DNA from: Candidatus Poribacteria bacterium
Lineage (GTDB): Bacteria; Poribacteria; WGA-4E; GCA-2687025
Reading direction: 5' to 3'
Assembly (NCBI GenBank): GCA_016866785.1
Contig: VGLH01000034.1
Coordinates: 1-33,532 of the forward strand
DNA: 33,532 bases
Position 1 is the first letter of the stretch; every line of letters begins with the position of its first letter. The position numbers and the translations under genes were made by a program. Below the pieces are notes generated by a model. It was not told where the DNA came from, searched no databases, and saw nothing but the letters and a program-made list of their open reading frames with translations. Shown in pieces: positions 1 through 33,532 of the stretch.

Positions 1-1
1 C

Positions 2-529
2 GATGGGCCCTTCCACGACCGCGACCATGACGGTCAGAGCCGCTACACGCTGGACGAGGTCATCGCCGAGCTCAAGGCGGATCGGATCGTCGTGGATGTC
101 GTCGGGCTCGATTACCTGCCCGTCAAGCAACTCGCCTGGGGCACGGGTGGGAGGTGGGTTCCGATCCCCGGCAAGGGATATCTGGAAGACATCGCCCTCC
201 CGCTGCCGGTGCGCTCGAATGCCGCGCTGGGGGTGCTCTCGACTCAAGGAGGCGTGCCGCGCGACGAGGTGCTGGTGTTCCTCCGACCGCCGGACATGCC
301 GCAATGGGTCGAGCTCCGCTGGCGCGTCCTGAGCCCTCGCGGAGAGCGCGTCACGCAGGAGCTCGTCGAGCGGCTCGACGTGCCGTCGGGCGAGGAGCGC
401 GTCGTCTTCCGACCCGCGCTGAATCCGTTGTGGTTCCGTGGGAACCCCGGCTACTATACTGCCATCTACCGAATCACCGACAGCCTGGGTAAGTCGAGCG
501 TGCTTCGGCGCGTGATGGACTACCGTTGA
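2..529 (+). CDS. C-terminal part of a vWA-domain protein (5' end outside window)
   Basis: The reading frame is open from the first bases of the window to the TGA at 527-529, so this is the last 175 residues of a longer protein. The first ~65 residues resemble the end of a von Willebrand A domain: a DGP loop, then a helix with TLDEVIAELKA, a strand (RIVVDVVGL), then LAWGTGGRWVPIP and YLEDI, which match the usual 'L..IA..TGGRYF.....L..I' ending of vWA domains. The remaining ~110 residues look like a beta-sandwich extension ending in VLRRVMDYR. Binding partners and localisation cannot be judged without the N-terminus. It ends 33 bases before argB and may be the preceding gene of the same transcript. 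The family call rests on a short motif and is moderate. Confidence 0.55.
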   Translation, partial: DGPFHDRDHDGQSRYTLDEVIAELKADRIVVDVVGLDYLPVKQLAWGTGGRWVPIPGKGYLEDIALPLPVRSNAALGVLSTQGGVPRDEVLVFLRPPDMPQWVELRWRVLSPRGERVTQELVERLDVPSGEERVVFRPALNPLWFRGNPGYYTAIYRITDSLGKSSVLRRVMDYR

Positions 530-562
530 TCCCTTCGTTGCCGTCAGGAGCCCAGGAGCACC

Positions 563-1474
563 ATGGCGAGCGTGCAGGCGCTTTCACAGCGAGCAGAGAT
601 GCTCATCGAGGCGCTGCCCTACATCCGCGAGTTCTACGGCAAGACCATCGTCGTCAAGTACGGTGGGCACGCGATGGTGGACGATGCCCTCAAGCGCGCC
701 GTCATGCACGACGTCGTCCTGATGAAGTACGTCGGCATCAAGCCGGTAGTTGTCCACGGCGGCGGGCCCCAGATCAGCGACCTGATGGCGCGCGTCGGGA
801 AAGAGTCCGAGTTCGTCAACGGGCTGCGCGTGACGGACGCGGATACCGTCAGTCTCGCCGAGATGGTGCTGGTCGGGACGATCAACAAAGACATCGTGTC
901 CCTGCTGAACCGCTCGGGCGGACGAGCCGTCGGATTGAGCGGCAAAGACGGCGATCTGCTCCGCGCCGAGAAACACTTGGCTCGCGTCTCGGACAGGGAC
1001 AAGGGCGATGTCGAAGTCGATATCGGCTTTGTCGGGCGCATCACGCGGATCAACCCGCAGATCATCCAGGTTCTGGAATCGCAAGGGTTCATCCCGGTGA
1101 TCGCTCCCATCGCCGTCGGTGACGATGGCGAGACCTACAACATCAACGCCGACACGGCTGCCGGGGAGATCGCCGCCGCTCTCCGCGCGGAGAAGCTGCT
1201 GATGCTGAGCGACGTGCGCGGCGTGTTCCGCGACCGGAACGACGAGGGCTCGCTCATTTCGACGATCCGGCTCGGGGAGGAGCCCGCGCTGCGGTCAGAG
1301 GGCATCTTCAGCAGCGGGATGATTCCCAAGATCGAGGCGTGCGTGACGGCTCTTCGGGGTGGCGTCCGGAAAGCCCATGTCATCGACGGACGAATCCCTC
1401 ACTCAATCCTTCTGGAGGTCTTCACCGACGGAGGCATCGGGACCCAGATCGTCCATGACGACCATCGAGCGTGA
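563..1474 (+). CDS. argB: Acetylglutamate kinase
   Basis: ArgB phosphorylates N-acetyl-L-glutamate with ATP, the second step of arginine biosynthesis, in the cytoplasm. The 303-residue product is the normal length for the family. Visible amino-acid-kinase motifs are VKYGGHAM (Lys32 and the glycine loop), [10 protein letters not shown] (residues 62-71, substrate/phosphate loop), LSGKDGDLL, and [15 protein letters not shown] near the ATP site. The ATG at 563 is preceded by an AGGAG in cccaggagcacc. The gene is followed at once by argD: its TGA (1472-1474) lies 11 bases before the argD ATG, so the two are certainly cotranscribed. I saw nothing unusual in the sequence; the N-terminal extension before the kinase core is short. 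I could not decide from the sequence whether it is arginine-inhibited. Confidence 0.97.
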
Positions 1475-1485
1475 CGGGAGGAACC

Positions 1486-2679
1486 ATGTCCAACGCATCC
1501 ATCAAGGCGGAAGCCACACAGTTCATCGTGAACACGTACGGCGAGCGGTCGCTGGCGCTCGTGCGCGGCGAGGGCCCGTACGTATGGGATGCCGACGGGA
1601 ACCGTTACCTCGACTTCCTGGGCGGGATCGCCGTCAACGGCTTGGGACACTGCCATCCGGCGGTTGTCGCTGCCATCACGGAACAAGCCCGCACGCTCAT
1701 TCACTGCTCGAACCTGTACTACATCGAGCCCCAGGTTCGGCTCGCGAAGCTACTGGTGGAAAACTCATTCGCCGAGCAGTGCTTCTTCTGCAACAGCGGC
1801 GCGGAGGCGAACGAAGCGGCGATCAAGCTCGCCCGGAAGTACGCCAAGGACAGCGGCAAGAGCGGCAAGTTCGAGATCGTGACGATGAACCAGTCGTTCC
1901 ACGGGCGGACGCTCGCGGCGATCACGGCGACGGCGCAGCCGAAGTACCACAAGGGCTTCGAGCCGCTACCGTCTGGGTTCCGCTATGTGCCGTTCGATGA
2001 TCTAGACGCGGCGAAGGCTGCGATGGCCAGCAGCGTCTGTGCGGTTCTGGTGGAGCCGATTCAGTCGGAGGGCGGCGTCAACGTCGCGAGCCCAGGGTAT
2101 CTGGAAGGTCTCCGAAAGCTCTGCGACGCCAACGGCGCGCTCCTGATCTTCGACGAAGTTCAGACCTCGATGGGCAGGCTCGGAACGCTGTGGGGCTACG
2201 AATCGTTCGGCGTTGTTCCGGACGTGCTGACGATGGCGAAGTCCCTCGGCGGCGGCACGCCCATCGGAGCGCTGCTGTCCCGGCGCGACATCGCCGCCAG
2301 CTTCGGTCCCGGGACGCACGCATCGACCTTCGGTGGGAACCCGCTGGTGACGGCTGCCGCGCACGCTGCACTGACCACGGTTCTGAATGAGAACCTTCCA
2401 GCGCACGCTGCCAAGGTCGGCGCCTATCTGTCCGAGCGGATGGCGGCGCTCCGCGGCGAGTTCCCGTGCATCGTCGGGACACGCGGACGAGGGCTCCTGC
2501 AAGGTCTCGTCGTGAATGTCGATGCGAAGCCCATCGCGGCGAAGTGCATCGAGGAGGGGCTGCTGACGATCAGCACGAACGACAGCGTGCTTCGGTTCCT
2601 TCCGCCCCTGACGATCCAGCGTGAGCACGTTGACGAAGCCGTCGCCATCGTCCGAAGGGCTCTCAAGGCGAGTCAGTGA
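1486..2679 (+). CDS. argD: Acetylornithine aminotransferase (class III, PLP-dependent)
   Basis: ArgD transfers an amino group from glutamate to N-acetylglutamate semialdehyde to make N-acetylornithine. The 397-residue product shows the class III aminotransferase signature: NSGAEANEAAIK (from residue 103; phosphate-binding), FHGRT (138-142), IFDEVQT (221-227) and TMAKSLGGG, with the Schiff-base lysine at about 252. An earlier in-frame GTG at 1471 overlaps the end of argB, but the ATG at 1486 directly follows GGGAGGA at 1476-1482 and matches the usual N-terminus, so it was chosen. The stop codon overlaps the GTG start of the downstream HtrA protease. The family also includes ornithine and succinylornithine aminotransferases; adjacency to argB favours ArgD. 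Confidence 0.96.
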   Translation: MSNASIKAEATQFIVNTYGERSLALVRGEGPYVWDADGNRYLDFLGGIAVNGLGHCHPAVVAAITEQARTLIHCSNLYYIEPQVRLAKLLVENSFAEQCFFCNSGAEANEAAIKLARKYAKDSGKSGKFEIVTMNQSFHGRTLAAITATAQPKYHKGFEPLPSGFRYVPFDDLDAAKAAMASSVCAVLVEPIQSEGGVNVASPGYLEGLRKLCDANGALLIFDEVQTSMGRLGTLWGYESFGVVPDVLTMAKSLGGGTPIGALLSRRDIAASFGPGTHASTFGGNPLVTAAAHAALTTVLNENLPAHAAKVGAYLSERMAALRGEFPCIVGTRGRGLLQGLVVNVDAKPIAAKCIEEGLLTISTNDSVLRFLPPLTIQREHVDEAVAIVRRALKASQ

Positions 2680-4070
2680 AGCGGCGTCTCTCCCGATTCG
2701 CGGTAGCGCTCCTGTTGGTCGTGGGCTGCCAGCGCGGCGAGCCGCGCGCGGCGGAGGCACAGGCTCCGAGCTCCCCGCCTGCGGACTACGCGACGGCGCG
2801 GGGACCGCAGGCTACTCAGGATTTGGCTCAGTCCCGCGAGAACGCGATTGTGCGCGCCATCGAACGCGCGGGACCGGCGGTCGTCAACATCAGCTCGACG
2901 CAGGTCGTGCGCGTCGTGCGCGACCCGTTCTGGAGCTTCTTCTGGGGCGAGAGCCAGGTTCAGGAGCAGAAGCGCCAGAGCCTCGGTTCCGGTGTCATCT
3001 TCGATGCGGAGCACGGCTACGTCCTGACGAACGAGCACGTCATCGAAGACGCGACGTATGTCACCGTGCGGCTCCAGGACGGCAGGGAGTTCCGGGCTGA
3101 GATTCTCGGCGAAGACCCGATTGCGGACCTGGCTGTCCTGAAGATCGACGGTGAAGACCTCCCGGCGTGTCTGTTCGGCACGTCCGACGACCTTCGCATC
3201 GGCGAATGGGCGATTGCCATCGGCAACCCATTCGGACAACTGGTTCGAGACCTGAAACCCTCTGTGACCGTCGGCGTCATCAGCGCGACCAACCGCGTCG
3301 TGCAGGTGGGCAACCGCACGTACTCGAACTTGATCCAGACGGACGCCGCCGTGAATCCGGGCAACAGCGGGGGTCCGCTCGTCAACGCCGCCGGCGAGGT
3401 GATCGGCATCAACACGTTCATTCTCAGCGAGAGTGGCGGTTCCCATGGTGTGAACTTCGCCCATGCGATCTCGCTGGCGAAGCGCGTGATCGACCGCATC
3501 CTCGAGAACGGCGGCGTCGAGGAACCCTGGGTTGGGATGCAGTACCGCGAAGTGACGCCCCAGATCGCGGAACAGATTGGGGCGTCCGTGCGCGAGGGCG
3601 TGATCGTCACTCGCGTCGAGCGTGGCGGGCCCGCCGACAAAGCGGGCTTGCGAGAGAACGACATCATCACCCAGGTGAACGGTCAGAAGGTCTACAGCAC
3701 GGTCGATACGTACAGCATCATCCGTCTGGTTCGGAGCGGAGAGCGGATCGAGCTGACGCGCGTTCGTGGCGACGTATCCGGCACGGTGCGGATGACCGCG
3801 GAGGTGCTCCCTGGGTACGAGTTCTACGGCACGGTCGTCCGCGACACGTCCGAGGTAAGAGGAGTCGTCGTGCGGAGCGTTCAATCAGGAAGCGTGTTCG
3901 CGCGCGTGCTCCGCCCTGGGGATCGGATCATCGGGGTCGGGAACCGGCGCGTGGACACGGTCGAGGAGCTCCGAGGGATCGCGCGCCAGATCCGCTCCGG
4001 GTATGATGTCACGATCACATTCGAACGCCGAAACCAGCAGCATCAGTACACGTTTCGCGCATCAGACTAG
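2676..4070 (+). CDS. HtrA/DegP-type serine protease, predicted lipoprotein, two PDZ domains
   Basis: This is an envelope quality-control protease of the trypsin-like HtrA family. The GTG start overlaps the argD stop (GTGA). The N-terminus is basic, then hydrophobic, and ends in LLVVGC, a lipobox with the lipidation Cys at residue 18, so the protein is probably lipid-anchored, unlike periplasmic E. coli DegP. The catalytic triad is visible as His121 (TNEHVIED), Asp151 (IADLAVLKI) and Ser231 (PGNSGGPL). PDZ1 runs from about residue 285 to 365 (GVIVTRVERGGPADKAGL), and PDZ2 from about 385 to 464, shorter and more divergent. The total of 464 residues is typical for the family. Placement in an arg operon is unusual and may simply reflect dense packing. 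Protease identity is firm; the specific DegP/DegQ/DegS subtype is not. Confidence 0.93.
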   Translation: MKRRLSRFAVALLLVVGCQRGEPRAAEAQAPSSPPADYATARGPQATQDLAQSRENAIVRAIERAGPAVVNISSTQVVRVVRDPFWSFFWGESQVQEQKRQSLGSGVIFDAEHGYVLTNEHVIEDATYVTVRLQDGREFRAEILGEDPIADLAVLKIDGEDLPACLFGTSDDLRIGEWAIAIGNPFGQLVRDLKPSVTVGVISATNRVVQVGNRTYSNLIQTDAAVNPGNSGGPLVNAAGEVIGINTFILSESGGSHGVNFAHAISLAKRVIDRILENGGVEEPWVGMQYREVTPQIAEQIGASVREGVIVTRVERGGPADKAGLRENDIITQVNGQKVYSTVDTYSIIRLVRSGERIELTRVRGDVSGTVRMTAEVLPGYEFYGTVVRDTSEVRGVVVRSVQSGSVFARVLRPGDRIIGVGNRRVDTVEELRGIARQIRSGYDVTITFERRNQQHQYTFRASD

Positions 4071-4084
4071 CGGAGCAGATCCGA

Positions 4085-4101
4085 TGCGGCTCAACGCCGC
4101 A
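4085..4101 (+). terminator. Stem-loop 3' of the HtrA gene
   Basis: A perfect 6-bp inverted repeat, TGCGGC / GCCGCA, has the 5-base loop TCAAC and lies 15 bases after the protease stop codon. No T-run follows, so it is at best a weak or Rho-assisted terminator or an mRNA end stabiliser. The next gene starts 38 bases later, so read-through is likely. Confidence 0.3.
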
Positions 4102-4138
4102 GGTCGATAGAGTTCCAGCGTCTGGAGGGCAACGCGCC

Positions 4139-4858
4139 ATGAAGCCGGTCTACATCCTCGTGGTCGTCGCGATCGCGGCGGTGATCGTCGTCTGGTATCG
4201 GCTGGCGCAGCCGGAGCCGATCGTCCCAGACACGGACAGCCTGAGCATGCAGTACAATGTCGCCAAGGAGACGGCGGACCTGTTGTTGGAGCGCGCTCGG
4301 CGGGACGGCAACTACGCCAGCGCCATCGAAGGCTACAAGCAGGCGCTGTCGCTGAGACCCGACAACGCCGAAGCGCACAACGATCTGGGCGCCACGTACT
4401 ACGAGATCGCGCTGGCGAGGATGGCGAACCCCATCGAAGAGGACTTGCGCGAGTACAGCCCGAATGTGCGCGACACGATCGACTACATGAAGGGCAAGAT
4501 GGCGGAGATGCCGTCCGGCAAGTTCTCCTGGACCATCTCGGAACCGACACTGCGGCTGCTGGATACTCACCTCGGCGCGCGTTCCGATCTGCTCTACTAC
4601 TCGCGTCCCGACGGAAGCGCCTACGAGGTGATCATCATCTGCGGCGACACGGCATCGTCCCTGCGCGATGCCGAAGTGGAGTTCCGGCGAGCCATCGACC
4701 TCAAGCCGCAGTACGCTCCCTCCTACCGGAACCTAGGCGCCCTCTACGTGACGCGCGGGAACCGGAAGGACGCGCTCGTCTACTTCAAGGAAGCGCTCCG
4801 TCTGGAGCCCCAGGACCGCGACCTGGCGACCTACATCGAGCAGCTCACTCGCCTCTGA
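4139..4858 (+). CDS. Membrane-anchored TPR-repeat protein
   Basis: The 239-residue product has one N-terminal transmembrane segment (about residues 5-20, YILVVVAIAAVIVVWY) and a soluble remainder that probably faces the periplasm. Two regions match tetratricopeptide repeats. The first is near residues 58-95 (NYASAIEGYKQAL, then AEAHNDLGATYYEIA). The second is near 183-232 (AEVEFRRAIDLKP, YAPSYRNLGALYV, ALVYFKEALRLEP). Between them lies a ~90-residue segment with no recognised motif. TPRs mediate protein-protein contacts; no enzymatic residues are evident. A GGAGGG about 10 bases upstream of the ATG supports the start. It follows the HtrA gene by 68 bases in the same direction, so a role in envelope assembly or protease partnering is possible but only inferred. 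Confidence 0.8.
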   Translation: MKPVYILVVVAIAAVIVVWYRLAQPEPIVPDTDSLSMQYNVAKETADLLLERARRDGNYASAIEGYKQALSLRPDNAEAHNDLGATYYEIALARMANPIEEDLREYSPNVRDTIDYMKGKMAEMPSGKFSWTISEPTLRLLDTHLGARSDLLYYSRPDGSAYEVIIICGDTASSLRDAEVEFRRAIDLKPQYAPSYRNLGALYVTRGNRKDALVYFKEALRLEPQDRDLATYIEQLTRL

Positions 4859-4915
4859 CGATCTCCACGCTGGTGGAGTTGCGGCACTATCTCCGGGAAT
4901 GACGGTTTGCGTTCG

Positions 4916-5905
4916 ATGTCCAGCACGCAAGAGGGCGCTAACGTCGCCTCGCGGGGTCTGCCAGTGTGGATGGCTGCCGGCTCGTGGCGGAAGCCCGGCG
5001 TCAAGGAGCTCTTTCTCGACGCCGCCAGATTCGTCGTGTCGAGACCCGCGACGTTCGCGCTGCCCGCCGTCGTGACATGCATCGTCAGTGGCGTCGGAGG
5101 CGTTGGGCTGGCGCTGGCAGGCAGGAACTTCTACCCGTCGGCTCCGCTCGCCGCGACGGTATCCGCTGGCGCATCGTCGGCGTTCCTCATCGCGTTGCTT
5201 CTCACGCCTTACGTCGGGTCGTCTGCCATGTCCGCTGCGCTCAGCCTGTGGGGTGGCGCGCGCGTCCATTTCGAGCGGATCCGCTGGTACCGTCTTCTGG
5301 GCACGACCCTCTACCTCGCCATCCCGGTAACGCTGCTGACGAAGCTCTTTCCTCCGGGGATGGTCGCGATCCCGTTCTACATCTGGTGGGCGTTCGCGCC
5401 GTATGTGGTTCTGCTCGAGGGCGACGGCGGGCGAACGGCGCTTCGTCGGAGCCGAATGCTCTCGGTCGGGGAGTTCTCCGCGACGGCGCTTCCCGTGGCG
5501 CTGTCGCTGGCGGTATTCTATGCGGGGCTGATCGCGGCGTCGCGGTTGGTGCCGCAGCACCCAGCCGGGTTCCTGCCGTCGGACAGCGGGGGATACCAAC
5601 GCACGCTGGCTGAAGGCGAGAAGTACGACCCGACGACGCGCATCCTCACGCATCCCGACGGGAAGGCATCGACCGTTCCGGCGGACGCAACCTACGACGC
5701 AGAGACCCGAACGCTGCACGTCGCGCCGCCTCCCGAAGTTGCCGTGACGGTCGCGCTGACGTGGGTCGGGGTTCCCTGGTTGCTGGCGATGCTCTTGGAG
5801 CCCATTCGGTGGACGGTTCTCGCGTGGGTCTACCTGAACCTGCGGATTCGCCGGGAAGGTCTGACGCCCGCCGAAGCGTTCGACGAGTTGCGACGCGATA
5901 CGTGA
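4916..5905 (+). CDS. Polytopic integral membrane protein, GPDPase-membrane-domain-like
   Basis: The 329-residue product has five to six hydrophobic segments. They lie at about 40-68 (ATFALPAVVTCIVSG), 82-110, 130-150 (TTLYLAIPVTLLTKLF), 153-172 (IPFYIWWAFAPYVVLLEG), 190-215 and 285-315. A soluble loop of about 60 residues, rich in charged and Thr residues, sits before the last one. The ending VLAWVYLNLRIRREGLTPAEAFDELRR recalls the 'YYDLRVRKEGFDLE' tail of membrane proteins related to the glycerophosphodiester phosphodiesterase membrane domain. No catalytic residues were recognised. An alternative TTG start exists at 4907; the ATG at 4916 was preferred, though neither has a clear Shine-Dalgarno sequence. 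The function is unknown. Confidence 0.75.
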   Translation: MSSTQEGANVASRGLPVWMAAGSWRKPGVKELFLDAARFVVSRPATFALPAVVTCIVSGVGGVGLALAGRNFYPSAPLAATVSAGASSAFLIALLLTPYVGSSAMSAALSLWGGARVHFERIRWYRLLGTTLYLAIPVTLLTKLFPPGMVAIPFYIWWAFAPYVVLLEGDGGRTALRRSRMLSVGEFSATALPVALSLAVFYAGLIAASRLVPQHPAGFLPSDSGGYQRTLAEGEKYDPTTRILTHPDGKASTVPADATYDAETRTLHVAPPPEVAVTVALTWVGVPWLLAMLLEPIRWTVLAWVYLNLRIRREGLTPAEAFDELRRDT

Positions 5906-5933
5906 CGATCGGTTCCCCACGGTGCGAGGGCGC

Positions 5934-6872
5934 ATGGCTAAGACCGGCATCGTCTATCACGACGACTACCTGCTCCATGACACGGGGTTTGGGCATCCGG
6001 AGCGCCGACAGCGGCTGGAGGCGATCTGGGAGGTGCTTCCTTCCAGTTCCGTGGGCGGCAAACTGGTCAGGATTGTGGCGCGACCGGCGTTGCCCGACGA
6101 GCTCGCATACATCCACTCGGCGAGCCACATCGCCGACATCCGCAAGATTTCGGAGCGAGGAGGCGGGCTCCTCGATTACGACACGCCCATCGATTCCCGG
6201 TCGTACGAGATCGCCCTCCTGTCGGTCGGAGGGGTGTTGTCCGCTGTGGATGCGGTGTTAGGCGGCGAGGTCGATTCCTGCTTCGCGTGCGTGCGCCCGC
6301 CGGGTCACCACGCGACGCCGTCGCGCGGCATGGGGTTCTGTCTGTTCAACAACGTCGCCATCGCGGCGCGCCACGCGCAGAGGCGGCATGGCATCGACCG
6401 CGTGCTCATCGTGGACTGGGACGTGCATCACGGCAACGGCACGCAGGACGCCTTCTACTCGGACGGCTCCGTGTTCTTCTTCTCCGTTCACCAGCACCCG
6501 CTCTATCCGGGAACCGGGATGGCGCAAGAGCGAGGCGATGGCGACGGTTTCGGCGCGACACTGAACGCCCCGCTTCCGGCTCGAAGCGGCGACGAGGACT
6601 ACGTCGCCGTATTCTGGTCGCGTCTCGTTCCCGCCGCGCGGGAGTTCCAGCCGGAGCTCATCCTGATCTCCGCTGGTTTCGATGCCCACGAAGCGGACCC
6701 GTTGGGCGGGATGCGCGTCACGACGCATGGCTTCGGAGCGCTGACGTCCATCGTACGAGAGCTTGCGGACGAGCTCTGCGGCGGACGGATCGTGTCGTCG
6801 CTGGAAGGCGGCTACAGCCTGGACGGGCTGTCATCGTCGGTCGTCGAGCACTTGGCGCGGCTTTCTGAGTGA
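5934..6872 (+). CDS. Class II histone-deacetylase-like zinc amidohydrolase
   Basis: This is a member of the arginase/deacetylase fold family that includes acetoin-utilisation AcuC, acetylpolyamine amidohydrolases and class II HDACs. Such enzymes remove acetyl groups from lysines or polyamines. The 312-residue product shows the full active site: GHPER (20-24), RPPGHHA (121-127, the catalytic His pair), DWDVHHGNGTQ (161-171; Asp163 and His165 zinc ligands), SAGFDAHEADPLGG (246-259; Asp250 third zinc ligand) and LEGGYSLDGL with the transition-state Tyr at 294. A GTG at 5922 is in frame, but GAGGG just before the ATG at 5934, and the usual N-terminus (KTGIVYHDDYLLHD), favour the ATG. It follows the membrane protein by 28 bases. 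The substrate cannot be told from sequence; no acetyl-CoA synthetase is nearby. Confidence 0.94.
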   Translation: MAKTGIVYHDDYLLHDTGFGHPERRQRLEAIWEVLPSSSVGGKLVRIVARPALPDELAYIHSASHIADIRKISERGGGLLDYDTPIDSRSYEIALLSVGGVLSAVDAVLGGEVDSCFACVRPPGHHATPSRGMGFCLFNNVAIAARHAQRRHGIDRVLIVDWDVHHGNGTQDAFYSDGSVFFFSVHQHPLYPGTGMAQERGDGDGFGATLNAPLPARSGDEDYVAVFWSRLVPAAREFQPELILISAGFDAHEADPLGGMRVTTHGFGALTSIVRELADELCGGRIVSSLEGGYSLDGLSSSVVEHLARLSE

Positions 6873-6894
6873 GCGCGGCGACTGAGGCAATGCC

Positions 6895-7227
6895 ATGGAC
6901 CCACTCGTCTCCGAGCGGATGGACGAACTGCGCGTGATCTGCCGCCGTCGTGCGGTGCGACGCCTCTGGCTCTTCGGTTCTGTCGTCACCGGTGGCTTCG
7001 ACCAGGATCGCAGCGATGTCGATGCGCTCGTCGAGTTCCGTCGTGTCCCGCTACACACACGAGCGGAATCCTACTTCGGGCTGTGGAGCGATCTTCAGCG
7101 ACTGTTCGAGCGTCGCGTCGACCTGGTCGAAGACGCCGCCATCCAGAACCCCTATTTCAGGCGAGCCGTCGACAGCGAACGGGTCATCGTCTATGACGCG
7201 GAAGACGCCGCGCCTTCACTTGCATGA
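6895..7227 (+). CDS. mntA: MntA-type minimal nucleotidyltransferase antitoxin
   Basis: The 110-residue protein has the minimal nucleotidyltransferase signature: LWLFGSVVTG (Gly28-Ser29) followed by SDVDALVEF (Asp41, Asp43), the GSx10DxD metal-binding motif. In characterised HepT/MntA pairs the MNT protein acts as antitoxin by adding AMP to a Tyr next to the HEPN active site. A GAGG lies 11 bases upstream of the ATG. The 3' end overlaps the downstream HEPN gene by 35 bases in another frame, which implies translational coupling. The distal part is acidic and helical (VDLVEDAAI). The function is assigned from family knowledge and gene pairing; activity in this organism is an inference. Confidence 0.88.
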   Translation: MDPLVSERMDELRVICRRRAVRRLWLFGSVVTGGFDQDRSDVDALVEFRRVPLHTRAESYFGLWSDLQRLFERRVDLVEDAAIQNPYFRRAVDSERVIVYDAEDAAPSLA

Positions 7228-7546
7228 TGTCCTCGAAGCGTGCCTCGCCATCGAGCGATTCGTCGCAGGACGAACGCTACATGTTTACCTGTCCGACGAA
7301 GTGTTGCGTGCAGCCGTCGAGCGCAAGTGCACAATCATCGGTGAGGCGCTGAACCAGGCGTTGCGTATGGATCCCTCTCTCGCTCAGCGCATCTCGCAGA
7401 CCGACAAGATCATCGGGTTCCGCCACCGACTAATCCACGGGTACGGTGAAGTCCGGGACGACATCGTTTGGGATACGGTCATCCACGACACGCCGATTCT
7501 GACCGCAGAGATCGAAGCGTTGCTCCATGCCGACGAGAACCGATGA
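7193..7546 (+). CDS. hepT: HepT-type HEPN ribonuclease toxin
   Basis: The 117-residue product begins MTRKTPRLHLHDVLEA and is all-alpha by appearance. It carries the HEPN catalytic motif R-x4-H-x-Y as RHRLIHGY: Arg77, His82 and Tyr84. In studied systems the Arg and His cut RNA, and the Tyr is the residue AMPylated by MntA. The LIHGY context and the following DIVWDTV are typical of the DUF86/HepT family. The ATG at 7193 lies inside mntA; earlier starts in this frame give an N-terminus that does not look like HEPN, so it was chosen. The order antitoxin then toxin with overlap is common for this module. Length and motif are intact, so it is probably functional. Confidence 0.88.
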   Translation: MTRKTPRLHLHDVLEACLAIERFVAGRTLHVYLSDEVLRAAVERKCTIIGEALNQALRMDPSLAQRISQTDKIIGFRHRLIHGYGEVRDDIVWDTVIHDTPILTAEIEALLHADENR

Positions 7547-7704
7547 GAGTACCAGCGGTGTGGCGGCTCGCTGATCTGGTCGTCGCTGGAAACGTAGTAC
7601 TCGATCCGACTGCCGGTCATGGAGTCGTTGGGCTCAGCCTTATGACACCACGCACGCTGCAGCCCTGAGCGGGGAGACCTCCACTGAGAACCGATTGCCT
7701 CAGC

Positions 7705-8475
7705 GTGATCGTAGCCAAAGAGCCCGTCGCACCGGGTCACTACCGGATGCGCTTGACGTGTGACTGGGAGTCCGCCGAGCCCGGACAGTTCCTCCATCTC
7801 TGGCTGCCGGAATGCCGCGATCCACTGCTCCGTCGCCCCTACACCGTCTACCGGCTGCGCGACGGACACCTCGACATCCTGTTCCAGGTCGTCGGCGAGG
7901 GTACGGCGCTGCTCGCCGAGCGATCGCCGGGCGACGTCGTGCGCGTTCTGGGCCCGTTGGGCAACGGGTTCTCGATGCCTCCCGCCGGTTCCACCCCGTA
8001 CGTCGTCGGCGGCGGGGTTGGGATGGCGTCGCTCCATCTGCTGGTCGAGCGCCTGATCGAGGGCGGCTTCTCGCCTCGCGTGCTGATCGGGGCGCGGAGC
8101 ACCGGCTACGTACTGTGCCGGGACGATCTCGACGCGTTGGGCGTAACGCCCGATATCTCGACGAATGACGGGAGCGAGGGCTACCACGGGTTCGTGACGG
8201 ACCTGCTCCAGACTCGGTTGGAACGCGATCCCGCTGGCTCGCCGGTCATCTACACTTGCGGGCCCACGCCGATGATGGCAGCCGTCGCCAAGATCGCTGC
8301 GCAACGCGAGATCGACTGTCAGGTCGCCCTTGAGAACCGGATGGGCTGCGCCCTGGGCGTTTGTCTCGGATGCGTCGTTCCGATTCGATCCGAAAGCGGC
8401 GTCGGCTACCAGCGCGTCTGCACCGAGGGTCCCGTCTTCGACGCCCGGACCGTCGAGTGGGGGTACCGCGTATGA
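7705..8475 (+). CDS. pyrK: Dihydroorotate dehydrogenase electron-transfer subunit
   Basis: PyrK passes electrons from the PyrD type 1B catalytic subunit to NAD+ through FAD and a [2Fe-2S] cluster. The ~256-residue product shows the ferredoxin-reductase-like layout: RRPYT (43-47, FAD binding), LGPLGNGF (82-89), [11 protein letters not shown] (NAD-side glycine loop), YTCGP (183-187), and the cluster Cys residues 215, 220, 223 and 239 (CALGVCLGC and RVCTEGPVF). The start is uncertain. GTG at 7705 has no nearby Shine-Dalgarno, whereas CTG at 7684, in frame, lies 7 bases after GGGGAG (7671-7676) and would add seven residues. The stop overlaps the pyrD ATG (ATGA), so the two subunits are translationally coupled. 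Confidence 0.93.
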
Positions 8476-9404
8476 CCGCTGCCCCAGCTCAGCCGGATAT
8501 GCGCGTGAACATCGGCGGCATGTCGATGAGGAACCCGGTCATGACGGCGTCCGGGACATTCGGCTATGGTCAAGAGTACCGGGACTTCGTCGATCTGAAC
8601 CGGCTGGGAGCCGTCGGCGTCAAGAGCGTGACGCTTGAGCCCCGCGCTGGTAACGCGACGCCGCGCATCGCAGAGACGCCCAGCGGGATGCTCAACACGA
8701 TCGGGCTCCAGAACGTCGGGGTGGACGCGTTCATCGCGGAAAAGCTGCCCTATCTGCGCCGCTTCGACACGTCGGTTCTCGTGAATCTGTCCGGGAGGAC
8801 GGTCGGCGACTACGTCGAACTGTGCCAGCGGCTGAATGACGTGCCCGGCGTTCACGGGCTCGAACTGAATGTGTCGTGTCCGAACGTCGAACATGGCGGC
8901 ATGGAGTTCGGCGTCGACGCGGCGGTGCTAGGCGGTCTCGTCGAGGCGTGTCGACGCGTGACGGTTCTGCCGTTGATCGTGAAGCTGTCGCCGAACGTGA
9001 CGAGCATCGTCGAGATGGCGTTAGCGGCGGAACGAGCCGGAGCCGACGCCCTCGCGCTCATCAACACGCTGCTGGGTATGGCGATCGATGTCGAGACGCG
9101 CCGCCCGAAGCTGTCTCGCACGATGGGCGGGCTGTCCGGGCCCGCGATCAAGCCGATTGCCGTGCGAATGGTGTGGCAGACGTACCAGGCGGTGCGCGTC
9201 CCCATCATCGGCATGGGAGGCATCGCGAATGCCGAGGACGCCGTCGAGTTCATGCTCGCGGGCGCGACGGCGGTCGCGGTCGGCACGGCGAGCTTCGTCA
9301 ATCCGAGGGCGAGCATCGATGTCATCGACGGGCTAGAAACGTACTGCCTCGACCACGGCATCGCGAAGGTCTCCGACCTCGTCGGCAAGTGCCTGGTGGA
9401 CTGA
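8472..9404 (+). CDS. pyrD: Dihydroorotate dehydrogenase, class 1B catalytic subunit
   Basis: PyrD oxidises dihydroorotate to orotate using FMN, the fourth step of UMP synthesis, in the cytoplasm. The 310-residue product has the class 1 signature: [13 protein letters not shown] at the N-terminus, [25 protein letters not shown], the catalytic-base Cys136 in ELNVSCPN (class 1 uses Cys, class 2 uses Ser), IVKLSPN, and the FMN-phosphate loop IIGMGGI with [12 protein letters not shown]. The ATG overlaps the pyrK stop by four bases, and pairing with pyrK confirms class 1B. It is followed by pyrB after 25 bases. I saw nothing unusual in the sequence. Confidence 0.97.
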
Positions 9405-9429
9405 CGCGGACTGAGAGGACGACAGAGCC

Positions 9430-10536
9430 ATGCGCGACTTGATTGGCATCGACGACCTGGATCGCGGCGAAATCGAGAGCGTCCTCGACCTCGCGGCGGA
9501 GATGGAAGTGCTCCGCGAAATGGGCTCAGACCTCTGCAAGGGCAAGATCCTCGCTACGATCTTTTACGAACCCAGCACGCGGACGCGCCTTTCGTTCGAG
9601 AGCGCGATGCTTCGGTTGGGCGGGGAGGTGCTCGGGTTCGCCGACCCGCAGACGACCTCGGTCGCCAAGGACGAGACGCTCGCGGACACCGTCCACATGG
9701 TGTGCAACTACTCGGACATCATCGTGATGCGGCACTCGAAGGCAGGAGCGGCGCGGCTCGCCGCCCAGCACTCCGTCGTGCCGATCGTCAATGCCGGTGA
9801 CGACGCCCATCAGCACCCGACCCAATCCCTGACGGACCTGTTCACGATCCGAAGGCTGCGGGGCGACATCTCCGAGCTCACCGTGGGCATCTGCGGCGAT
9901 CTGCGTTTTGGCAGGGCGGCTCACTCGCTCGCCTACGCTCTGGCGATGTTCGGCGCGCGGATCGTGCTGATCGCGCCAACCGGTCTCGAGTTGCCCGAAG
10001 ATGTCTCCTGGCGGCTCGACAACCTCTACGGCGCGAACACGTCACTCGCGGAGACGCCGCGCGACGTGATCGGCGAACTGGACGTTCTCTACGTGAACCG
10101 GCTCCAGAAGGAGCGGCTGCCGGCAGAGCTGGATGCGAACGCCATCAAGGATGTGGCGCGCAGCTACCGGGTCGACGCCGATCTGATGAAGCTCGCCAAG
10201 CCCGACTGCCTGGTGATGCACCCGCTGCCGCGCGTCGATGAGCTGACGCACGACCTCGACGATGACCCACGAGCGGCGTACTTCCAGCAGTCGTCCAACG
10301 GCGTGCCGGTTCGTATGGCGCTGATGGCGATGCTCCTCCGGCGCGTCGACCGCCCCGCCTTCCGCGAGAAGCCGCGTCGCGTCACGGAGCCCTCAGAGCA
10401 TGTGTGCGCGAACCCGGCGTGTGTCACGCAAGCGGAGCCGCGCGTGCGCCCGTTGGTTGAGACGGTCGACGCTGCCCGTGGTGTGAAGTGGTGCGCTTAC
10501 TGTCGATATCTGCTTCCGGACGCCAGCGGTTCGTGA
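9430..10536 (+). CDS. pyrB: Aspartate carbamoyltransferase with C-terminal PyrI-like zinc domain
   Basis: The enzyme condenses carbamoyl phosphate and aspartate, the committed step of pyrimidine synthesis. Residues 1-305 form a normal catalytic chain: YEPSTRTRLSFE (STRTR 49-53, carbamoyl-phosphate loop), SVAK (77-80), HPTQSLTDL (129-137) and HPLPRVDE (264-271). The protein continues to 368 residues. Residues 326-358 contain CANPAC...WCAYC, with Cys326, 331, 355 and 358 at spacing x4, x23, x2. That is the same spacing as the zinc-binding Cys of E. coli PyrI (109, 114, 138, 141), and the text (N-x-x-C-x-x-x-A-E-P) is similar too. The nucleotide-binding half of PyrI is absent and no pyrI follows. 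Fused catalytic/regulatory chains are known, for example in Thermotoga maritima. The GTGA at its 3' end overlaps the next start. Confidence 0.93.
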   Translation: MRDLIGIDDLDRGEIESVLDLAAEMEVLREMGSDLCKGKILATIFYEPSTRTRLSFESAMLRLGGEVLGFADPQTTSVAKDETLADTVHMVCNYSDIIVMRHSKAGAARLAAQHSVVPIVNAGDDAHQHPTQSLTDLFTIRRLRGDISELTVGICGDLRFGRAAHSLAYALAMFGARIVLIAPTGLELPEDVSWRLDNLYGANTSLAETPRDVIGELDVLYVNRLQKERLPAELDANAIKDVARSYRVDADLMKLAKPDCLVMHPLPRVDELTHDLDDDPRAAYFQQSSNGVPVRMALMAMLLRRVDRPAFREKPRRVTEPSEHVCANPACVTQAEPRVRPLVETVDAARGVKWCAYCRYLLPDASGS

Positions 10537-12602
10537 TCCGGGCGCTCCTGCTGGCGACTGTCCTGGTCGCCCCTGGCGTCCGTGCGGAAAGGACGACACC
10601 CATGCCAGCGCAGCCCATGCCGGAGCATCCTCGCCTGCTGTTCACGCCCTCGTCGATTGCCGAGATGAAGGATCGCGTGGCGCGTTACGACTGGGCGCGC
10701 GAACGCTGGAACGCACTCAAACGCCGCGCCGACGACGTGCTCGACGATCCGATCGAGCTCCCGCCGCGCGGCGGCAACTGGTGGCACTGGTACGCCTCGC
10801 CGCGAAACGGAGCCCCACTGAGAACCGGCGAGCAGATCGGTCCCTGGCGCTGGGAGCACGTCAGCCCGGTCGACGGCGAGGTGTTCCTGGGCGATCCGTC
10901 GGAACCGAGCAAGGACTACGACGGCGTCGCCATCTCCGGCGTGCACAGCCGTTACGCCCGGATCGTTCTCGACCTGGGCATCGCGCATGCGATGACCGGC
11001 GAGTCGGGCTACGCCGACAAAGCGCGGGACGTGCTCCTCGCCTACGCGGACAAGTACCTGAGCTATCCGCTCCACACGATCCGGGGCGAGGAGCGCATCG
11101 GCGGCGGTCGCGTGGGCCCCCAGACGCTCGACGAAGCCGTTTGGCTCATCCCAATCTGCCAGGGAGCCGATCTGATATGGGATCGACTCAGCGAACGGGA
11201 TCGAGATGAGATCGGATCGAAGCTGCTGATTCCAGCCGCGAGAGACGTGATCCTCCCGCACGAGATGGGCGTTCACAACATCCAGTGCTGGAAGAACAGC
11301 GCCGTCGGATTGGTCGGGTTCCTGCTCGGCGACGATGACCTGATCCGCGAAGCCATCGACAACCCGACACGAGGCTACCGCCGACAGATGGAGGGCGGCG
11401 TGCTCCCCGACGGCGTCTGGTGGGAAGGCGCGTGGGGATACCACTTCTACACGGTCTCCGCGCTGTGGTCCCTCACGGAAGCGGCGCGGAACTGCGGCAT
11501 CGACCTCTACGGCGACGCGTTCCGACGGATGTTCGAAGCGCCGCTGAACCTCGTCATGCCCGACGGCAAGCTGCCCGCGTTCAACGACAGCGGCACGGTC
11601 GATCTGCGCGGCTCCGCGCCGATCTACGAGCTCTCCTACGCCAGGTACGGCTCTGAACGCTTCGCCGATCTGCTGAGCGCGAGCGGCGCGACCAGCGACT
11701 ACGCTCTGTGGTTCCGCTTAGGCGACCTTCCTGCCGCAACGGCGCGGACCTGGACGAGCGAAAACCACACCGGCTCCGGGTACGCCGTCTTGGCGCGCGG
11801 CGAGGGAGCCGACGCGACATGGGTCTGCCTGAAGTACGGTCCGCACGGCGGCGGACACGGGCACCCGGACAAGTTGAACCTGGCGCTCTACGCCCACGGG
11901 GAACTGATCGGGCTCGATCCAGGAACCGCGCGCTACGGTCAGCCGATCCAGGCGGGATGGTACCGAACGACCTTCGCGCACAACACGCTCACGGTCGATC
12001 AGACATCGCAGAAGCCGGCGGAAGGGCGCTGTCTGGCGTTCGGCAGTTCAGACGGAGTGGACTTCGCCGTCACGCAGGCAGGTGACATCTACGACGGCGT
12101 TCGCTTCATGCGGTCGGTTGCGCTGGTGTCAGCCGGCTTGATCGTCGTGCATGACCGCATCGACTGCGACCGAGATCGTACCCTCGACCTCGCGATGCAC
12201 CTGGAGGGCTCCTGGGAGCAAGTGCCTGCGGGAGAACCGTGGTCAGTTCCCGAAGCCGATGGCTACCGCTACTTGCGGGATTCCACGACGCGCACGAGCG
12301 AAACGACCACGCTCGGACTCCGCGTGAGCGATGCGCTGCGGGCAAGCGTCCTGCTCGCGTCCGGCGAGCCAACCGAGATCATCACAGCGACCGGGGTCGG
12401 TGACCACACCGAAGATCGCGTGCCGGTGGTGGTGTTCCGTCGTCGTGGGAACCGGATGTCGCTGGCGTGGTGCGTTGCGCTGAACGGCGCACCGAAGTCG
12501 CTGAAGTCGGAGGGAACCATCGTCGAGGCGGTCGATGCGACCGGGAAACGCTGGCGGCTGGACTTCGGCGGAGACAGCGTCGCCGTCCTCGATGCGCCCT
12601 AG
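10533..12602 (+). CDS. Secreted heparinase II/III-like polysaccharide lyase
   Basis: The protein is predicted to be exported and to act on uronic-acid-containing polysaccharides. From the GTG at 10533 (overlapping the pyrB stop as GTGA) it has 689 residues with a clear signal peptide ending near GVRA-ER. An earlier in-frame GTG at 10488 would add 15 residues. Residues ~30-400 look like the alpha/alpha toroid seen in alginate and heparin lyases (DEAVWLIPICQGADLIWD, MGVHNIQCWKNSAVGL, WEGAWGYHFYTVSALW). Residues ~420-560 carry the heparinase II/III beta domain: GPHGGGHGHPDKLNL, LDPGTARYG and TTFAHNTLTVDQ. The His-rich GGGHGHPDKL and AHNTL motifs are the usual catalytic/metal region. The C-terminal part is beta-rich. 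The actual substrate is unknown. Its overlap with pyrB is positional rather than functional as far as can be seen. Confidence 0.88.
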   Translation: MIRALLLATVLVAPGVRAERTTPMPAQPMPEHPRLLFTPSSIAEMKDRVARYDWARERWNALKRRADDVLDDPIELPPRGGNWWHWYASPRNGAPLRTGEQIGPWRWEHVSPVDGEVFLGDPSEPSKDYDGVAISGVHSRYARIVLDLGIAHAMTGESGYADKARDVLLAYADKYLSYPLHTIRGEERIGGGRVGPQTLDEAVWLIPICQGADLIWDRLSERDRDEIGSKLLIPAARDVILPHEMGVHNIQCWKNSAVGLVGFLLGDDDLIREAIDNPTRGYRRQMEGGVLPDGVWWEGAWGYHFYTVSALWSLTEAARNCGIDLYGDAFRRMFEAPLNLVMPDGKLPAFNDSGTVDLRGSAPIYELSYARYGSERFADLLSASGATSDYALWFRLGDLPAATARTWTSENHTGSGYAVLARGEGADATWVCLKYGPHGGGHGHPDKLNLALYAHGELIGLDPGTARYGQPIQAGWYRTTFAHNTLTVDQTSQKPAEGRCLAFGSSDGVDFAVTQAGDIYDGVRFMRSVALVSAGLIVVHDRIDCDRDRTLDLAMHLEGSWEQVPAGEPWSVPEADGYRYLRDSTTRTSETTTLGLRVSDALRASVLLASGEPTEIITATGVGDHTEDRVPVVVFRRRGNRMSLAWCVALNGAPKSLKSEGTIVEAVDATGKRWRLDFGGDSVAVLDAP

Positions 12603-13474
12603 CCCGGCCTCCGACGAAGCTCTCGCCGTCGGAAGAACCCCAGCAGCGGCTCGATGTACGGCTCGGACGTGAGAACGGACACCGTGTCGACGCGTAGCTG
12701 GCGGAAGAGCTCTCGTCGAGCGACGTCCTGATCGCGCACGGCTCGCCCCGAAGGCGCGACCTGGATCGCGCCCGTCTCCGCGTCCACCCAGCGCACCAGT
12801 CCCACATCGGGTAGCTCACGCTCGAGGGGGTCCCGTATCTCCAGCGCGACGACATCGTGCCGCTTGGCGGCGACGCGGAGCGCATGGTCGTACCCGGAGG
12901 CGTGGAAGTCGCTCAGGATGAACGCCGTGCTGCGCCGTCGCGTCACGCGCGAGAAGAAGTCGAGAGCGGCTTCCAGGTTCGTGCCCCGCTCTGTCGGGCG
13001 ATGGGTCAGTATCTCGCGCACGACTCGGAGGACGTGTCTCCTGCCCTTCCGAGGTGGAACGTACTGCTCGACTCGATCCGTGAACAGAATCAGACCCACC
13101 TTGTCGTTGTTCTGGATCGCTGCCAGCGCGAGGACGGCGCTGATCTCGGCGGCGAGTGAGCTCTTGAGCCGGTGCGAACCGACCTGGAGGGATCCGCTGG
13201 CATCGACGATGAGGATCAGAACGCTCTCGCGCTCCTCGACGTAGCGCTTGATGTAAGCCTGCCCCATCCGCGCCGTGACGTTCCAGTCGATGGATCGGAT
13301 GTCGTCGCCCGGCTCGTAGGGGCGCACTTCCGCGAACTCGATCCCCTGTCCCTTGAACACGCTGCTGTACTCACCCGTGAACAGATGGGTCACCAGGCGC
13401 AGGGCGACCATCTCGATACGGCGCACGTTCGCGAAGACTTCGGGCGAAATCGCCGGTTCACGATGGGTCGCCAT
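12599..13474 (-). CDS. DUF58 domain protein (vWA-like)
   Basis: The 291-residue protein has the DUF58 signature near residues 44-70 (GIEFAEVRPYEPGDDIRSI, DWNVTAR) followed by a vWA fold with a MIDAS-like DASGS at 91-95, and a later ILSDFHASG. DUF58 proteins usually work with a MoxR-family AAA ATPase and membrane vWA proteins in assembly or maturation of envelope or metalloenzyme complexes. No MoxR gene lies next to it here, although the fragment at 2-529 is also a vWA protein. Its 3' end overlaps the convergent lyase gene by four bases, with no room for a terminator between them. The ATG at 13474 lies 12 bases after the upstream lipoprotein gene, so the two form an operon. The precise function is unknown. 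Confidence 0.9.
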   Translation of the reverse strand: MATHREPAISPEVFANVRRIEMVALRLVTHLFTGEYSSVFKGQGIEFAEVRPYEPGDDIRSIDWNVTARMGQAYIKRYVEERESVLILIVDASGSLQVGSHRLKSSLAAEISAVLALAAIQNNDKVGLILFTDRVEQYVPPRKGRRHVLRVVREILTHRPTERGTNLEAALDFFSRVTRRRSTAFILSDFHASGYDHALRVAAKRHDVVALEIRDPLERELPDVGLVRWVDAETGAIQVAPSGRAVRDQDVARRELFRQLRVDTVSVLTSEPYIEPLLGFFRRRELRRRPG

Positions 13475-13486
13475 GGCGTTCCGATG

Positions 13487-13981
13487 TCAGGGGCCCACGC
13501 CCGAAGAGACCGCGCGCTTCTGCTTCGGGTGCAGGTTCCCGTTGATCGCGACGTCGACGGACTTCTCGATGAGGAGGGCGTGCTGGTTGCTCACGACGAG
13601 GACGAACACCGAGGGCTGAGTCGCCTTGACGTTGTGTTTCCAGTCGGCGACCTTGGCGACCTCGACCGCCGCAACATATTCGCGCTTCTTCTTCCATGCC
13701 TCGAACTGCGGATCGCCCTCGAACAAGAGGACGTTCACGTCGCCGCTGGCGTGGACGTCAAACGTGACATCGGAGCCGCCGGGCACTTCGACCTTCCACC
13801 AGAGGTACTTCCGGGCTGGAGCCTTCGACGTGCTCTCCGCGAGTGTGACCGGCACCGGCTTCTGCATGATCGCGGAGCCCGTCGCCTCAAGGACCGGCGC
13901 AACGCCAGGAACCATGAGCGGCGCCGCAGCACACCCGCCCAGAACGACCACGAATCCCACCGCAGCCCACAGACGAACCAT
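13487..13981 (-). CDS. Small predicted lipoprotein
   Basis: The 164-residue protein starts MVRLWAAVGFVVVLGGCAAAP, a lipoprotein signal with Cys17 in the lipobox LGGC. The mature part has a short linker and then a beta-rich domain (KYLWWKVEVPGGSDVTFDV, SGDVNVLLFEGDPQF) resembling pre-peptidase-C-like or jelly-roll sandwiches, but no family was recognised. GAGAGGA about 8 bases upstream supports the ATG. It precedes the DUF58 gene by 12 bases, suggesting that the two cooperate at the envelope. It is predicted to be membrane-anchored by lipid; enzymatic residues are not evident. Confidence 0.8.
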   Translation of the reverse strand: MVRLWAAVGFVVVLGGCAAAPLMVPGVAPVLEATGSAIMQKPVPVTLAESTSKAPARKYLWWKVEVPGGSDVTFDVHASGDVNVLLFEGDPQFEAWKKKREYVAAVEVAKVADWKHNVKATQPSVFVLVVSNQHALLIEKSVDVAINGNLHPKQKRAVSSGVGP

Positions 13982-14151
13982 GGACGATTCCTCTCATGGC
14001 AGGAACGCGATGCGCTGACACACTCCGTCGCGCTGCCGGTTTGGCGCGCTCATCCGGCAATTGTACTGCCTAACCAAGCCGGACGCGCGGGAGTTTTTGC
14101 GTGCTGACCCCGGAGGGATAATCCGCCCGCGAGAGTCAGCCGTCGTGCTGT

Positions 14152-15894
14152 CTACGGGGTGTTGGCTGCCACTGGGCTCAGAGCCCTGAGCGCTCCTTCG
14201 GCAGCCGCTCGAACGGCGGCGGACGCATCTGAAGCTGCCGATTCGAGCGCCGTTCTCGCCGACTCGGCGCGCAGCTTGCCCAGCGCGGCGGCGGCGTTGG
14301 CTCGGACGCCCGAGGTGAACGTCGCATCGGTCAGCGCCGCTTGGAGAGACGTCGCAGCCTGGGCGTTTCGGCTGGAACCGAGGGCTTCGGCGGCTGTCAT
14401 CGCGTCGGCGATGTCGCTGTCGGTGAGGATTGCCGCCAGAGCCGCGACCGCCGCGTCGGTTCCGACGCTGCCCAGCGCCAGGATGGCTGCTTGGGCTCGC
14501 GCGGCGACAGACGCCATCTCGCGGTCGATCTCGCCCACGGACCGCGCTCGAGGCGCTGTCGCTGCGGCAGCGCTGCGGGCAGTACGCTGCGGCGGGGGCG
14601 GCAACGGCACGTTCGGCTCCGCTTCGGTCGGAGCCGTCGTCAACGTGGCGATTCCGACCGTGCGCGGCTCCGGTTGCGATGCGGCATTCGCCTTGCCCTG
14701 GGCTTCTTTCTCAGCGGCGTCGATGCGCGCGTTCAGGGCGTCCGTCTTGCGCTTGAGCCTCGCCAGTTCCTCGAACCGCTTGGTGCGCTTCTCCAACGAA
14801 GACATGCCGCGCTTGAGCTGCGACGTCTGTTGACGCACCTCCTGATCGGACAATGGCGCGTCACCGAAGGCGTCGTCGCTGTCGTCGGCGGGCGTCGGAG
14901 CAGCGGCGACGGGTTCGGGAGCGGGTTCCGGCGCAACGACGGCGGCGCGTCCGCGCGATTCCGCCTCGAGAACCGCTAAAGCGCGTTCATCGACCAACTC
15001 AGCCATGCGCGCGCTGGCGGCGGAGTAGATGCTCTGAAGCGGGCTGACGACCGGATCACCGATCTCACGAAGAGATGCCGCGACATGACGCCGCACGGCG
15101 GGAGCCGAGGAGTCGAGCGACTCCATCAGGTCTGGGATCGCTGCCTCTCCGAGGCGGCTCGCCGCAGCGGACGCAACCCCAGCGACGCGCGGCGACGAGT
15201 CAGAGAACAGAGCGATCAGGCTGGGAACCGTCGTGGGGTTCCCGATGTTCCCCAGCGAACGCGCGGACAGCATGCGCACCGAAGGGTCGTCGCTCTGCGT
15301 GCCTCGGATGAGCGCGTCGATGCCGTAGCTCCCGACTCGCTCGAGCGCCAGCGCGGCTTCTGCGCGAAGGGGAGCGCTCGCCGATTCGGATAGCAGCGCT
15401 GCCTCCAACGCGCCGACCGTCATCGGTTGCCCGGTCCGACCCATGGCGTGGAGCACCTGCGCGCGCACCTGCGGACTCGGGTCAGCGGTCGCACTCAGCA
15501 GGGCTCGCGCTGCTTCCTCGGTTCCAATGCGTCCCAAAGCCTGCGCAGCCGCCTGGCGAACCAGCGCGTTGCGGTCGAGCAGCGCACGGTCGAGCTCCGG
15601 CACGCTGCCGGCGTCACTCAGCGCACCCAAGGCAGACGCGGCGTTCACGCGCAGCCCGGCTTCGCTGGAGGACAGCGCCTGCTTCAGCGCCGCGACGGCG
15701 GAGTCGCGTTCTGCTGCATCCACAAAGGCTGAAGCGCCCAAAGACCTCGCCGCTTGCCAGCGCGCCACGTCGGTGCGGGCAGATGTCAATGCCGTGATCA
15801 GGTCCGGGACGGCGGGAGCCTGAGCCGAGACGCTCGTGGTGACGACGACCGCGAGCGCCCCGACGAGGAATGACGATGCGTTGAGACAGCGCAT
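14152..15894 (-). CDS. Secreted HEAT-repeat protein with internal coiled-coil linker
   Basis: The 580-residue product has a signal peptide (SSFLVGALAVVVTTSVSAQA). Residues ~28-295 are a run of HEAT/PBS-lyase-type repeats, with recurring cores such as VRQAAAQALGRIG, LRAEAALALERVG and VRMLSARSLGNIG. A Pro/Ala/acidic linker follows (about 320-355), then a charged segment likely to form a coiled coil (QLKRGMSSLEKRTKRFEELARL), then another low-complexity linker. The last ~120 residues return to HEAT repeats (NAAAALGKLRAESA, VRAAAEGALRALSP). It is probably a scaffold in the periplasm; no catalytic residues are apparent. The ATG at 15894 is chosen over one at 15918 because CAGGAG lies 6-7 bases upstream and the signal peptide then starts properly. 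Confidence 0.85.
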   Translation of the reverse strand: MRCLNASSFLVGALAVVVTTSVSAQAPAVPDLITALTSARTDVARWQAARSLGASAFVDAAERDSAVAALKQALSSSEAGLRVNAASALGALSDAGSVPELDRALLDRNALVRQAAAQALGRIGTEEAARALLSATADPSPQVRAQVLHAMGRTGQPMTVGALEAALLSESASAPLRAEAALALERVGSYGIDALIRGTQSDDPSVRMLSARSLGNIGNPTTVPSLIALFSDSSPRVAGVASAAASRLGEAAIPDLMESLDSSAPAVRRHVAASLREIGDPVVSPLQSIYSAASARMAELVDERALAVLEAESRGRAAVVAPEPAPEPVAAAPTPADDSDDAFGDAPLSDQEVRQQTSQLKRGMSSLEKRTKRFEELARLKRKTDALNARIDAAEKEAQGKANAASQPEPRTVGIATLTTAPTEAEPNVPLPPPPQRTARSAAAATAPRARSVGEIDREMASVAARAQAAILALGSVGTDAAVAALAAILTDSDIADAMTAAEALGSSRNAQAATSLQAALTDATFTSGVRANAAAALGKLRAESARTALESAASDASAAVRAAAEGALRALSPVAANTP

Positions 15895-15905
15895 GACCGC
15901 TCCTG

Positions 15906-15957
15906 CGATAGACTGCAACCTAGGGGATGGTTGTCGAGCGTTCGTACAGGTCTATCG
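15906..15957. repeat. 8-bp inverted repeat upstream of the HEAT-repeat gene
   Basis: Arms CGATAGAC (15906-15913) and GTCTATCG (15950-15957) are perfect inverted copies 36 bases apart. Inside them is a smaller pair, CAACC and GGTTG. The left arm is 11 bases from the HEAT-gene start codon, so on the minus strand the structure spans the probable promoter/leader. It could be a regulator site or an mRNA hairpin; it may also be chance. Confidence 0.3.
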
Positions 15958-16025
15958 GCAGATCGCTCGGAGGGGTTGAGCGGCTAACCAGCGGTCGGAA
16001 TGGCGGCATCGCGACAACCCGACGG

Positions 16026-16982
16026 CTACTGGACTCGTGGCATCGATCGCTTCTCTCGCGCCACTTCGAGGACCGCCTCGATGTTCTCGACCGGCACGTC
16101 GCCCTGGATCGCCTGTGCCGGGGACAGGATGTATCCACCGCCCTCGCTCATCATGTCGCGGATGCGGCGCGCCTCGTCTCGCACCTCGTCGGGCGTCCCG
16201 TACGGGAGGGTCAACTGGGTGCTGATGCCGCCCCAGAACGTCAGGCGGTCGCCGTAATCCGCCTTGAGCTGGGCGATGTCCATGCACTCCGGCTGAACCG
16301 GGTTCAGCACGTCCAGCCCCATCTCCAGCAGTCGCGGGATGAGTACATCGACGCATCCGCACGAGTGGAGCCAAACGTCCTTGCCGTAGGAATGAACCAG
16401 ATCGTACTCGCGGTGTTCTCCGGGCGCGATCATGTCCTCCCAGACCGCAGGCGACATGAGCAGCCCGCGCTGGGAGCCCCAGTCGCTGCCCAGCAGGACG
16501 CCGTCGATCTCGTCGATGTGGAGGAAGTTCTCCAGCATGACCATATTCTTATCGACGATCCGCGTGCAGAGCTTCTTGGCGAAGTCGTAGTCCGCCGCCA
16601 TGTCGGCGAGGAAGTTCTCGATGCCCCTCGCCGCGTTCGCCTTCTCGAAGTGGCTCCCCCAGATGGTGACGAGGAAGTACTTGTCGCTTTGGTCGCGCCG
16701 CGCCTTGATGTGGTCTTCGAGTCGGTCGTAGCTGCCGCTTCCCATGACGGTCGGCGGCGAGTTCGGCGTCGCCTGTCTGCGCCAGTCGGAGCCGAGGCGG
16801 TGCCATCCCCACCAGGGCACGCCGATGCTCTCGATGTCGTTGTCCAGCCATGCGCCGACGTCTTCGACGCCGAAGGCTTCGCATATCTGCGTGTTCGTTT
16901 CGCCGGTCGTCATGATCGAGTACGGAACTCGGTCCGTGTTGCGGTGCGCGATGGCGGCCTTCACGTATTCTCGAGACGTCAT
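16026..16982 (-). CDS. URO-D-superfamily protein, probable corrinoid/cofactor methyltransferase
   Basis: The 318-residue protein belongs to the uroporphyrinogen decarboxylase fold group, which includes HemE and the MtaA/MtbA methyltransferases. It starts MTSREYVKAAIAHRNTDRVPY, the 'R-x3-A-x4-x-PDRVP' opening of the family. It has LHSCGCVDVLIPRLLEMG, the H-x-C motif that binds zinc in the methyltransferase branch, followed by DVLNPVQPE and LTFWGGISTQ. HemE lacks that His/Cys site, so a methyl-transfer role, moving a methyl group from a corrinoid protein or small molecule, is more likely. GGAGGA lies about 10 bases upstream of the ATG. It is the second gene of a two-gene operon with the paralogue at 17007-18275 (24-base gap). 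No corrinoid-binding partner is in the window, and the substrate is unknown. Confidence 0.85.
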   Translation of the reverse strand: MTSREYVKAAIAHRNTDRVPYSIMTTGETNTQICEAFGVEDVGAWLDNDIESIGVPWWGWHRLGSDWRRQATPNSPPTVMGSGSYDRLEDHIKARRDQSDKYFLVTIWGSHFEKANAARGIENFLADMAADYDFAKKLCTRIVDKNMVMLENFLHIDEIDGVLLGSDWGSQRGLLMSPAVWEDMIAPGEHREYDLVHSYGKDVWLHSCGCVDVLIPRLLEMGLDVLNPVQPECMDIAQLKADYGDRLTFWGGISTQLTLPYGTPDEVRDEARRIRDMMSEGGGYILSPAQAIQGDVPVENIEAVLEVAREKRSMPRVQ

Positions 16983-17006
16983 GCGACCCGGGTCCTCCGT
17001 TGACAG

Positions 17007-18275
17007 TTAGCCACGAACCTCATCGACGACTTCGCGCGCGATCTGCACCCACCTCGCCGCGCGCTCCGGCTCGCCGACGAGCGTGTGGATGTCTTTCATC
17101 ACGATCTCGAGGCTGCACTTCTCGGCGACTCGCAGCGTGTGCCGGAGGTCGTCGCGGATGGCGTCCTCGTGCCAGACCTCGGTGCTGATGAGCGTGGGGT
17201 TCGGCTTGCGTGAGAACACGTACCGATCCGCCAACGCGTCCGCCATGAACTCCTCGTCGCACCACGGTGAGACCGACACGCTTCGGAGGTTCTCGAAGCC
17301 CTTGAGCACGTGCCATCGGTTGTGGACGGGCTCGCAGCACCCGTAGTAGCACATGCCGAAGCGTTTCACGACATCGTGCTGGTAGGGGAAGACGAACTCG
17401 GCGAACTGGTCGGGCCCGACGCCGACCGTCTCCTGCGACTCGGAGAGAACCCACAAGTCCTTCGCTCGCACAGCATCCCCGTTGGCAGCGCCGTTGACTG
17501 GCAGCTCGCGTGTGTAGCCACGCGCACCGGAGCCGATGTAGTCGTTCTCGTTGTTGAGCGAGAAGAGCTCCTCGCGTTCCAGCCAGTCGGCGAAGGAGAT
17601 GAGGTCGTCGCGCAGGAAGCCCATCAGCCGGTGGAGCCCTGCCGGGTTGTCGTACATGGCGAGCATCAGCCCATCGATGCCGAGGAAATCGATCGCCGTC
17701 CAGGTCATGCCGACGGTCCACCAGAACCCGCCTCGGATGCGGACATCGAGGATGCCGTCGAAGACGTGCTCGAGGTGCGCCTTCCATCGAAGTGTGCTCT
17801 CGCGGTCGACGCTGAACGTCCGGGGCTTGAGCCTGTCGAAGTCGCGGTCGATATCGACGATAGGCGCGTCCCACCGGTACGCGCCAAAGACGCCCGGGAC
17901 GTCGCTGCGCACCTTCTCTGCCGAGACGCCGTAACCGGTCGCCGACACGTTCCAGTTGCAGTTGATGAACGGCTCCACAACGGAGTCGTCGGCGATGTGC
18001 TCGTGGTGGTAGATGGAGCGGCGGAACCCGTATTCCAAGCCGCGAGCCCAGCCCTCCTGACACTGCACGACCGAACCGGGCACAAGCCCCTGCAGCGCCT
18101 CATGGGACTCGATCATGATGACCGGCCGATTGGTCTTGAGGTCGTTGTGGTCGAACCAGAGCTTCCGCCGCTCGACGTTGACGGGCGATTCGGAGATCTC
18201 CCGGATGCGGCTCGCCAATGACCGCAGGATCTCGAGATCGGATGGCAGGGCTTTCCATTCCGGCGGCGCGCTCAT
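17007..18275 (-). CDS. Divergent URO-D-like protein, paralogue partner
   Basis: The 422-residue product is longer than typical URO-D proteins but shares the style of its neighbour: a central stretch GGFWWTVGMTWTAIDFLG, then FPYQHDVVKRFGMCYYGCCEPVHNRW, where the Cys-Cys-Glu sits where related proteins have their H-x-C metal site. Next come SVSPWCDEEFMADAL and FSRKPNPT, and a C-terminal region IVMKDIHTLVGEP. Such proteins are common in polysaccharide-degrading and sponge- or algae-associated bacteria, usually annotated only as URO-D-like. GGAGGAG directly upstream of the ATG at 18275 decides the start over one at 18338. It is transcribed just ahead of the second URO-D-like gene. A two-protein methyltransferase/demethylase is inferred, not proven. 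Confidence 0.75.
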   Translation of the reverse strand: MSAPPEWKALPSDLEILRSLASRIREISESPVNVERRKLWFDHNDLKTNRPVIMIESHEALQGLVPGSVVQCQEGWARGLEYGFRRSIYHHEHIADDSVVEPFINCNWNVSATGYGVSAEKVRSDVPGVFGAYRWDAPIVDIDRDFDRLKPRTFSVDRESTLRWKAHLEHVFDGILDVRIRGGFWWTVGMTWTAIDFLGIDGLMLAMYDNPAGLHRLMGFLRDDLISFADWLEREELFSLNNENDYIGSGARGYTRELPVNGAANGDAVRAKDLWVLSESQETVGVGPDQFAEFVFPYQHDVVKRFGMCYYGCCEPVHNRWHVLKGFENLRSVSVSPWCDEEFMADALADRYVFSRKPNPTLISTEVWHEDAIRDDLRHTLRVAEKCSLEIVMKDIHTLVGEPERAARWVQIAREVVDEVRG

Positions 18276-18387
18276 CGTCTCTCCTCCTCCGAGCGGCGGA
18301 ACACGACGCGCGCCCATATGACGCGCCTCCTGATGCATAGCCGAGCGGTGAACGCGTGCCCATGCCGCCCGGCCACTGGAGACGCGA

Positions 18388-18415
18388 AGCGGGCAGGACG
18401 CGTTCCCTGCCCGCT
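18388..18415 (-). terminator. Strong GC-rich hairpin downstream of the LRR/sorting-domain locus
   Basis: A perfect 10-bp inverted repeat, AGCGGGCAGG / CCTGCCCGCT, has an 8-base loop and begins 25 bases after the stop codon at 18440 (minus strand). There is no T-run after it. Position and stability make it a likely end of the 21312-to-18440 transcript. Confidence 0.6.
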
Positions 18416-18439
18416 CCCTCCGGTAATCTGAGATGCCGG

Positions 18440-19246
18440 CTACTTCCGAATGACCATCCGTCGCGACGCGTGGTACGAGCCAGCGATCAGCTCGTAGAAG
18501 TACACGCCGTTCGCGACCTTCTCGCCGAACTCATTCCGCCCGTTCCAGTAGGCGGCAGCGCCTCGCGCGTGGTGGTACTCGGCGTCGCGGTACCCAAGGT
18601 CGAGCCTCCGAACCGCCTCGCCTTGCATGTTGTGGATGCGCACGACGACCGTGCTGCCCTCGTGGAGCTCGAACGGGATCCACGTCTCGGGGTTGAACGG
18701 ATTCGGGTAGTTGGGTAGCAGCCGAGCCGTCGCGGGCCGCGCCGACAGGTTCACGGTGACGAAGGCACGCCGCATGTCGTCGGACGTCACGCGGCGGTCA
18801 GCGCGCGCTCCCAGTGCGTAGCCGGCTGGCGTCACGAGCTCGAAGCGCAGCAGATCGGATTCCTCCATGACGCCGCGCTTGATGGCGTCCACGAAAGACG
18901 CCGCGAAGCGGCCGTCCTCGCCGATGGGAACCTCGACCGCCCCACCCGTGCGCGCGTTCAGTACGGGCAGCAACGTTCCCGGCGGCAGAACGACGGCGTC
19001 CTCCAGCTGCCCACCGACCGCGAACGCCCAGACGGGTTCGGTCATACTCGACGGAGCCGCCGCGCCCTCGATGGGCACGCCGAGCGGAACTCCTTCCATC
19101 GCGACGGCCGTCGGGAAGAGCATGTTGATGACGTAGCCCTTGCCACCTTCGACCGGGAAGTCCTCGCCGAAGAGCAGCGTCCCATCGCGTCCGATGGCGG
19201 TTCGGAACCTGCCGTCCGTCATCGCGATGGCGATCGTCGATCCCAT
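18440..19246 (-). pseudogene. Detached C-terminal part of the LRR protein, with PNPFNPETW sorting-type domain
   Basis: This 268-residue frame begins MGSTIAIAMTDGRFR and has no signal peptide. It ends in a ~90-residue domain with LLPNYPNPFNPETWIPFEL, VVVRIHNMQGEAVRRLDLG, AAYWNGRNEFGEKVANGVY and RRMVIRK. That domain has the form of FlgD/Por-secretion (type IX-like) C-terminal sorting domains, which only make sense on an exported protein. The upstream gene (19219-21312) is exported but lacks such a domain, runs into a short nonsense tail, and overlaps this frame by 28 bases. The simplest reading is one original gene split by a frameshift with some loss of sequence near 19220-19270. An independent cytoplasmic protein is less likely. 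A sequencing or assembly error would give the same picture. Confidence 0.6.
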
Positions 19247-21312
19247 GCGGATGAGATGTCGCGCGCGAAGTTGACCGCCGTCCGCGTGGCGCTTGCCGTG
19301 AACGTCCACGACTCGGTCCGCCAACCCATGTTTGCCTTCGTGTGACCTGTCGTGTCGAAGGTGAAATCCGCCGATGCGCCCGCTGCCGAGGCGCGCATGC
19401 GCATCACTCGCGGACCGCCCTCCGGATTGCCGGATAGGTCGAACATGACGTTGTAGGTGTGTCCAGGCACCGTGCCGATCTCTGTCGAGACCCCGCCGGC
19501 AGTGCTCCCGTTAAGGTCGATGCTCCGCGTACCTGCCGATGCTTCCCAGTACCCGTTGATGTAGTCGACGTTGCCTCGGCTCACCGTCCAGGCGGCGATC
19601 GCCGTGGACCCGGCCGCGATCTCCACGAACGAGCCACCGGGAACGGACACGCCCTCCTCAAAGCTGCCGTTGGGAACGAGGTTGGCGACAACCGCGCCGC
19701 CCGTTGGCACAAACGACCAACTCAGGATGTCATGGCTCTCGTGCGCTCCTCCTGTTGCCGCCGTGAAGCCCACCCACGCCGAGCCGTGATCCAGGAACAG
19801 CGTATCCGGCAGTCGCAGCGGGACGGACAGGATGGGCTTCGTAAGGTCGTTGAGGAACACCTGGAACGACCCCGGCGCGTAGCGAACCAGAACGGTGTGC
19901 GTCGCGCCGCTCGCCAGGCGCGGAATGTCGGACGTCGACGCGAGCGCGTACGCGTGGTCCGTGCGGTTCACTTTGATCCGCGCTGTATGCAGGCTGATGT
20001 GGTTGTCGTCGGGGTCGGGGAAGTCGCTGTTGTCCCACGTGTCGAACTCGACGGCGAGGCTGTTGGCGATTCCGCTATACCCGATGCCGCCGCCAAGGTC
20101 TCCGAGCGCGAAGGGCTCCGAGTTCTGGATCACGAACGCCAGTCCATCCGCGCCGCGGTCACCGAAGTCTGTGATGCGGAAGCGGAACCGCGACTCGAAT
20201 CCGCCGGCGACGGGCAGCTTCGTCGTAGACCAGGCGGCTCCGACTTGCCAGTTGGCGGGCTGCGTCAGCCGCAGGTACCCGCCGCTCGTGATGGCATCGC
20301 CGACGACCGCCAGCGGGTGGCTGAACTCCGGGTGCGGGAAGATGCTCGGCTCAGCGGAGCGCGCCAGGACGATGACGCCGCGACCGCGCAGCGCGGGAAT
20401 GTGCTCGGAGATGGACGCCGCGCTCAACGGGTTGTCGCGCAACTCGATCGCGTCGCCGGACGACAAGCCCGGGTTTGCCGCGAGCGGGCTGATGTCGGCG
20501 ACCATGTTGAAGCTCAGGTCGAGGTCGGGTGTCTCCCACTCGTCGCCTTCCCCAAGGTGTACCATGCCTGCCAGGGGCGACACGTCTGCGATGTGATTCC
20601 GGCTCGCGCGGAGCAGTACAAGGTTCGTCAGCCCGCTGAGGGGTTCCAGGCTGACGATCTCGTTGTCCTGGACAAGCAGGCGCTTCAGATTCGTGAGGCC
20701 CGCGAGTGGCGACAGGTCAGAAATGCCCGTACTCCACAGGCCGAGCCCCTCGAGGTTGACCAGACTGGACAACGGAGTCAGCGTGCCAAGCAGGTTGTTG
20801 CCCAGCGCGACATCCTGCAGGTTGGTCAATGACGCCAACGGCGAAACGTCGTGGATGCCAGTGCCGGATAGCCAGAGATGAGTGATGTTGGTCAGTTCGG
20901 CGAGCGGGGCGATATCGCCAAGCGGATTGTACTCCAAACCAAGCTGTCGCACGTGGACCAATCCCGACAGGATGCGTGCGTCCGTGATCCCGTTCTCAGG
21001 GAGATAGAGTGTGTTCAGGTGCTCGAGCCCCGCCAGTGGGGATACATCGCGGATCGCGTTCTTGCCGAGCCCAGCCATTGTCAGATTGACAGCATACTGA
21101 AGCCCTTCTAGGCTCGTGATGCCGCGCTCCCACGCGTAGATGCCTTTAAGGCTTGCTCGTGCAGTGTCGGTGATCTCTGTCGCGGGAAGCCCCGTCGCTT
21201 CGCTCAGCGCCGCCGCGAGATTCGGGTCCGGAATCGAGACGACCGCCGCGCGCGCAGCGACCGATGCAAGCGTGAACAGAAGCACAGCCACGATGCGGAC
21301 GTATCGGCACAT
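19219..21312 (-). CDS. Secreted LRR + L-type lectin + DUF642 protein, C-terminus apparently frameshifted
   Basis: The 697-residue protein has a signal peptide (to about residue 22, ARA-AVV). Residues ~45-300 are SDS22-like leucine-rich repeats (recurring DVSPLAGL, DISPLAGLTNLKRLLVQ, NEIVSLEPL). Residues ~325-545 resemble a bacterial legume-type lectin domain (GGFESRFRFRITDFG, GADGLAFVIQNS, NSLAVEFDTWDN, NHISLH). Residues ~555-685 are a DUF642/galactose-binding-like domain (NLVPNGSFEEG, AAWTVSRGNVDYINGYWEA, RSIDLNGS). It therefore looks like a carbohydrate-binding adhesin on the cell surface. The DUF642 domain breaks off at TAVNFA and the frame ends 14 residues later without the family's usual GP-x-x-DDV ending. 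AGGAG 9 bases upstream supports the ATG. Confidence 0.85.
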   Translation of the reverse strand: MCRYVRIVAVLLFTLASVAARAAVVSIPDPNLAAALSEATGLPATEITDTARASLKGIYAWERGITSLEGLQYAVNLTMAGLGKNAIRDVSPLAGLEHLNTLYLPENGITDARILSGLVHVRQLGLEYNPLGDIAPLAELTNITHLWLSGTGIHDVSPLASLTNLQDVALGNNLLGTLTPLSSLVNLEGLGLWSTGISDLSPLAGLTNLKRLLVQDNEIVSLEPLSGLTNLVLLRASRNHIADVSPLAGMVHLGEGDEWETPDLDLSFNMVADISPLAANPGLSSGDAIELRDNPLSAASISEHIPALRGRGVIVLARSAEPSIFPHPEFSHPLAVVGDAITSGGYLRLTQPANWQVGAAWSTTKLPVAGGFESRFRFRITDFGDRGADGLAFVIQNSEPFALGDLGGGIGYSGIANSLAVEFDTWDNSDFPDPDDNHISLHTARIKVNRTDHAYALASTSDIPRLASGATHTVLVRYAPGSFQVFLNDLTKPILSVPLRLPDTLFLDHGSAWVGFTAATGGAHESHDILSWSFVPTGGAVVANLVPNGSFEEGVSVPGGSFVEIAAGSTAIAAWTVSRGNVDYINGYWEASAGTRSIDLNGSTAGGVSTEIGTVPGHTYNVMFDLSGNPEGGPRVMRMRASAAGASADFTFDTTGHTKANMGWRTESWTFTASATRTAVNFARDISSAWDRRSPSR

Positions 21313-21468
21313 CGCGTCTCACTCCTTGTGGGCACGTTGCGCACTCCGTCGGCGAAGCCGACCTCGCTGACGATTCCCGGAGCCGGGGCTCGACACTGAG
21401 TTCGCTGACGAGCTCGATACTGCGAAGCCGCCCGTACGTCAACGCGCATGTTGCCGCGACAGCTACGG

Positions 21469-22869
21469 TCATCCGACTGCGCGGACCTTGTCCTCGTCGG
21501 CGTCTAGACCGCGCAGGAAGCCGTGGCAGGCGTCCGTCAACTCGCGAACGCGGTCGGCGTTGCCGTCGGCGACGTTGGTCGTCTCGCAGGGGTCGGCGGA
21601 CAGGTCGTAGAGCTCCGGCGGCACAGCGCCGTCCTGCCCCAGCACGAGCGACCATCGCCCGTCCGTGACGCTGATCTTGGATCCGTCGCGTCCGCGCCCG
21701 ATCTGCAGCGCCTGAGCGGATACGGCGATGTCACGATCCCACGACGCATCACGGTGCAGCAGCGGTACAAGGGACTTGCCGTGAGCCACGTTCGGCACGG
21801 GGCGTCCTGCCAGTTCCAGGATCGTCGGCATGATGTCCGGCGGCTGGACGAGCGCCGAAACGCGCCTGCCGCCTTGGATGCCGGGCACGCGGATGAGCAG
21901 CGGGATGTGGGACACCTCGCGGTAAAGGGGCCAGCTACCCCGGTCGTCGTGGTCGCAGATGTTGGACTTCCCCGTGCGGTTGTGCTCGCCGAGGTACATG
22001 CCATGGTCCGCCATGAAGAAGACGGCGGTGCGGTCGGCGATGCCTGTGTCCTCGATCATGCGCAGCACTCTGCCGACGTGCTTGCTGACGAGCGTCACTT
22101 CGCCCGCGTAGTGCGCTCGAAGGTTCCGCAGCTCCTCGGGCGTGTAGTCCGACGCGGGCCCGTAGTTGGGATGGAACATCGGGACGCCATCGTAGTCGGG
22201 ATCGTAGAGCGCGACCATGTACTCGGGTGGGTCCCAGGGCTCGTGAACGTCGAAGCAGTCCACCCACAGAAAAAAGAGCTCCGTCTGGTAGTTGTGCTCC
22301 AGCCATTGACTCGCCAATCGGCACGTCTTGGCGACGAACCGATCCTCCTCGGAGTGCCACAAATGATGGTTCTGCCAGGCGTGCACGTTGGCGAGGACGC
22401 CGTCGAATGGGAAGGGCCGCTGACGGGTCTTCGCGTTGGGCATCTTCTCGACGACGGGATGGTTCATCCACGTCATCGGCGTGTCGCCCTCCTGTCCCCG
22501 CGTCCAGACGGCTCCGTGGAATCCTCGGTCGAAGTTGTAGTCCGCGCGCATCATGTGGGGCGTGTCGATGATGAGTTGGCAGATGTATCCCGCGCCTGAA
22601 AGCTGCGGCGCAATGACGACCGCGCGGGGATCGAGCGGCTTCCACCCGTAGAAGGGGAACCCGTACCTGCCCGTGAACCAGTCGGTTCGCGTTGGGATCG
22701 TCGGAAAGGACGAGACATAGCAGTTGTCGAAGCTGACGGCGGTCGAAGCGAAGGCGTCGAGCTCCGGCGTCTTGATCCACGGGTTGCCGTGAGCGCCCAG
22801 GTGGTCGTAGCGGAAGGTATCGGAGACGATGACGATGATGTTGAGGTCGTCGGGGATGGTTCCAGGCAT
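21469..22869 (-). CDS. Sulfatase-fold hydrolase lacking the formylglycine Cys/Ser
   Basis: The 466-residue protein belongs to the alkaline-phosphatase/sulfatase superfamily: NIIVIVSDTFRYDHLGAHGN (first metal site, Asp17), FMADHGMYLGEHN (second metal Asp-His), and a C-terminal subdomain with ELYDLSADPCETTNVA, typical of sulfatases. The active-site motif, normally C/S-x-P-x-R-x4-TG, reads TIPTRTDWFTG at residues 57-67. Thr57 stands where the residue modified to formylglycine should be, while Pro, Arg and TG are kept. There is no signal peptide. The ATG at 22869 has AGGAGGG just upstream; an earlier ATG at 22947 is less likely. It could be a phosphodiesterase-type enzyme with a Thr nucleophile, a sulfatase by another mechanism, or inactive. 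Confidence 0.85.
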   Translation of the reverse strand: MPGTIPDDLNIIVIVSDTFRYDHLGAHGNPWIKTPELDAFASTAVSFDNCYVSSFPTIPTRTDWFTGRYGFPFYGWKPLDPRAVVIAPQLSGAGYICQLIIDTPHMMRADYNFDRGFHGAVWTRGQEGDTPMTWMNHPVVEKMPNAKTRQRPFPFDGVLANVHAWQNHHLWHSEEDRFVAKTCRLASQWLEHNYQTELFFLWVDCFDVHEPWDPPEYMVALYDPDYDGVPMFHPNYGPASDYTPEELRNLRAHYAGEVTLVSKHVGRVLRMIEDTGIADRTAVFFMADHGMYLGEHNRTGKSNICDHDDRGSWPLYREVSHIPLLIRVPGIQGGRRVSALVQPPDIMPTILELAGRPVPNVAHGKSLVPLLHRDASWDRDIAVSAQALQIGRGRDGSKISVTDGRWSLVLGQDGAVPPELYDLSADPCETTNVADGNADRVRELTDACHGFLRGLDADEDKVRAVG

Positions 22870-22935
22870 GTGCAGCCCTCCTGGGCGCACCATATCAGTG
22901 CGAATGTCACCGATCAAGGCGTCGAGCGTCGTTGC

Positions 22936-22964
22936 TTGAAAACGCACCGGCGCGGTGCTAGCCT
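22936..22964 (+). promoter_or_regulatory. Putative promoter with palindromic spacer, upstream of the 1167-residue secreted protein
   Basis: TTGAAA (22936-22941) and TAGCCT (22959-22964) are separated by exactly 17 bases. The spacer holds GCACCG-GCG-CGGTGC (22944-22958), a perfect 6-bp inverted repeat. The -35 is good (5 of 6 to TTGACA) and the -10 weak (3 of 6). The palindrome would be well placed as an operator, and it lies in the divergent interval between 22869 and 23009. Confidence 0.4.
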
Positions 22965-23008
22965 AGCTTCGGCACAACAGAGCTCGCATTCCACGGGATT
23001 CGATCGGG

Positions 23009-26000
23009 ATGATGATGACCCTACTTGGCACGGTTCTCTCCCTGGCTTACGCCGCCCCTGCACCCGCCGTCAACGAATGGGCAGCCGGCTACGCGGACAC
23101 GCTCGCCGACTTCGTCGCTGATTTCGATCGAGCCGCCGCCGAGAACACGCTCGAAACGAGCGTGTCGAACTCGCAGAGCGGCGGCATCGCGATGCCATCC
23201 ATCTTTCAGCATCCGCGCGAAGCAGGAGACGCCCGACTCACCTACGAGGTGGCTCTGCCGGAAGATGGCGGCGAAGCGCGTCTCATCCTGGCGTTTGCGC
23301 TGGGTCTTCGCGACGGAGTTCGTCTCGACGATCCGAAGACGCCCGTCGACGGCGTGCTCTGCGGCATCAGCGTCGACGGTCATCGCGTCTTCGAAGCGAT
23401 CGTCCACGAGCCGGGCTGGCGCGAGCACTCCGTCGATCTGACCCCCCTCGCCGGACGAACCGTTCAACTCACGTTCACGGCGAACAATAACGGAACGCCG
23501 AACTACGACTGGCTGCTCTGGGGCAATCCGCGCCTGTATCGGCTGTGGACCGAGACCAAGAAAACCGCGCCTTCGCGCCTGTCAGCGGGCTTGGCGCTGC
23601 TGACGGGGCATGACGGAAGGGCGTCGGTCCGGCGCTTCCTGTTGGACCGCGCCGAGGCGGTCGAGGACGCCGTCGATGACCTGGCATCGGAATGGCGCGG
23701 CGAGTCGATTCAGCGGATCGAGCTCTTCGCGTTCCTGCCCAAGGTAGCGATTCGGAGCCTCTCGTCGGCTCAGCATCTGCTGTTTGCGGGCAAGGACTAC
23801 ACGGTGCGGTGCGCCGTGGAGAACGTCGGCGACGCGCCGGTCGAAGATTTCCACCAGATATCGGCGGGAATCAGCGGCGCGGCGCTCCGCCGGGGAAGGG
23901 CGGAACGGTCCATCGGCTCGCTCGACATCGGCGAGGTCGCCCAGCTCTCGTGGCACATGCGCGGAAGCCAACGACGCGACTCCGTCGATGTCACCGTGTC
24001 GCTGAAGAGCGCCCTCGACGGCATCGTGGGCACGCCCACGCGGACAGCATCGCTGCGGTTCCAGCGAGCGCTGCCTCCGCTGCCTGCGCGCACGTCGAAC
24101 GAAGTGCGCAGCGTCATCCAGTCGGACTACGCGCTGCTGGAAAACTCCAACGTGCGGATCGCCTTCGTCGAGAACGACGGGGCGTTCCACCACTTCGTGC
24201 TGTTCGCCCAGAAGGGCAACCACCTTCAGCAGGTCGCCACGTCGATGCCGATCTCTCGCGTGGTCTACCTGGACAGGCACGGCGAGGCGCAATCGCTCGA
24301 CTTGGTCCCGACGCGGATCACGATGGGGGGTTCCAGCGACGGCGATGCGTCCCTGCTGTTGTCATCGCAGCAGACGGACGACGACGGCGTCGTGTGGGAC
24401 TTCGAGGCGGCTTTCACGCTCTACGACGAGTCGAAGCGCATTCGGACACGGTACCGTATCCGTCCGAGCGAGAAGCGACGAGTCCTCCATTTCGCGGGTC
24501 CGATGCTCCGCGTCGGCGATGGAACCGATGGCGACAAGAAGGAGTTCGCGCTTTTCCCCGGGCTGGAGTTCCTGGAAGGCGACGAGGTCTCATCGAGCAC
24601 GCGCGATGCTGCACCCCCGATCAACACGCGACTCGTGCCGCATCCGTACAAGATCACGATCCCGATCATGGCGGTGCAGCAGGGGGAGACGACGACGGGC
24701 GTGCTGTGGGACCCGCTGTCGCCGTGGGGACGCGATGGCAAGGGTCTGTCGCCGTTGTTCGCGTCGCCGAACTGGTTCGACGGTCAGGACAACCACCTCA
24801 TCGGCGTGTTTCTCCCGACGGTACCGGACTGGGTGGGCGAGAACGAGGTGCTCAGCCGCGAAGGGTACGTGGTATCGGAACTGCCGCTCGAGCTGCGCGC
24901 GCAGATCTTCACCGACTCGCGTGGGACCATTCTCGACATCCCGGACATCTGGGTTGATGCTTACGGATACCCGAAGCCGGAGGATGCGCCGCGCTCCGAC
25001 GAGGAAGAGGTAGCCCTGTCGCGGCACGGGTTCCTCGTGTCCGCGTGGGACGAGGAGACGAGGAAGTCGCGGCACTGCGTGGACTGGGCTCCGGCGAACG
25101 CTCCGGGGTTCGCGACGCTTCTCTGGTATGACTACCTCGCCACCGGCGACCCATCGGCGCGTGAGCGCGTCGAATTGATCGCTCGTCAGACGCTCGAAGA
25201 GCAAGGGCCCGCCGGGCTGGCGTCTCCGGCGAACTGCCACATTCTGCGGTGGGAGTTCCCCTTCTACTACGGACACCTGCCGGGAGCCATCGTCGGCGCG
25301 CGACAGCAGGTCCAGGGGATGATCGCGTCTCAGAAAGACGACGGAAGCTGGCGGTTCAACCCGACCAGCGACCAGACGCGGTCGCTGGGCGAGGCGGGCG
25401 ATGCCGTGATCGGGACGTGCGCCGGCAACGCGCTACGCGTGCTCAAGTTCGCTCGCGTGACCGGCGACGAACGCGCGCTTCGTTCCGGGATCAAGGCGCT
25501 GGAGTTCATGGATCGGTTCGCGGTGCCTCGTGGGGCTCAGGGATGGGAGTGTCCGCTCTACGAACCGGACATCCTCGCTGCCGCCTATGCCGTCGGTGCG
25601 TATCTCGAAGCGCACGCCATCACAGGCGAAGCCGTTTACCTGGAGAAGGCGGAATACTGGGCGCGGACCGGGTTGCCGTTCCTCTACTTCTGGAACGTGC
25701 CGGACCGACCCGGGATGCGGTTCGGCTCCATACCGGTATTCGGGACGACGTTCTACACACACTCCTGGTTCGGTGTGCCGGTCCAGTGGAACGGCTTGGT
25801 CTACGCCTACTATGTCCAGCGTTTGTCGCGGTTCTCGGACTACCCGTGGCGGCAGGTCGCGGAAGGCGTGACGATGAGTGCGATGCACCAGCAGTGGACG
25901 GACGGCAAGCTCAAGGGCACCTACCCCGACGGGTTCTACGGGTTCTGCACCGAGGGCAAGGGTCCGCACATCAACCCGGAAGACATCATGGTGAACCTGT

Positions 26001-26512
26001 TCGCCGTGCGCGGTCACGACCCGGATATCTCGACCGGCATCGTGACCACGGAAGCCGGGGAACGGATCCACGTCAGTTCCGGCGCGCGAGTGAGCGACGT
26101 GGAGACCCGGAACGAGCAGCTTCGGTTCACACTGTCCGGGTTGGGGCGAGAAGACGCTCACGTGCTGGTTGGGAACCTCTCTCGGATGACCGGGGCGCGC
26201 GTCGACGGCGAGCCGATCGAGGAGCGCGGATCCCTCGCAGAGGGCCCTGGGTGGCTCTACGACGCCGAGCAAGGCTTGGCGTTCCTGCGCGTGCCGCAAG
26301 AGCGGGAGTCGCACGTCGTCGTGCTGGATTGGTTCATCGAGGCTGAGGAACCGGAGAGCGCCGTACCCTCGGAGTCCCAGGAGACGGACGAGCCGTCCGC
26401 CGACGTCGGCGAGCCGGATGCGCCGCACGACGAGCCAGCGCCGATGGATGTGGACGAAGTCGAGGACTCGCCAGACGAAACCCCCACTGACGGCGACCCG
26501 TTGAACGAGTAG
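23009..26512 (+). CDS. Very large secreted protein with probable beta-sandwich and alpha/alpha-toroid domains; family not recognised
   Basis: The 1167-residue product starts with a signal-like segment (TLLGTVLSLAYAAPAPA). Residues ~25-180 look like a carbohydrate-binding beta sandwich (SGGIAMPSIFQHP, WREHSVDLTPLAG, NYDWLLWGNPRLYRL). A region of about 250-350 resembles an Ig/CARDB-like domain (VRCAVENVGDAPVEDFHQI). Residues ~365-655 are beta-rich, possibly a super-sandwich. About 670-995 has the spacing of an (alpha/alpha)6 toroid (NAPGFATLLWYDYLATGD, AGNALRVLKFARVTGD, DILAAAYAVGAYLEAHAITG). This layout is seen in several glycan hydrolases and lyases. The last ~55 residues are an acidic, Pro-rich tail. 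I recognised no catalytic signature, so the enzyme class is open. Three adjacent ATGs (23009, 23012, 23015) are possible starts. A surface or periplasmic glycan-processing role is inferred from the context. Confidence 0.75.
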   Translation: MMMTLLGTVLSLAYAAPAPAVNEWAAGYADTLADFVADFDRAAAENTLETSVSNSQSGGIAMPSIFQHPREAGDARLTYEVALPEDGGEARLILAFALGLRDGVRLDDPKTPVDGVLCGISVDGHRVFEAIVHEPGWREHSVDLTPLAGRTVQLTFTANNNGTPNYDWLLWGNPRLYRLWTETKKTAPSRLSAGLALLTGHDGRASVRRFLLDRAEAVEDAVDDLASEWRGESIQRIELFAFLPKVAIRSLSSAQHLLFAGKDYTVRCAVENVGDAPVEDFHQISAGISGAALRRGRAERSIGSLDIGEVAQLSWHMRGSQRRDSVDVTVSLKSALDGIVGTPTRTASLRFQRALPPLPARTSNEVRSVIQSDYALLENSNVRIAFVENDGAFHHFVLFAQKGNHLQQVATSMPISRVVYLDRHGEAQSLDLVPTRITMGGSSDGDASLLLSSQQTDDDGVVWDFEAAFTLYDESKRIRTRYRIRPSEKRRVLHFAGPMLRVGDGTDGDKKEFALFPGLEFLEGDEVSSSTRDAAPPINTRLVPHPYKITIPIMAVQQGETTTGVLWDPLSPWGRDGKGLSPLFASPNWFDGQDNHLIGVFLPTVPDWVGENEVLSREGYVVSELPLELRAQIFTDSRGTILDIPDIWVDAYGYPKPEDAPRSDEEEVALSRHGFLVSAWDEETRKSRHCVDWAPANAPGFATLLWYDYLATGDPSARERVELIARQTLEEQGPAGLASPANCHILRWEFPFYYGHLPGAIVGARQQVQGMIASQKDDGSWRFNPTSDQTRSLGEAGDAVIGTCAGNALRVLKFARVTGDERALRSGIKALEFMDRFAVPRGAQGWECPLYEPDILAAAYAVGAYLEAHAITGEAVYLEKAEYWARTGLPFLYFWNVPDRPGMRFGSIPVFGTTFYTHSWFGVPVQWNGLVYAYYVQRLSRFSDYPWRQVAEGVTMSAMHQQWTDGKLKGTYPDGFYGFCTEGKGPHINPEDIMVNLFAVRGHDPDISTGIVTTEAGERIHVSSGARVSDVETRNEQLRFTLSGLGREDAHVLVGNLSRMTGARVDGEPIEERGSLAEGPGWLYDAEQGLAFLRVPQERESHVVVLDWFIEAEEPESAVPSESQETDEPSADVGEPDAPHDEPAPMDVDEVEDSPDETPTDGDPLNE

Positions 26513-26537
26513 CCTTCTCCCCGCGTTTTCACACATG

Positions 26538-26559
26538 CGAGCCGGGACGGACCGGCTCG
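26538..26559 (+). terminator. Hairpin after the large secreted protein gene
   Basis: A perfect 8-bp stem, CGAGCCGG / CCGGCTCG, with a 6-base loop (GACGGA) lies 26 bases past the stop codon at 26512. There is no T-run. It lies before the dockerin gene start at 26614, so it may separate the two or only attenuate. Confidence 0.5.
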
Positions 26560-26613
26560 AATGCGGCGCTGGGTCCGTACTCCGGGCCCGCTCTCCGTTC
26601 GGGAGTCAACGCA

Positions 26614-28158
26614 GTGAGTAGACGGCAAGCGCTCCTCCTCTCGATTGCCTGCTGGTGCTCGGTCGCCGGTGTCGTGTTCGCCGCGCAATCGGTCGACGAA
26701 CAGACGGTTTCGCTCGTCCAGAAGACGCCTACCCAGGAAGCGGGCCCCTTCTTCCTCTTCGGCAAACCGTTTCCGCTGCAAAAGGGCTTCAGCGTCCGAC
26801 TGACGATGGACGTGACCCACCAGGTTCGCGTCGATGTCGGAGACCGGAGTCTGTCGTTCCAAGGGGTCGGAGGCGACGTAGCCGGGTCCGGCTTGGTCGC
26901 GCTTCAGGGCGGGGAGATCTATCAAGTCGTCGAAACGTACACGTTCCGGGCGACGGTGGACTCGATCTTCATCCGTGGCGAGTTCCCGGTCGAGGTCCAG
27001 GCGAAGTGGAACCTGTTGGCGCTCGATACCGGCGTTTACGCTTTCGCCATCAGCGGACACGCGCGCGACCTAACCGTGAACGTCACCGGCGACATTGCTG
27101 GCGGCACGGAGCTCAAGGCGCTGGGTTCCACCGTGGACGTCGAGGTCGAGACGATCCGCGACATTCCCGGCGGAGAGAAGCTCGTCTACGGCGGTTCGTT
27201 TACAGGCTTCCTCGACCGCACGTCGACGCTGACGTACACCGGCAAGGTCGTTCCCGACTGGGACGTGAACTCGGACGGCAGCGTCAACATCGTCGATCTG
27301 GTGCTGGTGGCGCGGAAGTTCGGCGAGGTCGGAGTCAAGACGCGCGAGGACGTGAACGGCGACACGGTCGTCAACATCATCGACCTGGTGCTCGTGGCGC
27401 GGCACTTCGGCGAGTCGCTGATTCTGCCGGCTGCGGCTCCTGCGCTGGCAGCCGATGCCGAGGCGTCGGTTGGGCTCGGCTATCGGCGGCTCGGGGACGG
27501 TTCGATGCAAGTGGACGTACAAGCCAACAGCCTGACGCGCCTTGCGGGAGCGGATGTCACGTTGGCGTTCGACCCGTCGGCGTGGTCGCTGGCCGATGCG
27601 CGCGCAGGAGCCGCGTTCTCGACGCCGTTTTCGTGGCGGCTGCCTGCGTCGGATGGAATGGCGCGACTGCTGACCGTTGCGTTGCCCGTCGATGGCGACA
27701 CGACGCACTCAGGAGAGGTCGCTCGCTTCACGTTCCGACCGCTGACGCCGAACGCGGCAGTCAAAGGTTTCTCGCTGCGGCAAGTCGCGCTGAGCGACGC
27801 GCGAGGGCGGATCGTCCTAACGCGGATGGAGCCTCCAGCGCGGTTCGCACTGCCGACCGGTGCGCAACGGTTAGCGGTGGGACAGAACTACCCGAATCCG
27901 TTCAACCCGGAGACGTGGATTCCCTTCTCGATCTCCGAGCCGACTTCCGTGCGGATCGACATCTTCTCCGAAGCGGGCGACCTCGTCCGCACGCTCGACC
28001 TCGGCACGCTCCCTGCCGGCGCGTACGCCTCGCCTGACCGCGCCGTCCGCTGGGACGGGGAGAACGACTCGGGTGAACCCGTCGCCAGCGGCGTGTACGT
28101 CTATCGTCTGACGACGGGAAGCAACAGCCAGACTCGACGGATGGTCGTGGTCAAGTAA
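26614..28158 (+). CDS. Secreted dockerin-type protein with C-terminal PNPFNPETW sorting-type domain
   Basis: The 514-residue product (GTG start) has a signal peptide ending near VVFA-AQS. Residues ~30-205 are beta-rich and unrecognised (GFSVRLTMDVTHQVRVDVG). Residues ~216-268 hold a type I dockerin: two calcium-loop repeats, DVNSDGSVNIVDLVLVARKF and DVNGDTVVNIIDLVLVARHF, each followed by GE. Residues ~280-400 look cohesin-like (MQVDVQANSLTRLAGADVTL, then AFDPS). The C-terminal ~90 residues carry QNYPNPFNPETWIPFSI, VRIDIFSEAGDLVRTLDLG, AVRWDGENDSGEPVASGVY and RRMVVVK, the same domain type as at 18440. Dockerins bind cohesins; having both types suggests self-assembly or a surface complex. The first 12 residues are basic and hydrophobic, as expected for export. 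Confidence 0.9.
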   Translation: MSRRQALLLSIACWCSVAGVVFAAQSVDEQTVSLVQKTPTQEAGPFFLFGKPFPLQKGFSVRLTMDVTHQVRVDVGDRSLSFQGVGGDVAGSGLVALQGGEIYQVVETYTFRATVDSIFIRGEFPVEVQAKWNLLALDTGVYAFAISGHARDLTVNVTGDIAGGTELKALGSTVDVEVETIRDIPGGEKLVYGGSFTGFLDRTSTLTYTGKVVPDWDVNSDGSVNIVDLVLVARKFGEVGVKTREDVNGDTVVNIIDLVLVARHFGESLILPAAAPALAADAEASVGLGYRRLGDGSMQVDVQANSLTRLAGADVTLAFDPSAWSLADARAGAAFSTPFSWRLPASDGMARLLTVALPVDGDTTHSGEVARFTFRPLTPNAAVKGFSLRQVALSDARGRIVLTRMEPPARFALPTGAQRLAVGQNYPNPFNPETWIPFSISEPTSVRIDIFSEAGDLVRTLDLGTLPAGAYASPDRAVRWDGENDSGEPVASGVYVYRLTTGSNSQTRRMVVVK

Positions 28159-28188
28159 CTGCATCATTCGCAGCGAGACAATGAGACT

Positions 28189-29376
28189 ATGGATGCGCGC
28201 GACCGCACGGTCATCCTACTAGGCGCTGGCGCGTCGAGCGCGTCTGCGCACTGTCTTCCGGTGATGAAGGGGTTCTTCCAGGAAGCTTGCGGCATCAAGC
28301 CTACGCCCGAACTCAAGACAGGGCTTGAGTGGCTCTACGGAAGAGAGACGCAGCCTGAGGACATGAATCTTGAGGAGGTCATCGCCTTTCTCGACATGTC
28401 CGAACAGCATCGCGAAGGGGCAACCTTCAAGGAGCTGGATGCAACAGACCACCTGGTCCGTCTGCGCCGGGAGCTTGACCGTTTCCTCCGCCGACGCCTC
28501 ACTGTGGAGTCACCGTGGCACTCCTTAGACCCTCACAGCGTGGGTTACGGCCAGACACCGCGCAAGTTCGGCGACAGCCTGCATTCCGCTCTCTTCGATG
28601 CACATCTGCGCCGCGACAACGACACGTTCAGGATAAACACGCTCGTGACGCTGAACTACGACCTTGTTGCCGACTACGCCCTCAGATGCTTGGAGACGTG
28701 GCGCAGCTGGCGCCGCTCCGGAGGAGTTCTCCCAAGCAGAATGGAGCTTCAGGCCATTCTGAGAGGCACCAGACGATCGCCAGAGCACTGGGACGCGAAC
28801 ACCACGCCACCTGGATGGTATCTGAAGCTCCATGGATCACTGGACTGGGTGTCTTGCCTGAATCCTGCCTGCCCGCACGGCCGCCGGTGCTTCAGCGTGG
28901 AGTTCGACAGACAGCCAGGACACGATGACTGGTACGGTGTCGGCGTGCTTCCCGCCGACTACAATCAGAGCCTGCCATGTGTCTGTGGTCATGCGTACCG
29001 GCTCGTCATCGTCCCGCCGACGTATGCCAAACGGTACGAGGGTATGCCGATGATTGAGCGCGAGTGGCGTCTGGCAGTTCAGCAGCTTCAGGGCGCCAAG
29101 CGTGTCATTGTAGTTGGTGTGTCGTTCGCGCCTTCGGACGTACGGCTTGCATGGCTGGTACGATACGGGCTGCTGGGCGCCTCTGCGGACGGGATCCAGA
29201 TCGACCTTGTGTACCGGTGTCAAGATAATGCTGACCCCATGGAGCACGACGTCTACGCGCGGGCCCGAGCGCTTGTGCCACACGCTACAATCCGGCCGTT
29301 CCCGAACGGTCTGAGGGCGTACCTGGAGAGCGAAGGCCTGCTCGAACAGTGGAACAAGCGCTCGGCTGACGCCTAG
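28189..29376 (+). CDS. SIR2-like protein, possible NAD-consuming defence effector
   Basis: The 395-residue protein has the SIR2 layout: VILLGAGASS at the N-terminus (GAGAS 12-16, NAD loop), TLNYDLVADYAL (Asn156, Tyr157, Asp158), LKLHGSLDW with the catalytic-type His215, then possible zinc ligands C223-x4-C228 and C264-x-C266, and a late VIVVGVSFAPSD. Stand-alone SIR2-like proteins of this 'HGS' type are common in anti-phage modules, where they deplete NAD+. Others are deacylases or of unknown role. The gene sits alone between the dockerin gene and a sulfatase-fold gene, 30 bases from the former. By eye its codon use is less GC-rich than its neighbours. No second defence gene (TIR, STK, AVAST NTPase, Argonaute) is adjacent. 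Calling it defence is an inference. Confidence 0.8.
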   Translation: MDARDRTVILLGAGASSASAHCLPVMKGFFQEACGIKPTPELKTGLEWLYGRETQPEDMNLEEVIAFLDMSEQHREGATFKELDATDHLVRLRRELDRFLRRRLTVESPWHSLDPHSVGYGQTPRKFGDSLHSALFDAHLRRDNDTFRINTLVTLNYDLVADYALRCLETWRSWRRSGGVLPSRMELQAILRGTRRSPEHWDANTTPPGWYLKLHGSLDWVSCLNPACPHGRRCFSVEFDRQPGHDDWYGVGVLPADYNQSLPCVCGHAYRLVIVPPTYAKRYEGMPMIEREWRLAVQQLQGAKRVIVVGVSFAPSDVRLAWLVRYGLLGASADGIQIDLVYRCQDNADPMEHDVYARARALVPHATIRPFPNGLRAYLESEGLLEQWNKRSADA

Positions 29377-29419
29377 CCAAGGTGCGATCGACCGACACGC
29401 TGCCTGCCCGTGAATCGCC

Positions 29420-29448
29420 TTTCCGTCACCAGACCGATCGTCTATGAT
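29420..29448 (+). promoter_or_regulatory. Putative promoter of the second sulfatase-fold gene
   Basis: TATGAT at 29443-29448 is a good -10 (5 of 6). The 17-base spacer places a weak -35, TTTCCG, at 29420-29425. It lies 36 bases before the ATG at 29485, which fits that start and argues against an earlier GTG at 29410. Confidence 0.4.
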
Positions 29449-29484
29449 GCCGTCGAGTCGTCCTGCCCGACAGGAGAACGCTCG

Positions 29485-30813
<1,329 letters not shown>

Positions 30814-30854
30814 CGGCGAGTCACGGCGCGGCATCCGCCAAGTCGCGAACGCGT

Positions 30855-30884
30855 TTGCCGCGTCGAGCTCGGACGTGCTATCGT
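30855..30884 (+). promoter_or_regulatory. Putative promoter of the aldo/keto reductase operon
   Basis: TTGCCG (30855-30860) and TATCGT (30879-30884) are separated by 18 bases, each 4 of 6 to the sigma-70-type consensus. It lies 37 bases before the ATG at 30921. Confidence 0.3.
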
Positions 30885-30920
30885 GACCGCTGACCAGCGC
30901 CACCAGCAGGAGCCAGAGCC

Positions 30921-31892
30921 ATGTCTGACCGCCGCATCGATCGGAGAGGGTTCCTCAAGACCGTCGGGGCGGGTGTCGCGCTGGCTGGGGCGGGAAGCCG
31001 AATGCGCGTCTCCGCAGAGCCGACGACGTCCGCGCTGGAGACGCGTCCCCTGGGGAGCACGGGCTTCCGCGCCTCGGTGCTGGGGATCGGCGTCGCGCCG
31101 CTGGGGATCAAGAATACGGGGGCTCCCGAGTTCGAGTCGGTCGTGGACGCGGCTCTGGACGCCGGGATCAACTACGTCGATGCCGCGCCCAACTACGGGA
31201 ATGCCGAGGAGCGGCTCGGACCCGTCATGGCGCGTCGGCGCGACGGACTGTTTCTCGTGACCAAGGTCGAGGAGCCCACGAAGTCAGGCGCGATCCGCCA
31301 GATCGAGAATAGCCTCCGCCAGATGCGCACCGACCGGATCGATGCGGTGCATCTCCACAACATGGGCGGCTTCGACGCCGACGCCGTGATGGGCCCCGAT
31401 GGAGCCCTCGCCGGGATCGAGGACGCGAGGGCGCGCGGACTGGTGCGGTTCGCAGGGATCAGCGGGCACATGCGACCGAACTCGTTCCTCCGAGCGATCG
31501 AGAGCGGGCGCATCGATCTGGTCATGCCCGCGATGAACTTCGTCGACCGGCATACCTACAACTTCGAGGAGACTGTCCTTCCGGCTGCGCGGGAACGGCA
31601 CGTCGCCGTCGTCGCGATGAAGGTCCTCGGCGGAGCCATCGGAATGCGCTACCATGTGCCGACACCCGCACTCCTCACGGGCGAGCACTACAAACGCGCG
31701 ATCCGGTACGCGCTGGAGCTCGAAGGCGTGTCGTCGCTGGTGATCGGCATGAAGTCCGTCGATGAACTGGAAGCCGCCCTCCGCGTCGTGCGCGAAGCCA
31801 AGCCTCTGTCTGTGGACGACCGCCAAGCCCTGGCACGAGATGGGAAGCGGCTCGCCGCCGAATGGGGCGAGCACTTCGGTCCCGTGGCGTGA
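30921..31892 (+). CDS. Tat-exported aldo/keto reductase
   Basis: The 323-residue protein begins with a twin-arginine signal (DRRGFLKTVGAG, Arg8-Arg9), so it is probably folded with its cofactor and exported. The reductase part shows the catalytic set Asp87 (NYVDAAPNYG), Tyr92, Lys115 (LFLVTKV) and His146 (AVHLHNMG), and late VSSLVIGMKS. Such Tat-linked aldo/keto reductases are frequent in planctomycete- and Poribacteria-like genomes, with unknown substrates, probably sugars or aldehydes. AGGAG about 10 bases before the ATG supports the start. The stop TGA overlaps the ATG of the downstream permease (TGATG), so translation is coupled. NADPH use outside the cytoplasm would need an explanation, so the cofactor may be loaded before export. 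Confidence 0.92.
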   Translation: MSDRRIDRRGFLKTVGAGVALAGAGSRMRVSAEPTTSALETRPLGSTGFRASVLGIGVAPLGIKNTGAPEFESVVDAALDAGINYVDAAPNYGNAEERLGPVMARRRDGLFLVTKVEEPTKSGAIRQIENSLRQMRTDRIDAVHLHNMGGFDADAVMGPDGALAGIEDARARGLVRFAGISGHMRPNSFLRAIESGRIDLVMPAMNFVDRHTYNFEETVLPAARERHVAVVAMKVLGGAIGMRYHVPTPALLTGEHYKRAIRYALELEGVSSLVIGMKSVDELEAALRVVREAKPLSVDDRQALARDGKRLAAEWGEHFGPVA

Positions 31893-32773
31893 TGGAACTG
31901 CTCGCTTCACTTCTCGGCGCGACGATCCGACTGTCCATCCCGATCCTGCTGGCGGCTTCCGGCGAAGTGATCGTCCAACGTGCAGGCGTCATCAACATCG
32001 GCCTCGAGGGCATGATGCTGGTCGGCGCGTTCTGCGCCATGGCGGGCTCGTACGCTCTCATGGGCGGCGGATGGGTCGATCTGGCTCCATGGGCTGGGCT
32101 GAGCCTGGCAGCTCTTGCGGGGCTGGTTGCGGCTGCCGTGTTCGCCTACTTCTGCGTCATCCGGCGTGCGGATCAGATCGTCACCGGAACCGCGATCAAC
32201 CTCACCGCGCTGGGTCTGACCGCCTTCCTGAACCGGATGTCCTTCCGCGATGTGACGTCCGTCGTCGGGTTCGGACCCGAAGCGCGGATCGTCCTCTACG
32301 CGCTGGCGTTCGTCGTGGTCGGCGTGGTCCACGGGTTCCTGACGCAGACGCATCTGGGGCTTCTCGTGCGGGCGACCGGCGAGCACCCGAGAGCCGTCGA
32401 TACGGTCGGCGTGTCGGTCGTGCGGCTGCGATTCGCGGCGATTCTCGCGGGCGGATTGCTCGGAGGCGTCGCAGGAGCGTATCTGCTGCTCGCCAATGTT
32501 CCGACCTTCATCGAAGGCATGTCTTCGGGACGCGGATTCATCGCCATCGCCATCGTCATCTTCGGCCGGTGGAACGCGCTCGGAGTGCTATTGGCTTCGC
32601 TCTTCTTCGGACTGGCGGACGCTTGGCAGGTGCGGATGGAGGCGATGGGCGTCGGCGTGCCCGACGAGTTCCTCAAGATGCTGCCCTATCTCCTGACCAT
32701 CCTCGTGTTGGCGGTTCACGCCGGGCGGACGCGAGCCCCGGCAGCGATGGGAGTGCCCTACCGACGTGAATAG
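31892..32773 (+). CDS. BMP-type ABC transporter permease (sugar/nucleoside)
   Basis: The 293-residue protein has about eight to nine hydrophobic segments and the family motifs GEVIVQRAGVINIGLEGMML (near the N-terminus), IVTGTAINLTALGLTAFL, LVRATGEHPRAVDTVGVSV and AIAIVIFGRWNALG. These are typical of the second permease of nucleoside/simple-sugar ABC importers with BmpA-type binding proteins. The ATG overlaps the reductase stop (TGATG) and the 3' end overlaps the phosphatase gene by 8 bases. The binding protein, ATPase and first permease are not in the window, so it is either an orphan or has partners elsewhere. The substrate is not deducible. Confidence 0.9.
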   Translation: MELLASLLGATIRLSIPILLAASGEVIVQRAGVINIGLEGMMLVGAFCAMAGSYALMGGGWVDLAPWAGLSLAALAGLVAAAVFAYFCVIRRADQIVTGTAINLTALGLTAFLNRMSFRDVTSVVGFGPEARIVLYALAFVVVGVVHGFLTQTHLGLLVRATGEHPRAVDTVGVSVVRLRFAAILAGGLLGGVAGAYLLLANVPTFIEGMSSGRGFIAIAIVIFGRWNALGVLLASLFFGLADAWQVRMEAMGVGVPDEFLKMLPYLLTILVLAVHAGRTRAPAAMGVPYRRE

Positions 32774-33320
32774 CCGCCAGCGACCTATGCGCCGTGAGTA
32801 CCGCTGGTACGCCGCCGTGCGATACCGGCTGACGCGACTCCTCCGCGACCTCTGGTACGTGCTGGACCGACGCCATCGCATCACCGCGTTAACGGACTCC
32901 GTCTACATCGGCGGCGAGTTGACGCCGGAACGTGTGGCGTTCCTGCGGCAGGTGGGCGTTCGTGCGATGGTGAGCCTCCAAGCCGAAAAGCTCGACTCGA
33001 TGTCGGGTCTGGACGCGCATCTCTGGCTTCCCAGCCTCGACGGGAGACCCCCCAGCGTCTCGCAGTTGGTGCTTGGTGCGCGGTTCGTCGCCGGACAGGT
33101 CGCTGGCGGCAAGCCAGTCTACATCCACTGCCATGCCGGGGTCGGCAGAGCCCCGACGATGGGAGCCGCCTACCTGGTGCTCATTGGCGCAACGCCGTCG
33201 GACGCGCTGGCTCAGGTGCAGGCGACACGCCCCTGGATCTCGATGAACCACTACCAAAGGCAGGCGGTGACTGACTGTTCGCGTCTCCTCGCATCCCGCC
33301 AGAACGTCCTGGAAACCTGA
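32766..33320 (+). CDS. Dual-specificity-type protein/phospho-substrate phosphatase
   Basis: The 184-residue protein has the Cys-phosphatase signature HCHAGVGR (His121, Cys122, Arg128), the C-x5-R loop that forms a phosphocysteine intermediate. SVYIGGELTPERVAFL (substrate-side N-terminal motif) and a possible general acid Asp92 in PSLDG are also visible. The family covers dual-specificity and polyphosphate/lipid-directed phosphatases; no substrate can be assigned. The N-terminus (about 35 residues) is basic and has no clear membrane segment. The GTG start overlaps the permease by 8 bases; an ATG at 32787 is an alternative. No Shine-Dalgarno is clear for either, which fits coupled translation. 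Confidence 0.88.
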   Translation: MNSRQRPMRREYRWYAAVRYRLTRLLRDLWYVLDRRHRITALTDSVYIGGELTPERVAFLRQVGVRAMVSLQAEKLDSMSGLDAHLWLPSLDGRPPSVSQLVLGARFVAGQVAGGKPVYIHCHAGVGRAPTMGAAYLVLIGATPSDALAQVQATRPWISMNHYQRQAVTDCSRLLASRQNVLET

Positions 33321-33411
33321 CCTCATTTGCTAAGTTGTGACATACGAGAACCGGTTAGAATGTGGGTTAGAATGTGGATCAGAATCACGGTCTCTGGATG
33401 GAGTTCTGACC
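33321..33411. promoter_or_regulatory. Intergenic region with AT-richer promoter-like stretch
   Basis: This non-coding interval follows the phosphatase gene. It includes TTGTGA (33335-33340) and TAGAAT (33356-33361) with a 15-base spacer, a poor-to-fair promoter on the + strand, and the 12-bp tandem repeat described separately. GGAG at about 33399-33402 could be a ribosome site for the ATG at 33412. Confidence 0.3.
33354..33389 (+). repeat. 12-bp tandem repeat (2 exact copies plus one degenerate)
   Basis: GTTAGAATGTGG occurs at 33354-33365 and again at 33366-33377, followed by a related ATCAGAATCACG at 33378-33389. Each unit carries a TAGAAT-like sequence. It could be an operator array or a promoter duplication. 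The copies are exact enough to be unlikely by chance. Confidence 0.6.
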
Positions 33412-33532
33412 ATGCTACAGGATGTTCTCCGCGTGTCCGACCTCGCGCCGTTCGTCCGGGGGATTTTCGCCGAAGATGAGACGCTTGTGTGACGGGTTCT
33501 TCACGGCATCCTGCGGGCAGCGTCGCCCCGAC
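33412..33532 (+). pseudogene. Possible truncated or frameshifted start of xseA (exonuclease VII large subunit)
   Basis: ATG at 33412 begins a 26-residue frame, MLQDVLRVSDLAPFVRGIFA..., that ends in TGA at 33490-33492. The text resembles the beginning of XseA ('VxSELxRYVRxxLExD'). In another frame just after, VTGSSRHPAGSV recalls the following 'VxGEVSNFxRHxSGH' of that family. This would need a frameshift and a short deletion. The match is by eye and short, and the window ends here. Confidence 0.25.

Follow-up and report, generated by a model that had tools for sequence, protein, structure and literature searches.

A probable sugar-cutting enzyme of an unnamed sequence family in Poribacteria, perhaps directed at rhamnose-containing sugars

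Background

Uronate lyases are usually partnered by enzymes of families GH88 or GH105, and GH127 comprises cysteine-dependent beta-L-arabinofuranosidases. The layout of PL27, as set out in one report (PMC8377490), is a beta sandwich followed by an (alpha/alpha)6 toroid. Here we describe a gene from a window of poribacterial origin (the whole 33,532-nucleotide stretch that was analysed) whose product combines the same two kinds of domain in its predicted core. The gene probably encodes a sugar-cutting enzyme, and perhaps its target is rhamnose-containing sugars. The two-domain shape of the protein is already known, and its sequence lies outside every family named in the libraries that were searched. 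Among the openly licensed papers listed in literature searches, judged by their titles and the beginnings of their abstracts, none describes this protein family.

Results

Gene, reading frame and N-terminus

The gene extends from position 23009 to 26512 on the + strand as one uninterrupted open reading frame of 1167 codons for amino acids. Its codon-position GC (0.67/0.47/0.83) resembles that of most of its neighbours and homologues are 42-57% identical in a 12-row alignment, which together indicate that the 1167-residue frame of the original prediction is real. That prediction also held the protein to be secreted and expressed from its own regulated promoter, and neither proposal is supported. 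Residues 1-22 (23009..23074, + strand) form a modestly hydrophobic N-terminus of low model confidence that contains no lysine or arginine, so that no basic residue precedes the hydrophobic stretch, unlike in the clearly secreted neighbours, and judged from its sequence the secretion of the window protein is doubtful. The orthologues of the sponge clade are unlikely to be secreted; they lack a normal signal peptide and have in its place a short, conserved motif at the N-terminus together with a long acidic linker. A scan of positions 22700-26800 for promoter sites of the sigma70-like type found 0, compared with 0.4 expected from shuffled sequence.

Poribacteria carry bacterial microcompartment (BMC) genes, as stated in PMC5087111. 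The 32-residue N-terminus of one ortholog matched only itself in three genomes (E up to 10), and the BMC matches were distant from the gene: the separation was 0.58 Mb or more in three single-contig genomes, and in the window's genome the matches fell on different contigs. Targeting of this odd N-terminus to a bacterial microcompartment is not supported.

Domain organization

AlphaFold2 modeling of the whole protein gave a pLDDT of 88, and the core modeled alone reached a pLDDT of 94.0 with a pTM of 0.94. Following the N-terminus, the model places a beta sandwich at residues 23-181 (23075..23551, + strand), which may be a carbohydrate-binding module and which resembles a domain present in other proteins of the same class. 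A long beta region spans residues 190-636 and includes a supersandwich at residues 365-636 (24101..24916, + strand) that is supported by both the model and fold matches. It is followed by an alpha/alpha toroid of 12 helices at residues 641-1000 (24929..26008, + strand), likewise supported, and the protein ends in a disordered, proline-rich acidic tail at residues 1115-1167 (26351..26509, + strand) that contains 10 D, 10 E and 10 P and no K or R. The N-terminal sandwich, long beta region, toroid and tail expected by the original prediction are thus all present in the predicted structure, the toroid in a confident model. Two further domains, absent from that prediction, were observed: an Ig-like domain at residues 246-353 (23744..24067, + strand), seen in the model and accompanied by a sub-cut-off CARDB match and by NEW3-like matches in relatives, and a small C-terminal beta sandwich at residues 1008-1108 (26030..26332, + strand), seen in the model.

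Sequence family

A Pfam scan of the protein (E up to 1) gave two matches, both below cut-off, and an NCBIfam scan gave none. Phmmer with the protein found no match among PDB sequences, and hmmsearch with a 49-row profile returned 11 PDB rows at E up to 10, none of them PL27 and all at chance level. At the thresholds used in these Pfam, NCBIfam and PDB sequence searches the family therefore has no name, as had been proposed.

Conserved residues and candidate active site

Conservation was read from an alignment of 49 rows, made up of the window's own sequence together with 48 of the 80 loci that were fetched, from which rows at least 80% identical to a kept row were left out, a broken locus (L079) was dropped, and in which the start of one locus (L032) was moved by hand. 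With toroid loops assigned to faces by reading the helix order rather than from coordinates, positions conserved at 95% or more made up 35 of 153 in the six loops of face A versus 1 of 24 in the face-B loops (Fisher p 0.03). A stretch of the supersandwich, residues 503-552 (24515..24664, + strand), which contains E520, E526, S528, S529, R541 and K548, has 19 of its 50 positions conserved to this degree, compared with 2-3% of positions in the N-terminal, Ig-like and C-terminal domains (4 of 144 in the N-terminal sandwich, residues 23-181).

Thirteen tabulated polar core residues are identical, from Poribacteria to archaea, in every row that has a letter at the position. E520 and E526 are invariant (47 of 47 rows with letters), as are Y893, R541 and R841. 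All 49 rows share E847 (codon 25547..25549, + strand), a candidate catalytic acid, D854 (25568..25570, + strand) and D974 (25928..25930, + strand), a candidate catalytic base, and the three lie in loops assigned by helix order to one toroid face, in keeping with the conserved acids anticipated in the toroid groove. H689, H744, H596 and K548 are each replaced in one to three rows. Cysteine catalysis of the GH127 type was rejected, as the core cysteines all fall below 93% conservation (of the 49 rows, 42 have C743 and 39 have C848).

Fold comparisons

The modeled core has a known carbohydrate-enzyme layout. Among the matches listed, the folds closest to it belong to the kinds of carbohydrate enzyme that had been guessed (GH88, PL26, PL27 and GH94/GH65/GH116 types), and the supersandwich and the toroid each match such enzymes at Z of about 19-21. 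The supersandwich (365-636) aligned with 8x1b at Z 21.4 (236 residues, 2.7 A) and with the PL26 structure 5xqj at Z 19.8 (249 residues, 3.3 A). The toroid aligned with GH88 structures 1vd5 and 3wiw at Z 20.6-20.7 over 306-309 residues and 4.0-4.1 A (3wiw: Z 20.7, 306 residues, 4.0 A), and about equally well, at Z 19-20, with cellobiose 2-epimerase and mannose isomerase.

Superposition of both domains together was poorer. The PL27 enzyme BACCELL_00875 (5no8/5nok) ranked second and third in the Foldseek search with the core (E 1.3e-8 and 3.2e-8; TM 0.33/0.36, rmsd 12.6), and an alignment across its two domains (469 residues, Z 18.9, rmsd 7.3 A) was the least poor two-domain superposition listed, with PL26 at about 18-21 A and others at about 20 A. 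Hydrolases and phosphorylases with a sandwich followed by a toroid (8ho7, 4ktr, 9vmj, 2eae) appeared within the best 50 Foldseek rows at rmsd >20 A. By hhalign, PL26-like proteins scored 90% over 122 sandwich columns, a weak profile similarity that is partial only. A cycloalternan-forming enzyme ranked first in the core search but was set aside at an rmsd of 27 A, as were LacZ beta-galactosidases and alpha-2-macroglobulin/complement-type proteins, which scored high in a Foldseek search with the whole protein as many-beta-domain matches (rmsd 21-37 A).

Distribution and genomic neighbourhood

Of 82 genomes sampled from the window's poribacterial class, 80 carry all or part of the gene, usually as one copy; it is class-wide and not a patchy accessory. 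Outside Poribacteria, two peptide patterns found relatives in Paenibacillus, Thermofilales archaea, Verrucomicrobia and others, a distribution that is a lower bound. Viral contigs gave 14 pattern matches with no true relative among them, and plasmids gave no match to the window DNA or to the Paenibacillus core protein.

Within the window the gene lies near two sulfatases, a heparinase II/III-like protein and an LRR-legume-lectin protein, consistent with the glycan-related neighbourhood of the original prediction. The adjoining downstream gene (26614..28158, + strand) encodes a dockerin I domain, a weak cohesin match, a FlgD_ig/T9SS-like tail and an ordinary-looking signal peptide, and four other loci (L031, L032, L033 and L079) likewise have a relative of it downstream.

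Four genomes of Paenibacillus and two of Thermofilales hold 8 copies of the gene between them, of which 6 have a match to GH78 (alpha-L-rhamnosidase) within 5 kb; 0.12 would be expected, and 200,000 random placements, assumed independent, never gave more than 4. With one copy per genome the count was 4 of 6 (0.08 expected, random maximum 3). GH78 is common in Paenibacillus, with 5-12 matches a genome; two of the six nearby matches are partial, one scoring 29 bits in G145 and the other lying in a short frame in G147, and the copies in G146 (nearest GH78 18 kb away) and G149 have no GH78 link. The genes that flank one of the Paenibacillus copies are GH106, GH78 and one whose closest match is L-rhamnonate dehydratase. 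The relatives behind this rhamnose link are only 27-31% identical, and the genome of the window has a single GH78 match, below cut-off.

A different neighbour is found in the sponge-type Poribacteria, where GH172 adjoins the gene in 55 of 58 genomes of one family. Of the 81 poribacterial genomes with any match, 62 have GH172 no more than 3.5 kb away, and in the window's own family it is beside the gene in 0 of 6 genomes. In sponge Poribacteria, the MR_MLE neighbour that was tested is a galactonate dehydratase and gives no pointer to rhamnose. The nearest GH88/GH105 match to a Paenibacillus copy is 9.9 kb off, and none was above cut-off in G149, G150 (both draft genomes), G017 and G000; a GH88 match was found in two other Poribacteria (110 bits in G041; 27 bits from joined pieces in G025).

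Discussion

We tentatively propose that the gene belongs to an unnamed family of glycoside-cleaving enzymes, likelier hydrolases than lyases, with a rhamnose-containing glycan as the substrate. The idea of a new glycan-active family built on a sandwich plus toroid survives as a predicted activity, since the toroid is present, the sequence is claimed by none of the families in the libraries, and conserved acids lie in loops assigned to one toroid face. The invariant loops of that face together with the sandwich stretch would form a pocket for the end of a glycan chain, in which a pair of carboxylates, most likely E847 with D974 and possibly E520/E526, would hydrolyse the glycosidic bond while R541, R841, Q844, Y893, Q926 and Q962 hold the sugar. 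The substrate would most likely be a rhamnose-containing glycan or oligosaccharides derived from it, the putative partners being GH78/GH106 rhamnosidases in Paenibacillus and Thermofilales and GH172, a family of alpha-D-arabinofuranosidases and alpha-D-fructofuranosidases, in the sponge-type Poribacteria, where the enzyme is probably intracellular.

A hydrolase is preferred because GH88/GH105, the usual partner of uronate lyases, is distant from the Paenibacillus copies and gave no match above cut-off in four genomes that carry the gene. An exo-acting polysaccharide lyase resembling PL27 or PL26 has a smaller yet appreciable chance of being correct; it would act by beta-elimination at a uronic acid beside rhamnose and leave an unsaturated uronate, with Tyr893, His689/His744 or Lys548 transferring the proton and Arg, Gln or Asn neutralising the carboxylate. 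The two-domain alignment with PL27, the recurrence of PL26 entries and the hhalign similarity all agree with this chemistry, as do the invariance of Y893, R541 and R841 and the rhamnosidase neighbours, which are compatible with Rha-GlcA or rhamnogalacturonan substrates. However, the Foldseek superposition on PL27 is poor and has no sequence match to accompany it, the histidines and K548 vary, and GH88/GH105 is missing within 9.8 kb of the Paenibacillus copies and, above cut-off, from four genomes that carry the gene.

It is improbable that the protein performs neither hydrolysis nor elimination and is instead a phosphorylase, or an epimerase of the uronyl C5- or sugar 2-epimerase type. The toroids of cellobiose 2-epimerase and mannose isomerase score near GH88, the Foldseek alignments of cellobiose and glucosylglycerol phosphorylases extend over both sandwich and toroid (rmsd about 26), and two relatives have C5-epim_C matches, but these reach 13-17 bits against a cut-off of 23.3, the epimerase rows cover the toroid alone, and the conserved histidines vary. 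The extra beta domains, and the dockerin/cohesin-like protein that adjoins the gene in the window's family, would suit a non-catalytic glycan-binding or structural protein that retains an enzyme fold, although the 13 polar residues kept from Poribacteria to archaea form an active-site pattern, which makes this a very remote prospect.

A broader reading, which we regard as rather unlikely, is that of a new CAZyme family serving as a core intracellular enzyme of Poribacteria. It would process a rhamnose and/or D-arabinofuranose glycan, either internal or imported, that is central to poribacterial life, rather than scavenge host glycans outside the cell. This reading is suggested by the presence of the gene in nearly all sampled genomes of the class, usually in one copy, by the lack of a normal signal peptide among sponge-clade orthologues, and by the position of the gene beside the only GH172 detected in the genome.

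If the glycoside-cleaving prediction is correct, the gene provides an assayable candidate for an unnamed enzyme family spanning bacteria and archaea, to which cultured Paenibacillus strains offer a practical entry point. It would also be a glycan enzyme retained throughout a class whose members are mostly uncultured and often live in sponges, and the identity of its substrate would hint at what Poribacteria eat or build.

Comparison with known carbohydrate enzymes

The GH78 alpha-L-rhamnosidases and GH172 (DUF2961) are genomic neighbours in different clades, and the window protein has no Pfam match to either. The listed chains of GH88 unsaturated glucuronyl hydrolase (1vd5, 3wiw) contain the toroid without a supersandwich, and no Glyco_hydro_88 domain was found in the protein (Pfam, E up to 1). 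The supersandwich of PL26 exo-rhamnogalacturonan lyase (5xq3/5xqj) superposes and a toroid comes after it, but the two domains taken together align at only about 20 A; its PcRGLX domains were not found in the Pfam scan of the protein (E up to 1), and PF21345 was unmatched in the window's genome. PL27, the L-rhamnose-alpha-1,4-D-glucuronate lyase, differs from the window protein in domain packing (rmsd 7-13 A), has no sequence match to it and lacks its extra N-terminal, Ig-like and C-terminal domains, but shares with it the order of an N-terminal sandwich and then a toroid, as well as a likeness in rhamnose-linked biology.

Gene and predicted structure

The gene at 23009-26512 (+) is an uninterrupted frame of 1167 codons with a codon-position GC of 0.67/0.47/0.83, the same as most of its neighbours, and its protein has one match in its own genome (4.35 Mb, 291 contigs). 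The original prediction placed the protein in no recognised family, and the searches agree: Pfam gave only sub-cut-off matches, to CARDB (E 0.065) and NAGLU_C (0.14), neither an NCBIfam scan nor a phmmer search of the PDB with the window protein found a match, and 11 PDB rows from a 49-row profile (E 0.3-2.9) were rejected as chance matches.

An AlphaFold2 model of the full length, made from the 49-row alignment, had a mean pLDDT of 88.4 and a pTM of 0.84, and the core alone (residues 360-1112) reached 94.0 and 0.94. The N-terminal sandwich, long beta region and toroid that had been predicted all appear in the model, which comprises an N-terminal beta sandwich (residues 23-181), an Ig-like domain (246-353), a supersandwich (365-636), a toroid of twelve helices (641-1000), a small C-terminal sandwich (1008-1108) and a disordered tail (1115-1167). 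The window protein is a real, confidently modelled member of a sequence family without a name; we do not claim PL26, PL27, GH88 or GH127 as its home. A domain resembling residues about 45-180 recurs, often twice, in other proteins of 1000-1300 amino acids from this class of Poribacteria (for example at loci L119:249-4118 and L120:829-4020).

Distribution and phylogeny

The closest homologues among named genomes carry the title Candidatus Poribacteria, which makes a poribacterial origin of the window very probable. At E <= 0.001, 83 of the 145 genomes searched matched the window protein, including 81 of 82 within the class (G000-G081). Since G009 had no match and that of G011 covers part of the N-terminal domain only, the enzyme is present at least in part in 80 of the 82; the G004 copy is a fragment at a contig end. 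Among the matches listed, with scoring restricted to each genome's best candidates, class genomes usually had one copy; G007 had a second. Outside the class 2 of 63 genomes matched, weakly, and the two genomes of the same phylum outside the class had no match at this threshold. In-frame stops interrupt the ortholog at L079 (KatS3mg115), where frames are split and the G001 match contains 9 TGA; this may reflect a pseudogene, an assembly error or recoding.

A wider search of 84,980 species genomes with two peptide patterns found 88 relatives, from which 80 loci were kept. Sixty-five are poribacterial by title, and the other 15 comprise five Paenibacillus loci from four strains, two from Thermofilales archaea, three of Verrucomicrobia type (L092, L097, L110) and single loci from Terriglobia, Actinomycetota, Calditrichota, Zipacnadia and one MAG. 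No relatives were found in the viral contigs and plasmids searched. The core tree placed the 35 poribacterial rows on one side of a single branch (support 100/99) and clustered the window with three other rows (100/100); judged from this tree alone, the sequences are consistent with vertical inheritance within Poribacteria.

Poribacterial gene neighbourhoods

The glycan-related neighbourhood that had been proposed is borne out by two sulfatases without an evident signal peptide at the called start (21469-22947, minus strand; 29410-30813, plus strand), a heparinase II/III-like protein whose start resembles a signal peptide (10488-12602), an LRR/legume-lectin/DUF642 protein, and a protein combining dockerin I, a weak cohesin and a FlgD_ig/T9SS-like tail (26614-28158). 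This dockerin/FlgD_ig protein lies downstream of the enzyme in the window, as a relative does at four other loci, and is the recurring neighbour in the window's own family (f1). The window also encodes a histone-deacetylase-domain protein (5922-6872) and a weakly SIR2-like protein (28189-29376).

A DUF2961/GH172 gene lies on the upstream side of the enzyme in 53 of 81 loci (representative PF11175 E 2e-75). GH172 was within 3.5 kb of the enzyme in 62 of the 81 poribacterial genomes with any match: 55/58 in the sponge-type family f2, 6/9 in f6, 1/3 in f8, and none in f1 (0/6), f3 (0/2), f4 (0/1) or f7 (0/2), with G022, where GH172 sits next to a 5' piece split off from the enzyme, scored as a miss. 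Among the f2 genomes, 56 of 58 had exactly one GH172 match. GH172 includes alpha-D-arabinofuranosidases and alpha-D-fructofuranosidases (PMC10115798, PMC8605356). Further upstream, many sponge-type loci carry two xylose-isomerase-like proteins and a galactonate dehydratase, the latter called from one representative over the NCBIfam cut-off.

Amino terminus and location

The protein had been described as secreted, a claim its start does not bear out: it has three Met, a modest hydrophobic run and no K/R, unlike the clearly secreted neighbours, in which K/R precede a strong hydrophobic run. Among 66 poribacterial rows, some with miscalled or truncated starts, the maximal 9-residue hydropathy near the start was <= 2.33, and 51 had no K/R ahead of the maximum. 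Ten non-poribacterial rows with intact starts gave 2.2-3.4, with 1-5 K/R ahead of it; L100, L101, L102, L106 and L110 were set aside as miscalled or truncated. Where a signal peptide would sit, many sponge-clade orthologs (including L037, L055 and L104) begin with the conserved motif M-x-T-x-F-Q-x-x-L, and a long acidic linker, about 30-40% D/E, comes after it. A 32-residue N-terminus of this clade matched only itself in the three genomes searched. The weak hydropathy, missing K/R and acidic-linker starts make secretion of the sponge-clade orthologs appear unlikely.

Conserved face and candidate active site

A position was called conserved if at least 40 rows carry a letter there and 95% or more of these are identical, and toroid loops were sorted to faces by helix order. 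The six loops of one toroid face hold 35 conserved positions in 153, the remaining loops 1 in 24 (Fisher p 0.03) and the toroid helices 25 in 183. Within the sandwich, conservation is 4/137 in residues 365-502, 19/50 in 503-552 and 10/84 in 553-636; the N-terminal (4/144), Ig-like (3/103) and C-terminal (2/96) domains contain few such positions.

Q775, R841, Q844, E847, D854, Y893, Q926, Q962 and D974 are invariant in 49/49 rows, so that the conserved acidic residues expected in the toroid are found as E847, D854 and D974. E520, E526 and R541 (47/47 rows with letters) and N612 (48/48) are likewise invariant, whereas L095 or L106, both divergent, account for every replacement of H689 (46/48), H744 (47/48) and K548 (46/47), and H596 (45/48) is replaced in L106 and two poribacterial rows. 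Invariant carboxylates set against replaceable histidines and lysine favour carboxylates as the probable acid-base catalysts; a pair of them, whose identity we infer, would hydrolyse the substrate.

Rhamnosidase neighbours and probable activity

A match to GH78, the alpha-L-rhamnosidase family, lies within 5 kb of the enzyme in six of eight Paenibacillus and Thermofilales copies (2.3, 2.5, 0.9, 2.5, 1.1 and 1.3 kb; two of the six are partial). The chance expectation is 0.12 copies, with a maximum of 4 in 200,000 random placements; counting one copy per genome, four of six have such a neighbour (expected 0.08, maximum 3). The placement test used 12, 6, 10, 5, 2 and 1 GH78 per genome, with the 14 pieces of G147 joined to 10 and one G149 match below cut-off. 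Four of the five GH78 matches of G148 are within 8 kb of the enzyme, and the sole one of G150 adjoins it; the G146 and G149 copies have none within 5 kb, the nearest in G146 being at 18 kb. P. mendelii also has a shorter, third copy (L173:8855-10900, profile positions 122-606), preceded by GH106 and GH78; the gene after it has L-rhamnonate dehydratase as its best NCBIfam match (342 bits, against a cut-off of 393). Proteins of 577-580 amino acids, one of them GH99-like below cut-off, also lie near Paenibacillus copies (L099:8764-10503, L168:8530-10260).

The window protein is very probably a carbohydrate-active enzyme, and most likely a glycoside-cleaving one of familiar sandwich-plus-toroid architecture, acting on a rhamnose-containing glycan. 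The link to rhamnose is somewhat favoured for the family, and less so for the window protein itself. The enzyme might instead be a uronate lyase, close to which GH88/GH105 is expected. Such genes occur in G041 and, as a weak match, in G025; however, the nearest to any Paenibacillus copy is 9.9 kb away, and they are absent or sub-cut-off in G149, G150, G017 and G000. This distribution is evidence against a lyase, not proof, and we lean towards a hydrolase.

Comparison with known folds

In a Foldseek search of the PDB with the core, the PL27 enzyme BACCELL_00875 ranked 2-3 (E 1.3e-8 and 3.2e-8), PL26 entries recurred at E about 1e-6, and phosphorylases, 1,2-alpha-L-fucosidase, GH116, GH36 and GH88 were also listed. 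In VIA-align, the supersandwich matched the galactosaminidase 8x1b with Z 21.4 (236 residues, 2.7 A). The similarity to glycan enzymes, together with poor two-domain superposition, shows a core of known layout whose modelled domain packing is unlike the solved cases. Both domains align with PL27 over 469 residues (Z 18.9), but are packed otherwise in the core model (7.3 A; Foldseek TM 0.33/0.36 to 5no8). The PL26 supersandwich superposes (Z 19.8, 249 residues, 3.3 A), yet the two domains together fit PL26, and dextran dextrinase, only at 18-23 A. The modelled toroid resembles that of GH88 (Z 20.7, 306 residues, 4.0 A), though GH76 and epimerases score alike.
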